A DNA stretch of 64,000 nucleotides from Propioniciclava sp. MC1595. GTDB taxonomy: Bacteria; Actinomycetota; Actinomycetes; Propionibacteriales; Propionibacteriaceae. Of the stretch, positions 1 to 64,000 are shown in pieces (positions within the stretch are counted from its first letter, which is position 1; each line of letters starts with the position of its first letter). Both the position numbers and the translations under genes were made by a program. The notes beneath the pieces are model-generated. The model had not been told where the DNA came from, did not search any database, and saw only the letters and a list, made by a program, of their open reading frames with translations. Location: positions 2,356,001-2,420,000 of the forward strand of contig NZ_CP071870.1 of assembly GCF_017569205.1 (NCBI RefSeq), given 5' to 3'.

Positions 1-1
1 G

Positions 2-505
2 GCCGCGCTCGAGGCGATGGGCGACTACGTCCGCACCATGCACACCACCTCGGGCCTGCTCGAGCAGCTCGCCACCGGCACGACGATGGCGGACGCCGAG
101 GCCCAGGTCCTCGCCTACGTGCGGGAGTGGGTGCCGGAGGTGCGTAAGGCGCCCCTGGCCGGCAACACCGTCGGCACCGACCGGGCGTTCCTGGCCCGGG
201 ACATGCCCGAACTCGAGGGCCACTTGCACTACCGCAACGTCGACGTGAGCACCATCAAGGAGTTGTCGCGCCGCTGGTTCAGCAAGGCGTACTTCAACTC
301 GCCTGCCAAGTCGGGCAACCACCGGGCGCTGGCCGACATCCAGGAGTCCATCGAGGAGTTGCGCTACTACCGTGACGCCGTCTTCGTGCCCTCCCCCGGC
401 CCGACCGCCGCCGACCTGCGCACGATCGCCCGCCGCCACCAGGGCGCCCTGACCGGCCACCGGCACCCCCAGGCGCCCGCCGTCGAGAGCCCGCCTGTCA
501 ACTGA
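2..505 (+). CDS. orn: Oligoribonuclease, 5' end outside window
   Basis: A DEDDh-family 3'-to-5' exoribonuclease that finishes RNA decay by cutting 2-5 nt fragments to mononucleotides in the cytoplasm. The frame is open from the first bases, so the gene starts upstream; 167 codons are visible and the N-terminal catalytic D-x-E is missing only because of the window edge. Family signatures seen are NTVGTDRAFLARDMPEL, HYRNVDVSTIKEL (carries the third acidic residue) and HRALADIQES, which holds the catalytic His and Asp. The last 25 or so residues form a Pro/His-rich tail. tRNA-His follows, an order also known in mycobacteria. Very sure of family. Confidence 0.95.
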   Translation, partial: AALEAMGDYVRTMHTTSGLLEQLATGTTMADAEAQVLAYVREWVPEVRKAPLAGNTVGTDRAFLARDMPELEGHLHYRNVDVSTIKELSRRWFSKAYFNSPAKSGNHRALADIQESIEELRYYRDAVFVPSPGPTAADLRTIARRHQGALTGHRHPQAPAVESPPVN

Positions 506-571
506 AGGCAGTCTGTGGTCGTGCCTCCCGCTGCGCCGCGGCGCGGATTCGCGAACCGCGCGCCGACGGGT

Positions 572-577
572 TATGAT
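572..577 (+). promoter_or_regulatory. Probable -10 box of tRNA-His
   Basis: TATGAT lies 23 nt before the tRNA-His gene. A weak -35-like TTCGCG sits 18 nt upstream of it (548-553). This is the only good promoter match between orn and the tRNA. Confidence 0.5.
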
Positions 578-599
578 GTCCTTCGCTGTTCGCAGCAAT

Positions 600-676
600 G
601 GTGGGTATAGCTCAGCTGGTAGAGCACCTGGTTGTGGTCCAGGATGTCGCGGGTTCAAGTCCCGTTACTCACCCCA
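600..676 (+). tRNA. tRNA-His(GTG)
   Basis: The cloverleaf folds fully. The acceptor GTGGGTA pairs with TACTCAC, the anticodon arm is CCTGG/CCAGG with loop TTGTGGT (anticodon GTG), and the T arm is GCGGG-TTCAAGT-CCCGT. The extra G at -1 (position 600), diagnostic of tRNA-His, faces discriminator C673, and CCA is encoded at 674-676. Confidence 0.97.
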
Positions 677-697
677 AACGGGTCAGGTTTGAACTTT

Positions 698-721
698 CGA
701 CCAAGGTGCCGCCCTTGGTCG
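698..721 (+). terminator. Hairpin downstream of tRNA-His
   Basis: A perfect 9-bp stem CGACCAAGG/CCTTGGTCG with a 6-nt loop lies 22 nt after the tRNA. It lacks a strong T tract, as is usual in high-GC Actinomycetota. The rest of 722-852 shows no gene; it holds one small GAGCC/GGCTC hairpin (819-833) that may end the lipoprotein gene on the other strand. Confidence 0.7.
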
Positions 722-852
722 GGGGTTCAGCCTGGCCCTCTTTTCGTGCTTGGGCCGCCCAGCTCAGCGCGTCAGCGTGGCTCGGTAGACGTCGGCTGCG
801 TTGGAGAGCAACTTCAGTGAGCCATCGAGGCTCTCTCTCGCCCCGGGTCCGG

Positions 853-1440
853 TCACTCGTCGAGAAGCGAGCGGGCGATCTCGGTCAGACCCGCTTCCAT
901 CGCTTCCGGACTGGGCAGTGAGGGTCCGCTGGAGGCGACGAACGCCTCGAGAGCTACCCTCCACGCGTCCTGGCCCTCGCGCACCTGGAGCTGGGTGTCG
1001 TTCAGGATGAAGGCCTCGTCACCCAGACCCGTGACCTCCCGGTACATCTCCGCGTTGTCGCTGTGATCCCGCTTGAGTGCGTCGTGGTTCAAAGCACCCG
1101 GTTCAAACGCCGCGTGCAGGGCTCCGTACTCGGCGTTCGTCACCGGAAGCTTGCACCTGACCTGGTATGAGGACGGCTCGGGCTCGCCGAAGGTGAGTTC
1201 GGCGAAGACGGTATCCGGATCCACCGCGGTCAGCGCCTCGCACACCCGCGTCGCATCACTGGAGTCCGCGGAGTCGCCCGAGCCTTGAGTGTCGATCTGC
1301 TCGGAGGTCGATTCGGTGACAGGATCGGCGTCATTCGTGGTCTCGGCGGCACCTCCGCCGCATCCGGCGAGCAGAGCCACGGCCAGGACGGGAGCCGCTG
1401 CGGCGAGCAAAAAGCGTCGAATGCTTCGTGGAGGATACAT
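853..1440 (-). CDS. Secreted lipoprotein of unknown function (DUF3558-like)
   Basis: A 195-residue protein with a lipoprotein signal peptide: basic start MYPPRSIRR, a hydrophobic core and lipobox LLAGC with the lipidated Cys at residue 27. A Ser/Thr/Asp-rich linker follows (about 30-65), then a compact domain with two further cysteines (VCEAL, VRCKL) probably joined by a disulfide. Size, linker and the two Cys recall DUF3558 lipoproteins of Actinomycetota, but the match is loose. It probably sits on the outer face of the membrane. It is a single-gene unit beside the tRNA-His terminator. Function is not known. Confidence 0.75.
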   Translation of the reverse strand: MYPPRSIRRFLLAAAAPVLAVALLAGCGGGAAETTNDADPVTESTSEQIDTQGSGDSADSSDATRVCEALTAVDPDTVFAELTFGEPEPSSYQVRCKLPVTNAEYGALHAAFEPGALNHDALKRDHSDNAEMYREVTGLGDEAFILNDTQLQVREGQDAWRVALEAFVASSGPSLPSPEAMEAGLTEIARSLLDE

Positions 1441-1473
1441 CGGCGGACCTCTCGCGGAAGGAATCTTCCCACA

Positions 1474-1590
1474 CTAATTGGATCGCATCGCGCATGCAAG
1501 CAACCGACGTGCCTCACTTTGACGACGCACCTCGTCGAGCGCGTCGGTCGCCCACTTCACGACATGGAACGGGTGCGCGCGGCGATGGTC
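1474..1590 (-). pseudogene. ISL3-family transposase relic
   Basis: The reverse strand encodes HPFHVVKWATDALDEVRR (within 1500-1575) and then stops at a TAG at 1474-1476. This block is the highly conserved DPFHVV-A-DALDEVRR segment of ISL3-family DDE transposases, which are normally over 400 residues long. Nothing before or after it in any frame continues the enzyme, so only a fragment of about 35 residues survives, and no terminal inverted repeats were found. It marks an old insertion between the lipoprotein gene and the methyltransferase gene. Confidence 0.6.
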
Positions 1591-1708
1591 ACGCCCTGCT
1601 CGAGCAGGACCGGATGATCGACTCGACCGCGTGGGCCAGATGGTCACCGACGAGCGCGTCCACCTCGGAGGCCGTGAGAAAAGTCTGAGCCGTCTCGACC
1701 GTCATCAT
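1589..1708 (-). other. Small open frame, possible helix-turn-helix remnant
   Basis: A 39-codon frame starting [10 protein letters not shown] and continuing [16 protein letters not shown]. The stretch resembles the first helices of helix-turn-helix domains of resolvase or transposon-borne proteins (LT-x-EVDALVADY type) but ends too soon to be functional. It adjoins the ISL3 relic, so it may be part of the same decayed mobile DNA. It could equally be a chance frame. Confidence 0.25.
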
Positions 1709-1716
1709 GTCCGGGC

Positions 1717-2925
1717 TCAGGCGTCCCGGCGGGCCAGCACGTAGAGCCGGTCGAACCGCTCCGACCCGTGCGGCGGCCGCAGTGCGCCGCGCGAGTAGGA
1801 CTCCAGCACGGTGAGCCCCGCGGCCTCGGCGGCGGTGACCACCTGCGCGCGGTCGTGCAGCACGACGTCGAGGTCGACGGCGTGGCCCAGCCACTCATCG
1901 CCGTGGACGATCCCCTGCCCCTCGTGCAGGGCGACCAGCACCCAGCCCCCCACCCGCACCGTGCGGGCCAGGGTGGCCAGCGCGCCGGGCAGCTCGGACG
2001 CCGCGAGGTGGATCAGCGAGAACCACGCGACGACGACGCCCCAGGCCTCCGCCGTGCGGGGCCGCAGGAACTGCGCGAGGCTCGCCTGCTGCACCTCGAG
2101 TCCGGGGTGGGCGGCCCGGGCGGCGGCGAGCATCGCCGGCGACGGGTCGAACCCGACGACCTGTGCCCCGCCCTCGGCGAGCCGCGCGGTGACGTGGCCG
2201 GGCCCGCAGCCCAGGTCGGCGACCGGGAAGTCCTCGGCCAGGCCGGGCACCTCGTCGAGCAGCCACGCCTCGAAGGGGTGCCGCACCTCCGAGGACGGGT
2301 CGGCGGCGTAGGTCTCGGCGATCGTGTCGTAGGCGGCCACGACCTTGGCGTCCCGCGCCTGCGCTCCCCCGGCCAGCACCGACTCGCGGTCGACCGCGGG
2401 GCCCGGCCCGGCGTCCGGGACCACCGGGCCCAGCAGGTGCACCCAGCGCCGGTCCTTCTCACCCGGACGCCGGTCCAGCTCACGCACCAGGGGCGGGTCC
2501 GCGGCCGCCAGGCGGCGCAGGGCGGACTCGGCGGCCTCCTTGTCGGCGAAGGGGTGCAGGCGCTCGGTGCGGGTGCGCAGCTCGCCGGCGGTCTGCTCGC
2601 CGCGCAGCAGCAGCACGGTCAGCAGGGCGACGCCCTCGTCGTCGAGGCCGAGGGACTCCTCCAGCAGCTGGTGGTGCTTCAGCACCCGCGAGCCCTTGCC
2701 CGCCCAGACGACGCGCAGCAGGCCGCGGCGCATCAGGTCGCGGCAGCGCTCCTCGAGCTCGGCCTCCTCGTGGTGGGTGACCGGATCGCGGCTCGTGGTC
2801 TGGTTGCACGCCGAGCGCAGGGCGTTCAGCGACAGCGGGTAGGACGCCGGCACCGTGCGCTGCTTCTCCAGCAGGGCCCCGAGGATGCGCTGGTCGAGGG
2901 CGTCGAGGACGGGCAGGTCGGCCAT
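1717..2925 (-). CDS. YceH (DUF480) domain fused to SAM methyltransferase
   Basis: A 402-residue two-domain protein. Residues 1 to about 160 are a YceH/DUF480 tandem winged-helix unit ([29 protein letters not shown]). After a linker comes a class I SAM-dependent methyltransferase with motif [12 protein letters not shown] near residue 235, FDPSPAML as the acidic loop, and VAWFSLIHL. The substrate is unknown; methyltransferases of this kind often act on small molecules. The start is the ATG at 2925, which has TACGAT 6 nt upstream and no ribosome site, so the mRNA is probably leaderless. The fusion suggests DNA binding or protein contact coupled to methyl transfer, which is inference. Confidence 0.85.
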
Positions 2926-2931
2926 GGTCCG

Positions 2932-2937
2932 ATCGTA
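2932..2937 (-). promoter_or_regulatory. Leaderless -10 box (YceH-methyltransferase gene)
   Basis: Read on the minus strand, TACGAT is followed by CGGACC and the ATG start at 2925. A start site 6-7 nt after the box would coincide with the start codon. Confidence 0.6.
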
Positions 2938-2991
2938 CGGCGACCCGGTCACCCGTGGGGGTGGCGCGTCCCGGGACGCGGGTGGCCAGAG

Positions 2992-3882
2992 TGGGGGGAC
3001 GAGGCGGTCACCATCAATGGCGCCGACCCCGACTTCCACCGCCGCGACCTGTACGGCGCGATCGAGGCCGGCGACTTCCCGCAGTGGGACCTCGGCGTCC
3101 AGGTCTTCGACGACGCCTTCGCCGACAGCTTCGACTTCGACGTGCTCGACCCCACCAAGCTCATCCCCGAGGAGCTGGTCCCCGTCCGCGTCGTGGCCCG
3201 CCTCACGCTCGACCGCGTGGTCACCAACGTGTTCGCCGAGACCGAGCAGGTGGCGTTCATGACGCAGAACATCGTGCCCGGCATCGACTTCAGCGACGAC
3301 CCGCTCCTGCAGGGCCGCAACTTCAGCTACCTCGACACCCAGCTCAAGCGCCTCGGCTCGACCAACTTCAGCCAGCTGCCGGTCAACGCCCCGCGCTGCC
3401 CGGTCGCGCACTTCCAGCGGGACGGGCACATGCAGGGCACGCTGCAGGAGGGGCGCGCCAACTACGAGCCCAACTCGTTCACCGGCGCCGAGCGTGGCCC
3501 GCGCGCCGACACCGCGGGCGGCTTCGCGACCCACCCCGACGGCGACGTCGGCCCCAAGCGCCGCATCCGTGCGGAGTCGTTCGCCGACCACTACAGCCAG
3601 GCGAAGCTGTTCTGGGACAGCCAGACCCCCGTCGAGCAGGACCACATCGCCGCCGCGTTCGAGAAGGGCGGGGCCCTGGTGGACCTCATCGGCCCCTCGG
3701 TCGGCCTCGAGGTCGGCGGCCGGCCCATGGACCACGCCGTCGCGGCCGCGCTGTTGGAGGCGGCCGGACTGGCCGAGGCGGTGGGATCCGACGGGGTCCT
3801 GGCCGTCGAGGACTCCTCGGTGAAGGCGTTCTGGGAGGCCTGCGGCGGCATCCGGGTCTGGGACCGTGACGTCCGGCCCTGA
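2992..3882 (+). pseudogene. 5'-truncated monofunctional catalase
   Basis: The frame reads [21 protein letters not shown] and continues for about 296 residues through the catalase C-terminal half. [15 protein letters not shown] contains the haem-ligand Tyr, and [27 protein letters not shown] and the C-terminal immune-responsive domain follow. Everything before the WDEA element is absent, including the distal catalytic His and Asn and most haem contacts; a clade III catalase is normally near 480-500 residues. No start codon or ribosome site fits, and the 5' edge lies only 66 bp from the divergent methyltransferase start. A deletion or rearrangement joined the two. The remaining frame is intact, so the loss may be recent. 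Confidence 0.85.
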
Positions 3883-3954
3883 GGGGGCGGACGCTAGGGT
3901 GGGTGGCCCAGGCGTGGTCGACTGACTGCGGCAGCGAGTAGCGAGGGCGACCCC

Positions 3955-4785
3955 ATGATCGAGCTGACCGGCGTCACGAAGCGGTACCCCGACGGGACCG
4001 TCGCGGTCGACGACTTCAGCGCGCAGTTCCCGCCGCACCGCACGACGGTGTTGCTGGGCAGCTCGGGCAGCGGCAAGACGACGATCCTGCGCATGGTGAA
4101 CCGGATGGTCGACCCGACCTCCGGCACCATCACCATCGACGGGACCGACATCGCCACGCGCGACCCGGTCCGGCTGCGCCGCAGCATCGGCTACGTGATG
4201 CAGAACGGCGGGCTGCTCCCCCACCGCACGGTGCTGGACAACATCGCCACCGTCCCGCTGCTCAACGGCACGGCGAAGGCGGACGCCCACGCCCGCGCCC
4301 GGGAGCTGATGGGTCTGGTGGGGCTGGAGGAGAAGCTCGGACGCCGCTACCCCAGCCAGCTGTCGGGCGGCCAGCAGCAGCGGGTGGGCGTCGCCCGCGG
4401 CCTGGCGGCCGACCCCAACATCCTGCTCATGGACGAGCCGTTCGGCGCCGTCGACCCCCTCGTGCGGCGCGAGCTGCAGGACGAGCTGCTGCGGATCCAG
4501 TCGACGCTGGCCAAGACCATCGTGTTCGTCACCCACGACGTCGACGAGGCCCTGCGCCTGGGCGACCAGGTCATCCTGCTCGCGCAGGGCGGCAAGGTCG
4601 CCCAGCGCGGCACCGGCCCCGAGTTGTTGGCGAATCCGGCCTCCCCCTTCGTGTCCGGCTTCCTCGGCCTCGAAGGGGGCGAACGCGAGCTGACCGAACG
4701 TGACGGCGTCCTCGTCGACGCCCACGGCCGCGCGGCCGGGGTCCTGCGCCGGACCCCGCCCGGGGCGACGGAGCCCGGCCCGTGA
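3955..4785 (+). CDS. opuCA: Osmoprotectant ABC transporter, ATP-binding subunit
   Basis: Cytoplasmic ATPase of a glycine betaine/carnitine/choline-type importer. The 276 residues show Walker A GSSGSGKTT (35-43), Q-loop YVMQNGGLLPH, signature LSGGQQQR, Walker B ILLMDEPFGAVDPLVR and H-loop VFVTHD. It lacks the tandem CBS domains of many OpuCA/ProV proteins and ends in a short charged tail, so osmotic sensing through CBS is not expected. The first gene of a four-gene operon; its TGA overlaps the GTG of the next gene (GTGA). Alternative substrates such as other quaternary amines cannot be excluded. Confidence 0.92.
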   Translation: MIELTGVTKRYPDGTVAVDDFSAQFPPHRTTVLLGSSGSGKTTILRMVNRMVDPTSGTITIDGTDIATRDPVRLRRSIGYVMQNGGLLPHRTVLDNIATVPLLNGTAKADAHARARELMGLVGLEEKLGRRYPSQLSGGQQQRVGVARGLAADPNILLMDEPFGAVDPLVRRELQDELLRIQSTLAKTIVFVTHDVDEALRLGDQVILLAQGGKVAQRGTGPELLANPASPFVSGFLGLEGGERELTERDGVLVDAHGRAAGVLRRTPPGATEPGP

Positions 4786-5459
4786 ACTGGGTCCTGGCCA
4801 ACCTCGACGTCGTCGGGCGCCACACCGTCAGCCACCTGGTGCTGGCGCTCCCGCCGATCGTGCTCAGCCTGCTGCTCGCGGTGCCGCTGGGCTGGCTGGC
4901 CAACCGGGTGCGCTGGCTCCGGACGCCGCTGCTCACCGGCGCCGGGCTGTTCTACGCGATCCCGTCCCTGCCGTTGTTCGTCGTGCTCCCGGTGTTGATC
5001 GGCACCGGCATCCGCGACCCGCTCAACATCATCATCGCGTTGACGCTGTACGGGCTGGCCCTGCTCGTCCCGGTGGCCGCGGACGCCCTCCGCCAGGTCG
5101 ACCCGCGGGCCCTCGACGCCGCCGACGCCATGGGCTACCCGGCCGTCCGGCGCTTCCTCGCCGTGGACCTGCCGCTCGCCGGCCCCGCCCTGCTGGCCGG
5201 CCTGAGGGTGGTGGCCGTCAGCACGGTCTCGCTGGTCACGGTGGGCGCCGTGCTCGGCATCCCGAGCCTGGGGATGCTGTTCACCGACGGCTTCCAGCGC
5301 GGGATCATCGCCTCGGTCCTGACCGGCATCGTCGCCACGGTCGTGCTCGCGCTCCTGCTCGACGCCCTGCTCGTGCTCGGGGGCCGCGTCCTGCTGCCCT
5401 GGACCCGCCGCGGCCCGCGCCCGGTCGCCGACCTGGCCACGAAGGCGGCGGGCGCATGA
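4782..5459 (+). CDS. opuCB: Osmoprotectant ABC transporter permease
   Basis: A 225-residue membrane protein with five to six hydrophobic segments and the binding-protein-dependent permease loop with EAA-like helix (DAADAMGYPAVRRFLAVDLP). It forms the pore together with the second permease encoded just downstream. The start is GTG at 4782, inside the stop of the ATPase gene, and its own stop overlaps the next ATG (ATGA at 5456), so translation is coupled along the operon. The C-terminus is basic, RRGPRPVADLATKAAGA. Confidence 0.92.
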   Translation: MNWVLANLDVVGRHTVSHLVLALPPIVLSLLLAVPLGWLANRVRWLRTPLLTGAGLFYAIPSLPLFVVLPVLIGTGIRDPLNIIIALTLYGLALLVPVAADALRQVDPRALDAADAMGYPAVRRFLAVDLPLAGPALLAGLRVVAVSTVSLVTVGAVLGIPSLGMLFTDGFQRGIIASVLTGIVATVVLALLLDALLVLGGRVLLPWTRRGPRPVADLATKAAGA

Positions 5460-6121
5460 GGTACCTCGTGGACGCCCTCGCCTGGATCGCCGACCCGGCC
5501 CGCTGGCCCGGCCCCGACGGCATCGCCACCCGCCTGGCCGAGCACCTGGGCTACTCGGTCGCCGGCGTGCTCATCGCCTGCCTCGTCGGCATCCCCGCCG
5601 GCTGGTGGGTGGGCCACACCCGCCGCGGCCGCGGGCTCGCGGTCGGCCTGTCCGGCACCGCCCGCGCCCTGCCGACCCTGGGCCTCGTCACGTTGCTGGG
5701 CATCCTGCTCGGCATCGGCCTGGTCGGCCCGATGGTCGCCTTCGTCGTCCTCGCGCTCCCGTCGGTGCTCGCCGGCGCCTACTCCGGCGTCGAGGCCGTC
5801 GACCCACTCGCGGTGGACGGCGCCCGCGCGTCCGGGATGACCGAGGCCCAGGTGCTCACCCGCGTCGAGATCCCCCTCGGCATGCCCCTGCTCGTGGGCG
5901 GCGTCCGGTCGGCGTTCCTCCAGGTGATCGCCACCGCGACGCTGGCCGCCTACGTGGGCGCCGGCGGCCTGGGCCGCTACCTGTTCCTCGGGCTCAAGAC
6001 CCAGGACTACCCCCAGATGCTCGCCGCGTCCCTGCTCGTCGTCGCCCTCGCGCTGGTGTGCGACCTCGCCTTCGCCGTCCTCCAGCGCGCCGCCACGCCC
6101 GCCGGCGTCCGGCACCCCTGA
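5456..6121 (+). CDS. opuCD: Osmoprotectant ABC transporter permease
   Basis: Second permease half, 221 residues, with the same fold: SGTARALPTLGLVTLLG, the loop DGARASGMTEAQVLTRVEIP that docks on the ATPase, and QVIATATLAAYVGAGGLGRYL, a signature of OpuC/ProW-type permeases. It overlaps opuCB by 4 nt and is 22 nt from the binding-protein gene. The order ATPase, permease, permease, lipoprotein differs slightly from B. subtilis opuC, where the binding protein lies between the two permeases. Confidence 0.92.
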   Translation: MRYLVDALAWIADPARWPGPDGIATRLAEHLGYSVAGVLIACLVGIPAGWWVGHTRRGRGLAVGLSGTARALPTLGLVTLLGILLGIGLVGPMVAFVVLALPSVLAGAYSGVEAVDPLAVDGARASGMTEAQVLTRVEIPLGMPLLVGGVRSAFLQVIATATLAAYVGAGGLGRYLFLGLKTQDYPQMLAASLLVVALALVCDLAFAVLQRAATPAGVRHP

Positions 6122-6143
6122 CCCCCACGAAAGGAAACCCGTC

Positions 6144-7088
6144 ATGTCCCCGCTCTCCCGCCGCCGCCTCGTCGGCCTCGCCGCCCTCGGCGGTCTCGGC
6201 GTGCTCGCCGGCTGCTCCACCTCCGACCCCCTGCAGTCCTCGGCACCCGCCCCCGGCACCGCAGCGCCCGGCACGACCGCGGCGGGCGGCGGCACGCTCG
6301 TCGTCGGCTCGCAGCAGTACTACTCCAACGAGATCATCGCCGAGCTGTACGCCCAGGCCCTCGAGAAGGCCGGCTACACCGTCGAGCGGCAGTTCCAGAT
6401 CGGCCAGCGCGAGGTGTACCTGCCCGAGCTCGAGGCCGCGAAGATCGACGTGCTGCCCGAGTACTCCGGCAACCTGCTGCAGTACTACGACAAGGAAACC
6501 CAGGTCTCCGACGCCGCCAGCGTCACTGCGGCGCTGGCCTCCGCCCTGCCGGACGGCCTGCGGGTGCTGGCCGCGGCCGACGCGTCCGACCAGGACTCGT
6601 ACACGGTCACGAAGGCCTTCGCCGACGAGCACGGTCTGGCCTCGATCGCCGACCTCGCCAAGGCGCCGCAGCCGGTGAAGCTGGCCGCCAACAGCGAGTT
6701 CGCCACCCGTCCCTACGGCCCCGAGGGCGCGAAGGCGACCTACGGCGTCGACATCGAGCTGGTTCCGGTCGAGGACTCGGGCGGCCCGCTGACCGTGCGC
6801 GCGCTCAAGGACGGCACCGTGCAGGTCGCCGACCTCTACACCGCCGACCCCGCCATCGCCAAGGAGGGCTTCGTCGTCCTGGAGGACCCCGAGGGCCTGA
6901 TCCTGCCGCAGAACGTCGTGCCGCTGGTGTCGGAGAAGGTGGACGCCGCCGCGGCGGCCGCAATCGAGGCGGTCAACGCCAAGCTCACGGCGTCCGAGCT
7001 GCAGCAGCTCAACGCGCGCAGCGTCGACGAGCAGGCACGCTCGGCCGACATCGCCCGCGACTGGCTCACCGCCCAGGGACTCGCCTGA
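6144..7088 (+). CDS. opuCC: Osmoprotectant-binding lipoprotein
   Basis: Substrate-binding subunit (OpuAC/ProX-like fold), 314 residues. The signal peptide has a double Arg (SRRRLVG) and lipobox LAGC with Cys24; a Pro/Ala/Thr linker follows. GSQQYYSNEIIAELYAQAL and the run EYSGNLLQYYD supply the aromatic residues that usually cage a quaternary ammonium group. A good ribosome site AAAGGAAA precedes the ATG by about 8 nt, so it may be made in excess over the permeases. Its 3' end overlaps the convergent hydrolase gene by 23 nt. Confidence 0.92.
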   Translation: MSPLSRRRLVGLAALGGLGVLAGCSTSDPLQSSAPAPGTAAPGTTAAGGGTLVVGSQQYYSNEIIAELYAQALEKAGYTVERQFQIGQREVYLPELEAAKIDVLPEYSGNLLQYYDKETQVSDAASVTAALASALPDGLRVLAAADASDQDSYTVTKAFADEHGLASIADLAKAPQPVKLAANSEFATRPYGPEGAKATYGVDIELVPVEDSGGPLTVRALKDGTVQVADLYTADPAIAKEGFVVLEDPEGLILPQNVVPLVSEKVDAAAAAAIEAVNAKLTASELQQLNARSVDEQARSADIARDWLTAQGLA

Positions 7089-7956
7089 GGAACTCGCGGA
7101 CGGCCGGGGTCACCCGTTCCGGCCGGTCGCGCTGCACCCAGTGCCCGGCGCCGTCGACCACGAGCAGGGTGGCGTCGGGCAGGGCCTTCGCCGCCGCCTT
7201 GGCATAGGCCACCGGGACGCCGGAGTCGTGGGTCCCGTGGACCACGAGCGTCGGCGTCCGGACCTCGCCGAGGCGCGGCGCGTAGTTGGTGCGCAGCCGG
7301 CCCGGCAGGATCTGGTCGCGCTGCCACTGCTCGAACGCGGTGAACGCGTCCGGCCGGGCCACCTCGGCCATGACCGCGTCGAACAGTTCGGGGGTGCACT
7401 CGGCCGGGTTGCGCACGATGCTGCGCAGGCTGGCCCGCATCAGGGTGCGGTTCCGCGCCGACCGGCGCATGATCCGGCCCATCGCCCCGGTGCGCACCGC
7501 GACCCACGACAGCGCCTGGGCCGGCATCGCGGCCAACCCTGCGTACTGGCGGTCGGCCAGCCCGTAGGAGCCGAACAGCATCAGCCCGCACACCCGGTCG
7601 GGGTGGTCGAGGGTGAACCCCAGCGCCATGCCCCCGCCCATCGAGAGCCCGCCGAGGGTGACGCGGTCGAGGCCGAGGGCGTCCAGGAAAGTGCCGACAT
7701 GGGCGACCAGCCGCTCCTGGGTGTGGGGCCACGGCGGCAGCGGGCTCTCCCCGTAGCCGGGGTGGTCGGGGGCGTACACGCGGTGGCCGGCGTCCGCGAG
7801 GGCGGCGCCGAGGCCGCCCCAGGACAGCCAGGCGTTGTCCGCCCCGCCCCCGTGCAGCAGCACCACCGCCGGGGCCTGGCCCGCGGCGTCCGGCTGCCAC
7901 GCCAGGTAGGAGACGGGCCCCCAGCCCAGGTCGATCGTGGTCCGCTCAGGTCGCAT
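7066..7956 (-). CDS. Alpha/beta hydrolase
   Basis: A 296-residue cytoplasmic serine hydrolase. The oxyanion-hole motif is LLHGGG, the nucleophile elbow GGLSMGGG, the acid VHGTHDSGVP, and the catalytic His is in GAGHWVQRDRPE. Cap residues between strands 6 and 7 are Arg/Met-rich. The layout is that of meta-cleavage-product hydrolases and haloperoxidase-like esterases, but the substrate cannot be told. The start is ATG 7956 with GGGGAGG 5 nt upstream. It converges on and overlaps opuCC. Confidence 0.88.
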   Translation of the reverse strand: MRPERTTIDLGWGPVSYLAWQPDAAGQAPAVVLLHGGGADNAWLSWGGLGAALADAGHRVYAPDHPGYGESPLPPWPHTQERLVAHVGTFLDALGLDRVTLGGLSMGGGMALGFTLDHPDRVCGLMLFGSYGLADRQYAGLAAMPAQALSWVAVRTGAMGRIMRRSARNRTLMRASLRSIVRNPAECTPELFDAVMAEVARPDAFTAFEQWQRDQILPGRLRTNYAPRLGEVRTPTLVVHGTHDSGVPVAYAKAAAKALPDATLLVVDGAGHWVQRDRPERVTPAVREFLRRVPGR

Positions 7957-8002
7957 GCCACCTCCCCGTCGTGTGGGGACATTTCACCACACGCCGTGCT
8001 GG

Positions 8003-8008
8003 CACAAT
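8003..8008 (+). promoter_or_regulatory. Leaderless -10 box (murT)
   Basis: CACAAT followed by GAGCGG and the GTG start at 8015. No ribosome site is present before the GTG. Confidence 0.5.
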
Positions 8009-8014
8009 GAGCGG

Positions 8015-9331
8015 GTGCCGAATGAACTGACGAAGCGGGCCGCGCCCGCACGACGTCCGTTGACCGACCGCGTGCGGCTGGGTGCGGGCACGGTGCTGGG
8101 GGACGCCGCCGCGCTCGCGTCCCGCGTGCTGGGAAAGGGCTCGGGGGCCTCGATCCGCGGGCAGGTGCTGACGCGGGTGCACCCCGGCGCGTTCGGCACC
8201 CTCGTCAAGGGACGCCGCATCGCCTCGGTCACCGGCACCAACGGCAAGACGACGACCGCGCACCTGCTGGCCGCCGCGATCCGTGCCGGCCTCGGTGGGG
8301 ACGCGCAGCGGCTGGTGACGAACGCCGACGGCGCCAACCTGCACTACGGCATCGCCTCCGCGCTGGCCAAGGCCCCGCGCGCCGACATCGCGGTGCTCGA
8401 GACCGACGAGCGCGTCGTGGCCGACCTGATCGCCGCCGGACGCCCCGAGGTGCTGGTCATGCTCAACTTCAGCCGCGACCAGCTCGACCGCAACCACGAG
8501 ATCAAGTTCCTCGCCCGCTCCTGGCGCGAGGCGCTCGAGCGCGCGGGCGAGGCCGGCCCGGTCGTCGTCGCGAACTCCGACGACCCGCTCATCACCTGGG
8601 CCGTCGAGAAGGCCCGCCGCGTCATCTGGGTCGACACCCCCTCGAAGTGGTCCGCCGACGCCGTGCTGTGCCCCGCCTGCGGCGGCATCCTCGAGCGCGT
8701 CGACCCCAACCCCGACGAGCCACAGGGCCGCTGGGACTGCCCCTCCTGCCCGCTGACCGAGCACTCCCCCGACTACCAGGTCCGCGACGGCCTGATCGCG
8801 CTGCCCGACGGCCGTGTGGTCGACCCGCAGCTCAAGGTGCCCGGCTCGTTCAACGTCTCGAACGCGGCCTGCGCCCTCGCGGCGGCGGTCGAGATGGGCG
8901 TCGGCGTCGAGGACGCCCTGCGCGGCTTCCGCACCGTCGAGGCCCCCGCGGGCCGGTTCTCGGTGGCCACGTTCGGCGACGTGTCGGCGCGGCTGATCCT
9001 GAGCAAGAACCCCGCGGGCTGGGCCGAGTCGCTGGCCCTGCTGTCGACCCCGACCGTGGTGCTGGCGATCGACGCGGTCGCCGCCGACGGCAAGGACGTC
9101 AGCTGGCTGTGGGACGTCGACTTCGAGCAGCTGGCCGGCAAGCACGTCGTCTGCACCGGCCCCCGCGCGTACGACCTGGCCGTGCGCCTGGAGTACGCGG
9201 AGGTCTCCCACACGGTCGTCCTCGACCTGGCCGACGCGCTGCGCGCGGTCACGGACGCCCCCCAGCCGGTCGACCTGATCTCGACCTACACCCCGTTCCA
9301 GAAGCTCCTGAAGATGGCAGGCCTGCGATGA
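8015..9331 (+). CDS. murT: Lipid II isoglutaminyl synthase, MurT subunit
   Basis: With GatD it amidates the alpha-carboxyl of D-Glu in lipid II to D-isoglutamine, at the cytoplasmic face of the membrane. The 438 residues show Mur-ligase ATP loop SVTGTNGKTTT (about 71-81), LETDERVVADL, the RDQLDR motif, and a MurT-specific Cys4 zinc ribbon, C219-x2-C222 and C242-x2-C245. The C-terminal DUF1727 domain carries YTPFQKLLK. The start is taken at GTG 8015 because CACAAT lies 6 nt before it and homologues begin nearby; an in-frame codon further upstream would extend into unrelated sequence. Overlaps gatD by 4 nt. Confidence 0.95.
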   Translation: MPNELTKRAAPARRPLTDRVRLGAGTVLGDAAALASRVLGKGSGASIRGQVLTRVHPGAFGTLVKGRRIASVTGTNGKTTTAHLLAAAIRAGLGGDAQRLVTNADGANLHYGIASALAKAPRADIAVLETDERVVADLIAAGRPEVLVMLNFSRDQLDRNHEIKFLARSWREALERAGEAGPVVVANSDDPLITWAVEKARRVIWVDTPSKWSADAVLCPACGGILERVDPNPDEPQGRWDCPSCPLTEHSPDYQVRDGLIALPDGRVVDPQLKVPGSFNVSNAACALAAAVEMGVGVEDALRGFRTVEAPAGRFSVATFGDVSARLILSKNPAGWAESLALLSTPTVVLAIDAVAADGKDVSWLWDVDFEQLAGKHVVCTGPRAYDLAVRLEYAEVSHTVVLDLADALRAVTDAPQPVDLISTYTPFQKLLKMAGLR

Positions 9332-10062
9332 ACCCCACGCCCGTGAAGATCGTCGTCGTCTACCAGTCCCTGCTCGGCATCTACGGCGACCAGGGCAACT
9401 CCCGCGTCCTGCAGCAGCGCGCACGCTGGCGCGGCATCGACGCCGAGGTGGTCTTCGCCGAGCCCGGCACCCCCCTGCCCGAGGACGGCGCGATCTACCT
9501 GCTCGGCGGCGGCGAGGACGCCGCCCAGACCACCGCGGTGCGCGAGCTGCGGGCCGACGGCGGCCTGTTCCGGGCGCTGGACGCCGGCGCCGTCCTGTTC
9601 GCCGTGTGCGCCGGCTACCAGATCTGCGGGCACACCTTCACCATCGGCGGGGCCGAGGAGGAGGTCCGCGAGGGACTGGGCGTCCTCGACGTGACGACAC
9701 GCCGCGGGGCCTCCCGCGCCGTCGGCGAGGTGCTGACCCACTGGACGCGCCCCGACGGCTCCGACTACGTGCTGACCGGCTTCGAGAACCACGGCGGCCA
9801 CACCTTCCTGGGCCCGGACGCCACGCCGCTGGCCCGCGTCGAGGTCGGGGTGGGCAACAACGGCGACGGGACCGAGGGGGCCGTGTCGGCGTCCGGTCGG
9901 GTGATCGGCACCTACCCGCACGGGCCGGTGCTGGCCCGCAACCCAGCCCTGGCCGACCACCTGCTCGAGCTGGCCCTGGGCCGCACCCTCGAGCCGCTGG
10001 CCCGGGCCGCCGAGCAGCACGAGGGACTGCGCGCCGAGCGGTTCGCGTTCGTCCGCCGCTGA
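9328..10062 (+). CDS. gatD: Lipid II isoglutaminyl synthase, GatD glutaminase
   Basis: Class I (type 3) glutamine amidotransferase that frees ammonia from glutamine for MurT. 244 residues: YQSLLGIYGDQGNSRVL at the N-terminus, nucleophile Cys94 in FAVCAGYQICG, and catalytic His in TYPHGPVLARN (about residue 198). The ATG lies inside the murT stop (ATGA), so the two subunits are co-translated. The operon ends at the strong hairpin 30 nt downstream. Confidence 0.95.
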   Translation: MNPTPVKIVVVYQSLLGIYGDQGNSRVLQQRARWRGIDAEVVFAEPGTPLPEDGAIYLLGGGEDAAQTTAVRELRADGGLFRALDAGAVLFAVCAGYQICGHTFTIGGAEEEVREGLGVLDVTTRRGASRAVGEVLTHWTRPDGSDYVLTGFENHGGHTFLGPDATPLARVEVGVGNNGDGTEGAVSASGRVIGTYPHGPVLARNPALADHLLELALGRTLEPLARAAEQHEGLRAERFAFVRR

Positions 10063-10091
10063 GCCCGACTGGGCGCTCGGCCCCGACCACC

Positions 10092-10124
10092 GGCCCCTGA
10101 TTCCTCCGGGAGGGATCAGGGGCC
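10092..10124 (+). terminator. Terminator of murT-gatD
   Basis: The inverted repeat GGCCCCTGAT/ATCAGGGGCC (10 bp, perfect) encloses a further CCTCC/GGAGG pair. It is placed 29 nt after the gatD stop. Confidence 0.85.
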
Positions 10125-10167
10125 GCGGCGTTCCCGATTCCCTGCGGCCCTCCGCCGGTCGTCCTAG

Positions 10168-10185
10168 TATGTAACTAGTTACATA
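10168..10185. promoter_or_regulatory. Perfect 18-bp palindrome, probable MarR operator
   Basis: TATGTAACTAGTTACATA is a perfect palindrome in an otherwise GC-rich gap, ending 13 bp before the start of the MarR gene. MarR proteins bind such AT-rich palindromes and commonly repress their own operon, so autoregulation is the likely role. Confidence 0.8.
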
Positions 10186-10198
10186 TTGAGGAGGGGTG

Positions 10199-10654
10199 AT
10201 GGGACCGACCAACCGTCAGTCCGTGTTCGCCGGGGTGCTGTTGCTGGCCAACCGCATGCAGACCACCTTCGACGGCGAGCTGCCCGACCTGACCCTGAAG
10301 CAGTGGCTGGCACTGACGGTGATCGCGCACCTGCCACAGCCGGTGGCGTCCACCGCGGTGGTCGCGGACGCCCTGGGCACGACCCATCAGAACGTCAGCA
10401 AGCTGGTCGCGGCGCTGGCGTCCGCCGGGTTCGTGGAGCTCACCCCCTCCCCCGACGACCGGCGCGCACGCCGCATCGCCCTGACGGCGTCCGCGCATGC
10501 CTACTTCGCCGCGCACGCCGGCCAGGGCGAGCAGGTGCTCGACCGGCTGTTCGCCGGCACCACGGACGCCGACGTGGCCGCCTGCCTGCGCGTGCTCGAC
10601 ACGATGGCACGCCAGCTCACCGGCGAGACCCTGATGCCGAAGGAGGACCTGTGA
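10199..10654 (+). CDS. MarR-family transcriptional regulator
   Basis: 151-residue winged-helix regulator: LKQWLALTVIAHL, recognition region GTTHQNVSKLVAAL, and wing FVELTPSPDDRRARRIALT with the usual DxRxxR motif. It probably dimerises on the 18-bp palindrome just upstream. GAGGAGGGG ends 2-3 nt before the ATG at 10199, which is tight; GTG 10196 is a possible alternative start. Its stop shares one base with the next gene's ATG (TGATG), so regulator and exported protein form one operon. The ligand is not evident. Confidence 0.9.
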   Translation: MGPTNRQSVFAGVLLLANRMQTTFDGELPDLTLKQWLALTVIAHLPQPVASTAVVADALGTTHQNVSKLVAALASAGFVELTPSPDDRRARRIALTASAHAYFAAHAGQGEQVLDRLFAGTTDADVAACLRVLDTMARQLTGETLMPKEDL

Positions 10655-11649
10655 TGAAGCTCTCGACGCTGCTGAAGCGCTCCGTGGCGGTGCTGGGCGG
10701 CGGCTGCCTGCTGCTGGTCGGCTGGGCCGGCCTCGAGCTGGTGCGGCCACTGCCCGACGACCACCTCGACCCGGCGACCTACCAGCGCACCGCCACCGGG
10801 ACGCGCGCGGTCGTGGTGCCGTTGACGATCCGGGTGGCCCCGGTGACGAGCCTCGCGCTCCAGAACTCCGACCTCGAGGCCACCCTCGAGCGGGACGAAC
10901 GCGGGAACATCCACATCGTGTTCGCGGTCACGGACACGTCCGGGCGGCGAATCGAGGGCGCCTTCCACGAGAACAGCCCCCTGCCGAGCCTGCCCACCCA
11001 GCTGCTGGCCCCGGTGGGGGCGTCCGCCCGGACACCGGTGATGTTCCCGCACTTCGTGCTGCACGACTTCGACTTCGTGCGGCTGGGCGGCCGCATGGAG
11101 GTCACGGTGGACGGTCACCCGCTCCAGTTGGGGGGAATCCCGGTTCCGCTGGTGGCCCAAGGACAGCCCCGGAGCTTCGTGAAGTTCGTGCCCGAGACCG
11201 ACATCCTGGAGGTCTTCCCGGCCGACGTCACGGAGCTGCGGCACGCGATGACGGACGCCGATCGCGACACCGTGACCGAGGGCGAGGTCACCCACCTGTT
11301 CGCCGGGGACGCTCTGGAGCGGATCCGCGTCCGCACCACAGAGGTCGTGTTCGACCCGCCGCTGGACCTGCGTGCTCGCGGCGAGGGTGACTGGTCGATT
11401 CGGACAGAGGGCCACGGCGGTGGCGTGCAGGGTCGCTACGTGGTGTCGGACGCCGACGCCCAGGCGCGGCTGCAGCTGCGGATCACACGGGCGGTCCTCC
11501 CCCACCAGCGCGACGTGCTGTACCGGCTGTTCGTCAACGAGAAGTCGTTCTTCGGGACGTGGCCCCTCGCCTACTGCTACGACGGAACCTTCGACCTGGA
11601 TGCCGGGACCGTGTCGGCCCGGTGGTTCAACGACGCACCCTTGGGGTGA
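10654..11649 (+). CDS. Membrane-anchored or exported protein, unknown function
   Basis: 331 residues with one N-terminal hydrophobic segment (SVAVLGGGCLLLVGWAG) and no lipobox, so it is either a cleaved Sec substrate or a signal-anchored protein. The rest is a soluble, beta-rich looking domain with charged runs and only one other Cys (AYCYDG). I recognise no domain. Co-transcription with the MarR regulator suggests that it answers the same signal. Ends 24 nt before a strong hairpin. Confidence 0.7.
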   Translation: MKLSTLLKRSVAVLGGGCLLLVGWAGLELVRPLPDDHLDPATYQRTATGTRAVVVPLTIRVAPVTSLALQNSDLEATLERDERGNIHIVFAVTDTSGRRIEGAFHENSPLPSLPTQLLAPVGASARTPVMFPHFVLHDFDFVRLGGRMEVTVDGHPLQLGGIPVPLVAQGQPRSFVKFVPETDILEVFPADVTELRHAMTDADRDTVTEGEVTHLFAGDALERIRVRTTEVVFDPPLDLRARGEGDWSIRTEGHGGGVQGRYVVSDADAQARLQLRITRAVLPHQRDVLYRLFVNEKSFFGTWPLAYCYDGTFDLDAGTVSARWFNDAPLG

Positions 11650-11673
11650 GATCAGCGCCGCCCCCCTCATGGC

Positions 11674-11706
11674 AGAAGGCCCGGAGAGGAGCTCTCCGGG
11701 CCTTCT
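11674..11706. terminator. Bidirectional terminator between MarR operon and tRNA-Lys
   Basis: Perfect 14-bp stem AGAAGGCCCGGAGA/TCTCCGGGCCTTCT with loop GGAGC. It can serve the MarR operon on the plus strand and tRNA-Lys on the minus strand, whose 3' end is 4 nt away. Confidence 0.85.
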
Positions 11707-11709
11707 GGT

Positions 11710-11785
<76 letters not shown>

Positions 11786-11900
11786 GCGCGATGAAGAACG
11801 TTACACCCGCGGATACCTCATGCAAAATCGAGGTGACGCAACCGATGACAACAAGCCGCTGGGCTGGGGCCCCCGCTCTACGGTGGGCGGGGCGGGCGCT

Positions 11901-12020
11901 CCGTGGCGGGTTCTGGCAGGTGGGCCGACCACTTCGTGCCACCGGACGCCCGCAGCCGCCTCCCGTGGCCGTTCCATGTCACGGTGTGGTCGGTAGTCCG
12001 ACCACTTTCTGCCACGGATC
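11901..12020 (+). repeat. 120-bp inverted repeat, left copy
   Basis: It matches the reverse complement of 12972-13091 without gaps, with 16 mismatches by eye (about 87% identity). Each copy contains two direct 32-nt subrepeats of the form GTGGCA..AA.TGGTCGG, here on the minus strand, separated by a conserved middle including CCATG.AACGGCCACGGG in some form. Its inner end touches the stop codon of the nuclease-like gene. Confidence 0.85.
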
Positions 12021-12939
12021 AGAGCGTGCAGAGGGGACAGCGACTCAGGTGCCCGTCCCAACCCCGGGCCCGCAACGCCCTCGCCACCTGATCGGCCACC
12101 TTGCAGGGACGCGTCCGCACATCGACGGTGCCGTAGCGCAGCGTCCCGATCCCCACGATGACGTGCTCGTTGTCCTTCTCGAGGTCGCGCAGCACACGCC
12201 GCAGGTGGTGGCGTCCGTCTAGTTCGACGGCAAGCCTCCAGCGCTCGTACCGGACGTCGTGGCGCCACGGCCCCACCGTCGACACCTGGCGCAGGCCGAC
12301 CGGTAGCCCGTGGGCCCGCTCGACGTCACGCCGGTAGACCCACTCGAGCGTGCTCTCGATGCCGCCGTAGTCGCGCAGCACGTCGCGGACCATCTGCGCA
12401 TTCGGCAGGCGGGGTCGCTCCTGGCTGCGGGTGGCGACGTCGACCACGCGGACGAGCCCCTCCCGGACGGTGTCGGCCAGAACCCCCACCCAGCGCTCGA
12501 GGGTGCAGTCGGCGGCGATGTCGAGCAGGGCGTCGTCCAGACGAATCGCCGGGAGTGAACCGCGGGCGTCCCCGAGGCGTCCGCGGATGTCGCGGGAGAA
12601 CACCCAGCCGGGCCGGTTCGCCGGCCGCCGGTCCGGGGGCGTCCACGTCGTGACGAGGCGTGGCACGGGCACCACCTGGGCGCGGGCCAGGGCGGCCCAC
12701 CCGCCGAGTGCGGCCCCGGGGCCGCCGAGGAGGACGCCCGCCCACAGGCGGCCCTGGTCGGTGATGGACGGGGCTGGCACGATGATTCCCCTGGCTGGCT
12801 GGATCCACGCGCCGGTGCCCAACAGGCGACGCATCGGCGTCCGGCCGATCTCGGCCAGCACCTGGGCGCGGCTCAGGACGCCGCCCTGCCGGGATGCGCG
12901 TCGCAGGAGGGTCTCGGGGACCTCAGTTCGCTCGAACAC
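12019..12939 (-). CDS. AbiEi-like helix-turn-helix plus DUF559 nuclease-like protein
   Basis: 306 residues. The N-terminus (LLRRASRQGGVLSRAQVLAEI, then GAWIQPARGIIV) is like the winged-helix antitoxin domain of AbiEi proteins. The C-terminal third (from about 215) is a DUF559/Vsr-like PD-(D/E)xK-type domain: YERWRLAVELDGRHH, RDLEKDNEHVIVG, LRYGTVDVRTRPCKVADQV. Such fusions are common, multi-copy and uncharacterised in Actinomycetota; a role in defence or toxin control is inferred from domain kinship only. The GTG start at 12939 has TAAGGT 6 nt upstream. The gene fills the space between two inverted 120-bp repeats, which suggests a mobile cassette. Confidence 0.8.
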   Translation of the reverse strand: MFERTEVPETLLRRASRQGGVLSRAQVLAEIGRTPMRRLLGTGAWIQPARGIIVPAPSITDQGRLWAGVLLGGPGAALGGWAALARAQVVPVPRLVTTWTPPDRRPANRPGWVFSRDIRGRLGDARGSLPAIRLDDALLDIAADCTLERWVGVLADTVREGLVRVVDVATRSQERPRLPNAQMVRDVLRDYGGIESTLEWVYRRDVERAHGLPVGLRQVSTVGPWRHDVRYERWRLAVELDGRHHLRRVLRDLEKDNEHVIVGIGTLRYGTVDVRTRPCKVADQVARALRARGWDGHLSRCPLCTL

Positions 12940-12945
12940 GCCGAT

Positions 12946-12951
12946 ACCTTA
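12946..12951 (-). promoter_or_regulatory. Leaderless -10 box (AbiEi/DUF559 gene)
   Basis: On the minus strand TAAGGT-ATCGGC-GTG; the start codon is 6 nt after the box. The right inverted repeat begins 20 bp further upstream, so the repeat could supply the -35 region. Confidence 0.55.
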
Positions 12952-12971
12952 GGAACGCCTGATCACCCGAA

Positions 12972-13091
12972 GATCCGTGGCACGAAGTGGTCGGACTACC
13001 GGCCACAACGTGCCATGGAACGGCCACGGGCGGCGGCTGAAGCCGTCCAGTGGCAGGAACTGGTCGGACTACCGGCCAGAACCCGCCACCG
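12972..13091 (-). repeat. 120-bp inverted repeat, right copy
   Basis: Partner of 11901-12020 in opposite orientation. Subrepeats on the plus strand lie at 12977-13008 and 13050-13081 (32 nt each, three differences), 73 nt apart. The copy lies upstream of the AbiEi/DUF559 gene and 9 bp before the next hairpin. Confidence 0.85.
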
Positions 13092-13099
13092 AACACAGC

Positions 13100-13129
13100 G
13101 GTGCCCCGGAGCCACGGCTCCGGGGCACC
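13100..13129. terminator. Terminator of the sugar ABC operon
   Basis: Perfect 13-bp stem GGTGCCCCGGAGC/GCTCCGGGGCACC with loop CACG, 13 nt beyond the stop of the minus-strand permease gene. It also shields the repeat-flanked cassette from read-through. Confidence 0.85.
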
Positions 13130-13142
13130 ACTGGACGAGGGG

Positions 13143-14093
13143 TCAGCCCTTGACGCCACCGGCCAGCATGCCGCGCACGAAGAAGCGCTGCAGTGACAGG
13201 AACACGATCAGCGGCACGATCATGGCCACGAACGCGCCCGCGGAGAGCACGTGCCAGGCCTGGCCACGGCTACCCACCATCTCGGCGATCATCACCGTGA
13301 TCGGGCGGTAGTCCGAGCTGGCGAACGTGAGGCCGACCAGCAGGTCGTTCCAGACCCACAGGAACTGGAAGATGCCGAACGAAGCGATCGCGGGGACCAG
13401 CAGGGGCATGAGCACCTGGAAGAACACGCGCACGTGGCCGGCACCGTCGACGCGGGCCGCCTCGATCAGGGACGCCGGGATCTCCCGCATGAAGTTGTGC
13501 AGCAGGAAGATCGCCAGCGGCAGGCCGAAGATGGTGTGCGACAGCCACACCGTCCAGTAGGTGCCGACGAGCCCGAACTGCACGTACTGAGTGAGCAGCG
13601 GGATCAGCGTCACCTGGATCGGCACGATCTGCAGCGCGAACACGGCCACGAAGAGCCAGTCGCGCCCCTTGAAGTCGATCCACGCGAACGCGTAGGCCGC
13701 CAGCAGGGCCAGGATGATCGGGATGATCACCGAGGGCAGGGTGATGACGATCGTGTTGACGAACGGCTGCACCAGGTCGCCCGAGCCGGTCAGGACGGCC
13801 TCGTAGTTGGCCAGGCTGAACTCGGGGTTGGTGAAGACCGTCCACCACCCGGTGCGCCGGATGTCGGCGGCGGGGCGGAACGACGTGACCAGCAGGCCGG
13901 CCGTGGGGATCGTCCACACGATCGCGATCACGATCGCGATGATGGACGCCGCGGGCGAGCTCAGCCGGTTCTTGGCGTCGACCGCGCGCTGCTCGGCGCG
14001 GGTCAGCTTGCGCGTCGGACCGTGGGCGGCCGAACGGCTCTCGGTCGCGGCGGCCGGCACGGAGGCCGGTGCCGGCGGATTCGACTGGGTCAT
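13143..14093 (-). CDS. Sugar ABC transporter permease, AglG/MalG-like
   Basis: 316-residue inner-membrane permease of the carbohydrate CUT1 class. A polar N-terminal tail of about 45 residues precedes six hydrophobic segments (first SIIAIVIAIVWTIPTAGLLV). The EAA loop is IPASLIEAARVDGAGHVRVFFQVLMPL, where the transporter ATPase docks. Together with the next permease and the binding protein it resembles the alpha-glucoside system AglEFG. Start at ATG 14093, whose ATGA overlaps the upstream gene's stop. No ATPase gene is nearby, so a shared MsmK-type ATPase is likely. Confidence 0.88.
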   Translation of the reverse strand: MTQSNPPAPASVPAAATESRSAAHGPTRKLTRAEQRAVDAKNRLSSPAASIIAIVIAIVWTIPTAGLLVTSFRPAADIRRTGWWTVFTNPEFSLANYEAVLTGSGDLVQPFVNTIVITLPSVIIPIILALLAAYAFAWIDFKGRDWLFVAVFALQIVPIQVTLIPLLTQYVQFGLVGTYWTVWLSHTIFGLPLAIFLLHNFMREIPASLIEAARVDGAGHVRVFFQVLMPLLVPAIASFGIFQFLWVWNDLLVGLTFASSDYRPITVMIAEMVGSRGQAWHVLSAGAFVAMIVPLIVFLSLQRFFVRGMLAGGVKG

Positions 14094-15070
14094 CGCTCCC
14101 CCTCCGAGATGCGCATCTGGCGCACGTTGTAGACGATCAGGGGCATGACCAGCACGAACAGCAGCACGGCCAGCGCCGCACCGATGCCCTGCGCCTGGCG
14201 GCCGAACGTCTGCGTGTAGAACTCGTTCGCCACGATCGAGGTGTCGAACTGGCCACCGGTCATCGTGCGGACGATGTCGAAGGCCTTCAGCGTCGCCATG
14301 GCGATCGTGGTCAGCACGACGATGATCGCCGAGCGCACGCTGGGCACCGTGATCTGCCAGAACAGACGCATGCCCGTGGCGCCGTCCACGTTGGCGGCCT
14401 CGATCGTCTCGTCGGGGATCGCCTTGATGGCGGCCGACAGCACCGTCATCGCGAAACCGGTCTGGATCCAGACCATGACGATGATGAGGTAGAAGGTGTT
14501 GATCGGGGCGTTCAGCAGGAACTGCTGGGGCTCCAGACCCATCCACACGAGGATCTGGTTGAGCAGACCCGTCTGCGGGACGCCCTTGGCCTTGTACTCG
14601 TAGACGAACTTCCAGATGATCGACGCGCCCACCATGGAGATGGCCATGGGCAGGAAGATCAGGGTCTTGGCGAACTTCTCGAACCGGGTGCGGTCGACGA
14701 GGACGGCGTAGACCAGGCCCAGCGCGGTCGACAGCAGCGGCACCAGCAGCACCCACAGGAAGGTGTTCCGCAACACGGTGAGGAACAGGTCCTGGGTGAA
14801 GATGGTGACGTAGTTCTCGAGCCCGACGAACTCGCTCAGGCTGTTGTTGTACAGCGAGTTGCGGATCGTCATGAACGCCGGAATGAGCAGGCCCATGACG
14901 ATCAGCAGCAGCGCAGGGCCGAGGTACCCGCCGGCCGCGACCCAACGCGGCAGGCTCGGACGATCGACCAGCACCAGCACGGCGGCCATCACCAGCGCGA
15001 ACAGCGCGATGGCGAACAGCATGACGAGGAACTTCTCGATCGTGGTGTCCGGTTGCATCAGCCAGTCCAT
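14090..15070 (-). CDS. Sugar ABC transporter permease, AglF/MalF-like
   Basis: 326 residues with about eight hydrophobic segments. The first, FLVMLFAIALFALVMAAVLV, is an extra N-terminal helix as in MalF. The EAA loop is IPDETIEAANVDGATGMRLFWQITVP. It pairs with the AglG-like permease downstream (4-nt overlap). AGGAAAGGAG lies 5 nt before the ATG. A strong hairpin separates it from the upstream binding-protein gene, which would lower permease expression relative to binding protein. Confidence 0.88.
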   Translation of the reverse strand: MDWLMQPDTTIEKFLVMLFAIALFALVMAAVLVLVDRPSLPRWVAAGGYLGPALLLIVMGLLIPAFMTIRNSLYNNSLSEFVGLENYVTIFTQDLFLTVLRNTFLWVLLVPLLSTALGLVYAVLVDRTRFEKFAKTLIFLPMAISMVGASIIWKFVYEYKAKGVPQTGLLNQILVWMGLEPQQFLLNAPINTFYLIIVMVWIQTGFAMTVLSAAIKAIPDETIEAANVDGATGMRLFWQITVPSVRSAIIVVLTTIAMATLKAFDIVRTMTGGQFDTSIVANEFYTQTFGRQAQGIGAALAVLLFVLVMPLIVYNVRQMRISEGER

Positions 15071-15095
15071 GCGTACTCCTTTCCTTTCTCAGGGG

Positions 15096-15123
15096 AAGGG
15101 GCCCCGGCCAGCCGGGGCCCCTT
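15096..15123. terminator. Intra-operon hairpin (partial terminator)
   Basis: AAGGGGCCCCGGC and GCCGGGGCCCCTT form a perfect 13-bp stem with a 2-nt loop, sitting between the binding-protein stop (15149) and the first permease start (15070). This position is typical of hairpins that stabilise the upstream message or cut read-through, giving excess binding protein. Confidence 0.75.
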
Positions 15124-15148
15124 CTGAAGGTGTCAGTCGCTCAGCAGA

Positions 15149-16561
15149 TCACTGCTTGGGCCACGAGGCCTCGATGGCGGTGGCGGCGTCCTGGGTGCTC
15201 TTGCCGAGCGCGATCCAGTCCGTCATCTCCTTCCAGAAGGAACCGGCGCCGACGGCGCTGGGCATCAGGTCGGAACCATCGAAGCGGACGACGGCGTCGT
15301 CGGCGGTGATCAACTCGTAGCTCATCTTGTCGATCGGCTTGACCAGCTTGTTGGGGTCGAGCTCGCTGTTGGCGGAGAGCCAGCCCCCGTTGGGCGTGGC
15401 GTCAGCCTTGGCGTTGGACCACTCGGGGCTGGTCAGGTAGGCCTGCAGCGCGGCCACCTCGGGGGCGTCGCGGAACGCGAGCGCGAACTCGCCACCCACG
15501 AGCACCGGAGGCGTGGCGCTCTCGCCCGGGAGCGGGAAGGCCCACACGTCACCGTTCTCGCTCACGTCGGCGTCGGGGTCGGCGGTCTGCCAGTTGGCCT
15601 GGTAGAAGGACGCCTGGCGGTGCATGAAGCACATGCCGTCGAGGATCGGGAAGCCCGCGTCGGTGAACGGCGTGGTCGCGATCGTCGTCACGCCACCCAG
15701 GCCACCGTTGACGTACTGCTCGTTCTTCAGGATCGAACCGGCCTTGTCGATCGCCTCGATGACCACCGGGTCGTTGAACGGGATCTCGTGGTTGACCCAC
15801 TGGTCGTACTGCTCGGGCGTGCCGACGCGCAGCATCATGTCCTCGACCCAGTCGGTGGCCGGCCAGCCGGTCGCGCCTCCGGACTCGATGCCGGCGCACC
15901 AGGCCTTGCTGGTGGTGTCGTCGGCCGGGATGTCGGCGGTGATCTTGTCGGTCAGTGCCATGAGCTCGTCCCACGTCTTGGGGATCTCGTAGCCCTTCTC
16001 GGCGAACGTCTTCGGGGAGTACCAGACGAACGACTTGGCGTTGGCGCCGATCGGGATGCCGTAGTACTTGCCGTCGACCATGCCGACGTTCTTCCAGAAC
16101 TCCTTGTAGTACTTGTCGACGTTCGCGGTGGCGGCCTCGCCGACCGGGACGACCTTGTCGGCGTTCTCCTTGACCAGGGTCTGGAGGAGGCCGGGCTGCG
16201 GGATGTAGGCGAGGTCGGGCGCGTTGCCGGCCTTGACGCGGACGGGGAGCTGGGCCTCGAACTCGCGGCTGCCCTCGTACTCGACCTTGGCGCCGGTGCA
16301 CTCCTCGAAGGGAATGAAGGCGTCGATGTGGGGCTTGGCCTCGGCGTCGCTGGCGATCGACGTGTAGACGGTGATCGTCTTGCCGCTCAGGTCACCGTAG
16401 GACTCGTAGGCGGCACAGTCGGTGGCGCCGCCACCCGTACCACCACCGGCGGTCGAACCGCCGGGTGCCGGGGTCGCGCCACCGGAACACGCGGAAACGG
16501 CGAGCACCGCACCGGCCGAGAGGGCCACGAACATTCCACGCTTGGTCTTGCTGGTCATCAA
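15149..16561 (-). CDS. Sugar-binding lipoprotein, AglE-like
   Basis: 470 residues, ABC solute-binding family 1. The signal peptide after MMTSKTKRG ends in lipobox AVSAC, followed by a long Gly/Thr/Ala linker. The mature part begins KTITVYTSIASDAE and contains GIPIGANAKSFVWYSPK and WPATDWVEDMML; Trp/Tyr-rich stretches could stack on sugars. Overall pattern and neighbours fit alpha-glucoside (AglE) rather than maltodextrin proteins. ATG 16561 or 16558 may start it; CAGGAG lies 8-11 nt upstream. Regulation is probably through the palindromes in its leader. Confidence 0.88.
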   Translation of the reverse strand: MMTSKTKRGMFVALSAGAVLAVSACSGGATPAPGGSTAGGGTGGGATDCAAYESYGDLSGKTITVYTSIASDAEAKPHIDAFIPFEECTGAKVEYEGSREFEAQLPVRVKAGNAPDLAYIPQPGLLQTLVKENADKVVPVGEAATANVDKYYKEFWKNVGMVDGKYYGIPIGANAKSFVWYSPKTFAEKGYEIPKTWDELMALTDKITADIPADDTTSKAWCAGIESGGATGWPATDWVEDMMLRVGTPEQYDQWVNHEIPFNDPVVIEAIDKAGSILKNEQYVNGGLGGVTTIATTPFTDAGFPILDGMCFMHRQASFYQANWQTADPDADVSENGDVWAFPLPGESATPPVLVGGEFALAFRDAPEVAALQAYLTSPEWSNAKADATPNGGWLSANSELDPNKLVKPIDKMSYELITADDAVVRFDGSDLMPSAVGAGSFWKEMTDWIALGKSTQDAATAIEASWPKQ

Positions 16562-16582
16562 ACCTCACTCCTGTGTGGGGGC

Positions 16583-16602
16583 GTGGCACGCTGACGTGCC
16601 AC
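16583..16602. promoter_or_regulatory. Palindrome in sugar-operon leader
   Basis: GTGGCACG-CTGA-CGTGCCAC, a perfect 8+4+8 inverted repeat 22 nt before the binding-protein start. It is either a repressor operator or an mRNA hairpin just upstream of the ribosome site. Confidence 0.55.
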
Positions 16603-16676
16603 TGATGAGGCCACCGTAGACCCGTCCGGTGGGGGCCGTGAAGGTGTTGCCGGGCATCGTTACCAAGCCTTGACTC

Positions 16677-16686
16677 TGCCATGGCA
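16677..16686. promoter_or_regulatory. TGCCATGGCA palindrome, possible LacI-type site
   Basis: A 10-bp perfect palindrome 116 bp upstream of the binding-protein gene, flanked by A/T. LacI-family sugar repressors use CG- or AT-centred palindromes of similar size; no cognate regulator gene is in this window. Confidence 0.35.
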
Positions 16687-16773
16687 AAAAGTCCGGCGGG
16701 GCGCATGAAACCCTCAGTCAGGCCACCTTTGGCCCGATTTGATGAGTGAAGGGGGCGCCGCGTGGGCCCGCCG

Positions 16774-17064
16774 TCAGCCGCGCGCGATGGAGCGGGCCAC
16801 CATGAGGAAGGCGACTCCGCCGAGGACGGCAACGGCGAGGGCGGCCAGGCGCGTCGTGCGCGGGGTGCCGTCGACGGCGACGAACTGGGCCTTGGCGGCC
16901 TGGAACTCGCCGGCGGCGAAGGCCTTGGCGTCCTGCACCGTGCGGGCGGCGACGGCCTTGGGGTGGGCCTGGGTGATCAGGCCCTCGACGTTGCTCGCCA
17001 GCCGGGCGCGCGCGGCCGCGATCTCGGCCTGGATCTGCTCCTTGGAACGGGTGCCCTCTGCCAC
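16774..17064 (-). CDS. DUF3618 membrane protein
   Basis: 96 residues: TRSKEQIQAEIAAARARLASN is the typical DUF3618 opening, followed by an amphipathic helical part and one C-terminal membrane segment, LAALAVAVLGGVAFLMVA. The family is widespread in Actinomycetota and has no proven function. GTG start with GAGAGGA upstream. It diverges from bcp, with 71 bp between the two starts. Confidence 0.88.
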   Translation of the reverse strand: MAEGTRSKEQIQAEIAAARARLASNVEGLITQAHPKAVAARTVQDAKAFAAGEFQAAKAQFVAVDGTPRTTRLAALAVAVLGGVAFLMVARSIARG

Positions 17065-17122
17065 GTTCGGTCCTCTCCCCTGACGCCACGGACTGGTTCG
17101 GGGACCACCCTATGCCATTGGC

Positions 17123-17128
17123 TACGCT
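17123..17128 (+). promoter_or_regulatory. Leaderless -10 box (bcp)
   Basis: TACGCT-GGCGCCC-ATG: the box ends 7 nt before the start at 17136, and no ribosome site is seen. Confidence 0.6.
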
Positions 17129-17135
17129 GGCGCCC

Positions 17136-17612
17136 ATGGCCAAACTGAAGGTGGGCGACGCCGCCCCGAGCTTCTCCCTGCCCGACGCCGACGGCACCCT
17201 CGTCTCCCTGTCCGACTACGCCGGACGCCGCGTGATCGTCTACTTCTACCCCGCGGCGATGACCCCAGGGTGCACCACCCAGGCCGTCGACTTCACCGCC
17301 AACGCCGCCGACATCGACTCGGCCGGCTTCGACGTGGTCGGCATCTCCCCCGACACCCCGGCCAAGCTGGCCGCGTTCCGCGAGAAGGAGACGCTCGACG
17401 TCACCCTGCTGGCCGACGAGGACCGCGCGGTCATGAACGCCTACGGCGCCTACGGCACGAAGATGCTCTACGGCAAGGAGATCGAGGGCGTCATCCGCTC
17501 CACCTTCGTCGTCGACGTGGACGCCGAGGGCAACGGCACCATCTCCGTCGCGCAGTACAACGTGCGCGCCACCGGGCACGTCAACAAGCTGCGCCGCGAC
17601 CTCGGCATCTGA
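17136..17612 (+). CDS. bcp: Thiol peroxidase, Bcp/PrxQ type, 1-Cys form
   Basis: 158-residue peroxiredoxin that reduces hydroperoxides. FSLPDADG, the peroxidatic motif FYPAAMTPGCTTQA with its Cys, and STFVVDVDAEG are present. The resolving Cys that most Bcp proteins have five residues after the first (CTxxxC) is replaced by Val, and there is no other Cys, so it must be recycled by an external thiol such as mycothiol or by thioredoxin directly. ATG 17136 chosen because the homologous part begins there and TACGCT precedes it by 7 nt. Confidence 0.92.
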   Translation: MAKLKVGDAAPSFSLPDADGTLVSLSDYAGRRVIVYFYPAAMTPGCTTQAVDFTANAADIDSAGFDVVGISPDTPAKLAAFREKETLDVTLLADEDRAVMNAYGAYGTKMLYGKEIEGVIRSTFVVDVDAEGNGTISVAQYNVRATGHVNKLRRDLGI

Positions 17613-17631
17613 CCCCCTCCGTCCAAGGTCC

Positions 17632-17696
17632 TGTGGACGGGTCCGTGGAGAACAGCCGGTGAACTGTGGGCAACATGTGGATGTCCCTGTGGGTGA
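17632..17696. repeat. Phased TGTGG array
   Basis: Five copies of (T/C)GTGGNNNN start at 17632, 17644, 17665, 17676 and 17688, so successive spacings are 12, 21, 11 and 12 nt, close to whole helical turns. They resemble the reverse of a DnaA box (TGTGGAYAA) but none is perfect. Located between bcp and the candidate RNA gene. Confidence 0.5.
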
Positions 17697-17699
17697 CAA

Positions 17700-17950
17700 A
17701 TTCCAACGAAGTAGTTCCTGACTAGGGGTTGTGCTCCTGTCGGGACTCGCGTAGGAATGTTCCTACGCAGCCCTTCGGGGCAGCTGGCGACACCAAGGGA
17801 AGCGATTCCTCTCGACGGGCTTCGGCCCATCGGACCAGCCGGGTGACAGGCCGGACGGGAATCAGGTACCGCGGGGTCGTCGATCGGAGTAGTCACCACG
17901 ACCCGGTCAACCAGAGAGCCCCCTGGAACTCATACTTCCAGGGGGCTCTC
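17700..17950 (+). ncRNA. Candidate structured non-coding RNA
   Basis: The 365-nt gap after bcp has no plausible coding frame but carries several stable stems: GCGTAGGA/TCCTACGC (17749-17768), CCC-TTCG-GGG (17771-17780), GGGC-TTCG-GCCC (17817-17828), GGGTCGT/ACGACCC (17874-17904), and a final 15-bp terminator stem. Two UUCG tetraloops are a mark of stable RNA. The strand is assumed from the terminator being at the right end, but that stem also serves the opposite strand. It does not match tmRNA, RNase P, SRP or riboswitch signatures that I know; a 6S/Ms1-like RNA is possible. Exact 5' end unknown. Confidence 0.5.
17914..17950. terminator. Strong bidirectional terminator
   Basis: Perfect 15-bp stem GAGAGCCCCCTGGAA/TTCCAGGGGGCTCTC with loop CTCATAC. 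It lies 28 nt beyond the stop of the minus-strand pseudokinase gene and would also end plus-strand transcripts from bcp or the candidate RNA. Confidence 0.85.
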
Positions 17951-17977
17951 GCCATGTCCGGGGCCGGGGGGCGGGCG

Positions 17978-19021
17978 TCAGAGCCCGGGGCGTCCGAGGA
18001 TGACCCACACGACGGCGGCCACGACCAGCAGCGTGCCCACGACGGCCGCCCACACCCACGCACGGCGGTACCACGGCGTCGCGACGACGGCGGGCACCTC
18101 CTCGGCGACCGGCACGGGGACGGCGTCGGGGCGCACCATCGTGTGCTCCACGGGGTCGCCCAGCCGGGGCGCGGGGCCGGTCAGGTCGGCGGCCGGCAGG
18201 TAGCGCGCCGCACCGACCCGGGACGCCGCGGGTCGCCCCGGCCTGCTGCCGGGCACCGGGCCGAGCGGGCGCAGGCCCGCCAGGGAGTCCACGAGCCCGG
18301 CCAGCGCCTCCGCGGCGGCCGCGGCTCCCGGGCGGAGGGCGGGCTCGGGCGCGAGCATGCCCGCCAGGGCGTTCCACAGCCGCGGGGGCACGTCGAGCGT
18401 CGCCGGCCGACCCTCGCCGGCGGGCGCCCTGCCGGTCAGCAGCTCGTACAGCAGTGCCCCGGCTGCGCGCACGTCGTCGGCGGGGGTGGCCGCCGCGGGG
18501 CCGCCGAGGCCCGGCAGCACCGGGTCGGCGAGCCGGGCCGAACCGGGCGTGAGCCGGCGCCAGTAGGAGGGCAGCAGGACGTTCTGGGCGCGCACCGCGC
18601 CGTGTACCAGGCCCGCCCCGTGGAGCGCCGCCAACCCCGAGAGCACGCCCGCGACCAGCGCGACCGCCGTCTTCGGGGGCAGGGGCCCCTCGCTGCGGAG
18701 CACCTCCGCGAGGCTGCCGGCGTCCATGAAGTCGGTGACCACCGCCGTGCGGTGCCGCTCCTCGACCAGGTCCCGGATCGCGACGAGGTGCGGGTCGCGG
18801 AGCTCGCGCAGCGGCGAGCCGGCGCGCAGGGTGCGGCGCAGGGCAGATCGGTCGGTGACCTCGGCCGGGGCGAGCACGCGGGCGGCCACGGGCTCCCCGG
18901 AGCGGGTGTCGACGCCGCGCCAGACCGTACCGAGGGTGCCGCCGAGCATCCGCCCCTCGAGGCGGAAGGCCTTGCCGAGCCGGGGATCGGACAGCCGCGC
19001 GTCGTCGGGGGTGGCAGCCAC
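17978..19021 (-). CDS. Membrane-anchored protein pseudokinase
   Basis: 347 residues with a Ser/Thr-kinase-like domain (about 15-275) and one C-terminal membrane helix (WVWAAVVGTLLVVAAVVWVIL). The catalytic signatures are lost: the beta-3 Lys motif reads VAARVL (45-50), HRDLKPEN reads HGAVRAQN (140-147, catalytic Asp to Ala), and DFG reads ADP (165-167). It therefore cannot be an ordinary kinase and more likely scaffolds or binds nucleotide. The start is GTG 19021, 5 nt after GAGGAGG. It is divergent from the FHA-ATPase gene, and pseudokinase-FHA pairs are known in Actinomycetota cell-wall control, so a shared complex is plausible. Confidence 0.82.
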   Translation of the reverse strand: MAATPDDARLSDPRLGKAFRLEGRMLGGTLGTVWRGVDTRSGEPVAARVLAPAEVTDRSALRRTLRAGSPLRELRDPHLVAIRDLVEERHRTAVVTDFMDAGSLAEVLRSEGPLPPKTAVALVAGVLSGLAALHGAGLVHGAVRAQNVLLPSYWRRLTPGSARLADPVLPGLGGPAAATPADDVRAAGALLYELLTGRAPAGEGRPATLDVPPRLWNALAGMLAPEPALRPGAAAAAEALAGLVDSLAGLRPLGPVPGSRPGRPAASRVGAARYLPAADLTGPAPRLGDPVEHTMVRPDAVPVPVAEEVPAVVATPWYRRAWVWAAVVGTLLVVAAVVWVILGRPGL

Positions 19022-19148
19022 GGCGTCCTCCTCTCGGCTGGTGGCGAGTCGGTCCACCACCCTAGTGCCTTGGCAGAATGGCGGTCCCGGCACCTAGCAT
19101 GCTGGGCGGACCCACCCCAGGGCTCGCCGCCTACCCCGAGGAGAACCC

Positions 19149-22100
19149 GTGCGACTCGTGACCGACCTGGCCGGCGTGCGCCACGAGGTCGAGGTGCTGC
19201 GCACCTCGCCGTCGGCGACGCTGGCCGACCTGGTCCGCGAGGCCACGGGCGTCGACCTCCGCCCCGAGAAGGCGCTGTGGGTCGATCAGGCCCGGCACGT
19301 GGCCGGCGACACCCTCGAGAAGGTCGGCCTGCTCGAGGGCTCCACGATCGGCCAGCACCGCATCGCCGACGAGAACCCCGCGCGGGACTGGACGGCCGTG
19401 CTGTCGGGCGGGCTGCACGCGGGCACCGTGGCCCGGGTGCCCACGAGCCGGCCGCTGTTGGTCGGCCGCTCCCCCAACGCCGACATCATGCTCGACTCCC
19501 CCAGCGCGTCGTGGTCCCATTTCAGCCTCGAGCGGGAGGGCGAGGGCATCCGGGTGCGCGACACCGGCTCGACCAACGGCACCCTGGTCAACGGGGCGCC
19601 GGTCGAGGCCGACGGCGTCCTCGTGGAGGGTGACGCGCTGGTCGTGGCCGGCGGCAACGCGATCCACGTGACCCGCGACCTCGGCGAGCAGGTGGCCCCT
19701 CGGGCGGGCACCCTGCACAACGTCACCCAGGCCGGCACCGCACCGTTCAACCGCCCGCCGCGGCGGGGCCGCCTCCCCGCGCCGCCGCAGACGGAGCCGC
19801 CGACGAAGAAGGAGATCCCGGCCGCCACCCGGTTCAGCTTCATCACCGTGCTCGCGCCCCTGGTGCTCGCCGCGGCGATGGTGGCGATGATGGGCGACCT
19901 GCGCTACGGCGCGATCGCCGCGCTCAGCCCGATTCTGGGTGTCGGCACGTGGTTCGAGCAGAAGCAGCGCCGCAAGCGCGAGACCGCCGAGGAGGAGGAG
20001 CGCTTCGCCGGGGCGATCGAGGAGTTCCGGGCGGCGCTGGGCCGGGCCGGCGACGTCGAGCGCGCGCGCCGGCGCGACGAGGTGCCCGATCCGACGACCG
20101 TGCTGCGCCGGGCGGCGCTGCCCACGACCCGGCTCTGGGAGCGGCGTCCGACCGCCGACGGCTTCCTGGCCCTGCACGCCGGCACCGGCGACATCCCGTG
20201 GACGCCGCCGGTCGACGCCTCCTCCCTTCAGCGTGCCTCCGCCGACGTGAAGGCCGTGGTAGAGGACTTCACAGTCCCCGCCGCCCCCGTCGAGGTGGAC
20301 CTGACCGACGCCGGCGTCGTCGGCATCGTGGGCGACCGCGAGGGCTGCCTCGCCGTCGCGCGCAGCCTCGTCGTCCAGGCCGCCACGCACTGCGGCCCGG
20401 CCGACCTCACCGTCGTCGCCTGCTGCGACCCCGGGCGAGAGGAGGCGTGGTCGTGGGCCACATGGCTCCCCCACACCCGGATGCTGTCGGACGCCGGCGG
20501 CGACCGCTGGGTCTCGGCCCAGCGCGAGCGCAGCGAGGGGCTCCTGCGCGGGCTGCGTGACAGCATCGACGGCCACCCGACACCCCAGGTGCTGCTCGTC
20601 CTCGACACCGACATCCTCACCGAGGGCCGCGAGGCCCCCGCCCGCACCCTGCTCGGCCACGGCCGCCCGCTGCCGACCGCGGGGCTGTCCGCGCCGAAGG
20701 CGCCCACGCAGGTGTCCGGCATCGTCGTGGCGTCCTCGGTCGAGCAGTTGCCCGCGGCCTGCACGACCGTCATCACCGTGGGGGCGGACGCCGCGGGCTC
20801 GGTCGCCCGGCCCTTGGACCGCGAGCTGGTCGAGGACGTCGTCCTGGCCGGCATCGACACCGCCACGGCGCAGCGCGGTGCACAGAACCTGGCCCGGTAC
20901 GACGACCCCGAGCTGGTCGTGCCCGGCGCGGGCCTGCCGTCGCTGGTCACCCTTCCCCCGCTGCTGGGCCTGGAGGAGATGACCCCCGAGCGCATCGGCC
21001 GGCTGTGGTCGTCGGCCCGCGGGGTCTCCACCCCGATCGGTATCGGCGAGGGGGGCTCCTTCAGCCTCGACATCGTCCGCGACGGCCCCCACGGGCTCGT
21101 CGGTGGCACCACCGGCTCGGGCAAGTCCGAGTTCCTGCGCTCCCTGGTCGCCGGGCTGGCCGCCCGCAACTCCCCCGAGAAGCTGACGTTCATCCTCGTC
21201 GACTTCAAGGGCGGTGCCGCCTTCAAGACCTGTGAGCGCCTGCCCCACACCATCGGCACGATCAGCAACCTCGACGAGCAGCTGGCCGACCGGGCGATCC
21301 GGGCGCTCGAGGCCGAGATGCACCGCCGCCAGCAGCTGTTCGCGGCGGCGGGCGAGGGCGTCGACAACCTCGACGCCTATCTGGCCACCAACCCGGCCGA
21401 GCCGATGCCCCGCCTGCTGCTGGTGATCGACGAGTTCGCGATGCTCGCCAAGGACTACCCCGAGGTGCTGAAGTCGCTCGTGGCCGTGGGTGCGGTGGGC
21501 CGCACCCTGGGCGTCCACATGATCCTGGCCACGCAGCGCCCGGCCGGCGTGGTGAACGAGGACATCCTGGCCAACACGAACCTCCGCGTCGCCCTGCGCG
21601 TGCAGTCGCGGGAGGACTCGACCAACGTCATCGGCGTCCCGCACGCGTCGGCGATCAGCCGCGAGCAGCGCGGCCGCGCGTACGTGAAGCTGGGGCAGGA
21701 CGACATCACCCCGGTCCAGACCGCGCTCGTCACGGGCCGTGCCCGGGCCGGGCAGGAGGCGTCGCTGGTGCTGCGCCCGGTCGTGTTCGGCCGCCCGCCG
21801 GCACCGCCGCCGCCCCCGCCGAGCACCACCGACGAGACCGACCTGGACCTGCTCATCGACGCGGTCGTGGCGGCCAACGAGGCCGCCGGCTTCGCCCCGC
21901 CGCGCCGCGTCTGGCCCGAGGCGCTGGCCGAGCGCGTCGACCTCGCGGGCTTCCCCGCCACCCGCGGCGAGGTGCCGGTTCCCGTGGCCGGCGGGCTGCG
22001 CGGGCAGCAGGTCTTCTTCGGCCTGTCCGACGAGCCCGACCGGCAGCGGCAGGTGAACGCGGGCTGGGACCTGGCCCGCGGCAACGTGCTGCTGGCCGGC

Positions 22101-23420
22101 ATCCCCGGCAGCGGTACCTCGACCGCCCTGTCGACGATCGCCCTGACCATGGCCCGCACGTGGGCGCCCGCCGACCTCGACCTCTTCGTCCTCGACATGG
22201 GCTCGCGCGACCTCGCACCCCTGGAGAACCTCCCCCACACCGTGTCCTACGTTGGGCCCGGGCCGGGGGCCCGCGAACGGCAGGTGCGCCTGTTCAGCCA
22301 CCTGCGCGCGGAGCTGGAGCGACGCCGGGCCACCCCGGGCCCGCACCGCCGGCTGGTGCTGCTGCTGGACGGGCTGGCGTCCCTGCGCGACGAGTACCAG
22401 GACTACGACGGCCAGATGGTGCTCGACTCCTTCTACCGCACCTACGCCGAGGGCCCCGAGCTCAACCTCTGGGTCGCGGCCACGACCACGCGCGTGAAGG
22501 CCATCCCCTCGGCGATGGACGAGGTCACCACCCAGAAGTGGCTGTTCCGCCTCGCCGACCCGTACGACTACAGCGCCGCCGGCCTGCGCCCCAAGGACGC
22601 CCCCGCGCAGGTTCCCGGCCGCACGGTGGGGGCCGAGTCGAAGCTGCAGACCCACGTCGCCACCCCCGGGTGCTCCCTCGAGGACGCCGTGGGCCTGGTC
22701 CGCCGGGCCTGGCCCGACGCGGCCCGGAAGACCTCCGTGGTGCGGGCGCTGCCCGACCGGGTCACCGTGGATGAGCTGGAACCCGGCGAGGCCGTGGGCG
22801 AGCCGTGGCGCCTCCCCGTGGGGCTGCGCGGCACCGACCTGGGCACGGCCTTCCTCGAGCTGTACGAGGGCGAGCACGCCCTGGTGGCCGGCCCGGCGCG
22901 CTCCGGCAAGTCGACCGCGCTGCTCGGCCTGGCCGCGTCGGTGCGGGCCCTCCGGACGCCCGACGGGAAGGCCCCGCTCGTCTACGGGCTGTGCCAGCGC
23001 CGCTCACCGCTGGCCCAGGCGGCCCTGGACAAGGTCGCCGTCGGCACCGACCAGGTGGCCGCGCTCGTCGCGTCGGTGCGCCTGGCCCGCGGCCCGGTCG
23101 TGCTGCTGGTCGACGACGCGGAACAGTTCGACGACACGGACGCCTCGCTGTCGGGCCTGCTCGGGGCCGGCCTGCCGAACCTGCACATCGTCGCGGCCGG
23201 CCGTTCCGACGACCTGCGCAGCCTGTACTCCCACTGGACCAAGACCCTCCGCAAGGCCCGCGCTGGCCTGCTGCTGCAGCCCAACGTCGACTACGACGGC
23301 GAACTGCTGGGCGTCACCCTGCCCCGTAAGTCGATGGTGCCCCTGACCCTCGGGCGGGGATACCTGTGCCAGTCGGGCGGCACGACGCTGGTGCAGTCGG
23401 CCGGTCCCGACGCCGGCTGA
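19149..23420 (+). CDS. FHA-FtsK/SpoIIIE ATPase, EssC/EccC-like
   Basis: 1423 residues. Order: a small N-terminal beta domain (1-80), an FHA domain (about 95-180; VGRSPNADIMLDSPSASWSH, DTGSTNGTLVNG), two membrane helices (about 225-265), then three FtsK/SpoIIIE-type ATPase domains. ATPase 1 has Walker A GGTTGSGKSE (652-661) and Walker B LLLVIDEFAM (near 755); domain 2 has GIPGSGTST (984) lacking the Lys; domain 3 has GPARSGKST (1248). This is the architecture of the EssC motor of type VII secretion, with which WXG100 proteins normally travel, but no WXG100 gene is in this window. GTG start with GAGGAG. A hairpin terminator follows. Confidence 0.85.
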   Translation: MRLVTDLAGVRHEVEVLRTSPSATLADLVREATGVDLRPEKALWVDQARHVAGDTLEKVGLLEGSTIGQHRIADENPARDWTAVLSGGLHAGTVARVPTSRPLLVGRSPNADIMLDSPSASWSHFSLEREGEGIRVRDTGSTNGTLVNGAPVEADGVLVEGDALVVAGGNAIHVTRDLGEQVAPRAGTLHNVTQAGTAPFNRPPRRGRLPAPPQTEPPTKKEIPAATRFSFITVLAPLVLAAAMVAMMGDLRYGAIAALSPILGVGTWFEQKQRRKRETAEEEERFAGAIEEFRAALGRAGDVERARRRDEVPDPTTVLRRAALPTTRLWERRPTADGFLALHAGTGDIPWTPPVDASSLQRASADVKAVVEDFTVPAAPVEVDLTDAGVVGIVGDREGCLAVARSLVVQAATHCGPADLTVVACCDPGREEAWSWATWLPHTRMLSDAGGDRWVSAQRERSEGLLRGLRDSIDGHPTPQVLLVLDTDILTEGREAPARTLLGHGRPLPTAGLSAPKAPTQVSGIVVASSVEQLPAACTTVITVGADAAGSVARPLDRELVEDVVLAGIDTATAQRGAQNLARYDDPELVVPGAGLPSLVTLPPLLGLEEMTPERIGRLWSSARGVSTPIGIGEGGSFSLDIVRDGPHGLVGGTTGSGKSEFLRSLVAGLAARNSPEKLTFILVDFKGGAAFKTCERLPHTIGTISNLDEQLADRAIRALEAEMHRRQQLFAAAGEGVDNLDAYLATNPAEPMPRLLLVIDEFAMLAKDYPEVLKSLVAVGAVGRTLGVHMILATQRPAGVVNEDILANTNLRVALRVQSREDSTNVIGVPHASAISREQRGRAYVKLGQDDITPVQTALVTGRARAGQEASLVLRPVVFGRPPAPPPPPPSTTDETDLDLLIDAVVAANEAAGFAPPRRVWPEALAERVDLAGFPATRGEVPVPVAGGLRGQQVFFGLSDEPDRQRQVNAGWDLARGNVLLAGIPGSGTSTALSTIALTMARTWAPADLDLFVLDMGSRDLAPLENLPHTVSYVGPGPGARERQVRLFSHLRAELERRRATPGPHRRLVLLLDGLASLRDEYQDYDGQMVLDSFYRTYAEGPELNLWVAATTTRVKAIPSAMDEVTTQKWLFRLADPYDYSAAGLRPKDAPAQVPGRTVGAESKLQTHVATPGCSLEDAVGLVRRAWPDAARKTSVVRALPDRVTVDELEPGEAVGEPWRLPVGLRGTDLGTAFLELYEGEHALVAGPARSGKSTALLGLAASVRALRTPDGKAPLVYGLCQRRSPLAQAALDKVAVGTDQVAALVASVRLARGPVVLLVDDAEQFDDTDASLSGLLGAGLPNLHIVAAGRSDDLRSLYSHWTKTLRKARAGLLLQPNVDYDGELLGVTLPRKSMVPLTLGRGYLCQSGGTTLVQSAGPDAG

Positions 23421-23440
23421 CACCCCGACCTGGACAGATC

Positions 23441-23475
23441 GTGCCGGCGTCTCCCCTTGTGGGAGGCGCCGGCAC
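23441..23475 (+). terminator. Terminator of EssC-like gene
   Basis: GTGCCGGCGTCTCCC and GGGAGGCGCCGGCAC pair over 15 bp (one T-G) around loop CTTGT. It ends directly at the -10 box of the topoisomerase gene. Confidence 0.85.
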
Positions 23476-23481
23476 TAGCAT
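23476..23481 (+). promoter_or_regulatory. Leaderless -10 box (topoisomerase IB gene)
   Basis: TAGCAT-TCCGCC-ATG: 6 nt between the box and the start at 23488. Confidence 0.65.
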
Positions 23482-23487
23482 TCCGCC

Positions 23488-24486
23488 ATGGTGCGCCTTC
23501 GACGTGTGAGCCCCCGGATGGCCGGCTGGACACGGCAACGCCGCGGGAAGGGCTTCAGCTACACCGACGAGGCGGGCCGCGCGCTGGCGGCCGAAGACGT
23601 CGAGCGCGTGAAGTCGCTGGCGATCCCGCCGGCGTGGACCGACGTGTGGATCTGTCCCGTCCCCAACGGTCACCTCCAGGCCACCGGCACCGACGACGCC
23701 GGACGGCGGCAGTATCTCTACCACCCCGACTGGCGGGTCCGCCGCGACAAGGGCAAGTTCGCCCGCGTCACCGAGGCCGCGGCGATGCTCCCCCAGGCCC
23801 GGCGGCGCATCGCGGCCGACCTCACCCTCGACGGCATGCCGCTCGAGCGGGCCTGCGCGACAGCGGTGCGCCTCCTCGACGTCGGCTACTTCCGCATCGG
23901 CAACGACGCCTACACCGACGCCAACGGCTCCTTCGGCCTGACCACCCTCGAGCGCCAGCACGTCCGCCGCCGCGGGCAGGCGCTGGTGTTCTCGTTCATC
24001 GGCAAGTCCGGCATCTCGCACTCCATCACGGTCGACGACGCCCCGGCCGTGGCCGCGCTCGAGGTGATGCGCAAGCGCACCTCCGACAGCGCGCGGCTGT
24101 TGGCGTACAAGGTGGGGCGCGGCTGGTCCGACCTCGGGGCGTCCGACGTGAACGCCTACCTGGGCGAGCTGTTCGGCGGCACGCTCACCGCCAAGGACTT
24201 CCGCACCTGGCACGCCACCGTCATCGCCGCCGAGGTGCTCGCGCTGAGCGAGGAGGAGGGCGACACCAAGGCGTCCCGGACGCGCGCGGTGAAGCAGGCC
24301 ACCCTCGAGGTCGCCGGCTACCTGGGCAACACCCCGACGGTGGCGCGCTCGTCCTACATCGACCCGCGCGTGGTCGACGCCTACGAGTCGGGGACCACGA
24401 TCGGGGCCGCGGCGGCCAAGCGCTACAGCAGCGCGCAGGCGCGGCAGACGGGTCTGGAGAAGGCGGTGCTGGACCTGCTCGGGTGA
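23488..24486 (+). CDS. DNA topoisomerase IB
   Basis: 332-residue poxvirus-type type IB topoisomerase, which relaxes supercoils through a 3'-phosphotyrosyl intermediate without ATP. The N-terminal domain shows GKGFSYTDEAG and IPPAWTDVWICPVPNGHLQ; the catalytic domain shows RLLDVGYFRIGNDAYTD, GKSGISHSITV, KDFRTWHAT and the nucleophile Tyr in ARSSYIDPRV (about residue 290). Bacterial members are patchily spread, and a DNA-repair or transfer-linked role is often proposed. Stands alone between a terminator and tRNA-Leu. Confidence 0.93.
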   Translation: MVRLRRVSPRMAGWTRQRRGKGFSYTDEAGRALAAEDVERVKSLAIPPAWTDVWICPVPNGHLQATGTDDAGRRQYLYHPDWRVRRDKGKFARVTEAAAMLPQARRRIAADLTLDGMPLERACATAVRLLDVGYFRIGNDAYTDANGSFGLTTLERQHVRRRGQALVFSFIGKSGISHSITVDDAPAVAALEVMRKRTSDSARLLAYKVGRGWSDLGASDVNAYLGELFGGTLTAKDFRTWHATVIAAEVLALSEEEGDTKASRTRAVKQATLEVAGYLGNTPTVARSSYIDPRVVDAYESGTTIGAAAAKRYSSAQARQTGLEKAVLDLLG

Positions 24487-24501
24487 GTCAGCGGGTGCGC
24501 G

Positions 24502-24583
24502 TGCCGGGGAAGGGACTCGAACCCTCACACCTCTCGGTACTGGTACCTAAAACCAGCGTGTCTGCCCATTCCACCACCCCGGC
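24502..24583 (-). tRNA. tRNA-Leu(TAG)
   Basis: Class II tRNA on the minus strand: acceptor GCCGGGG/CCCCGGC, anticodon arm CTGGT/ACCAG with TTTTAGG loop (anticodon TAG), a variable arm, and T arm GAGGG-TTCGAGT-CCCTT. Discriminator A; CCA is not encoded. 82 nt. Confidence 0.95.
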
Positions 24584-24602
24584 GCACGGGCCAGTCTAGG
24601 AG

Positions 24603-25490
24603 CTACCGGCGGGAGTCCCAGTCCTGGCCCACGGCGTCCCACCGCTCGGCGACGTGCGCGAGCGCGTCGTCGGGGAGCGGGCCCTGCGCGACGGTCGCGA
24701 CCGCGCGGGTGATGTTGTCGGGGTTGGTGGTGCCCATGATCGCCGTGGTGACCCCCGGCGCGAACGCCGTGAACCGCAGCGCGAACTCGGCCAGGTCGAG
24801 GTCGGTGGCGTAGGCGAGGTCCTGCAGGCGGTCCCAGTAGACGTCGCCGTACACGCCCGTGGGGCGCTCGGCGTGGCGCCAGATGCCGTTCGCGATCGGG
24901 CGCTTGGCGATGACGCCGAGCCCGGACGCCGCGGCCTCGCCCAGCACGTGGTGGAGGTTCCACTGGTCGGCGATGCTGACGGATGCCTCGACCGCGGCGA
25001 ACCGCCCCGAGGAGACCGCGTGGGCGAGGGCCGCGTTGTCGCCGGAGTAGGCGACGACGCCGATCTTGCCCTCGTCCTTGAGCTCCTGCATGGTGTCGGC
25101 CAGCGACCCGTCAAGGAGGTCCTCCTTGTCGCACGAGTGCAGGTGCAGGACGTCGATGTGGTCGGTGCGCATCCGCTGCAGGGAGAGCTCGACGCTGGCG
25201 CGGACGATGGCCGGCGTCCAGTCGTCGTAGCCCTCGAGCTGGTGGCCGCACTTGCTGGAGAGCACGTACTCGTCGCGGCGCCCGGCGAGGTGGCGGCCGA
25301 TGCGCTCCTCGCTGATGCCGTAGCAGTGGGCGGTGTCGATGAGCGTGAGGCCCTCGTCGAGGGCCCGGTTGAGCAGGCGGGCGGCGTTCGCCTCGGGCAC
25401 GTCGGGCGAGCCGACCTGGGCGGTGCCCAGGCCCAGGACGGGGACGGACAGGCCGGTGGTGCCGAAGGGACGCGTCTGCATGGCGCCCAT
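24603..25490 (-). CDS. Aldo/keto reductase
   Basis: About 295 residues, NADPH-dependent (beta/alpha)8 oxidoreductase. VLGLGTAQVG, the catalytic Asp and Tyr in LIDTAHCYGISEERIG, the Lys in LSSKCGH and the His in DVLHLHSC form the usual D-Y-K-H set; GVIAKRPIANGIW and the coenzyme-side NPDNI follow. Substrate unknown. ATG 25490 (MGAMQT) or ATG 25481 (MQTRPFG) may start it; neither has a clear ribosome site. Confidence 0.9.
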   Translation of the reverse strand: MGAMQTRPFGTTGLSVPVLGLGTAQVGSPDVPEANAARLLNRALDEGLTLIDTAHCYGISEERIGRHLAGRRDEYVLSSKCGHQLEGYDDWTPAIVRASVELSLQRMRTDHIDVLHLHSCDKEDLLDGSLADTMQELKDEGKIGVVAYSGDNAALAHAVSSGRFAAVEASVSIADQWNLHHVLGEAAASGLGVIAKRPIANGIWRHAERPTGVYGDVYWDRLQDLAYATDLDLAEFALRFTAFAPGVTTAIMGTTNPDNITRAVATVAQGPLPDDALAHVAERWDAVGQDWDSRR

Positions 25491-25611
25491 TCCACCACGG
25501 GTCGTGGCAACACCTGCGGCGGGCCCAGCTTTCTGTGATTTGATCCACAAGCTTTCACCGACGGGTGGAGGATGGGGGTGTCATCCGTTCGACCCAACCG
25601 AAGGAACCCCC

Positions 25612-26730
25612 GTGGACCGCAGGAACGCCCTCCTCGTCCTGGGTGCCCTGGGCGCCGCCCTCGCCGGCTGCGCCCCCGGCGCACCGGCGACGCCCTCCCC
25701 CACCCCGACGCCGAGCCCGACCCCCACGCCGACGCCCACGCCCACGCCCGAGCCGGGGCCGCGCTGGCCGCTGACGGGCCGTCCGCTCGACGACCCCGCC
25801 GCTGCGGCCCACGCCGCGATCGCGGTCAAGGTGCCCGACAACCGCAACGAGCACCCGCAGGCCGGCCTCAACGACGCCGACATCGTGTTCGTGCAGCTGG
25901 AGGGCTACGCCGACGCCAGCGGCGAGAGCGCGACCCGGCTGGTGCCGGTGTTCCACTCGGTGCTCCCCGAGCGCGTGGCGCCGGTGCGGTCGGTGCGCCC
26001 GGTGGACGTGCCGCTGCTGGCACCCATGCGCGCCGTCGTCGGCAGCACCGGCCACTCGGACTGGGTTGGCAACTACGCCCGCCAGTTCGCCGACCACCTC
26101 GACGTGTCGCTGACCAACCTGGCCGCCCGCAAGCGGGGCGCCTACTCGGTCGACCAGTCCCGGGTGCGCACGCTGAAGGGCACGACCTACTACGACCGCG
26201 CGATCGTCTGCCACCCGCGGGTGCTCGCCGAGCTGGCCCGCGAGCCGTTCTCCGCAGGGCCGGCGCAGCCGTACCTGCCCTATGCGGTGACCGACGCCGA
26301 CGTGTCGACCCTCGGCGGCGCACCGGCGACGCGGGTCCGGGTGCCGTGGAAGAAGCGCGGCGAGTACGCGATGACCTACGACTGGGACGCCGGGCAGGGC
26401 GTCTACCTGCGCTCGGTGCCGTGGGGGCCGCACGTGCTCGCCGGCGGCCAGCAGGTCACCACCGACAACGTGCTGGTGATCAAGGCCGGCCAGCGCGTGG
26501 CGAAGCTCGCCGAGGGCTCGGGCGCGCCCGACCCGATCCACGACATCATCGACGCCTCGGGGGTGTTCCTGTACGCGCATGCGGGCAGCGTCGTTCGTGG
26601 CACGTGGGCCAAGGCGGCGGTCGAGTTGCCGTTCACGTTCACGCTGGACAGCGGCGCTCCCCTCGCGATGGCGCCCGGGCGCACGTTCGTCGAGCTGCCG
26701 GCCACGGACGCCGACGTGCAGGTCTCCTGA
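25612..26730 (+). CDS. DUF3048 (YerB-like) lipoprotein
   Basis: 372 residues. Signal peptide ending in lipobox LAGC (Cys near 20), then a 30-residue Thr-Pro repeat linker that spans the wall, then DUF3048 domain 1 (WPLTGRPLDD, VKVPDNRNEHPQAGLNDADI, PVRSVRPVD) and the C-terminal DUF3048 domain (VPWKKRGEYAMTYDWD, TDNVLVIKA, GTWAKAA, TFVELP). Exported and membrane-attached; the molecular role is not established, although the family includes B. subtilis YerB. GTG start with AAGGAA upstream. Stands alone, convergent with the alkD-like operon. Confidence 0.88.
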   Translation: MDRRNALLVLGALGAALAGCAPGAPATPSPTPTPSPTPTPTPTPTPEPGPRWPLTGRPLDDPAAAAHAAIAVKVPDNRNEHPQAGLNDADIVFVQLEGYADASGESATRLVPVFHSVLPERVAPVRSVRPVDVPLLAPMRAVVGSTGHSDWVGNYARQFADHLDVSLTNLAARKRGAYSVDQSRVRTLKGTTYYDRAIVCHPRVLAELAREPFSAGPAQPYLPYAVTDADVSTLGGAPATRVRVPWKKRGEYAMTYDWDAGQGVYLRSVPWGPHVLAGGQQVTTDNVLVIKAGQRVAKLAEGSGAPDPIHDIIDASGVFLYAHAGSVVRGTWAKAAVELPFTFTLDSGAPLAMAPGRTFVELPATDADVQVS

Positions 26731-26753
26731 CCGTCGGCCCAGGCCAGGGGTGC

Positions 26754-27452
26754 TCAGCCGAGGTGCTTGAGCGCCTCGCGCCGGGACAGCGTCGAGAGGC
26801 GGTCGCCGCGCGCGGCCACGAAGGCGCGCACCCAGTCGGGGTCGGTGCGCGCGTGCTGGCGCAGCGCCCAACCGACGGCCTTGCGGATGAAGAACTCGTC
26901 GCCGAACGGTGAGCCGACGAGGTTGGCGTCGAGGGCGTGCACGAGCAGGTCGAGGTCGGTGTCGCCCTTGGCGCGGAGCTGGCCGATGATCGCCACCCGG
27001 CGCAGCCACAGGTCGTCGGCGGTGGCCCACTCCCGCACCACCGGACGCGCCGCGGCGGGGTGGGTGCGCAGCACCTCGTCGACGAGGGAGGCGGTCCAGT
27101 CGACGAGGTCCCACCAGGCGCCCTCGCTGACGAGCCACGCGAACAGGGGCAGGGCGTCGACGTCGCGGTGGGCCCGGTACAGGCGGTGGCCGGCCAGCTC
27201 GAGCGCGGCGTAGCGCTCCTCGCGGTGGGACGCCTCGGCGTACAGCGTGCGCACCGCCCGCTCCCACGTGGCGCGGTCGGGCAGCGGATGGGCGGCAATG
27301 AGGGGACGCACGGTGCGCCGCAGGACCGGCATGGACACCCCGTGGAATGGGAGCGCCGACTTCATGTAGCGCTGCATCGGCGCGGCGTTGGCCGGGTCGG
27401 CGACGGCGGGCAGCGCTGAGCGGATCGTCGCCAGCAACACGTCGACGCTCAC
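26754..27452 (-). CDS. DNA alkylation repair protein, AlkD-like
   Basis: 232-residue all-helical HEAT-like repeat protein of the AlkC/AlkD class, which excises 3- and 7-alkylpurines. MQRYMKSALPFHGVSMPVLR, DLVDWTASLVDEVL, LWLRRVAIIGQL and FFIRKAVGWALRQ match the family's Trp/Asp/Arg cleft residues. GTG 27452 overlaps the stop of the pentapeptide gene (GTGA), so it is translated last in a three-gene unit with dinB. Sure of family; substrate range unknown. Confidence 0.9.
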   Translation of the reverse strand: MSVDVLLATIRSALPAVADPANAAPMQRYMKSALPFHGVSMPVLRRTVRPLIAAHPLPDRATWERAVRTLYAEASHREERYAALELAGHRLYRAHRDVDALPLFAWLVSEGAWWDLVDWTASLVDEVLRTHPAAARPVVREWATADDLWLRRVAIIGQLRAKGDTDLDLLVHALDANLVGSPFGDEFFIRKAVGWALRQHARTDPDWVRAFVAARGDRLSTLSRREALKHLG

Positions 27453-28117
27453 GACACGTCCTCGACCACGCGCAGGCCGAGTGCCTCGGCGAGGGCCGGC
27501 GCCCACCGGGCGACCTGGTCGGGCGTGACCAGCGCGCCCCGCAGGGACGCGAATCCGCCGACGCGGTCGAACTCGGCGCCGCGCAGGTCGAGGTGCTCGC
27601 TGCGCAGGTCGTGCGCCTCGAGGGTGCCCACCCGGGTGTCGGCCAAGCGCACCCGCGACACCGTCGCCCCGGTGAGGTCCAGTTCGCCGATCGTGCACCC
27701 GGTGACGAGCACGTCCTCGACGCGGGCCCCACGCAGCGAGAGGAAGTCGATCTTGCACCCGGTGAGAATCACCGAGCGCCACTCGCCCTCGTGGGCGTCC
27801 AGCAGGCCGACGCGCCCCGACAGCTGGGAGTCGCGCCAGTCGGCGCGCGCCGCGCGGAGCGCCGCGAAGCGGACCTCGGCCAGCGACACCTCGCGCAGCC
27901 GGGCGCCGATGAGGTCGACGTCGTCGGCGCTGACCCGGGCGACCTCCACCTCGGCCAGTTCGGCCCCGGCGAGGTTCACCGGCGGCAGGTCGGCGTCGGC
28001 CAGCCGTACCCCCTCGAGCAGGACCCCCGCGTCGAGCCCGTCGGGGTCGGCCGGCACGAGGCCCTCAAGGTGGACGGGCGCCACCCGCGGCGTGCTGGGC
28101 GTGCGGCGTGAGCGCAT
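27449..28117 (-). CDS. Pentapeptide-repeat protein
   Basis: 222 residues with degenerate A(D/N)Lxx repeats through most of the length (VNLAGAELAEVEV, DVDLIGARLREVSL, FLSLRGARVEDVLV, HLDLRGAEFDRVGG), giving a right-handed quadrilateral beta-helix. Soluble, no signal. Some members such as MfpA and Qnr mimic DNA and bind gyrase. Its position between dinB and an AlkD-like gene, with 4-nt overlaps on both sides, links it to DNA damage, though gyrase binding is only inferred from the fold. Confidence 0.88.
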   Translation of the reverse strand: MRSRRTPSTPRVAPVHLEGLVPADPDGLDAGVLLEGVRLADADLPPVNLAGAELAEVEVARVSADDVDLIGARLREVSLAEVRFAALRAARADWRDSQLSGRVGLLDAHEGEWRSVILTGCKIDFLSLRGARVEDVLVTGCTIGELDLTGATVSRVRLADTRVGTLEAHDLRSEHLDLRGAEFDRVGGFASLRGALVTPDQVARWAPALAEALGLRVVEDVS

Positions 28118-29505
28118 CAGTCGTCTCCTGACATGGTCGGGGCGGTGACCGCCTGGGCCCACCCGGGGCCCGACGGGTCGGCCGGGCTGCCGTCGGAGGG
28201 CAGCACGTCGGCCAGGCGCAGGGCGGGGTCCTCGAGCCGGAAGGTGCGCACCGGCCCCGGTCCGGACTCGGCGGTCTCGAAGCGGACGGTGACCCGCCCG
28301 AGCCCGGTCCCCCACACCCAGCCGGGGCCGTGCTCGTCGTGCACCACGTCGGCGCCCGGGCTGAAGGTGGGCGCCCACCGGGGTCGGGACGCCGGCGCGC
28401 GGCTGGACTCCTCGACGACCGGGCCGGATGGCTCCAGCTCGAACAGCTCCTCCTGGGCGGCCTCGGTGAACCCCGCGACGCCCACGCCGAGCAGCCGGAC
28501 CCCGTCGGGCAGGTCCAGGCCGGCGAGCAGGCCGCGCGCGAGGCGTCCGATGACCTCGGGGCGGTCGGTGGCGCCGTGCAGGGTCTGGGAGCGGGACAGG
28601 ATGGTGAAGTCGGGCAGCTTGGCCTTGAGCGTGACCGTGCGCGCGAACAGTCCGGAGCGGGTGAGCCGCTCGGCGACGATGCGGGCGTCCCGGTCGACGA
28701 CGGCCTCGAGCTCGGCACGGTCGGTGACGTCGGTCTCGAAGGTGTCCTCGACGCTGATGCTCTTCGCCTCGCGCTCGGCGACCACGGGCCGGTCGTCGCG
28801 GGCGAACGCGAGCTCGTGCACCCACTCCCCCTGGGCCCGGCCCAGCTCGCGGACGAGCTCGTTGCGGCTGAGTTCGCGGATGTCGGCGACCGTGCGCACC
28901 GCCAGCCGGGTCAGCCGCTCCATCGTTGCCGGGCCGACCCCGGGGATCGCACGCGCGGGCAGGTCGGCGATGGTGTCGAGCTCGGTGCCGGGCGCGACGA
29001 CGAAGACCCCGTCGGGCTTGCCCAGCTCGGTGGCCACCTTGGCGATGAACTTGCTGCTGCCGATGCCGACGGACGCCGTGAGCCCGCCCGTCGCCTCCCG
29101 CAGCCGGGCGCGGAGGTCCTCGGCGAGGGCGCGGACGGCGTCCGGGGAGAAGTGGGTCGTCGGGCCCGCGGCGAGGTCGACGAAGGCCTCGTCCAGGCTC
29201 AGGGGCTCGACCAGCGGCGACAGCTCGCGCAGCAACCCCATGACGATGGCCGAGCTCTCCCGGTAGGCGCGGAACCGCCCGCCGAGGAACGCCGCGTGCG
29301 GGCACAGGCGGCGCGCCTCGTGGGTCGGCATGGCCGAGTGCACGCCGAACTTCCGGGCCTCGTACGACGCCGTCGACACCACCCCGCGGGGTCCGATCCC
29401 GCCCACGATGACGGGCTTGCCGCGCAGCGAGGGCTTGTCGCGCTGCTCGACCGCGGCGAAGAACGCGTCGAGGTCGAGGTGCAGGATGGAGGCGGCCGAT
29501 CTCAT
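28117..29505 (-). CDS. dinB: DNA polymerase IV (Y family)
   Basis: 462 residues; error-prone translesion polymerase. Catalytic carboxylates are in [13 protein letters not shown] (N-terminus) and [14 protein letters not shown]; finger/palm signatures [17 protein letters not shown] and [15 protein letters not shown], thumb Hh[11 protein letters not shown], and a little-finger domain to about 350, with a C-terminal extension of about 100 residues. ATG 29505 is chosen; GTG 29523 is an alternative. First gene of the dinB-pentapeptide-alkD unit. I saw no mycobacterial-type SOS box upstream. Confidence 0.93.
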
Positions 29506-29546
29506 CGCCGCCCAGTCTGTCACCCCGCGCGTGGCACCATCGGGGC

Positions 29547-30065
29547 ATGGACCACCGCGCCCTGCTCACCGACGCCGCCTCCCGCCCGCTCGACGCCGCC
29601 CGCCAGGTGCTCGACGGCCTCGCGCCCGACTCCCTGCACGCGATGCCCGAGGGCCGCGGCAACTCGATCGCGTGGCTGGTGTGGCACGCCGCCCGGCAGG
29701 CCGACGTCCAGCTGGCCGCGCTGCACGGCGGGGCCGAGGCGTGGGCGGCCGGCTGGGCCGACCGGACCGGGATCGACCGCGGTGAGGGCGACTTCGGGTT
29801 CGGCGACGGCGTGGCCGAGGTCGCCGCCCTGCGGGTGGCCGACCCCGACGCGCTGTTGGGCTACGCGGCGGCCGTCACCGACGCGCTCACGACGTACGTG
29901 GGGTCGCTCGCGGCCACCGACCTCGACGACGTGGTCGACACGAACTGGACGCCCCACGTCACCCGCGGCGTCCGGCTCATCTCGATCATCGACGACGCCG
30001 TGGCCCACCTCGGGCAGGCAGCCTACGTGCGCGGCCTCGTCGACGGCTGGTCGATCGGCTACTGA
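29547..30065 (+). CDS. DinB-superfamily (DUF664-like) protein
   Basis: 172-residue four-helix-bundle protein of the DinB/YfiT/DUF664 superfamily, unrelated to the polymerase next door. [18 protein letters not shown] carries the first metal-binding His and [16 protein letters not shown] the last one. In Actinomycetota such proteins include mycothiol- or bacillithiol-dependent S-transferases. CACCAT lies 6 nt before the ATG. Converges on folA with a 7-nt overlap of the 3' ends. Confidence 0.85.
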
Positions 30066-30547
30066 CGGCGCCGGTAGCCCACGAAGTCGAACTCGCCGCG
30101 CGGGTCGCGGCGGTACTCCTCCCAGACCGCGGGGTCGACGTCGGGCAGCGTGACCGAGCCCTCGGCGTCCGCGTGCACCTCGGTGAGGTCGAGCTCGTCG
30201 AGGGAGTCCCAGGCCTGGCGGTAGATCTCGCCCCCGCCGGCGACGTAGACGGTGTCGTCGAGCTCCTGGGCGAGGGCCAGCGCCTCCTCCACCGAGGTGG
30301 CCACGCGGGCGTCGACGCGCGGGTCGTCGGGGATCTCGACGCGGTCGAGGTTGCGGGTGACGACGATCGTGGTGCGCCCGGGCAACCAGCGACCGATGGC
30401 GTCGTGGGTGGCGCGGCCCATGATCATCGGGTGGCCCAGGGTGACGCGCTTGTAGCGGGCCCAGTCCTCGGCGAACTCGAACGGCTGCGCCTCCCCGTCA
30501 CCGAGCACCCCGTTGCGGGCGACGATGGCGATGGCGATGACGGCCAT
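30059..30547 (-). CDS. folA: Dihydrofolate reductase
   Basis: 162 residues. NADPH-dependent reduction of dihydrofolate. IAIVARNGVLG, the active-site acid in FAEDWARYKRVT (Glu27), HPMIMGRATHDAIGR, GRTTIVVTRN and the nucleotide loop VYVAGGGEIYRQA are all in place. Last gene of a thyA-hydrolase-lipase-folA unit on the minus strand, fitting its role of restoring the folate spent by ThyA. GGAAGGGG precedes the ATG. Confidence 0.95.
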   Translation of the reverse strand: MAVIAIAIVARNGVLGDGEAQPFEFAEDWARYKRVTLGHPMIMGRATHDAIGRWLPGRTTIVVTRNLDRVEIPDDPRVDARVATSVEEALALAQELDDTVYVAGGGEIYRQAWDSLDELDLTEVHADAEGSVTLPDVDPAVWEEYRRDPRGEFDFVGYRRRQ

Positions 30548-30586
30548 GGGTTCCCCTTCCCTGCTGCTCCGTGCGACGCCGCGAGC

Positions 30587-31270
30587 CTAGCCCGCGGCGA
30601 GGCCCTCGACCTGCTCGTGCACCAGGCGGGCCGTGCCCGGGTCGGCCACGGGCCGGAAGTGGCCCGGCAGCCGGAGCGTGATGTTGTGCGCCCCGGGGAG
30701 GAACGACCCGTCGGGGATCATCTCGTCCCACGCCGACGCCACCGACACGATCCGGCTGTTGACGGCGCGCTCCGCGGCGAGGGCGACGATCGCGGCGCCG
30801 GTGGGCGCGAACAGGCCCAGGGGCGTCCGGGTGAAGACGCGCCAGCTCAGCCGGGACCCACCGAACGGGGTGCAGACCGCGACCAGCCCGCGGGGGGCGC
30901 GGTCGGGGTCGGCGGCGAGGGCGTCCACCAGCAGCGTCTTGCCGATCAGCCCACCCTTGGAGTGGGCGACCAGGACCGGTCGCTCGAGTCCGAGCGCTGC
31001 CAGCCCGCCCCGGGCGCGGTCGAGGGACTCCTCGAGGGGCCGGCCGTTCCAGCCGAGGCCCGGCAGCGGGTTGACGGGGTGGCCGAGTGCGTTCAGGTGG
31101 CGGGCCAGCGGGACCAGGTAGCGCCACGACTCCCAGATCCCGGGCAGCAGCACGATGGGGACGCCGTCACCGTCGGCGAAGGCGTCGGGGGGCGTCCGGT
31201 CGAGGGCGGACGCCGTCCAGCGCCGGGCCACGTGGGCCCAGTCCTGCACGACGGTCCGCACGCGGCTCAC
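30587..31270 (-). CDS. Lipase-like alpha/beta hydrolase
   Basis: 227 residues. VLLPGIWESWRYL gives the oxyanion loop, VLVAHSKGGLIGK the nucleophile elbow (HSKGG), and a late GAHNITLRLPGHF a candidate His. It looks like PGAP1/triacylglycerol-lipase-type hydrolases. GTG start inside the stop of the preceding hydrolase gene (GTGA), then 39 nt to folA. Substrate and link to thymidylate synthesis unclear. Confidence 0.82.
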   Translation of the reverse strand: MSRVRTVVQDWAHVARRWTASALDRTPPDAFADGDGVPIVLLPGIWESWRYLVPLARHLNALGHPVNPLPGLGWNGRPLEESLDRARGGLAALGLERPVLVAHSKGGLIGKTLLVDALAADPDRAPRGLVAVCTPFGGSRLSWRVFTRTPLGLFAPTGAAIVALAAERAVNSRIVSVASAWDEMIPDGSFLPGAHNITLRLPGHFRPVADPGTARLVHEQVEGLAAG

Positions 31271-32057
31271 GGCAGGGGCCCCCGCCCCGAGGCCGCGACG
31301 GCGGCCGCGACGACCTCGTCGGCGTTGTCGACGACGACCTGGTGGGCCGCCCCCTCCGCGACGATGATGCTGCCCTCGGCCCCGCTGCGGTTCAGCAGGC
31401 GTTCGGCCCACTGCGGCGGACACAGGCGGTCGTGCTCGCCGCGCACGATGACCAGGCGCCCGCCGAGGTCGGCGATCCGGTCCTCGATCGGGTAGCGCAC
31501 CATGGCCGGCAGCAACTCCAGCGGCCAGCGCAGGCCGGCCGACAGGTAGCCCCGCACCGAGACCAACGCGGCGCCGAACCGCTCGTGCACCGACGACCGC
31601 GCGAACCCCGACAGCACCCGCGACAGGCGGCGCTGGTCGACGCAGACCACGGGGGCGACGAGCACCATCCGGCCCCGCAGGTGCGGCTCGCGGCGGGCGA
31701 GCTCGACGACGACCTGGGAACCCATCGAGTGCCCGACCAGCACCGGCTCGGTCACGCCCAGCCGGTCGAGGCCGGGCGCGATCGCGCGGGCGAACGCGGG
31801 GATGTCCATCGGGTCGCGCGGGTGCGGGACGCCCCCGAAGCCGGGCAGGTCGAACACGACGACCCGCCCGAGGTGGCGCAACCGGTCGACGACGGGACGG
31901 AACAGGTCGGAACTCACCCCCAGCCCGTGGACGAGCACGAAGGTGAGGTCGTCGGTGCCGGGGTCGCCGCTGACGTCCCAGGCGCGGACGCGCTTGTGGC
32001 CGCGTCCGTAGCGGTGCTCGACCGCGCCGAAGGCGGGTTCGTGGCGGGATCGACGCA

Positions 32058-32058
<1 letters not shown>
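31267..32058 (-). CDS. Alpha/beta hydrolase
   Basis: 263 residues: VLVHGLGVSSDLFRP, nucleophile in VGHSMGSQVVVEL, acid in VRGEHDRLCPP, catalytic His in EGAAHQVVVDN. A standard cytoplasmic hydrolase of the esterase/dehalogenase type. ATG 32058 overlaps the thyA stop (ATGA) and its own stop overlaps the lipase gene, so thyA and both hydrolases are translationally coupled. Confidence 0.87.
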
Positions 32059-32852
<794 letters not shown>

Positions 32853-32971
32853 GTGGTGGGCTCCTCAGGCGTGGCTGGCGGAGCCCCCAGCATACGGTCC
32901 AGCGAGGACACCCCACCGTTGTCAGGGCCCAGCCGAGAATCCCCTGGGCATCCGCCGGCTCAGGAGCGGGC

Positions 32972-33580
32972 TTACAGCCCCCGGAGGTGGTCCACCATGG
33001 CGCGCACCGCCTTGCCGCGGTGGCTGATGGCGTCCTTCTGCTCGGGGGCCAGGTGGGCGTTGGTGACCTCGTTGCCCTCGGCGATGAAGATGGGGTCGTA
33101 GCCGAAGCCGTTGGTGCCCGACTCGGCGTGGGCCAGGCGCCCCTCCATCGTCTCGCGGAGCACGTGCTCGGTCCCGTCGGGCAGCACGAGCGCGACCGCG
33201 CACACGAAGCGGGCGGTCCGCAGGGGGTCGGGCACGTCGTCGACCTGCGCCAGGACGAGCCGGCGGTTCTCCTCGTCGGACGCCCGGGCTCCGGCCCAGC
33301 GGGCGGTGCGGACGCCCGGCATCCCGTTGAGGACGTCGACCTCGAGCCCGGAGTCGTCGGCCAACGCCGCCAGCCCGGTCGCGGCCGCGGCCGCGCGCGC
33401 CTTGATCAGCGCGTTGCCCTCGAAGGTCGCCTCGGTCTCGGCGGGCTCGGGGTAGGAGCCGACCTCGTCCAGCCCGACCACCTGCAGGCCCGCGCCCGCG
33501 GCGTCCGCGATGCGGCGCAGCTCGGCGAGCTTCTTGGCGTTGTGGGTGGCCAGGACGACCGTGGTGAGCGGCTGTGGCAT
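32972..33580 (-). CDS. rdgB: XTP/dITP diphosphatase
   Basis: 202-residue Ham1/RdgB house-cleaning pyrophosphatase that removes dITP, dXTP and ITP. VVLATHNAKKLAELR, EATFEGNALIKARAAA, ADDSGLEVDVLNGMPGVRTARW and GFGYDPIF are hallmark motifs. ATG 33580 has TAGTGT 7 nt upstream; an in-frame ATG at 33598 is less likely. In many Actinomycetota it directly follows rph; here an arsR, a CDF remnant and a DIP1984 gene lie between. Confidence 0.95.
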   Translation of the reverse strand: MPQPLTTVVLATHNAKKLAELRRIADAAGAGLQVVGLDEVGSYPEPAETEATFEGNALIKARAAAAATGLAALADDSGLEVDVLNGMPGVRTARWAGARASDEENRRLVLAQVDDVPDPLRTARFVCAVALVLPDGTEHVLRETMEGRLAHAESGTNGFGYDPIFIAEGNEVTNAHLAPEQKDAISHRGKAVRAMVDHLRGL

Positions 33581-33587
33581 GCCGGCC

Positions 33588-33593
33588 ACACTA
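33588..33593 (-). promoter_or_regulatory. Leaderless -10 box (rdgB), overlapping arsR stop
   Basis: On the minus strand TAGTGT-GGCCGGC-ATG. The first three bases of the box are also the TAG stop of arsR. Confidence 0.6.
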
Positions 33594-33971
33594 CCCATCG
33601 TGGCGCGGCAGGCCGGCCGGCGTCCGGTACCGGTGCTCGGCGGTGTCGGGCACGAGGCCCGAGGTGTGCTCGGCGTGCGACAGCGCCTCGGCCAGCAGCC
33701 GGTGCACGTGCGCGTTGGTCGCCGAGTAGTGGATGTAGGTGCCCTCGCGGCGGCTGGTGACCAGGCCCGCCAGCCGCAACTTCGACAGGTGCTGGCTGAC
33801 CGCGGTGGGCGTCGACTGCACCAGCTCGACCAGCGCGCCGACACTGGCCTCGCCCTGGAGCAGGGCCCACAGCAGCTTCACGCGGGTCGGGTCCGACAGC
33901 ATCCGGAACGTCTCCGCGGCGAGCTGCGCGTGCTCGTCGTCGGGGACGTCAAGGAGCGGGGACTCGTGCAT
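33591..33971 (-). CDS. ArsR/SmtB-family metal-responsive repressor
   Basis: 126 residues, winged helix: FRMLSDPTRVKLLWALL, recognition helix TPTAVSQHLSKLRLAGLV, wing SRREGTYIHYSA. The C-terminal helix ALSHAEHTSG plus AEHRYR offers histidines for metal binding, as in repressors that sit beside zinc/cobalt efflux pumps. The likely partner, a CDF transporter, survives only as a fragment directly behind its start codon, so the original promoter region has probably been lost. ATG 33971 assumed. Confidence 0.85.
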   Translation of the reverse strand: MHESPLLDVPDDEHAQLAAETFRMLSDPTRVKLLWALLQGEASVGALVELVQSTPTAVSQHLSKLRLAGLVTSRREGTYIHYSATNAHVHRLLAEALSHAEHTSGLVPDTAEHRYRTPAGLPRHDG

Positions 33972-34365
33972 GGCGCCACCCGGCGCCTGGGCCGGCTTCC
34001 CGCAGGCGGACGCCATCGTCGGCCTGCTCATCGCCGTGGTGATCATCGGCGTGCTGGTCAGCTCGCTGCGGATCACGGTGCGTCGCCTCATGGACGGCGT
34101 CGAGGACGGCACGCTGGACCGGATCGAGGCCGTCGCCGGGGGCGTCCCGGGGGTCGCCGCCGTGCTGCGGACCCGCGCCCGCTGGAGCGGCCACCGCATG
34201 GAGGCCGACCTCGACGTGGCCGTCGACCCGGCCCTCACCGTGGCGCAGGGCCACGATGTGGCGGTGGCGGTGCACCGCGCGCTGGTGGAGTCGATCCCCC
34301 ACCTCGACCGGGCCAGCGTGCACGTGGAGCCGGTGGGCAGCGCCTGCGGCGCGAACCTGACCTGA
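33972..34365 (+). pseudogene. C-terminal fragment of CDF cation efflux transporter
   Basis: The frame GFPQADAIVGLLIAVVIIGV followed by the cytoplasmic domain (DGVEDGTLDRIEAVAGGVPG, ARWSGHRMEADLDVAVDP) is the last membrane helix and C-terminal domain of a CDF/CzcD-type zinc or cobalt exporter, normally about 300 residues. Some 170 N-terminal residues, including the metal-site helices, are missing. The homology begins within about 15 bp of the arsR start codon, so one deletion removed the promoter region and the 5' part of the transporter gene. Confidence 0.8.
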
Positions 34366-34581
34366 TCCCGGGGCCGGGAGGTCCCCTGACCCACCCTCCC
34401 CGCACGACCCAACACGGTGGTGGTGCGGTGTGCACGGTGCACGGTGCCCGTGTGCCACGTGCTGGGCGTACCCCGTGAGGAGGGCCCGGCCCGTCGGGCG
34501 GTGCAGCCCCGATGTGGCCCTCGGGGCAACAGGCTTCGTGTTCGCTGTCGCGCGGGTACCGACTCCTCGGCCCCGGGACCG

Positions 34582-35046
34582 TCAGCTCTGGGGCTCGACC
34601 AGGTCAGTGGTCCAGTTCAGGCCCTGCAGGCGCGTGTCGAGCTCCCGGAAGGCCCGGGCAGCATCGTCCGCGGCGGCGCGCAGGGAACGCACGTCCACGG
34701 TGGGGACGAACTTGATCTCGGCGCGTCCGAACCGGCTCGACGGCACGGCCGCCCCGGCCACCGCGGCGAGGAACCGCTGCCGGCGGGCCAGGGTGTCGCG
34801 CGCGGCGATGGCGTCGGTCACGGTGCGGCCGGCGTCGAACGGGGTCACCGCGTTCGTGGCGTTGATAGCCCGGACGAGGTGCTCCAGCCGCTCCAGGACG
34901 CGGTCGGCCTCGGCCAGCAGCGCGGCCGGGTCCTCGGCCGGCTCGTCGCCCTCCTGCACCAGGACGCTCGCCTCGAGGCGGCCCTGCAGCTCGGCCAGCC
35001 GGGTCTGCGCGGCCGCCCGCTCGGCGAGCGCCTCGGCGAGCTTCAC
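34582..35046 (-). CDS. DIP1984-family protein
   Basis: 154 residues, mostly helical. [46 protein letters not shown] and [14 protein letters not shown] match the DIP1984 (septicolysin-like) family, found widely in Actinomycetota. Coiled-coil character is strong; no enzyme motif seen. Function unknown. It overlaps the stop of rph by 4 nt, so it is co-translated with RNase PH. The 216 nt beyond its stop (34366-34581) hold no gene; they contain a CCCCGA/TCGGGG hairpin and a short GCACGGT tandem repeat. Confidence 0.85.
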
Positions 35047-35762
35047 CGCAGGGCCTCGGCCTGGAGGCGGGTCAGCTCGGCGCAGCCGACGGCGCCGAGG
35101 TCGAGCAACTGGTCCATGACGGCACGGTCGAAGGGCTCGCCCTCGGCGGTGCCCTGCACCTCGATGAGCTTCCCGTCTCCGGTCATGACAATGTTCATGT
35201 CGACCTCCGCCGCCGAGTCCTCCTCGTACGGCAGGTCGAGCACGGCCAGTCCGTCCACGACGCCGACGCTGATGGCGGCCACCGAACCCTTGAGCGGCTC
35301 ACCCTTGAGAGCGCCGCGCCCGCGCAGGTAGGACACGGCGTCGGCGAGCGCCACGTAGGCGCCGGTGATGGACGCCGTGCGCGTCCCGCCATCGGCCTGC
35401 AGCACGTCGCAGTCGATCACGATCGTGTTCTCGCCGAGGGCCTCGTAGTCGATGACGGCGCGCAGGGCGCGGCCGATCAGGCGCGAGATCTCGTGCGTGC
35501 GTCCGCCGACCTTCCCCTTGCGGGACTCGCGGTCGGACCGGGTGTGGGTGGAGCGCGGGAGCATCTCGTACTCGGCGGTCACCCAGCCCTTGCCCTGCCC
35601 CTTGAGCCAACGCGGCACGCCCTCGGTCACCGACGCCGCCACCAGCACGCGGGTCTTGCCGAACTCGACGAGCACCGAACCTTCGGCATGGTCGAGCCAG
35701 TTGCGCGTGAAGCGCACCTGTCGGAGCTGGTCGGGGCGGCGTCCATCAAAGCGTTCAGTCAC
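35043..35762 (-). CDS. rph: Ribonuclease PH
   Basis: 239 residues; phosphorolytic 3' exonuclease that trims tRNA precursors. [54 protein letters not shown] and [19 protein letters not shown] are typical. The GTG start has TAGGGT 7 nt upstream. Normally adjacent to rdgB; here separated by 1.5 kb. Confidence 0.95.
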
Positions 35763-35769
35763 GGCCGAC

Positions 35770-35775
35770 ACCCTA
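35770..35775 (-). promoter_or_regulatory. Leaderless -10 box (rph)
   Basis: On the minus strand TAGGGT-GTCGGCC-GTG, 7 nt from box to start codon. Confidence 0.6.
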
Positions 35776-35796
35776 CCGGCGCAATCTGCACCACAT

Positions 35797-36450
35797 TCAC
35801 ACGGCGACGAGGACGTGCAGCGTCCGGGGGCCGTGAACGCCCTCCACACGGTTGAGCTCGATGTCGCTGGTCGCGCTCGGGCCCGACACCCAGGTGAGCG
35901 GCAGGCCCTCGGCGACCGACACCGCCAGGCGCCCCACGGCCTCAGGCACATCGGTGACGACCTGATCGGCCCGCACCACGCACACGTGCCGGTCAGGCAC
36001 CAGGGTGAGCGCGCGGCGTCCCTGGTCGGGACGGTGGTCGAGCACGAACGTGCCGGTCTCGGCGATCCCGACCGCCGCGGCGGTCACCACCGCGTCCACC
36101 CGGTTGAGCTCGTCGTGGGACAGGGCCGGTTCGTCGGACAGCACCTCCAGGCCGGACGCCTCGACGGCGGTCCGCCACGCGGCCTCGATGCCCACGGGGA
36201 GGACGACGGTCGAGGCGCCGGTGTCGCGCAGGTGCCGCACGACGGCCTCCGGGACGTCGGCCACGGGCACGCGCTCGACGATCGCGCGGTAGTCCTCTAC
36301 GCGCTCGACGAACAGGCCGAGCACGTCGGCGATGTCGGTGGCGCGGCCGTACTGCCAGGCGACCGGCACGTCACGGGCCGGGTCGGCCTCGGTCACGTCG
36401 CTCAGCGCGGTGCGGATGCGGCCGAGGATCTCGTCACGGGCGGTGCTCAT
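35797..36450 (-). CDS. lutC: Lactate utilisation protein LutC
   Basis: 217-residue LUD-domain protein, part of the LutABC L-lactate oxidase complex at the membrane. [61 protein letters not shown] and [19 protein letters not shown] are diagnostic. No iron-sulfur ligands, as in all LutC. Its ATG overlaps the lutB stop by 4 nt; transcription runs lutA, lutB, lutC. Confidence 0.93.
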
Positions 36451-37976
36451 CGCTGCCCACCTCTCGTCTTGTCGGTCGTCTTGTCGAACTGGGCGCGGAA
36501 GGACGCCGTGGGTGGCATCGGGACGTTGCGGGCACGCAGCCAGCGGGAGAGCCCGGGGACGGGCCAGTTGCCGATCCGACCGATGGCCCGGCCGCCGACG
36601 AGGCCGAAGACGTTCGCCGCCCGCTGCATCAGGGCGAGGCGTCGGGCATCGCCCATCAGCCAGCCGCCGCCCTTCATCAGGACCGGCTCCAGGTGCGGCT
36701 TGCGACCAGCCTCGGCCTTTTTGGCCTCGACGATGCGGTGCCGCTGCTGGACCAGAATGTCGGAGATCGGGATCTTCACCGGGCACACGTCGTCGCACGC
36801 CCCGCACAGGGTGGAGGCGAACGGCAGGGACCGGTCGACCGCCGACTCAACCCCGCGCAGCTGCGGGTTGAGGATCGCGCCGATGGGGCCGGGGTAGACC
36901 GAGCCGTAGGCGTGGCCGCCCACCTTCTCGAAGACGGGGCAGATGTTGAGGCACGCCGAGCAGCGGATGCACCGCAGCGCGGCACGCCCGCTGGGGTCGG
37001 CCAGGGCGCGGGTGCGGCCGTTGTCGACGAGCACGACGTGCACGTCCTGGGGTCCGTCCCCGGGGGTCGGGCCGGTCCAGATCGTGGTGTAGGGGTTCAT
37101 CCGCTCGGCGGTCGAGCTGCGCGGCAGCAACTGCAGGAACACCTCCAGGTCGGCGAAGGTCGGCACGACCTTCTCGATGCCGACCACCGAGATCAGGGTC
37201 TGCGGCAGGGTCAGGCACATCCGCCCGTTGCCCTCGGACTCCACCACGACCAGCGAACCGGTCTCGGCCACGGCGAAGTTGGCCCCCGACACGGCAACCC
37301 TCGCGCGCAGGAACTTGTCGCGCAGGTGGGTGCGGGCCGCGTTGGCGAGGCGTCCGGGGTCGTCGTCGAGGCCCTCGGGGGGCGGGGTGCCATAGCGGCC
37401 CATCTCCTCGAGGAAGATGTCGCGCACCTCGGTGCGGTTGCGGTGGATGGCAGGCACCAGGATGTGGCTGGGCCGGTCGTGGCCCAGTTGCACGATGAGT
37501 TCGGCCAGGTCGGTCTCCCAGGCCGCGATCCCGGCCTCCTCCAGAGCCTCGTTGAGGTCGATCTCCTGGGTGGCCATCGACTTGACCTTGACGACCTCGT
37601 CGGAGCCGGTGGCCCGGATGAGATCGATGATGATGCGGTTGGCCTCCTCCGCGTCGCGCGCCCAGTGCACGGTCGAGCCGGCCCTGGTGAGGTTCTCCTC
37701 GAGCTGGACCAGCCAGGTGTCGAGGTGGCGGGCCACGCGGTTCTTGACGGCCTCGCCGGCCGAACGGAGGTCCTGCCAGTGGTCGAGCTCGGCCACCACG
37801 CGCTGCCGCTTCGTGCGGATGGTGTGGGTGGCGTGGCGCAGGTTGGCCCGCTGGGTGTCCTTGCCCAGCTCGCGGATCGCGGCCTGCGGGAACGGCGGGC
37901 TGTCGATGAGCGCTCCCTCGGGCGGGGCCGGGGTGAGCCGCACCCTGGTCGGCATGCCGAGGTTGGTGGTGGTCAT
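36447..37976 (-). CDS. lutB: Lactate utilisation iron-sulfur protein LutB
   Basis: 509 residues. An N-terminal LUD domain (VAVSGANFAVAETGSLVVVE) is followed by two 4Fe-4S motifs, CIRCSACLNICPVFEK (near 330) and CGACDDVCPVKIPI, then a C-terminal LutB domain (VLMKGGGWLMGD). Passes electrons from L-lactate to the quinone pool with LutA and LutC. A leading ALIDSPPFPQAAIRE is common to the family. Coupled at both ends by 4-nt overlaps. Confidence 0.93.
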   Translation of the reverse strand: MTTTNLGMPTRVRLTPAPPEGALIDSPPFPQAAIRELGKDTQRANLRHATHTIRTKRQRVVAELDHWQDLRSAGEAVKNRVARHLDTWLVQLEENLTRAGSTVHWARDAEEANRIIIDLIRATGSDEVVKVKSMATQEIDLNEALEEAGIAAWETDLAELIVQLGHDRPSHILVPAIHRNRTEVRDIFLEEMGRYGTPPPEGLDDDPGRLANAARTHLRDKFLRARVAVSGANFAVAETGSLVVVESEGNGRMCLTLPQTLISVVGIEKVVPTFADLEVFLQLLPRSSTAERMNPYTTIWTGPTPGDGPQDVHVVLVDNGRTRALADPSGRAALRCIRCSACLNICPVFEKVGGHAYGSVYPGPIGAILNPQLRGVESAVDRSLPFASTLCGACDDVCPVKIPISDILVQQRHRIVEAKKAEAGRKPHLEPVLMKGGGWLMGDARRLALMQRAANVFGLVGGRAIGRIGNWPVPGLSRWLRARNVPMPPTASFRAQFDKTTDKTRGGQR

Positions 37977-38755
37977 CGGGCCCTCCCCGCGGTCGTGGCG
38001 GATGCCGTGGTCGGCTGTTCGCGCGTGCTGACGAGCACGTCGGCCAGGTGGATGGTGCGGGCCCGGTCGCCGCGGCGTCCGAGCACCCCACCGATGTTGA
38101 GCAGGCAGGCGTTGTCGCCGGCGACGACGAACTCCGCACCGGTCGAGACCACGTGGTCGGCCTTGTCGGTGGCCATGGCGATCGACACGTCGGGGTTCTT
38201 CAGCGAGAACGTGCCGCCGAAGCCGCAGCACTGCTCGGCGTCGGGCAGCTCACGCAGTTCGATCCCCTCGACGGCCCGGAGCAGGCGCAGGGGCCGGTCC
38301 CCCACCTTCGCGACCCGCAGAGAGTGGCAGGTCGGGTGGTAGGTGACCGGATGCGGGAACCACGCCCCCACGTCGACGGTACCGAGCACGTCGACGATGA
38401 ACTCGCTCAGGTCATAGACCCGTGGCGTCAGCTCCCCCACCGCCCGTTCCAGGCCGGCGTCCCCGGCGTGCCGGGCCAGCATCGGATGCTGGTGGCGCAC
38501 CGCGCCGACGCACGACCCGGAGGGCCCGACCACGTAGTCGAACGTGTCGAATGCCTCGACGAATGTGCGCACACTCGGCACAGCCTCGTCGAAGTAGCCG
38601 GTGTTGGTGAACATCTGCCCGCAGCAGGTCTGCTGGCGGGGGAAGACCACGGTGCAACCGAGACGTTCCAGGAGGCGGCGGACGGCGTCCGGCGTCCCGG
38701 GGAACATCGTGTCGTTCACGCAGGTGGCGAAGAGCGCGACGGTGGGGCCAGCCAT
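37973..38755 (-). CDS. lutA: Lactate utilisation protein LutA
   Basis: 260 residues with two cysteine-rich CCG domains: CCGQMFTNTGYF and CCGFGGTFSLKN, plus FATCVNDTMFP and TYHPTCHSLR. Such domains bind an unusual iron-sulfur cluster in heterodisulfide-reductase-like enzymes. First enzyme gene of the lut unit, 17 nt after the lactate permease gene, hence probably in the same transcript from the operator upstream of lutP. Confidence 0.93.
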   Translation of the reverse strand: MAGPTVALFATCVNDTMFPGTPDAVRRLLERLGCTVVFPRQQTCCGQMFTNTGYFDEAVPSVRTFVEAFDTFDYVVGPSGSCVGAVRHQHPMLARHAGDAGLERAVGELTPRVYDLSEFIVDVLGTVDVGAWFPHPVTYHPTCHSLRVAKVGDRPLRLLRAVEGIELRELPDAEQCCGFGGTFSLKNPDVSIAMATDKADHVVSTGAEFVVAGDNACLLNIGGVLGRRGDRARTIHLADVLVSTREQPTTASATTAGRAR

Positions 38756-38772
38756 GTTCGGGCTTCCTTTCC

Positions 38773-40443
38773 TCAGGGGAGCATCCAGCTCAGGACGGGG
38801 GTGGACTGCAGCCCGACGAGGATGCACAGGACCAGCAGCAGGCCCAGGCTCCAGCGGATCGCGGTGCGGAAGATGTCGGACTCCTTGCCGACCAGGCCGA
38901 CCGCGGTCGCGGCGATGGCGAGGTTCTGCGGGCTGATCATCTTGCCGACCACACCACCGGAGGTGTTGGCGGCCACCAGCAGCGTCGGGTCGATGCCCGC
39001 GTTGGTGGCGGCGGTCTGCTGCAGGGTGGCGAACAGGGCGTTGGCCGAGGTGTCCGAGCCGGTGACGGCGGTGCCGATCCAGCCCAGCGTCGGGCTGAGG
39101 AAGGCGAAGATCGGGCCAACCGAGGCGATCCAGGTGCCGACGGTGATCGTCTGGCCCGACAGGTTCATCACGTAGGCCAGGGCGAGCACCGAGGCGATGG
39201 TGAGGAAGGTCCAGCGCAGCTTGTGCACCATGCGCCCGAAGGTCTTGGCGGCTTCCAGCATCGGCACGCGGTAGACCAGCGCGACCACGATGCCCGACAG
39301 CAGCAGCAGCGTGCCCGGCGAGCTCAGCCACTGGAAGTTGTAGATCGTCGAGGAGTTCGGCTTGCCGGCCGCGTTGAGCACGTTGCCGTACAGGCCGGGC
39401 CACTGGATCTTCAGGTCGGTCGAGGCCAGGAACGTGGACGCCACCGGCACCAGCTTGGCGATGGTGAACACCACGATGACCAGCAGGTACGGGAACAACG
39501 CCATGCCGATCGCCTTGCGGTCCGGGCGCCGCACCACGGCCTCGTGGTGGCTCAGGTCCAGGGTTGAGACGTAGCCGGCGGCGGTCTCGGCTTCGCGGGT
39601 CGCCAAGAGGCGCTCCTTGGCGGCCTCGGTGCCCTTGGGCTTGACCACGCGCAGCACCAGGACACCGACCGCGAGGGCACCCAGGGAGGCGATCACGTCG
39701 GTGAGCTCGACCGAGATCCAGGTCGAGCTGATCCACTGCAGCACGGCGAAGGACAGGCCCACGGCGAGCAGGACCGGCCAAGTCTCCTTCAGACCGCGGA
39801 CGCCATCGGCCACGAGGACCAGCAGCAGCGGCACGGCCCAGGCAATGAGCGGGGTCTGGTGACCGACGTAGGCGCCGATGGAGTGGTAGTCGATGCCAGT
39901 CAGGTTGCCGGCGGTGATGATCGGGATGGCGATGGCACCGAACGCGACCGGCGCTGTGTTGGCCAGCAGCACGGTCGTAGCGGCGCGCAGCGGTGGGAAG
40001 CCGACGGCCATCAGCATGACGCCGGTGATGGCGACGGGCGCGCCGAAGCCGGCGAGGGCCTCCAGCAGGCCGCCGAAGCAGAAGGCGATCAGGACTGCCA
40101 GGATGCGCGGGTCGTCGGAGATCAGGTTGAAAGTGCCGCGCAGGTCCTCGAACCGGCCGCTGACGACGGTGATCTCGTAGAGCCAGACCGCGCACAGCAC
40201 GATCCAGGTGATCGGGAAGATGCCGAACGTCGCGCCCTCGGTGGCGGCGAGCAGGGCGAGCCCGGCGGGCATCTTGAACGCGAAGATGGCCACCAGCAGG
40301 GCGACCAGCAGGGCGACGAGCCCGGCGGCGTGAGCCTTCCAGCGCAGCCAGCCGAGGAGGACGAAGATGGTCAGGAGCGGCAGCAAGCCCACCAGTGCGG
40401 ACAGCCACAGGCTGCCAAGCGGGGCGATCTCGGGTTGGAACAT
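38773..40443 (-). CDS. lutP: L-lactate permease
   Basis: 556-residue membrane protein of the LctP family, about 12-14 helices; proton-coupled lactate (and glycolate) import. LAFGFGAP-type signature LAGFGAPVAITGVML, ANTAPVAFGAIAIP, FLSPTLGWIGTAVTGSDTSAN and GKMISPQNLAIA are characteristic. Start at ATG 40443 (MFQPEIAPLGS), since the open frame further upstream would run through the operator. Leads permease-lutA-lutB-lutC. Expected to be repressed by the GntR protein encoded divergently. Confidence 0.94.
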   Translation of the reverse strand: MFQPEIAPLGSLWLSALVGLLPLLTIFVLLGWLRWKAHAAGLVALLVALLVAIFAFKMPAGLALLAATEGATFGIFPITWIVLCAVWLYEITVVSGRFEDLRGTFNLISDDPRILAVLIAFCFGGLLEALAGFGAPVAITGVMLMAVGFPPLRAATTVLLANTAPVAFGAIAIPIITAGNLTGIDYHSIGAYVGHQTPLIAWAVPLLLVLVADGVRGLKETWPVLLAVGLSFAVLQWISSTWISVELTDVIASLGALAVGVLVLRVVKPKGTEAAKERLLATREAETAAGYVSTLDLSHHEAVVRRPDRKAIGMALFPYLLVIVVFTIAKLVPVASTFLASTDLKIQWPGLYGNVLNAAGKPNSSTIYNFQWLSSPGTLLLLSGIVVALVYRVPMLEAAKTFGRMVHKLRWTFLTIASVLALAYVMNLSGQTITVGTWIASVGPIFAFLSPTLGWIGTAVTGSDTSANALFATLQQTAATNAGIDPTLLVAANTSGGVVGKMISPQNLAIAATAVGLVGKESDIFRTAIRWSLGLLLVLCILVGLQSTPVLSWMLP

Positions 40444-40477
40444 GGGCACCTTTGCGTGTTCAGCGGCCGACCGCCAT

Positions 40478-40501
40478 TGGTCTGACCATACGTCAGTATG
40501 G
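40478..40501. promoter_or_regulatory. FadR/LldR-type operator pair upstream of lutP
   Basis: TGGTCTGACCA (40478-40488, perfect 5-1-5 palindrome) matches the TNGTNNNACNA consensus of FadR-subfamily GntR repressors. It overlaps a second palindrome, CCATAC-GTCA-GTATGG (40486-40501). Both lie 35-58 bp before lutP. The same 11-mer stands before the D-lactate dehydrogenase gene. Confidence 0.8.
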
Positions 40502-40634
40502 ACAGACAAAGTACGCGGGACGCAAGCCCCGGAGCGCGCCGTTATCAATCCGTGATTGTGACGGTCGGACCAATGTGCCGCGCCCACGCCGTTGCGGCAG
40601 AATGGAACCGAGCCAACAGGGAGGCGGGAGGCGG

Positions 40635-41333
40635 GTGAAAGCCTACGAGCTGGCCCTCGACCACATCGAGGAGGGCATCCTGAGCGGCCGCTACGAGGTC
40701 GGGTCGATCCTGCCCCCGGAGCGGGAGTTGGCCACCCAACTGGGCATCGGACGCTCGTCGGTTCGCGAGGCCATCCGGGCGCTGGAGTCCCAGGGCGTCC
40801 TCGACTCGGCCGTGGGTGCGGGGCCGGCCTCCGGCACGCGCGTCACCAGCGATCAGAGCAGGGCGCTGACCCGCCTGCTGAAGCTGCACGTCTCGCTGGG
40901 CAAGTATCCGGTCGACGACGTCGTCGAGGCCCGGGTGTCCCTGGAGCGGGGATCCGCTGCGCTCGCCTCGACGCACGCCACCGCGGACGCGCTGGCCCGA
41001 CTGGCGGAGGTCGTGGAGGCCATGGAGGCGGCCGAGTCCATCGCGGAGTTCAGCCCGCTCGACACCTGCTTCCACGTCCTGATCGCCGAGGTCAGCGAGA
41101 ACACCCTGATCAGCGACCTGACCCGGGCTGTGCGCGAGGCCCTGCTGCCACCGATCGCGAGGGCGTCCGCCCGCATGGCGGACTGGCCGGGCTTCCGCGA
41201 CGGGCTCAACGAGCAGCACCGCCGGATCTTCGCCGCGATCCAGGCCGGCGACCCCGACGCGGCCGCCGACCTGATGGAGCACCACATCCGGCACGCGTAC
41301 TCGATCCTGCCGATGAACGGGGCGATGCCCTGA
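40635..41333 (+). CDS. GntR-family (FadR/LldR subfamily) regulator
   Basis: 232 residues. N-terminal winged helix: YELALDHIEEGILSGRYEVG, LPPERELATQLGIGRSSVRE, AIRALESQGVLDS. C-terminal all-helical FCD domain with the metal-binding Asp/His set (DTCFHVLIAE, NEQHRRIFAAI, MEHHIRHAY). Placed divergently from lutP, so the natural ligand is lactate by context, as in LldR/LutR. GTG start after GGGAGGCGG. Followed by a GCGCCTG/CAGGCGC hairpin. Confidence 0.9.
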   Translation: MKAYELALDHIEEGILSGRYEVGSILPPERELATQLGIGRSSVREAIRALESQGVLDSAVGAGPASGTRVTSDQSRALTRLLKLHVSLGKYPVDDVVEARVSLERGSAALASTHATADALARLAEVVEAMEAAESIAEFSPLDTCFHVLIAEVSENTLISDLTRAVREALLPPIARASARMADWPGFRDGLNEQHRRIFAAIQAGDPDAAADLMEHHIRHAYSILPMNGAMP

Positions 41334-41399
41334 TGCCATACCCGCGGCCCTGGGGTTGAGCGCCGAGGGACTCGGTCCGTACGCGTGCGGCCGCCGTGA

Positions 41400-41417
41400 G
41401 CGCCTGCGGACAGGCGC
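41400..41417. terminator. Hairpin between convergent gntR and D-lactate dehydrogenase genes
   Basis: GCGCCTG-CGGA-CAGGCGC, a perfect 7-bp stem, lies 3 nt from the dehydrogenase stop and 67 nt after the regulator stop; serves both strands. Confidence 0.6.
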
Positions 41418-41419
41418 CC

Positions 41420-44260
41420 CTAGCCGGTCAGCTCCGCGAGCAGTTCCAGGGCGTGGCGGTAGGTTCGCCCGGTCGCCCGCGACATGCCCAGCTCGCACGT
41501 GCGGTTGCTGGACAGGTACGCGTCGTAGCGCCGCTCCCCCACCTCCGCGGCCTCCAGGTGCGAGGCGGACGCCGTGAGCTCGGGATGCAGCATCCCCCGG
41601 TCTCCGGCGAAGCCGCAGCACCCGGCCGCCCCCGGCACGACCACGTCCTCGGCGCAGGCCCGCGCCACCGCCAGCAAGTGCGGCAGGTCCCCCGCATGCC
41701 GGTCGGAGCAGGTCGGGTGCAGCACGGCCGAGGGAATGCGTCTGCGCACCGTCAGGTGCGGCAGCAGGTGTTCCGCGGCGTAGGCCACCGAGTCGACGAT
41801 GCGCACCGCGCGGAACCGCTGCGCCAGCTCGTGGAGGCCGACCTTCTCGAGGTCGGACGCCACCTCGTGCAGCCCGTGGGTGCACGAGCTCGCATCGGTC
41901 ACCACCGGCACCTCACCCTCGCGCGTGGCGCGCAGCAGGGCCGACGCCGTGCGCTGCGCCATGGCCGCCAACCCGTCGGTCAGGCCCTTGGAGCGCCACA
42001 CCGTCCCACAGCACAGGCCCGCGATGTCCTCCGGCACGTGGACGCCCACCCCCGCGCGGTCGCACAGGGCCAGGAAGGCGCGCCAGGCGCCCATCCGGGA
42101 GCCCTGGGGCGGGGCGTCAGCAGGGCCGAAGATCTCATTGAGGCAGGACGCGAACAGCACGACCTCGCCCGGGGCCGAGCGCTCCGGTGATCGGCGCGGC
42201 GCGCCCGGGCCGGGCAGGTCGTCGCCGACTCGCGGGATCAGGTCGGTGGGCAGCACGCGGCGGGCGACGTCCGTGACTGCCGAGAGCACCGGCGACGGGA
42301 TCACCGAGGCCGCCCCCATGCCGACACGCAGGCCCTTCACGGTGGTGGCCCAGTTATTGGCCAGCGTGAGTGCCACCTTCTGGGAGACCGGCGTCTGCGC
42401 CTCCTTGCGGAAGCCCTTCATGACCTTGCCGGTGTCGATGGAGACCGGACAGTTGAGCAGGCACAGCGAGTCGACGGCGCAGGTCTCGACCGCGTCGTAG
42501 CCGAAGTCGGCCTCGATAGCCGCGCGTCGCCCGGGGTCGGCGGCGGCCATCTCGCGCATCAACGCGATGCGTTGGCGCGGTGTGGTGGTGAGGTCGCGCG
42601 AGGGGCAGACGGGCTCGCAGTAGCCGCACTCGACGCACCGGTCCACGGCCTCGTCAACCAGCTCGGGCAGCTTGAGGTCACGCAGGTGGAGTTGGGCGTC
42701 CTCGGTGATGATGACGCCGGGGTTGAGCACCCCCTCCGGGTCGAACAGCGCCTTGAGCTCGCGCATCACGCGGTAGAGCTCCGCGCCGAACTGGCGCTCG
42801 ACGAAGGGGGCCATGATGCGGCCGGTGCCGTGCTCGGCCTTCAGCGAGCCATCGGCGGCCAGGACGAGGTCGACCAGTTCGTCGCTGAAGCGGGCGTAGG
42901 TCTCGACCTGCGCGGGGTCGCGCAGGTCGGGGTTGATCATGAAGTGCAGGTTGGCGTCCTTGGCGTGGCCGAAGATCACCGCGTCGTCGTAGCCGTGGCG
43001 TCCGCACAGGGCCTGGATCTCCCCCACCGTGCCGGTGAGGGCGGGCATGGGGACGACCACGTCCTCGAGCAGCGCCGTCGAGCCGGGTGGCCGTGCGCCC
43101 GCGACCGCCGTGTAGAGGCCCTTGCGGACGACCCACGCCTGGGCGCGCTCGATCGCGTCGGTGGAGAACGCGTACGGCTTCGGGAGCGGGGTGAGGCCGC
43201 CGAGGCCGGCCACGATACGGGACAGGCCGGCCACGGTGCCGGCGAGTTCCGCGGCCTCCTCGGCGCGGGCCTCGACCAGCAGGGCGGTGTGCTCGGCCAC
43301 GTCGAGCCCCACCAGGGCCGGGACGACGGTGGCGAGGCTCTGCGCCACGCGCAGGGAGGCCGCGTCCATGAGTTCTGCGGTGGCCGCGCCGGCTGCGACC
43401 AGGCCGGGCAGGGCGGCGGTGGCGTGGTCGATCCGGTCGAACACCAGCAGCGTGGTGGCCAGGTGGGCGTAGTTGGGCACGGTGTTGAAGGTCGCCGACA
43501 AGATGAACCCGAGCGTTCCCTCGGAGCCGACCATGAGGTGGGCCAGGATGTCGGCGGGGGTGTCGAAGTCGAGGAAGGCGTTCACGCCGTAGCCCATGGT
43601 GTTCTTCATCGCGAACTGGTGAGTGATGCGTCGCACCGAGTCGGGGTTGCCGCGCACGCGGTCGCGCAGCCGCTGCAGGCCCTCGAACAACTCCGGCTCG
43701 GCGGCGCGCAGCCGCTCGTCGGCGTCGGGGGCAGCGGTGTCGATCCGGGTGCCCGACAGCAGGACGACCTCGAGACCGGCAAGGGTGCGGTAGGTGTTGG
43801 CGGTCGTGCCACACGACATGCCTGAGGAGTTGTTGGCCACCACGCCGCCGATCGTGCAGGCGACCTCTGAGGCGGGGTCCGGGCCCAGCGCCCGCCCGTA
43901 CGGCGCGAGGGCAGCGTTGACCGCCCGCACGGTCGCGCCCGGTTGGCAGCGGACCCGCGCTCCGGCGTCCAGCACCTCGACGCCGCGGAAGCCGCGCCGG
44001 GTGTCGATGAGGACGCCGTCGGTCTGGGCCTGCCCCGACAGGGAGGTGCCGCCGGAGCGGAACGTGACGGGGACGCCGTGCCGCGCCGCGAGGCGAACCG
44101 CCTCGGCCACGTCGCCGCCGTCGCGCGCGGTGACGACCACGCGGGGCTGCAACAGGTAGTGGGAGGCGTCGTGCGCCATCCTGGCCAGGTCGAGGGGGCG
44201 GTCGGCCACTTGGTCGTCGCCCAGTCGGAGTCGAAGGTCGGTCGTCAGCGCCGTGCTCAT
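41420..44260 (-). CDS. FAD/iron-sulfur D-lactate dehydrogenase (fused GlcD-GlpC type)
   Basis: 946 residues. FAD_binding_4 domain (about 45-230; FRSGGTSLSGQAQTDGVLID, IGGVVANNSSGMSCGT, VGSEGTLGFI), FAD-oxidase C-terminal domain to about 530 (HAKDANLHFMINPD, EHGTGRIMAPF), ferredoxin-like motif CVECGYCEPVCPSRDLTTTP, then two CCG domains (CCGTVWRSKG, CCGFAGDRG). This one-chain form oxidises D-lactate or a related 2-hydroxyacid and feeds the quinone pool. ATG 44260 has GGAG 6 nt upstream. The shared TGGTCTGACCA operator ties it to lutP and to the GntR regulator. Confidence 0.92.
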   Translation of the reverse strand: MSTALTTDLRLRLGDDQVADRPLDLARMAHDASHYLLQPRVVVTARDGGDVAEAVRLAARHGVPVTFRSGGTSLSGQAQTDGVLIDTRRGFRGVEVLDAGARVRCQPGATVRAVNAALAPYGRALGPDPASEVACTIGGVVANNSSGMSCGTTANTYRTLAGLEVVLLSGTRIDTAAPDADERLRAAEPELFEGLQRLRDRVRGNPDSVRRITHQFAMKNTMGYGVNAFLDFDTPADILAHLMVGSEGTLGFILSATFNTVPNYAHLATTLLVFDRIDHATAALPGLVAAGAATAELMDAASLRVAQSLATVVPALVGLDVAEHTALLVEARAEEAAELAGTVAGLSRIVAGLGGLTPLPKPYAFSTDAIERAQAWVVRKGLYTAVAGARPPGSTALLEDVVVPMPALTGTVGEIQALCGRHGYDDAVIFGHAKDANLHFMINPDLRDPAQVETYARFSDELVDLVLAADGSLKAEHGTGRIMAPFVERQFGAELYRVMRELKALFDPEGVLNPGVIITEDAQLHLRDLKLPELVDEAVDRCVECGYCEPVCPSRDLTTTPRQRIALMREMAAADPGRRAAIEADFGYDAVETCAVDSLCLLNCPVSIDTGKVMKGFRKEAQTPVSQKVALTLANNWATTVKGLRVGMGAASVIPSPVLSAVTDVARRVLPTDLIPRVGDDLPGPGAPRRSPERSAPGEVVLFASCLNEIFGPADAPPQGSRMGAWRAFLALCDRAGVGVHVPEDIAGLCCGTVWRSKGLTDGLAAMAQRTASALLRATREGEVPVVTDASSCTHGLHEVASDLEKVGLHELAQRFRAVRIVDSVAYAAEHLLPHLTVRRRIPSAVLHPTCSDRHAGDLPHLLAVARACAEDVVVPGAAGCCGFAGDRGMLHPELTASASHLEAAEVGERRYDAYLSSNRTCELGMSRATGRTYRHALELLAELTG

Positions 44261-44297
44261 GGGGAACTCCATTCGCCACCCGCTCCGCTGCGGGTTT

Positions 44298-44308
44298 TGG
44301 TCTGACCA
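44298..44308. promoter_or_regulatory. FadR/LldR-type operator upstream of D-lactate dehydrogenase
   Basis: TGGTCTGACCA, identical to the lutP site, 38 bp before the start codon. It overlaps by one base the -10 box CATAAT, so binding would block transcription. Confidence 0.8.
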
Positions 44309-44338
44309 TTATGGGCCCCAAGTCAGCCGCCCCGTCAA
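44308..44338 (-). promoter_or_regulatory. Promoter of D-lactate dehydrogenase gene
   Basis: On the minus strand TTGACG (44333-44338), a 19-nt spacer and CATAAT (44308-44313). The lutP region offers a similar TTGCGT-N19-CATACT layout. Confidence 0.5.
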
Positions 44339-44367
44339 CCCAGGTGCGCGTCATGGGCGGGTCCTGT

Positions 44368-44387
44368 CGCGCGGGCAAGCCCGCGCG
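44368..44387. terminator. Terminator of murI
   Basis: Perfect 8-bp stem CGCGCGGG/CCCGCGCG with loop CAAG, 3 nt beyond the murI stop. Confidence 0.7.
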
Positions 44388-44389
44388 GG

Positions 44390-45202
44390 TCACCGGGCGA
44401 TCGTGAAGACCTGCCGGACGCCCGCGACGAAGTCGCCGCCCATCAGGCGGGCACCGATCCCCTCGAACTGGGCGGGGTCGCCGGTGGTCAGGAACTGCCG
44501 GGACGCCGTGCGCGGCAGGTCGTGCACCAGGTCGAGGTCGGTGAGGGTCTGGTAGGTCTCGCGGGCGCACTCGTCGGCGCTGCTGACCAGGGTGACGCGG
44601 TCCCCCAGCACGTAGCTGATCAGGCCGGCGAGCAACGGGTAATGGGTGCAGCCCAGGATGAGGGTGTCGACGTCGGCGAACTGCAGCGGGGCCACGTACT
44701 GGCGGGTGATGCCGAGCAGCTCAGGGCCGCCGGTGATCCCCCGCTCGACGTACTCGACGAACAGCGGGCACGGCGCCGTGGTCAAGGAGACGTCCGGCAC
44801 CGCGGTCAGGGCGTCGTCGTAGCTCAGTGCGTTGGCGGTGGCGACCGTGCAGATCACGCCGACCCGCCCGTTGCGGGTGGCCCGCACCGCGCGCTTGGCG
44901 GCCGGCAGGATCACGTCGATCACCGGCACGTCGTAGCGCTCGCGGGCGTCGCGCAGCACCGCCGAGCTCGCCGAGTTGCAGGCGATGACGAGGGCCTTCA
45001 CGCCCAGCCCGACCAGGTGGTCGAGGCATTCGAGGGCGTACTCGCGCACCTCGGGCAGCGACTTGGGCCCGTACGGCGCGCGGGCGGTGTCGCCCACGTA
45101 GATGATGTCCTCGTTCGGCAGCTGGTCGGTCACGGCGCGCGCGACCGTCAGCCCCCCGAAACCGGAGTCGAAGATGCCGATCGGCCGGTCGATGCCACTC
45201 AC
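44390..45202 (-). CDS. murI: Glutamate racemase
   Basis: 270 residues; converts L- to D-glutamate for peptidoglycan. [28 protein letters not shown], the two catalytic cysteines in [12 protein letters not shown] and [11 protein letters not shown], and the Asp near the N-terminus are intact. GTG 45202 has TAGGCT 8 nt upstream; the TAG of that box is also the feoC stop. Part of an ancestral actinobacterial block with rph and rdgB, from which it is now separated by the lactate island. Confidence 0.95.
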
Positions 45203-45213
45203 GAGCGCCGAGC

Positions 45214-45441
45214 CTACTCCCGCCGTTGGTCGGACGCCGTGCACGCCAGCGCGCACGACCCGCACCCGGCCGAGGGGCACCCGAGCGTCACGACAGTGCG
45301 TTCGAGGAGCCCCAGTCGCACGAGGTGGTCGACGGCAGCCGACACCATGTCGAGCGACAGCCCGGTGACCCTGGACGCCTCCGCGTGGGTCACGGCTCCG
45401 GCGCGGTAGGCGTCCAGCACAGCAGACATGGGCCCGCTCAC
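45214..45441 (-). CDS. feoC: FeoC-like small regulator
   Basis: 75 residues, winged-helix ([41 protein letters not shown]) followed by a Cys cluster C-x4-C-x2-C-x4-C in [19 protein letters not shown], fitting an Fe-S or redox-sensing FeoC. GTG 45441 lies inside the feoB stop (GTGA); ATG 45429 is an alternative start. Probably modulates FeoB stability or activity. Confidence 0.8.
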
Positions 45442-47492
45442 CAGAACAACCGCCCGACCTGGAAGATCGCCACGGCGCCGAGCCAGGCCACCACGAGGCC
45501 GATCGCGACGCCGAACACCGTCCACTTCAGGCCGACCTCGCGGCGCTGGGCGGCGAGGGTGGCCACGCAGGGGGTGTAGGCCATCAGGAACCACAGGAAC
45601 GCCCACACCGCGGGCAGCGGGTGGCCGCCGGAGGAGCTCTCGAACGCCGCCGCCACCTGGGCGCCGAAGTCACCGAGGTCGGCTGCGCCCTCCTCGGGCT
45701 CCTCGACCGCGTAGGTCTGGGCCCACGAGCTGATCACGGCCTCCTTGGCGACGAAGCCCACCACGAGCGCGGACGCCGTCTGCCACTGCCCGAAACCGGC
45801 CGGGGCGAACGCGGGCGCGATGGCCTGGGCGGCCACGCCGTAGGCGGAGTCCTGGACCGGCACGTCGCCGAACCCGTAGCCCGGCTTGGTCGGGATCGCC
45901 TGCAGCAGCCAGACCGCGCACACCGTGACGACGATGATCCCGGACGCCGTGCGCAGGAAGCCCTGCAGGCGCGTCCAGGAGACGGCCGCGGTCAGGCGCG
46001 CGGTGGGGGCCTGATAGGGCGGGAGGTCGATCACGAGGGGCTCGGCGCCCATGGTGCGCCAGAGGGTCCGGCGCAGGACCAGGCCGACGCCGACGACCGC
46101 GAAGATCGAGGCCAGGTACATCACGAACACGGCCGTACCGGCGGCGCGCTCGAAGAAGATCGTACCGAGCATCACGTAGACGGTGAGCCGGGCGGTGCAG
46201 GAGGTGAACGGCACCAGCAGCGCCACCAGCACGCGCTGACGCGCGTCACCCAGGATGCGGGTCGCGGCGATCGCCGGCACGTTGCAGCCGAATCCCACCA
46301 CGAGCGGCAGGAACGCCTTGCCGGGCAGCCCGATCGTGCGCATGAGCCGGTCGGTCACGACGGCGGCGCGGGCCATGTAGCCGGAGTCCTCCAGCAGGGC
46401 CAGCAGCACGAACATGAGCGCCATCAGGGGCACGAAGGTGAGCAGCATGCCGACGCCGGCCACGAGGCCGTCGACGAGCAGCCCCTCGACCCAGGACCCG
46501 CCCAGGCCGAGGAACGCCAGCCCGCCGCGCACGGCGTCCGAGACGGGGCCGGAGAACAGGCCGTCCAGGGCATCCTGCAGCGGCGCGGCCACAGTGGTGG
46601 TGACCTGGAAGACCAGCCACATCACCGCGAGGAACAGCAGGGGTCCGGCGACGGGGTGGGTGGCGACGCGGTCGACGCGGTCGGAGGTGCTGACCCGCTC
46701 GGCGCCGCTGCCGGTCGTGCCCGCGCGCACGGCGGACTCGACCCACGCGAAGCGCTCGTCGTCGCGGGAGAGGTCGTCGAGCGCCGCGGCGCCGGTGAGC
46801 CGGGGCGAGGGCGTGGGCCGGGCCAGCGCCTCGCGGACCGCGCGGGTGAGGTTGTCCAGGCCCTGGCGCCGACGCGGGTCGAGCACCACCACCGGGCAGC
46901 CCAACGACTCGGCCAGCGCGTAGGAGTCGACCTCGATGCTGGCCTTGCGGGCGACGTCGTTCATGGTGAGGGCGACGACGACCCGGTGGGTGGTCTCGCG
47001 GAGCTGGGCGACCAGGTAGAGCGAGCGGGCCAAGTGGGCGGCGTCGGCGACGACGACCACGGCGTCGGGGCGCTCGGCGACCGGGGCGTCCACGAGCAGG
47101 GTGCGGGTGAGCTCCTCGTCGCGACTGAGCGGGTCGAGGCTGTAGGTGCCGGGCAGGTCGACGAGGCTGAACTCGTGGACGCGGTTGACCGCGCACTCCC
47201 CCGAGCACTCCACGCACGCGCACACGCGGTCGTCGGCCTTGAACCGCCAGGCACCCCGGCCGACGTCGACCGTCGTGCCGGGCCAGTTGCCGGTGGTCGC
47301 GCGCAGGCCGGTGAGGGCGTTGAACAGGGTGGACTTTCCGACGTTCGGCGCACCCGCCAGGGCGACGATCGGCGCGCCGGCGCCCGCGTCGGCCCCGACG
47401 GGGCCGTGGCAGGCGGCTCGCACGGTGGGCAGCTTCGGGGAGATCGGCAGCTGTCGGCCGCCGGTCCGGGTGACCTCGGGGGCCTCGCTCAT
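45438..47492 (-). CDS. feoB: Ferrous iron transporter FeoB
   Basis: 684 residues. N-terminal G domain: G1 GAPNVGKST (about 48-56), G2 Thr in [13 protein letters not shown]3 DLPGTYSL, G4 MNDVARK; then a helical spacer and the membrane part with two Gate motifs ([39 protein letters not shown]). Imports Fe2+. Between G2 and G3 is a cysteine-rich insertion, [13 protein letters not shown], which is not part of the usual G domain. Overlaps feoA and feoC by 4 nt each. Confidence 0.94.
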
Positions 47493-47725
47493 GCGGCCAC
47501 CTCCGCCTCGAGGCGGGACAGCACGTCGGCGTCCACGGCCACGCGGCCACCGCTGACCGACACGATCCGCCCGCCGGCGGCCAGGCGCTGCACGAGGCTC
47601 AGCCGCGCGCCGCGGCGCAGGCCCAGGGACGCGAGCCGGCGTGCCACCGTGGCGTCCGGGTGCGTGGACGTCAGGAGCAGGGGCGTCCCGAGCGGGGCGC
47701 GATCGAGGGTGATCGTCGCTGTCAC
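47489..47725 (-). CDS. feoA: FeoA-domain protein
   Basis: 78-residue SH3-like protein: LLLTSTHPDATVARRLASLGLRRGARLSLVQ and a C-terminal VDADVLSRLE. Cytoplasmic activator of FeoB. GTG 47725 start with TAGCCT 7 nt upstream and no ribosome site; the iron box covers the promoter. First gene of feoA-feoB-feoC. Confidence 0.9.
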   Translation of the reverse strand: MTATITLDRAPLGTPLLLTSTHPDATVARRLASLGLRRGARLSLVQRLAAGGRIVSVSGGRVAVDADVLSRLEAEVAA

Positions 47726-47744
47726 GCAGGTGAGGCTAACCTAA
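47726..47744. promoter_or_regulatory. DtxR/IdeR iron box over feoA promoter
   Basis: GCAGGTGAGGCTAACCTAA matches the 19-bp box consensus TTAGGTTAGGCTAACCTAA at 16 positions. It begins at the base before the feoA start codon and includes the -10 box (AGGCTA on the plus strand, 47733-47738). Fe2+-loaded DtxR would thus block feoABC when iron is plentiful. Confidence 0.85.
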
Positions 47745-47810
47745 GTTGCCCTACGACCGCCAGTAGTAGTGCCCTTTTGGCAACAAGTTCCTTGCGAAAG
47801 TCTCCCCGGT

Positions 47811-48365
47811 TCAGGAGTGGGCGGCCTCGAGGAGGGACTCCAGCACCAGCCCGAGCCAGTCGTAGAGCGCCACGAGCTGCGTCCGCGGGTCCCGCGCGGG
47901 CAGCTTCTCGAGGTCGGCGTGGTCGTCCTCGGACTCGATCCCCAGCCGCACCGCGAGGCTCAGCCGCACGCCGTTGAGGGTCTTCAGCCAGGCGTCGAGG
48001 TCGGCCTTGGCGACGACGAGCGGCTCCTTCCCGTCGGCGGTCGCGGCGAGGTCGGCCAGCACCACCTCGGAGTCGGTGATCCGCTGGCGGCGCAGGGCGT
48101 CCTGCGAGAAGCGGCGGTGCTCAGCCGCGGCGACCTCGTCCTCGTAGGCGTCGGGGAACAGCCGCGCCACCACCGGGTCGGAGCGGTCGAGCGGCTCGCT
48201 GCGCAGCTCGCGCGCCCAGCGGGCGAACGGGTCGTCGGACGCCGCGGGCTCCCCCGCTCCGCCGATGAGTTCGTTGACCTGGGCTACGAGGGAGGTGACC
48301 AGCGCCACCTCGAAGTCGTCCAGCTCGGCGACCAGGTCGGTGCCGTCGCGGTGGAAGGGGATCAC
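47811..48365 (-). CDS. DUF2017 protein
   Basis: 184 residues, soluble and helical: [72 protein letters not shown]. Matches DUF2017, almost always next to clpS in Actinomycetota. Function unknown; proteolysis-related by context. GTG 48365 overlaps the clpS stop (GTGA). Confidence 0.88.
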
Positions 48366-48673
48366 TCGTCCTTCTCCAGGGTCGCCCACAGCCCGTACGC
48401 GTGCATGGCGTTCACGTGCTGCTCCATCTCCTCGCGCGTGCCCGACGCGACGACGGCTCGCCCCTCGGTGTGCACCTGCATCATCAGCTTGTGGGCCTTG
48501 GGCTTGTCGAACTTGAAGTACGTGACGAACACGTGGGTGACGTAGCTCATCAGGTTCACGGGGTCGTCCCACACGATGGTGACCCACGGCGTCAGCGCCT
48601 GCACGACCTCGGCCGGGCGTTCGGCCACCGCGGTGCCGGACGCCGGCCCCACCGGAACCTCGGGCGACGACAT
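48362..48673 (-). CDS. clpS: ATP-dependent Clp protease adaptor ClpS
   Basis: 103 residues. [19 protein letters not shown] is the N-degron-binding and ClpC-contact region, then [20 protein letters not shown] and [18 protein letters not shown]. Delivers N-end-rule substrates to ClpC. ATG 48673 chosen because CACAAT lies 7 nt upstream; ATG 48682 is possible. Only 29 bp separate it from the divergent pncB start, so the two promoters overlap. Confidence 0.92.
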
Positions 48674-48690
48674 GGCGCCCATTGTGTCAC

Positions 48691-48696
48691 TAGTCT
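48691..48696 (+). promoter_or_regulatory. Leaderless -10 box (pncB)
   Basis: TAGTCT-GAAACC-ATG, 6 nt between the box and the start at 48703. Confidence 0.65.
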
Positions 48697-48702
48697 GAAA
48701 CC

Positions 48703-50046
48703 ATGCTGGAGACGACCGCCCTGCTCACCGACCACTACGAGCTGACCATGGTGCAGGCCGCCATGGGCTCCGGAACGGCCTTCCGCCGGTCGGTGTTCGA
48801 GCTCTTCCCCCGCCGCCTCCCCGAGGGGCGCCGCTACGGCGTCGTGGCCGGCACGGGGCGCGCGCTCGACGCCGTCGAGAACTTCCGCTTCGACGACGAG
48901 ACGGTGTCGTTCTTGCGCGAGGCGAAGGTCGTCAACGACGAGGTCGCGCAGTGGCTGGCGACCTACCGGTTCACCGGCGACATCTGGGGCTACCCCGACG
49001 GTGAGATCTACTTCCCCGGCTCGCCGATCATGGTGGTCGAGGGCAGCTTCGCCGAGGCGGTCGTCCTGGAGACGGTGCTGCTGAGCATCTTCAACTACGA
49101 CTCCGCGGTCGCGTCGGCTGCGTCCCGCATGACCGCGATGGCCGGCGACCGCCCCTGCATCGAGATGGGCTCGCGGCGCACCAACGAGTGGTCGGCGGTG
49201 GTCGCCGCCCGGGCGGCGTACATCGCAGGCTTCGCGTCGACGTCGAACCTGGAGGCGGGGCGCTCCTTCGGGGTCCCGACCGCCGGCACCGCCGCGCACA
49301 GCTTCACGCTGCTGCACGACACCGAGGAGGACGCCTTCCGCTCCCAACTGGCGGCCCTCGGCACCAACACCACCCTGCTGGTCGACACCTACGACGTCGT
49401 CGAGGCGGTCACGAAGGGCGTCGAGCTGACCAACGGACGCCTCGGCGCCGTCCGCCTCGACTCGGGCGACCTGCTCACCCAGGCCGTGGATGTCCGCAGG
49501 CTGCTCGACTCCCTCGGCGCGGTGAACACCCGCATCATCGTCACCTCCGACCTGGACGAGTTCCAGATCGCCGCCCTGCGCGCCGCCCCGGTCAACGGCT
49601 ACGGCGTGGGCACGCAGCTGGTCACCGGCTCGGGCGCCCCGACCTGCGGGTTCGTCTACAAGCTCGTCTCCCGCGCCGACTCCGAGGACCCAGCCGCCCC
49701 GCTCGAGCCCGTCGCCAAGAAGTCGCTCAACAAGGGGTCGGTCGGCGGCCGCAAGTTCGCTCTGCGCCGGCTGGACGCCAACGGCATCGCCGAGGCGGAG
49801 GTCATCGGCGTCGGCGCCCCGCCCGAGGGCGACCACAACGACCGTCCGCTGCTGGTCGAGCTGGTGCGCGGCGGCGAGATCGTCGGGCGCGAGCCGCTGT
49901 CCGCGGGACGCGAGCGGCACCTGCGCGTGCGCGGCGAGCTGCCGAGCGCGGCGTTCAAGATGAGCAAGGGCTACCCCGCCATCGTCACGATCATGCTGGA
50001 CGCCGAGGGCGACCAGACCTTCAACCCCTACGCCCCGGAGGCCTGA
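48703..50046 (+). CDS. pncB: Nicotinate phosphoribosyltransferase
   Basis: 447 residues; joins nicotinate with PRPP for NAD salvage. [72 protein letters not shown] and [13 protein letters not shown] are family hallmarks; the His in TAAHSF is kept, whereas the RRTH of many homologues reads RRTN. Its stop shares one base with the pncA start, so nicotinamide deamidation and nicotinate capture are co-expressed. Confidence 0.94.
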
Positions 50047-50693
50047 TGAGCACCCCGACCGCACCCACCGCACGCGCCCTGGTCGTCGTCGACGTCCAGA
50101 ACGACTTCTGCGAGGGCGGCTCGCTCGCCGTGGCCGGCGGGGCTGCGGTGGCGGCGTCCATCGCCGAGCTGCTCGCCGGGGACCACGGCTACGACGTCGT
50201 CGTCGCCACCCGCGACCACCACATCGACCCGGGGGCGCACTTCTCCGACAGCCCCGACTACGTCGACTCGTGGCCGCCGCACTGCGTCGTCGGGACGCCG
50301 GGTGCCGACTTCCACCCGAACCTCGTCAGCCACCCGGAGTTCGGCGCCCCCGACTTCGCCGGCGTCTTCGACAAGGGGCACTACACCGCGGCCTACTCGG
50401 GTTTCGAAGGCACGGACGCGGCTTCTGGGCTCGGCTTGGCCGACTTCCTGCGCGAGCGCGGGGTCACCGCGGTCGACGTGGTGGGGATCGCCACCGACCA
50501 CTGCGTGAACGCCACCGCGCGCGACGCGGCGGCGGCCGGGTTCGACACCTCCGTGCTGCTCGACCTCACCGCGGCGGTCACGCCGGCGAACGTGCCCACC
50601 CTCGCCGAGGAGTGGGAGGACGAGGGCATCTGGGTGAGCGGGACCACCGAGAACCCCGAGACGAACGAGAACGCCGTCGGTCTCGAGGACTGA
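50046..50693 (+). CDS. pncA: Nicotinamidase
   Basis: 215-residue isochorismatase-fold amidase: nicotinamide to nicotinate (homologues activate pyrazinamide). Catalytic Asp in VVVDVQNDFCEGG, Lys in VFDKGHYTAAYSGFEG and Cys in GIATDHCVNATARDA; the metal-site pattern is TRDHHIDPGAHF. TGATG overlap with pncB. Confidence 0.94.
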   Translation: MSTPTAPTARALVVVDVQNDFCEGGSLAVAGGAAVAASIAELLAGDHGYDVVVATRDHHIDPGAHFSDSPDYVDSWPPHCVVGTPGADFHPNLVSHPEFGAPDFAGVFDKGHYTAAYSGFEGTDAASGLGLADFLRERGVTAVDVVGIATDHCVNATARDAAAAGFDTSVLLDLTAAVTPANVPTLAEEWEDEGIWVSGTTENPETNENAVGLED

Positions 50694-50881
50694 CGCGGCC
50701 GGAGCGCGCCCCGCGATTTCCCTGAGGTGTCGCGTGGCGCCTTTGCCGGTGCGCCGCTCCGCAACGTCAAATCTGGGGCCCGAATCTTGACGGATCCGCG
50801 CCCGACAACGGCAAGAGCGCCAGGAGACACAGCCACTTCTTCGCCGAGCGTGCTCGGGGCAGGCTGATCTCCTCGCGGCCT

Positions 50882-51421
50882 CCAGCGGCGCATCGCCACG
50901 GCGTCGACCTCCCCGCGTGGGACGAGTCGGCGTGCGACGAGCTCGAGGAGGACACCGCCCGCGACGCCCTGACCACCCTGCGCACGCAGCTGTCCGATGC
51001 CCTGCTCGGCGAGGACGCCTCGGCCGGCCGCGAGCTCCTCAACCAGGCGCTCGACGACTGGCAGGCGCGGGTGTCCGTGGAGGAGGAACTGGCCGACCAC
51101 GAGCTGCCGGGGGTGGAGGTCACGGCGTCCGCGCTGCCGCACGTGCCCCTGCCACCGTGGTACGAGCGTGACCCCACGCTGCCGCGCGACACCGCTGGGC
51201 GGTGCCCCACGCTCGGCCCGTTCCTGCTGGCGGTCGTGGGCGTCCTGCTCACCGAGGCGACGAACATCCACCTCAGCGGGTACGCCGACCGCGTCAGGCC
51301 CTGCGAGGCGCCCGACTGCCGTACCCCGTTCCTCGACGCGGGCGACGGCCGACGGCGGCGCTTCTGCTCGCCGCGGTGCCGTGCTCGACAGTCAGCCCGG
51401 GCGCGGGCACGGGTCCGGTGA
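50882..51421 (+). pseudogene. 5'-truncated CGNR-like zinc-finger protein
   Basis: The open frame reads HRHGVDLPAWDESACDELEE and continues to a C-terminal zinc-finger-like segment with Cys residues in CEAPDCRTPFLD and RFCSPRCRARQ, resembling the CGNR domain of ABATE/CGNR regulators. There is no ATG, GTG or TTG in frame before GTG 51071, so the first part of the apparent coding sequence cannot be started. Either a short 116-residue protein from 51071 is made or the gene lost its 5' end. 50694-50881 shows no gene. Confidence 0.5.
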
Positions 51422-51461
51422 GCCCCGGGGGCACGAGGCAGGCCTGCGCCAGTGTCACACC

Positions 51462-52439
51462 TCAGTACTGGTGCGGCTGGCTCCGGCCCAGCCGCGAGCG
51501 GATCTGGATCAGGTCGGTCGCGTGGCGCTCCAGTGCGCGGTCCTCGGGCAGGCGCGGCACCCACGGGCGCACCGGCACCTCGTGGTCGTCCTCGCCCAGG
51601 GCCGTGTAGACGATCGTGCAGTGCGTGGTGGTCTGCAGTTCGGTCCGGCGCGGGTCACCGGAGCGCACCCACACCGAGACGTGCATCTCGGAGCCGTCGG
51701 TGTAGATGAGCCGAGCGTCCACCTCGACGATGTCGCCGATGTACATGGGCCGGTAGAACCGGAACCCGCCGGCGTAGGTGGCGCGGGCGTGACCGTGGAA
51801 CCACCGCTCCGCTACGAGCTTGCCGGCGGTCATGATCCAGTGCATGACGTAGCCGCCGTGCACCTTGCCGCCCCAGTTCACGTCGGTCGGCGCGGCCAGG
51901 AACCGCAGGGTCTCCCGGCAGGTCTCGGTGGCGTCCGAGTACACCTGCACCGCCATGGCTTCCTCGACCTCGCGGCGCACGGCGGTCAGCATCTGGGCGC
52001 GCTCGTTCTCCTCGCGCTCCCAGTCGTCCTCCGGCGTGAACGGGGGCACGGGCGTGGGCTTGCCGTCGGCGTCCATGGCCACGAAGACCAGCAGGCACTG
52101 GGTGTTGGTGACGCGCACGTCCTCGCGCGGGTTGTGGCTGGTGACGGTACAGACGACCTGCAGCGAGGTGCGGCCGGTGTAGACCACGCGCGCTTCGACC
52201 TCGACCATGTCGCCCACGTTGACGACGCGGTGCAGGTGGATGTTCCCGACGTAGCCGGTGACCGAGTAGTGCCCCGACCAGGCCGCGGCGGCCGCGTAGC
52301 CGGCCTTGTCGATCCACTCCAGGATCTTGCCGCCGCCCACGTAGCCGCGGACATTGGCGTCCATCGGCGCCGCGAGGAACCGCAGGACGACGCTCTTCTG
52401 GCCGCCCACGTGCGCGTGCTCGATCTCAGACAGCCTCAT
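51462..52439 (-). CDS. Tandem hotdog acyl-CoA thioesterase
   Basis: 325 residues with two 4HBT hotdog domains: RFLAAPMDANVRGYVGGGKI with VGDMVEVEARVVYTG in the first and RFLAAPTDVNWGGKVHGGYV with IGDIVEVDARLIYTDG in the second; NTQCLLVFVAMD and TTTHCTIVYTAL end each. This double arrangement matches cytosolic acyl-CoA hydrolases (ACOT7/YciA-like). Its ATG overlaps the malQ stop (ATGA). Confidence 0.88.
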   Translation of the reverse strand: MRLSEIEHAHVGGQKSVVLRFLAAPMDANVRGYVGGGKILEWIDKAGYAAAAAWSGHYSVTGYVGNIHLHRVVNVGDMVEVEARVVYTGRTSLQVVCTVTSHNPREDVRVTNTQCLLVFVAMDADGKPTPVPPFTPEDDWEREENERAQMLTAVRREVEEAMAVQVYSDATETCRETLRFLAAPTDVNWGGKVHGGYVMHWIMTAGKLVAERWFHGHARATYAGGFRFYRPMYIGDIVEVDARLIYTDGSEMHVSVWVRSGDPRRTELQTTTHCTIVYTALGEDDHEVPVRPWVPRLPEDRALERHATDLIQIRSRLGRSQPHQY

Positions 52440-54580
52440 CGCCTCCCGATCGCGTGCACGCTGAAGTCGTTCATCACCGCGGCCAACCGGGCGGCGCGCT
52501 CGGACCGGAAGACCTCCTCCAGCGACAGCGGCTCGCCGTCGGGGCCCGACAGCGGCACGCGCCAGTTCGGGTACTCGTCGACGGTGCCCGGCTGGTTCTG
52601 CGTCTTGCGGTCGCCCACGGCGTCCGTGAGCGCGGCGCACAGCACCCGCGCCGGCGAGGCGACGATCCAGCGGTGCATGGCCAGCACCTTCTCGGCCACG
52701 TCGGTCTCGCCCTCGACGAGGAAGCCGCGCTGCACGAGCCCACGGTTCCAGGTGTCGAAGGTCCGCTCGGCCAGGGCGAGCTCCTCGTCCAGCGACTCGG
52801 TGAGCATGCCCAGGCTGTGCTGCAGCCGGATGTGGTCCAGGGCGAGGTAGCCGGCCGTCGGCGGCATGTCGTGCGTGGTGACCGACGCCATGCAGTACTC
52901 GCGGTAGGCCTCGGGAGGCAGGGGGACGCCGCCGTCCTGCATCTCGAACCAGGCCACGGACGTGCCCAGGATGCCCCGATCGCGGAGGTAGTCACGGACC
53001 CACGGCTCGACGGTGCCGAGGTCCTCGCCCACGACGAGCGCGCCGGCGCGCTGGGCCTCGAGCAGCAGGATGCCGACCATGGCCTCGTGGTTGTAGCGCA
53101 CGTAGGCGCCCTCGGTCGGGGGCAGGCCCTCCGGGATCCACCACAGGCGGAACAGGCCCATGATGTGGTCGACGCGCAGGCCGCCCGAATGGCGCAGGTT
53201 GCCGGCCACCATCGCGCGGAACGGCGCGTAGCTGAGGTCCTCGAGCCGGTCCGGACGCCACGGGGCCTGGCCCCAGTCCTGGCCGAGCTGGTTGTAGTGG
53301 TCCGGCGGGGCGCCCACGCTGACGCCCTGGGCGAACGCGTCGCCGAGCACCCACGCCTCGGCGCTGGAGCGGCTCACGCCCACCGCCAGGTCGTTCATGA
53401 TGCCGACCTTCATGCCGGCGGCCCGCGCGGCGGACTGCGCCTCGCGGAGCTGGTTGTCGGCCACCCACTGCAGCCAGACGAAGAAGTCGACGTCGCGGGC
53501 GTACTCGGCGGCGAAGGCGGCCACCTCGGGCGAGCTGGGCCGCAGGTACTCGGCCGGCCACTCGCGCCAGTTCAGCCCGAACGTGCTGACCAGCACGCAC
53601 CAGGTCGCGAACTGCGACAGGGTGCGCCCCTCGGCGCGGACGAAGCTCTCCTTGGCCATCATCCGCACCTCGGAGAGGCCCTCGTCGTAGACGATCCGCA
53701 GCGCGGCGAGCTTGGCGAGCCAGATCGCGTTGCGCTCGATGCGGTCGGACCCGGCGAGCTGCTTGTCGAGCTCGGCCTTGATGTCGGCGATCCGCCGGCG
53801 CTTGTTCTCGTTCAGCGTCGCGTACTCGGGGATGAACTCGGGGCGCACGTACAGGGGGTTCACGTAGCGGCGCGAGCTCGGCAGGTACGGCGAGGGCTCC
53901 AGCGGCGGCATCGGCTGCGCGGCGTGGAGCGGGTTGACCAGCAGGTAGTCGGCGAAGTGCTGCGTGCCCGACCACGTGGCGAGGTCGCCGAGGTCGATCA
54001 GGTCGCCCATGCCCCACGAGTTGGCCGAGCGCACGCTGTACAGCTGCGTCGCGTAGCCCCAGACCCGGCGGTTGCCCATCGCCTCGGGGAAGCCGAGGAA
54101 GCGCGGCGTGACGACCAGCGTCTCCTCGACGGTGCTGCCCGGTGTCTCGAGGACCAGGCGGTGGTAGCCCAGCGGCAGCTCGGCGGGCAGGGCGAAGGTG
54201 GCCTCACCCACCCACGCGCCGTCGATCTCGCGGTCGGGCTCGTGGTTGTCGACCTGCCACGCCTCCCAGCGCCCGCCCTCCTCGAGGCGGATGTGCACCG
54301 ACGCCGGCGAGCCCGCCGGGACGTGCACGTTCACGTGGGCCTGCGAACCCTGCTGCATCACGGTGCACGGGGGCAGCCCGCGGCGCCAGGGACGGAGGGC
54401 CTCGTCGGTGAGCGCCTGGTGGGCGGCCTCGTCGGTCGAGGCGTCCACGCCCATGCCGGCGAGGATGCCGACGACGGTGGCGTCGTCCACCTCGGTCAGG
54501 CGACCCTTCCAGTCCCAGAACTCGGTGGAGATGCCGAAGGCAGCGGCGAGGTCGGCCAGCACGCGGTTGGTCAAGGGCAT
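52436..54580 (-). CDS. malQ: 4-alpha-glucanotransferase
   Basis: 714-residue amylomaltase, GH77. Transfers maltosyl and longer units between glucans. An N-terminal beta-rich extension (to about 165) precedes the barrel: GYATQLYSVRSANSWGMGDL, EPSPYLPSSRRYVNPLYV, RVDHIMGLFRLWWIP with the nucleophile Asp, VVGEDLGTVEPWV with the acid/base Glu, and TTHDMPPTAGY. Glycogen or maltodextrin breakdown, consistent with the alpha-glucoside importer elsewhere in the window. ATG 54580 has TAGGGT 7 nt upstream. Confidence 0.95.
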   Translation of the reverse strand: MPLTNRVLADLAAAFGISTEFWDWKGRLTEVDDATVVGILAGMGVDASTDEAAHQALTDEALRPWRRGLPPCTVMQQGSQAHVNVHVPAGSPASVHIRLEEGGRWEAWQVDNHEPDREIDGAWVGEATFALPAELPLGYHRLVLETPGSTVEETLVVTPRFLGFPEAMGNRRVWGYATQLYSVRSANSWGMGDLIDLGDLATWSGTQHFADYLLVNPLHAAQPMPPLEPSPYLPSSRRYVNPLYVRPEFIPEYATLNENKRRRIADIKAELDKQLAGSDRIERNAIWLAKLAALRIVYDEGLSEVRMMAKESFVRAEGRTLSQFATWCVLVSTFGLNWREWPAEYLRPSSPEVAAFAAEYARDVDFFVWLQWVADNQLREAQSAARAAGMKVGIMNDLAVGVSRSSAEAWVLGDAFAQGVSVGAPPDHYNQLGQDWGQAPWRPDRLEDLSYAPFRAMVAGNLRHSGGLRVDHIMGLFRLWWIPEGLPPTEGAYVRYNHEAMVGILLLEAQRAGALVVGEDLGTVEPWVRDYLRDRGILGTSVAWFEMQDGGVPLPPEAYREYCMASVTTHDMPPTAGYLALDHIRLQHSLGMLTESLDEELALAERTFDTWNRGLVQRGFLVEGETDVAEKVLAMHRWIVASPARVLCAALTDAVGDRKTQNQPGTVDEYPNWRVPLSGPDGEPLSLEEVFRSERAARLAAVMNDFSVHAIGRR

Positions 54581-54587
54581 GCCCTCA

Positions 54588-54593
54588 ACCCTA
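54588..54593 (-). promoter_or_regulatory. Leaderless -10 box (malQ)
   Basis: On the minus strand TAGGGT-TGAGGGC-ATG, 7 nt from box to start. Confidence 0.65.
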
Positions 54594-54621
54594 GTGCAGT
54601 CGGGGCCTCCCGACCGAAACT

Positions 54622-55116
54622 TCAGGCGGGGTCGGCCTCGAACGGCTGGACGAGGCGGCGCAGCAGCGCGGCGATCTGCTCGCGCTCCCCCATCGACAGG
54701 CCGTCGAGGATGTGCTGCTCGCGCTCGAGCAGGTCGGCCAGGGCCGCCTCGACGAGCTCGCGTCCGGGCGTGAGCAGCCGGACGCGCACCCCACGACGGT
54801 CGCGCGGATCGGGGAGGCGCTCGACCAAGCCGCGCGCGGCGAGGCGGTCGATGCGGTTGGTCATGGTGCCGGAGGTCGACAGGGTCTGCTGGATCAGCTG
54901 GCCGGGCGACAGCTCGTAGGGCGGGCCCTCGCGGCGCAGCGCGGCGAGGACGTCGAACTCCCAGGTGTCGAGGCTGTGGATGGCGAAGGCGTCGCGACGC
55001 TCGAAGTCGAGATGGCGTGCCAAGCGGCTCACCCGCGAGAGGACGCGCAACGGGGACACGTCGAGGTCGGGCGTCTCACGGGCCCACGCCTGCAGGATCC
55101 TGTCCACCTCGTCCAT
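54622..55116 (-). CDS. MarR-family transcriptional regulator
   Basis: 164 residues: WEFDVLAALRREG, LSPGQLIQQTLSTSGTMTNRIDRLAARGLVERL and the wing PDPRDRRGVRVRLLT with the conserved DxRxxR. AGGAGG stands 8 nt before the ATG. Three tandem inverted repeats lie 26-69 bp upstream. The MFS exporter gene ends 121 bp upstream on the same strand, suggesting an efflux-regulator pair. Confidence 0.9.
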   Translation of the reverse strand: MDEVDRILQAWARETPDLDVSPLRVLSRVSRLARHLDFERRDAFAIHSLDTWEFDVLAALRREGPPYELSPGQLIQQTLSTSGTMTNRIDRLAARGLVERLPDPRDRRGVRVRLLTPGRELVEAALADLLEREQHILDGLSMGEREQIAALLRRLVQPFEADPA

Positions 55117-55141
55117 CTTGCGTACCTCCTGGCTACCCAGC

Positions 55142-55185
55142 TCTCGGCAGCGAGAAGCTTGGTGTCGAGATTCTAGCCACCGAGA
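55142..55185. promoter_or_regulatory. Three tandem 15-bp operator repeats upstream of marR
   Basis: On the minus strand: TCTCG-GTGG-CTAGA, TCTCG-ACAC-CAAGC and TCTCG-CTGC-CGAGA, starting at exact 15-bp intervals (plus-strand 55172-55185, 55157-55170, 55142-55155). The last is a perfect palindrome. A likely cooperative binding array for the MarR protein. Confidence 0.7.
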
Positions 55186-55236
55186 TGCTTTGTACGAAGG
55201 TGTTGCACAAATCGTGACCGGGCCGTGCCCAAGTGC

Positions 55237-56598
55237 TCAGGCCGACGCCAGCGAGTGGTTCGCCACGTATCCGATCGACCGCGCGGCCAGGAGGCCGAGC
55301 AGGGCGGGTACCACGAGCGCCGTCATCACCCAGCCGAACGTGACCGCGTCGGGGGCCGAGGCGGCCAGCGCGGCGAAGATCGTCCCCGCCGCGCCGGTCA
55401 GCAGCGCGTTGCCGGTCGTCTCCCCCACCTGCAGCGAGCTGGTGTTGCGGCCGATCTCGGCGGCCGGCGAGAGCTGCATCGTGGCCAGCGCCGTGGACGA
55501 GCTCTGCAGCCCCATGCCCACCCCGGCGAGCAGGCTGGCGGCCAGCGGCAGCACCAGCGAGGACCCGCCCCACCAGCCCGCCACCGCGAGCAGCGCCGTC
55601 CCGGCCGCCACGCTGGTGGCGCCGGCGACGATGATCCGGTCGCGGGAGAGCCGCAGCCACGGGCGCGCCTGCAGCCAGGACCCGCCCATCCAGCCCACCG
55701 AGCCGAGCGTGATGACCACGCCGGCCAGCTGCAGCGGCACCCCGCGGGTGGTGAGCATGAGGGGCAGGAAGGCCTGGGTGCCGAAGAACGTCCCCGAGAC
55801 GAGCAGGCGGGTGTTGACCACCGACGGCAGGCCGGACGCCGCGGGTGCGAACCCGCGGGGCATCAGCCTCCGGAACCACATCCCCACCAGGACCAGGCCG
55901 ACGACCAGCCACAGCAGCGACAACGGCTCGAGCCGCTGCCCGGCCACCTGGAGCAGCGCGATGCCGGCCGCGACGGCCACGGCGGCGTGGACGGGCACGG
56001 GGTCGGCCTCGCCGGCGTCGGCGTCCGGTTCGCGCGCCGCGAGGTGCGCCAGCCCGGGCGCCATCAGGGCCAGACCGAGCGCCACGAACGGCAGCACCGC
56101 CCAGAACACCCAGTGCCACGAGAAGGTCTCGCTCAGCCACGCCGCGACGGCCGGCCCCACGAAGGAGGGCAGCATCCAGCAAGCGGAGTACCAGGTCATG
56201 ACCCGCGCACGCTCGGCGGGGTCGTAGGCCACGGCGGTGACCACCATCAGCGTCAGCGCGACGGCCCCGCCGCCCAGGCCCTGGACGAACCGGCCGACCA
56301 GCAGCACCAGCATCCAGGGGGCGAGCGCCGCCACCACGACCCCGACGGCGAACACGACCAGCCCGACGAGCAGCGGGCGGACCGGGCCCACGGCGTCCGT
56401 GACCCGCCCGGCCACCACGATCGCCACCAGCTGCGCGATCATCACCGCCGTGAACGCCCACGCGTAGAGGTGGAGGTCGCCCAGGTCCGCGGCCGCGGCG
56501 GGCATGGCGGTGACCACGGCCATGCCCTCGAAGGCGACGGCCGTGACGCAGGTCAACAGGCCGACGGTCAGGGCGCGGCGCGAGGATGGGGCGGACAC
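55237..56598 (-). CDS. MFS drug/metabolite exporter
   Basis: 453 residues, about 12-14 membrane helices: LTVGLLTCVTAVAFEGMAVVTAMPAAAADL, the loop GRVTDAVGPVRPLL as motif A, and GRFVQGLGGGAVALTLMVV as motif C, typical of the DHA proton-antiport family. Substrate unknown. GTG 56598 with GGGGGA upstream. It reads towards the MarR gene, which may control it from the promoter in between or act on it in trans. Confidence 0.9.
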   Translation of the reverse strand: MSAPSSRRALTVGLLTCVTAVAFEGMAVVTAMPAAAADLGDLHLYAWAFTAVMIAQLVAIVVAGRVTDAVGPVRPLLVGLVVFAVGVVVAALAPWMLVLLVGRFVQGLGGGAVALTLMVVTAVAYDPAERARVMTWYSACWMLPSFVGPAVAAWLSETFSWHWVFWAVLPFVALGLALMAPGLAHLAAREPDADAGEADPVPVHAAVAVAAGIALLQVAGQRLEPLSLLWLVVGLVLVGMWFRRLMPRGFAPAASGLPSVVNTRLLVSGTFFGTQAFLPLMLTTRGVPLQLAGVVITLGSVGWMGGSWLQARPWLRLSRDRIIVAGATSVAAGTALLAVAGWWGGSSLVLPLAASLLAGVGMGLQSSSTALATMQLSPAAEIGRNTSSLQVGETTGNALLTGAAGTIFAALAASAPDAVTFGWVMTALVVPALLGLLAARSIGYVANHSLASA

Positions 56599-56627
56599 GA
56601 TCCCCCATTCCACCACCCATTCGCGCC

Positions 56628-56633
56628 TAGGAT
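56628..56633 (+). promoter_or_regulatory. Leaderless -10 box (DUF3039 gene)
   Basis: TAGGAT-GAAACGC-ATG, 7 nt before the start at 56641. Confidence 0.65.
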
Positions 56634-56640
56634 GAAACGC

Positions 56641-56925
56641 ATGACCCAGCTGACACCCGCACCCGGCTCGCAGACGGTCGTCGACGAGCGCACCGAGTTC
56701 CGGCTCGACGAGGGCGACCACGAGCGCTTCAGCCACTACGTGCCGAAGAACAAGCTCACCGAGGCGATGGTCATGGGGACGCCGGTCGTCGCCCTGTGCG
56801 GCAAGGTCTGGGTGCCCAGCCGCAACCCCGACCGGTTCCCGGTCTGCCCCGAGTGCAAGGAGATCTGGGAGACCTTCCGCGGCGGCGAGGGCGGTGGCGA
56901 GGGCGACGGCGGTCAGGAGTCATGA
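56641..56925 (+). CDS. DUF3039 protein
   Basis: 94 residues: FSHYVPKNKLTEAMVMGTPVVALCGKVWVPSRNPDRFPVCPECKEIWE is the DUF3039 core (given here in overlapping sense, key parts ALCGKVWVPSR and CPECKEIW), with three Cys suited to metal binding. The C-terminus is a Gly/Glu tail. Conserved throughout Actinomycetota, function unknown. Overlaps sixA by 4 nt. Confidence 0.9.
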   Translation: MTQLTPAPGSQTVVDERTEFRLDEGDHERFSHYVPKNKLTEAMVMGTPVVALCGKVWVPSRNPDRFPVCPECKEIWETFRGGEGGGEGDGGQES

Positions 56926-57422
56926 CCCGGCCCCGGACGATCGTCGTCGTCCGCCACGGCAAGAGCTCGTGGAAGACCAACGACCCCGACATCGACCGCC
57001 CGCTGTCCCCGCGCGGCACGCGTGACGCGGTCGTGGCCGGCCAGCAGCTGGCGCCGCTCGGCGTCGACGTCGTCCTGGTCTCCCCCGCCACCCGCGCGCA
57101 GCAGACCTGGCAGTGCCTCGAGATGGGCGGCCTGGCGTGTGACGACGTGCGCACCACCGACGCGCTCTACCACGCGTGGACGCCCGAGGTCGTCGACATC
57201 CTCAAGGCCCTCCCCGCAGCCGCGCGCACCGTGGCGATCATCGGCCACGAGCCCACGCTGAGCGACGTGATCGGCACGCTGGCCGCCCCCTCGCGGCTCG
57301 GCGACGAGGTGGCCGTGAAGTTCCCGACCTCGGCGATCGCGGTGCTCACCACCCGCGGCGACTGGGACGCCCTCGCCCCCGGTGCCTGCACCCTCGAGGC
57401 CTTCGAGGTGCCGCGCGGATGA
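56922..57422 (+). CDS. sixA: Phosphohistidine phosphatase SixA-like
   Basis: 166-residue histidine-phosphatase-branch protein: VVVRHGKSSW with the nucleophile His, LSPRGTRDA, LVSPATRAQQTW and the second His in AIIGHEPTLSD. Removes phosphate from phospho-His proteins or small molecules. Second gene of DUF3039-sixA-YgjV, with ATGA overlaps on both sides. Confidence 0.9.
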   Translation: MTRPRTIVVVRHGKSSWKTNDPDIDRPLSPRGTRDAVVAGQQLAPLGVDVVLVSPATRAQQTWQCLEMGGLACDDVRTTDALYHAWTPEVVDILKALPAAARTVAIIGHEPTLSDVIGTLAAPSRLGDEVAVKFPTSAIAVLTTRGDWDALAPGACTLEAFEVPRG

Positions 57423-58027
57423 ACTGGGTGGAGGTTGTCGGGTACGTCGCATCGGCGCTGATCGCGGCGTCCTTCATGATGAAGTCGCTGGTCAAGCTCC
57501 GGTGGGTCTCCCTGGTCGGCTCGATCATCTTCGTCGTCTACGCCGTGCTCATCGGCGCCTGGCCGGTCGCGCTCACCAACGCGGTGGTCGCGGTGGCCAA
57601 CATCGTCCGCCTGCGCAAGGAGCTGGGCACCTCGTCCACGTTCACGGCGGTCCCGATGCGCCCCGAGTCACCGTTCCTGGCCGACTTCCTCGGCGCCCAC
57701 GCCGACGACATCGCCACCAGCCAGCCGGCCTACCACCCGGCGGACGAGGACACCTTCATCCGCCTGGTGAACCGCGACGGCCTCCCCACCGGCGTGCTGG
57801 TGGGCGAGCCCGCGGGCAAGGAGCTGCTGGTCAAGCTCGACTACGTGACGCCGGCCTACCGCGACAGCCTCGGCGCGAAGTGGCTGTTCGGGCAGGGTCG
57901 CTCGACCTTCACCGAGGCGGGGTTCACCCGCCTGGTCGCGCACGCGCACACGGCGGTGCACCGCAACTACCTCGAGCTGGTCGGCTTCCGGCCCGAGGGC
58001 AACGCGTACGTGCTCGACCTCTCCTGA
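57419..58027 (+). CDS. YgjV-family membrane protein
   Basis: 202 residues. The N-terminal 75 residues are three membrane helices (VVGYVASALIAASFMMKS, WVSLVGSIIFVVYAVLIG, ALTNAVVAVANIVRL) as in YgjV-like proteins; the C-terminal cytoplasmic domain (DEDTFIRLVNRDGLPTGVLVG, LELVGFRPEGNAYVLDL) is GNAT-like in flavour but without a clear acetyl-CoA loop. Function unknown. Confidence 0.8.
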   Translation: MNWVEVVGYVASALIAASFMMKSLVKLRWVSLVGSIIFVVYAVLIGAWPVALTNAVVAVANIVRLRKELGTSSTFTAVPMRPESPFLADFLGAHADDIATSQPAYHPADEDTFIRLVNRDGLPTGVLVGEPAGKELLVKLDYVTPAYRDSLGAKWLFGQGRSTFTEAGFTRLVAHAHTAVHRNYLELVGFRPEGNAYVLDLS

Positions 58028-58042
58028 CCGCCGGCGAAGGGC

Positions 58043-59461
<1,419 letters not shown>

Positions 59462-59506
59462 GAGGGGCAACCCTACCGTCCCGGCGGCGGGCCGGACGCC
59501 CGGGTG

Positions 59507-60367
59507 CTACGCGGCGACCCCGGCGCCGAGCAGGGCGTCGCAGGCGGCGACGAGGCGGGCGCGCAGGGCGTCCCCGCGGTCGGCGACCCGGCGCTGCTCG
59601 GCGACGTAGGCCGCCTTGCCCTCGGGTGTCTCGATCCGGATCGGCTCCACGCCGAGCGCGGCCAGGTCGTAGGGCGCGGCGCGCATGTCCAGCTCGCGGG
59701 CGTCGCGGGCCAGGGCGAGGGCGTCCATGACGAGGTCGGAGGGCACGCCGGGCACCAGCTTGTAGGACCACTTGTACGTGTCCATCGAGGCGTGCAGGCA
59801 GCCGGGCTGCTCCAGCTCGACCTGCCGCTCGCGGGTGGGGGCGTGCAGGTTGCGGCCCACGGCGTCCGGGGTGAAGAAGCGGAACGCGTCGAAGTGCGTG
59901 CACCGCAGCTGGTGGGCCTCGACCACCGCGTCGGTGCCGTCCGCGCCCAGGCGCAGCGGCCACGCGTGCCGGGTCGCGTCGGTGCGGTAGACCATCGCCC
60001 ACTCGTGCAGCCCGAAGCACGACCACTGGGCCGGGCGCTCGCGGGTCGCGGCCAGGAGGCGGCGGACGAACGCGACCGTGTCACCCCGGTCGGCCAGGTA
60101 GGCGGCCATGTCGACTTCGACCAGGCCGTCGACCTCGCGGTGGTACCGCCAGGCCAGCCGCTCGGACGCCCCCTCCAGCCGGACGCCCGGGCCGGGATAC
60201 CAGCGGCGCAGCTGCCCGGGGCGGTGGGAGTAGTAAGTCCACAGGAAGTCCTCGACCGGGTGCTTCTCGCCGCGGCGGCGGCGCTCCAGGTGCGCGGCCG
60301 CGAGCTCGTCGACGGCCGCGGCGTGGGCGTCCGCGAGCGGGTGCCACTGCGACTCGGCGAGGATCAC
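59507..60367 (-). CDS. 3-methyladenine DNA glycosylase family protein (putative)
   Basis: 286 residues. [58 protein letters not shown] and [17 protein letters not shown] match an actinobacterial family usually labelled 3-methyladenine DNA glycosylase; the biochemical basis of that label is thin and no HhH or AlkA motif is visible. GTG 60367 overlaps the aroQ stop (GTGA), so it is co-translated with dehydroquinase. Confidence 0.7.
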
Positions 60368-60789
60368 TGCCGCGAGGCGAGGTGGGCCAGCGCCAGGTCG
60401 TAGCCGCCGAGCCCCAGGCCCATGATCGTGCCCACCACGTAGGGCGAGATGACGAGCTGGTGACGCCACTCCTCGCGCGCGTGCACGTTCGAGATGTGCA
60501 CCTCCACCACCGTCTCGACCTGCACGACGGCGTCGGCGATCGCGTAGGAGTAGTGGGACCACGCGGCTGGGTTGATGACCACCGCGGCCCCGGTCGAGGC
60601 GGCCTCGTGCAGCCAGCCGACCATCTCGGCCTCGCTGTCGGTCTGGCGCACCTCGACGTCGAGGCCGAGCCCGCGGCCGGTCCCGACCAGGTGCTCGGCG
60701 AGCTCGGCGTGGGTGGTCGCCCCGTAGACCTCGGGCTGGCGCGTGCCCAGCCGGCCGAGGTTGACCCCGTTCAACACCAGGACCTTCAT
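60364..60789 (-). CDS. aroQ: Type II 3-dehydroquinate dehydratase
   Basis: 141 residues. [20 protein letters not shown] with the catalytic Tyr, [16 protein letters not shown], and [21 protein letters not shown] with the catalytic His; dodecameric shikimate-pathway enzyme. Lies 9 nt after the SIS-protein gene and overlaps the glycosylase-family gene. Confidence 0.94.
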
Positions 60790-60798
60790 GCCATCCTC

Positions 60799-61815
60799 CT
60801 AGCGGCGGTACTCGCGGCCGAGGCCGACCTGCAGGTAGGCCGCGGCGAACAGGCCCTTGGCCAGCACGGTCGCGTACCGCTCCATCGTGGATCCCTCGGT
60901 GTGGGCGAGCTCGGTGACCCGCACGTCCATCACCCGGGCGTTCTCCTCCAGCGCGCGGCGCTGCTCGGCGTGCTCGGGGTCGCCCAGGCCGTCGTCGACC
61001 ACCACGAGCGTGGGGCGCGCGTCCTCGGACGCCTCGAACGGGTCGGCGAACGGGTCGCGCGGGGCGACGGCGGCCAGGATCGGCAGCAGCTCGGTCGCGT
61101 CGGCGGCCAGGGCCACCCGACCGGACGCCGTGCGTACGGCCTCGGCGACCCGGCGGGACGCCCGGGCGGCGAGCACGGACCCGCCCCAGACCACCGGCTG
61201 GCTGTCGGCCAGCTCGAGGGCGACCATCTTCGCGGGGTTGGCGGCGATGTCGACGCCGTGGGCGGACTCCAGGGCCACGGCGTCCAGCGCGTCGGCCACG
61301 GCGGCGGGCGAGATCGGGGCGCCCAGCCCCATCTCGTGCAGCGCGGCCAGCGCGACGATCGCGGCGGGCATCGGGTCGGCGGTCGAGACCGGCAGCAGCG
61401 TGGTGGCGCGGGACTCGGCCTGGCGCGCCAGCGAGGAGTCCTCGGGCGCGGTCACCAGCAGGCGCGAGCCGCGGCGCAGGGCCTCGTGGGCGCAGGTCGC
61501 GGCGGCCTGGCCGCCGCCGAGCACGACGACGAGGTCGAGCGGGCCGACCCAGCCGGGCAGGCCCAGGTTGGGCCACGCCACGAAGGGCACCGGGCAGACG
61601 GGCTCGAGCACCGCGCGCAGCAGGCGGGCCTCGGGCCCGACCGCGATGACGGCGCGGGGCCGCTGCTCGCCGGCGAGCGACGCGATGGCCGCCTCGGCGG
61701 CGGCCGACTCGCGACGCAGGCGCGCCCCGGCCTCGGCCAGCGGGCGCAGCAGGTGGTCGGACTCGGCGAGGATCGCCGGGTCGTCGAGCCGGGACTCGTC
61801 GAACTCCGACGCCAT
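60799..61815 (-). CDS. SIS-domain protein, phosphomannose/phosphoglucose isomerase-like
   Basis: 338 residues, sugar-isomerase fold with a nucleotide-free first half (AVIAVGPEARLLRAVL, DLVVVLGGGQAAATCAHEAL, LLVTAPEDSSLARQAE) and a PGI/PMI-like C-terminal half (ALESAHGVDIAANPAKMVALEL, LGLGDPEHAEQR-like motif). Matches the actinobacterial homologue of M. tuberculosis Rv3256c next to manB. Activity unproven; catalytic residues of true PGI/PMI are not obvious. Confidence 0.8.
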   Translation of the reverse strand: MASEFDESRLDDPAILAESDHLLRPLAEAGARLRRESAAAEAAIASLAGEQRPRAVIAVGPEARLLRAVLEPVCPVPFVAWPNLGLPGWVGPLDLVVVLGGGQAAATCAHEALRRGSRLLVTAPEDSSLARQAESRATTLLPVSTADPMPAAIVALAALHEMGLGAPISPAAVADALDAVALESAHGVDIAANPAKMVALELADSQPVVWGGSVLAARASRRVAEAVRTASGRVALAADATELLPILAAVAPRDPFADPFEASEDARPTLVVVDDGLGDPEHAEQRRALEENARVMDVRVTELAHTEGSTMERYATVLAKGLFAAAYLQVGLGREYRR

Positions 61816-61817
61816 GG

Positions 61818-62003
61818 TCACTTCGCCTCGGGCGCGTGTGCCTCGTCGACCACCAGGATCGGGATGCCGCCCCGCACCGGGTAGGCCAGCCCGCACTCAG
61901 GGGACGTGCACACCAGCTCGGACACCTCGTAGGCCCAGGTCAGCTGGCCGTGGCAGGCCGGGCAGACCAGCAGCTCCAGGACGCCGGGAACCAGGTCACT
62001 CAT
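61818..62003 (-). CDS. Trm112-like zinc-ribbon protein
   Basis: 61 residues: LLVCPACHGQLTW and ELVCTSPECGLAYPVRGGIPILV, a Cys4 ribbon of the Trm112/YcaR type, which in other organisms activates methyltransferases. GAGGAAACG precedes the ATG; overlaps the manB 3' end by 8 nt. Sits between manB and the SIS gene, a conserved actinobacterial order. Confidence 0.9.
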   Translation of the reverse strand: MSDLVPGVLELLVCPACHGQLTWAYEVSELVCTSPECGLAYPVRGGIPILVVDEAHAPEAK

Positions 62004-63357
62004 CGTTTCCTCCTCGGATGACAGCCAGCGCCTCGTCGCGCAGGGCGGCCATGGTGGCCGCGTCGCGCGCCTCGACGTTGAGCCGCAGCAGCGGCTCGGT
62101 GTTGGACGGCCGCACGTTGACCCACCAGTCGTCGGTGGAGATCGTGGTGCCGTCCTCCTCATCGATCGTGCCACGCCCGGCGAACGCGGCGCGCACGCGG
62201 TCGAGCACCGGCGCCACGGCGGGCACCGTCGAGTTGATCTCGCCGGAGGGCTCCCACCCGGCGTAGCGGGCGGCCAGCTCGGACATCGACGCCTCGCCGC
62301 GGCCGAGCATGGCCAGCACGTGCAGGCCGGCGAGCATGCCGGTGTCGGCGCCCCAGAAGTCGCGGAAGTAGTAGTGCGCCGAGTGCTCCCCGCCGAAGAC
62401 CGCGTCGTGCTCGGCCATGTGCGCCTTGACGCTGGTGTGCCCGACCCGGCTGACGACGAGGCGGCCGCCCGCGGCGTCCACTGCCTCGGCCACGGACCGC
62501 GAGGTGATCTTGTTGACCACGATCGTGCCGCCGGGCTCGCGGGCGAGCTCCTGCGTGGCGATCATCGCCGTCACGATCGAGGGCGAGACGACCTCGCCGC
62601 GCTCGTCGATGATGAAGCAGCGGTCGGCGTCCCCGTCGAAGACCAGGCCGACGTCGGCGCCGTGCTCGCGCACCGCGGCCTGGGCGTCGAGGAGGTTCTC
62701 GGGGATGAGCGGGTTCGGCATGTGGTTCGGGAACGTGCCGTCGAGGTCGAGGTAGAGCCCCACGAGGTCGAGGTCGAGCGAGCCCAAGGCGGCGGGCGTG
62801 GTGAGGCCGGCCATGCCGTTGCCGGCGTCCACGACGACCTTCAGCCGGCGCAGCCCGGTCAGGTCGACCAGGTGGTGCAGGTGGGCGACGTAGGCGTCGA
62901 GCACGTCGACGGTGCGGTACCCGCCGGGCTCGGACGCCGGGGCGGGCCGGGCACCCAGGGCCGCGTCCCGCATCGCGACCAGCGCGTCGGCGGGGACCGG
63001 CGCGGCGCCGGGCAGGCAGAACTTCACGCCGTTGTACTCGGCGGGGTTGTGGGAGGCGGTGAACTGGACGCCGTGCAGGCCGAGCGTGCCCGAGGCGAAC
63101 CAGAGCTCGTCGGTGCTGGTCAGGCCGGCGTCGACGACCGACGCCCCCTGGGCGCGAGCGCCCTCGGCGAACGCGGCGGCCACCTCGGCCCCCGTGACGC
63201 GCATGTCACGGCCCATGACGAACTCGGCACCGGCCAGCCCGAAGACCTCGACGAAGGCGGCACCCACGGCACGGACGCCGTCGAGGTCCCACTCGGCACC
63301 GGGCGCCCCGATGACGCCGCGGATGTCGTTGGCCTTGAAGATTCCCGCCGTGATCAC
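61996..63357 (-). CDS. manB: Phosphomannomutase/phosphoglucomutase
   Basis: 453 residues, alpha-D-phosphohexomutase. IFKANDIRGVIG, active-site Ser in FTASHNPAEYNGVKF, Mg2+ loop VFDGDADRCFIID, sugar loop GGEHSAHYYFRDFW and phosphate loop VRPSNTEPLLRLN. Supplies mannose-1-phosphate for GDP-mannose and mannosylated wall lipids. GTG 63357. Confidence 0.95.
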   Translation of the reverse strand: MITAGIFKANDIRGVIGAPGAEWDLDGVRAVGAAFVEVFGLAGAEFVMGRDMRVTGAEVAAAFAEGARAQGASVVDAGLTSTDELWFASGTLGLHGVQFTASHNPAEYNGVKFCLPGAAPVPADALVAMRDAALGARPAPASEPGGYRTVDVLDAYVAHLHHLVDLTGLRRLKVVVDAGNGMAGLTTPAALGSLDLDLVGLYLDLDGTFPNHMPNPLIPENLLDAQAAVREHGADVGLVFDGDADRCFIIDERGEVVSPSIVTAMIATQELAREPGGTIVVNKITSRSVAEAVDAAGGRLVVSRVGHTSVKAHMAEHDAVFGGEHSAHYYFRDFWGADTGMLAGLHVLAMLGRGEASMSELAARYAGWEPSGEINSTVPAVAPVLDRVRAAFAGRGTIDEEDGTTISTDDWWVNVRPSNTEPLLRLNVEARDAATMAALRDEALAVIRGGNDE

Positions 63358-63366
63358 CGCGCAAGA

Positions 63367-63735
63367 CTATCGGCTGGTACCACCCGGGTCGGCCACGACG
63401 CCGAGGTGGCCCTTGCGCCGGGTCAGGACCGGCTCGGCGAGGGCGGCGGGGCGCGGGTCGTCCCACGTGAGGCCCACCTCGCGCACGGCGTCGGCCAGCG
63501 CGAGCAGGTCGTCGGCGGTGTGCACGGGGCCGCCCTCCTCCAGCGGGAGCCGGATCAGCTCCCAGCCGCGGGGCGTCGACAGGCCGGCGCAGTGGTCGCG
63601 GCACAGGTCGTGCGAGCCCGGCTCGTGGCGCAGGGCCAGCGGGCCCACGACCGCGGCGCGGTCGGAGTAGGCGTACGTCAGGGTCGCCACGGCCATCTGG
63701 CCGCAGCCCGTGCGCGAACACAACCGCTGCTTCAC
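63367..63735 (-). CDS. DUF3499 protein
   Basis: 122 residues. Zinc-ribbon-like pairs CSRTGCG and LCRDHCAG and the DRAAVVGPLALRHEPGSHDLC core are diagnostic of DUF3499 (M. tuberculosis Rv3258c). Function unknown. GTG 63735 has TAGCGT 7 nt upstream. The gene before manB in the same direction, 9 nt apart. Confidence 0.88.
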   Translation of the reverse strand: MKQRLCSRTGCGQMAVATLTYAYSDRAAVVGPLALRHEPGSHDLCRDHCAGLSTPRGWELIRLPLEEGGPVHTADDLLALADAVREVGLTWDDPRPAALAEPVLTRRKGHLGVVADPGGTSR

Positions 63736-63742
63736 CCGAGGC

Positions 63743-63748
63743 ACGCTA
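63743..63748 (-). promoter_or_regulatory. Leaderless -10 box (DUF3499 gene)
   Basis: On the minus strand TAGCGT-GCCTCGG-GTG, 7 nt from box to start. Confidence 0.6.
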
Positions 63749-63791
63749 CCGGCCGCCCGGCCCGGCGCCCGGCTGCGACACCCGCGCGGGC

Positions 63792-63797
63792 TAGAGT
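63792..63797 (+). promoter_or_regulatory. Leaderless -10 box (metallopeptidase gene)
   Basis: TAGAGT-GACGGCC-ATG, 7 nt before the start at 63805. Confidence 0.6.
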
Positions 63798-63804
63798 GAC
63801 GGCC

Positions 63805-64000
63805 ATGCTCAAGCACCGGGACCGGCACAACCGCGGGATGCGCGGCCGGCTCGCGTGGCCCAACCCCTACACCGGCGCGCCGGTGCCCCTGCGGTCGCGC
63901 CAGACCAAGGCGCAGTTCTTCGTGATGTGCGTCCACGACGCGCTCGCGCAGATCCAGGAGCACTGCCCGCAGGCGCTGACGTCCATGGACGTCGGGATCG
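63805..64000 (+). CDS. Metallopeptidase-family (zincin-like) protein, 3' end outside window
   Basis: The first 65 residues are visible: HRDRHNRGMRGRLAWPNPY, then RQTKAQFFVMCVHDALAQIQEHCP. They match the start of the actinobacterial metallopeptidase family next to DUF3499 (Rv3259-like); the HExxH motif would lie beyond the window. Divergent from DUF3499 with 69 bp between starts. Confidence 0.8.
   Translation, partial: MLKHRDRHNRGMRGRLAWPNPYTGAPVPLRSRQTKAQFFVMCVHDALAQIQEHCPQALTSMDVGI

Follow-up and report, generated by a model that had tools for sequence, protein, structure and literature searches.

The locus described here lies in a 64,000-nt stretch of the genome of Propioniciclava sp. MC1595 (NZ_CP071870.1, positions 2,356,001 to 2,420,000), referred to as the window, and consists of a single gene enclosed by two inverted arms (Table 1). 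As an earlier note on this DNA had claimed, the arms are long and similar: each is 121 nt, they align without gaps and they are identical at 105/121 positions (16 mismatches), while the next-best match in the same genome has an E value of 0.03. Two nucleotides of the stop codon fall inside the left arm, which the note describes as ending on that codon, and the right arm lies 32 bp ahead of the GTG start codon (33 in the note). The paired 32-nt direct subrepeats described within the arms are indeed paired units, and prove to be imperfect palindromes of about 40–45 nt, two per arm and 73 bp apart. When folded, the right arm forms the two palindrome hairpins and a third hairpin between them. On the two strands of the window, the core pattern of the palindrome is matched exactly four times, each time inside the arms, against an expectation of 0.02. 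An Rfam search of the region returned nothing but the tRNA above threshold, and a consensus scan of the spacer detected no promoter or leader.

Table 1. Coordinates of the palindrome-flanked unit and adjacent features in the window.
Feature	Position	Strand	Remarks
Hairpin	11673–11707
tRNA-Lys	11710–11785	-
Left arm	11900–12020	.	Two imperfect palindromes (about 11903–11947 and 11976–12020); inverted relative to right arm
Gene, 306 aa	12019–12939	-	AbiEi-like N-terminal two domains, Vsr/EDxHD-like (DUF559) nuclease domain, C-terminal CPxC
Spacer, 32 bp	12940–12971	-	Start codon to right arm; long enough for a promoter or leader
Right arm	12972–13092	.	Two imperfect palindromes (12977–13021 and 13050–13094, repeat finder)
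Separate hairpin, 18-nt arms	13096–13133	.	Possibly the permease terminator

The gene is bordered on one side by the tRNA-Lys, followed by a gene without a Pfam match, and on the other by an ABC permease gene. None of these neighbours matches a toxin family, and no AbiEii gene adjoins. The note had also placed the unit beside a tRNA and between two strong terminators; the tRNA is confirmed and both flanking hairpins are strong inverted repeats, but a terminator scan found no T-tailed terminator at the unit. Congeners carry a different hairpin at the place of the one nearest the permease gene, and it may therefore be part of the unit or not. Compared with three congeners (G004, G007 and G008), the segment with the tRNA-Lys and terminator is inverted in the window (10196–11785). 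Here a MarR gene and a gene without a Pfam match lie between the tRNA segment and the preceding gene, which we take to be cobQ-like, and the palindrome unit adjoins the other edge of the rearranged block.

The protein matches the Pfam models AbiEi_4 (residues 10–52, 20.8 bits) and DUF559 (residues 220–289, 19.5 bits), both slightly under the gathering cut-offs, and among 30 aligned proteins, itself included, these models match 27 and 13, respectively, at E 0.01. An AlphaFold2 model built from the 30 proteins has a mean pLDDT of 93.1. Foldseek aligned this model with the two-domain AbiEi antitoxin 6y8q (E 3e-6, 194 columns, TM 0.56 by target length, rmsd 5.5) and with the catalytic domain of I-Bth0305I, 3r3p_B (E 0.028, probability 1.00, TM 0.80 by target length, 100 columns), while sequence profiles searched against the PDB gave weak matches, the best being to an endonuclease-like protein (E 0.011). 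Residues E199, E239, D241, H244 and D252 are among those invariant in the nuclease part of all 30 sequences, and may form an active site of the EDxHD/Vsr type. The CPxC at the C-terminus is almost invariant. On the predicted fold, the protein is probably a nuclease that joins an AbiEi-like DNA-binding part to a Vsr/EDxHD-like domain, in agreement with the fusion proposed in the note. The AbiEi model of PADLOC matches 28/30 members, the window protein not among them; NCBIfam matches none of the 30, and Pfam and fold searches gave no transposase family. The ratio dN/dS in five pairs is about 0.11–0.37, so that the protein is under purifying selection.

Homologues are present in 6/13 genomes of the genus (E ≤ 1e-10) and 104/197 genomes of the family (E ≤ 1e-20), the genome of MC1595 being counted in both, and in named relatives across the Actinomycetota (e.g., Nakamurella, Kribbella, Nocardioides, Gordonia and Microlunatus, among the best 80 of 357). 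Of the 32 loci compared first, among them that of the window, 30 had a matched pair, by which is meant that a stretch no more than 400 bp upstream of the gene matches one no more than 400 bp downstream (blastn, E < 1e-4); mismatched flanks gave 29/992. The partial genes L026 and L027 were excluded from this set, and neither had a pair. The best 80 named loci gave 46 pairs (control, 12/500), and two genus loci (L019 and L023) share their palindromes with L166 and L171, two named loci of Propioniciclava, which places the genus with Propioniciclava. A uniform retest added 40 further family loci, picked by hand down the homologue list, and the gene could be placed in each of the 152 loci (32 + 40 + 80). 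Removal of 21 loci whose C-terminal stretch was identical, and of L230, which was short, left 130 unique loci. A matched pair was found in 104/130, comprising 66/72 of the host-family set and 38/58 of the named, wider actinomycete set, and was absent in 26/130. Mismatched flanks gave 21/1000, and ordinary genes of the same long loci 13/178.

The matched pieces tend to be self-complementary, with a median score of 0.35 compared to 0.16 for random flank pieces, and scores of at least 0.4 in 45/104 matched pieces against 3/104 flank pieces. At least nine net stem pairs are formed in 78/104 pieces and fewer in 26/104. The best match between flanking copies is in direct orientation at 74/104 loci, while the window arms are inverted. 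Two loci have unusual arrangements. At L063 (genome G072), four palindrome copies lie within 400 bp of the gene, one upstream and three downstream, in an array-like fashion. At L200, from an Acidimicrobiaceae MAG, the gene is flanked by a 235-bp perfect direct repeat, either a duplication or an assembly artefact.

The genome of MC1595 has four other DUF559-domain genes, of which L017 alone has a pair; L013, L014 and L015 have none within 450 bp. At L015 (near 0.89 Mb), a palindrome at 717–781, ahead of the gene, is accompanied by a 64%-similar stretch at 2620–2749 (E 1.6e-9), about 0.9 kb beyond the gene, and is possibly a weak candidate for a longer unit.

Palindrome similarity rises with protein identity over 64 loci (Mantel r 0.31, reached in 0/999 permutations; 13 duplicates had been removed by hand and one identical pair, L075/L182, remained), the relationship by rank over all pairs being weak (Spearman 0.12). 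Palindromes differ from gene to gene and are alike mainly above about 60% protein identity, with a few exceptions near 40%. Judged from these sequence comparisons, palindrome and protein appear to diverge jointly, in the pattern that fast joint divergence predicts, and common descent contributes as well. The centre of the palindrome is not fully symmetric, and GACTAC/GTAGTC stands at 14/78 centres while the arms around it vary; the control rate is 0.3%. In the alignment of family-1 palindromes (A2; see below), 91.7% of stem cells pair, compared to 90.3% in shuffles (reached in 11/500), and 17 cells are changed on both sides, compared to 10.3 in shuffles (reached in 1/500); pairs changed on both sides show no excess (4 versus 4.3).

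Two palindrome families, together with the window's own palindrome, were searched genome-wide. Family 1, the palindrome of gene L061, was looked for in 30 genomes of the genus to which L061 belongs. Counting the copies that flank the gene and taking the two strands together, it occurs at 10, 14 and 21 places in G149, G137 and G182, respectively, and these three genomes are the ones with the genes L061, L060 and L057, respectively. Of the remaining 27 genomes, 23 have none and four (G125, G141, G157 and G165) have one weak match each, that in G165 adjoining the genome's own homologue. Family 2, the palindrome of L065/L068, is unrelated to family 1 and was searched in five genomes of another genus; G015 has it at 13 places and G038 at 9, these two being single-contig genomes with the family-2 gene, and the three congeners have none. 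Several family-2 sites are common to G015 and G038, so that the copies are not all independent, and since genomes with a common palindrome family are related, shared descent accounts for part of the co-occurrence of gene and palindrome. At the partly orthologous loci L267 and L270 of these two genomes, a common palindrome is present and about 900 bp of extra DNA lies directly beside that of G038. A suggestion that the gene evolves faster than its neighbours was dropped, the gene being 85% identical between G015 and G038, downstream sequence 95% and upstream sequence 76%.

Solo copies were classified for 43 sites (26/39 of family 1 and 17/18 of family 2), with genes taken from a purpose-made gene finder. 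None lies well inside a predicted gene, and four overlap a predicted 3' end by 11–42 nt. For the 41 copies with two neighbours, 21 lie between convergent genes, 16 between tandem genes and 4 between divergent genes; all 92 intergenic gaps longer than 40 bp in the same loci, solo sites included, comprise 24 convergent, 43 tandem and 25 divergent gaps.

The window arm itself behaves differently from these two families. At E < 0.01, the only matches in the 3.43-Mb, single-contig genome are the two arms, followed by fragments of 17–26 nt at E 0.03 or worse (18 bp at E 0.03). The 197 family genomes, with the best four candidates or fewer scored in each, yielded three more partial matches (28–35 nt) that reach E 0.001. 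No full-length copy was detected elsewhere in the genome or among those candidates. A loose search of the genome with the core pattern, allowing up to two mismatches, gave at least 318/321 matches against at least 163/173 for the reversed pattern, about twofold, and was set aside because the exact copies in the window were not among the matches listed. A DNA search of plasmids and phages found no match. At the protein level no plasmid relative was found, and a single partial match came from an unverified phage scaffold (L337, MT835975.1). The latter encodes a distant relative whose gene is possibly enclosed by an inverted pair of 56 nt (79%), and the scaffold may be bacterial.

Comparison of sites between congeners was most informative for L017, a second palindrome-flanked nuclease of MC1595 (near 2.26 Mb; 1319–2596 of that locus) with palindromes of about 85 nt. 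Its gene is of the MTES_1575/DUF559 type, a more distant subfamily than the window gene. In G000 the unit occupies the gap between two convergent genes, and G009 has it there too, at 77% identity. In G004, G007 and G001, the flanks align and are 5, 39 and 41 bp apart, respectively, with no gene and, by eye, no palindrome; in G005, one flank aligns and the other does not. A relative of the gene (70%) is found on a different contig of G007. For this unit of a distant subfamily, the alignments with three congeners suggest gain or loss as a block. A solo site of family 2 (L277) varies in a similar way, the palindrome being intact in G015, decayed by eye in G038, and absent in G072 and in G057, where 15 bp are left. 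At the orthologous site of G085 (L290), the same convergent gap holds another palindrome, a perfect one with arms about 28 bp long, and this palindrome is unlike that of the gene of G085 in L297.

At the window site, the DNA of G004 is 98% identical from 13088 to 15000 and the unit is absent. It is also absent there in G008 and G009, yet both have homologues elsewhere. The site is ill suited to an empty-site comparison: relative to G004, G007 and G008, the tRNA-Lys/terminator segment is inverted and there are two extra genes. The window arms are inverted, as the terminal repeats of an insertion sequence or MITE would be, and the intergenic flanks of the compared sites are too diverged for a target-site duplication or a clean junction to be read. 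A comparison of G149 with G137 was also considered as a clean empty site and rejected, the gap in question having a different hairpin by eye.

The proposal of a non-autonomous mobile cassette is supported as to mobility by the homologues elsewhere in G008 and G009 and the block absence of L017 in three congeners; since the unit encodes a probable nuclease of its own, the term non-autonomous is open to doubt. The note had seen an arm occurring nowhere else, in a unit present at the same locus in all relatives, as speaking against such a cassette: the former is so in the sequences scored, where no other full arm was found, and the latter is not, as congeners lack the unit at this locus. Its alternative of a self-contained defence module gained no support, and no known partner gene lies beside the window gene.

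The explanation we prefer, with a probability of roughly 0.58, is that these 1.2 kb form a selfish unit, in which a single nuclease gene is combined with palindromes of its own, and which is a functional analogue of REP/RAYT elements (REPtrons) with an unrelated enzyme. It draws directly on the architecture, its recurrence, the co-divergence of palindrome and protein, the gene-linked dispersal of two families, the block presence or absence of one related unit, and purifying selection. Binding, cutting, mobilisation and the route of copying can be pictured as follows. The AbiEi-like N-terminal part, probably dimeric, would bind the palindrome arms, and the palindromes would likely serve as protein-binding platforms, one of the roles considered in the note. 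The Vsr/EDxHD-like domain would then cut or nick at or near the asymmetric centre of the palindrome, and repair or strand transfer at the cuts might occasionally move the entire palindrome–gene–palindrome unit. In some lineages, such cuts may lead to the palindrome alone being copied into other intergenic places. Counting against a selfish unit are the lack of dispersed copies of the window arm, the 26/130 relatives without a pair, the 26/104 pieces with fewer than nine net stem pairs, the distant subfamily to which the block-absence case belongs, the shared descent of genomes with a common palindrome family, and copy numbers far below those of REPs, for which more than 100 copies are reported (PMC2817692).

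RAYT genes are described as flanked by inverted REPs and as co-evolving with them, the abundance of the palindromes going with the presence of the cognate gene (PMC2817692). The genomic signature seen here is that of REP/RAYT, because a gene is flanked by palindromes, the two co-evolve, and palindrome abundance is tied to the cognate gene. The likeness, as far as these accounts describe their systems, extends to a single nuclease gene between its own palindromes, co-divergence, dispersal with the cognate gene and an intergenic location (PMC2817692, PMC3733652). The enzyme differs, being an AbiEi–Vsr/EDxHD fusion, whereas RAYTs are HUH tyrosine transposases (IS200/IS605-related TnpA_REP); the copies are fewer, the hosts are Actinomycetota, and flanking copies are mostly direct, unlike the inverted REPs reported for RAYTs. 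By eye, alignments A2 and A3 show no constant tag outside the palindromes, such as GTAG/GTGG at the palindrome foot. An identification as RAYTs was rejected, as the matches are to AbiEi and DUF559/Vsr-like domains and not to an HUH enzyme. CGTC-tagged REPs, for which the transposase is not known, resemble the present families in being dispersed palindromes (PMC3733652), and differ in being known mainly from reports on alphaproteobacteria and in having an unpaired CGTC end.

A regulatory role is an unlikely alternative, in which a DNA-binding protein regulates its own gene, looping over it from the two palindromes as operators, and the dispersed copies form its regulon. In its favour, AbiEi antitoxins are reported to bind their own promoter at inverted repeats (PMC7319586), and 32 bp separate the right arm from the start codon of the window gene. 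Solo copies, however, favour convergent gene ends and are rare in divergent gaps, and such a role leaves unexplained both the block presence or absence and a nuclease domain in which acidic and histidine residues are invariant. At a similarly low probability stands homing, by which a free-standing EDxHD endonuclease would invade pre-existing palindromic sites by cutting and repair, leaving a palindrome on each side. The prevalence of direct orientation among flanking copies (74/104) would fit, as would the likeness to I-Bth0305I, which shares the nuclease fold and is described as a dimer on a target of nearly 60 bp, comparable in length to the palindromes (PMC3943268). The present units differ in their AbiEi-like DNA-binding part and flanking palindromes, and no intron or intein was seen with them. 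Homing would predict palindromes at vacant sites, but the empty L017 sites of G004, G007 and G001 have none by eye, and the solo site L277 is palindrome-free in G057 and G072. A typical homing endonuclease was rejected on the former sites, which concern one unit of a distant subfamily.

Least probable, and by a clear step below the preceding two, is that the palindromes are ordinary terminators or structural hairpins such as surround many genes and that the gene is an orphan AbiE antitoxin. The frequent position of palindromes between convergent genes is what terminators would give, and the PADLOC result, the window protein apart, points to AbiEi, but a sequence match across one gene is not expected of terminators (104/130, against 2% and 7% in the controls), and the window unit has no T-tail. 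The resemblance to type IV toxin–antitoxin systems lies in the N-terminal two-domain fold (6y8q) and in the binding of inverted repeats reported for AbiEi proteins (PMC7319586). The differences are the additional nuclease domain and the position of the gene, which has no AbiEii toxin gene next to it and no neighbour matching a toxin family. An AbiE system proper was rejected, there being no AbiEii nucleotidyltransferase partner at the window.

The selfish-unit explanation has consequences beyond this locus. The enzymes tied to dispersed bacterial palindromes are RAYTs in the accounts consulted, and a search of the open-access literature, which takes in few subscription papers and preprints, found nothing on palindromes of DUF559 or AbiEi nucleases. 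Within the literature searched, this looks like an enzyme type not previously linked to a self-spreading palindrome element. The odds are about even that it represents a second, independently evolved class of palindrome mobilisation, one of Vsr/EDxHD nucleases with an AbiEi-like DNA-binding part and no HUH chemistry, widespread in the Actinomycetota; the protein models used here show just AbiEi or DUF559 domains in these enzymes. There is a real chance that AbiEi–Vsr/EDxHD palindrome units deserve a class of their own. If so, the same genomic signature would have been reached with a different nuclease fold, by an independent origin of this lifestyle, and such units could account for part of the intergenic palindromes in Actinomycetota. 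The hundred or so pairs of enzyme and palindrome provide material for studying how DNA specificity co-evolves, and a gene labelled AbiEi or DUF559 is not necessarily a toxin–antitoxin or defence gene.
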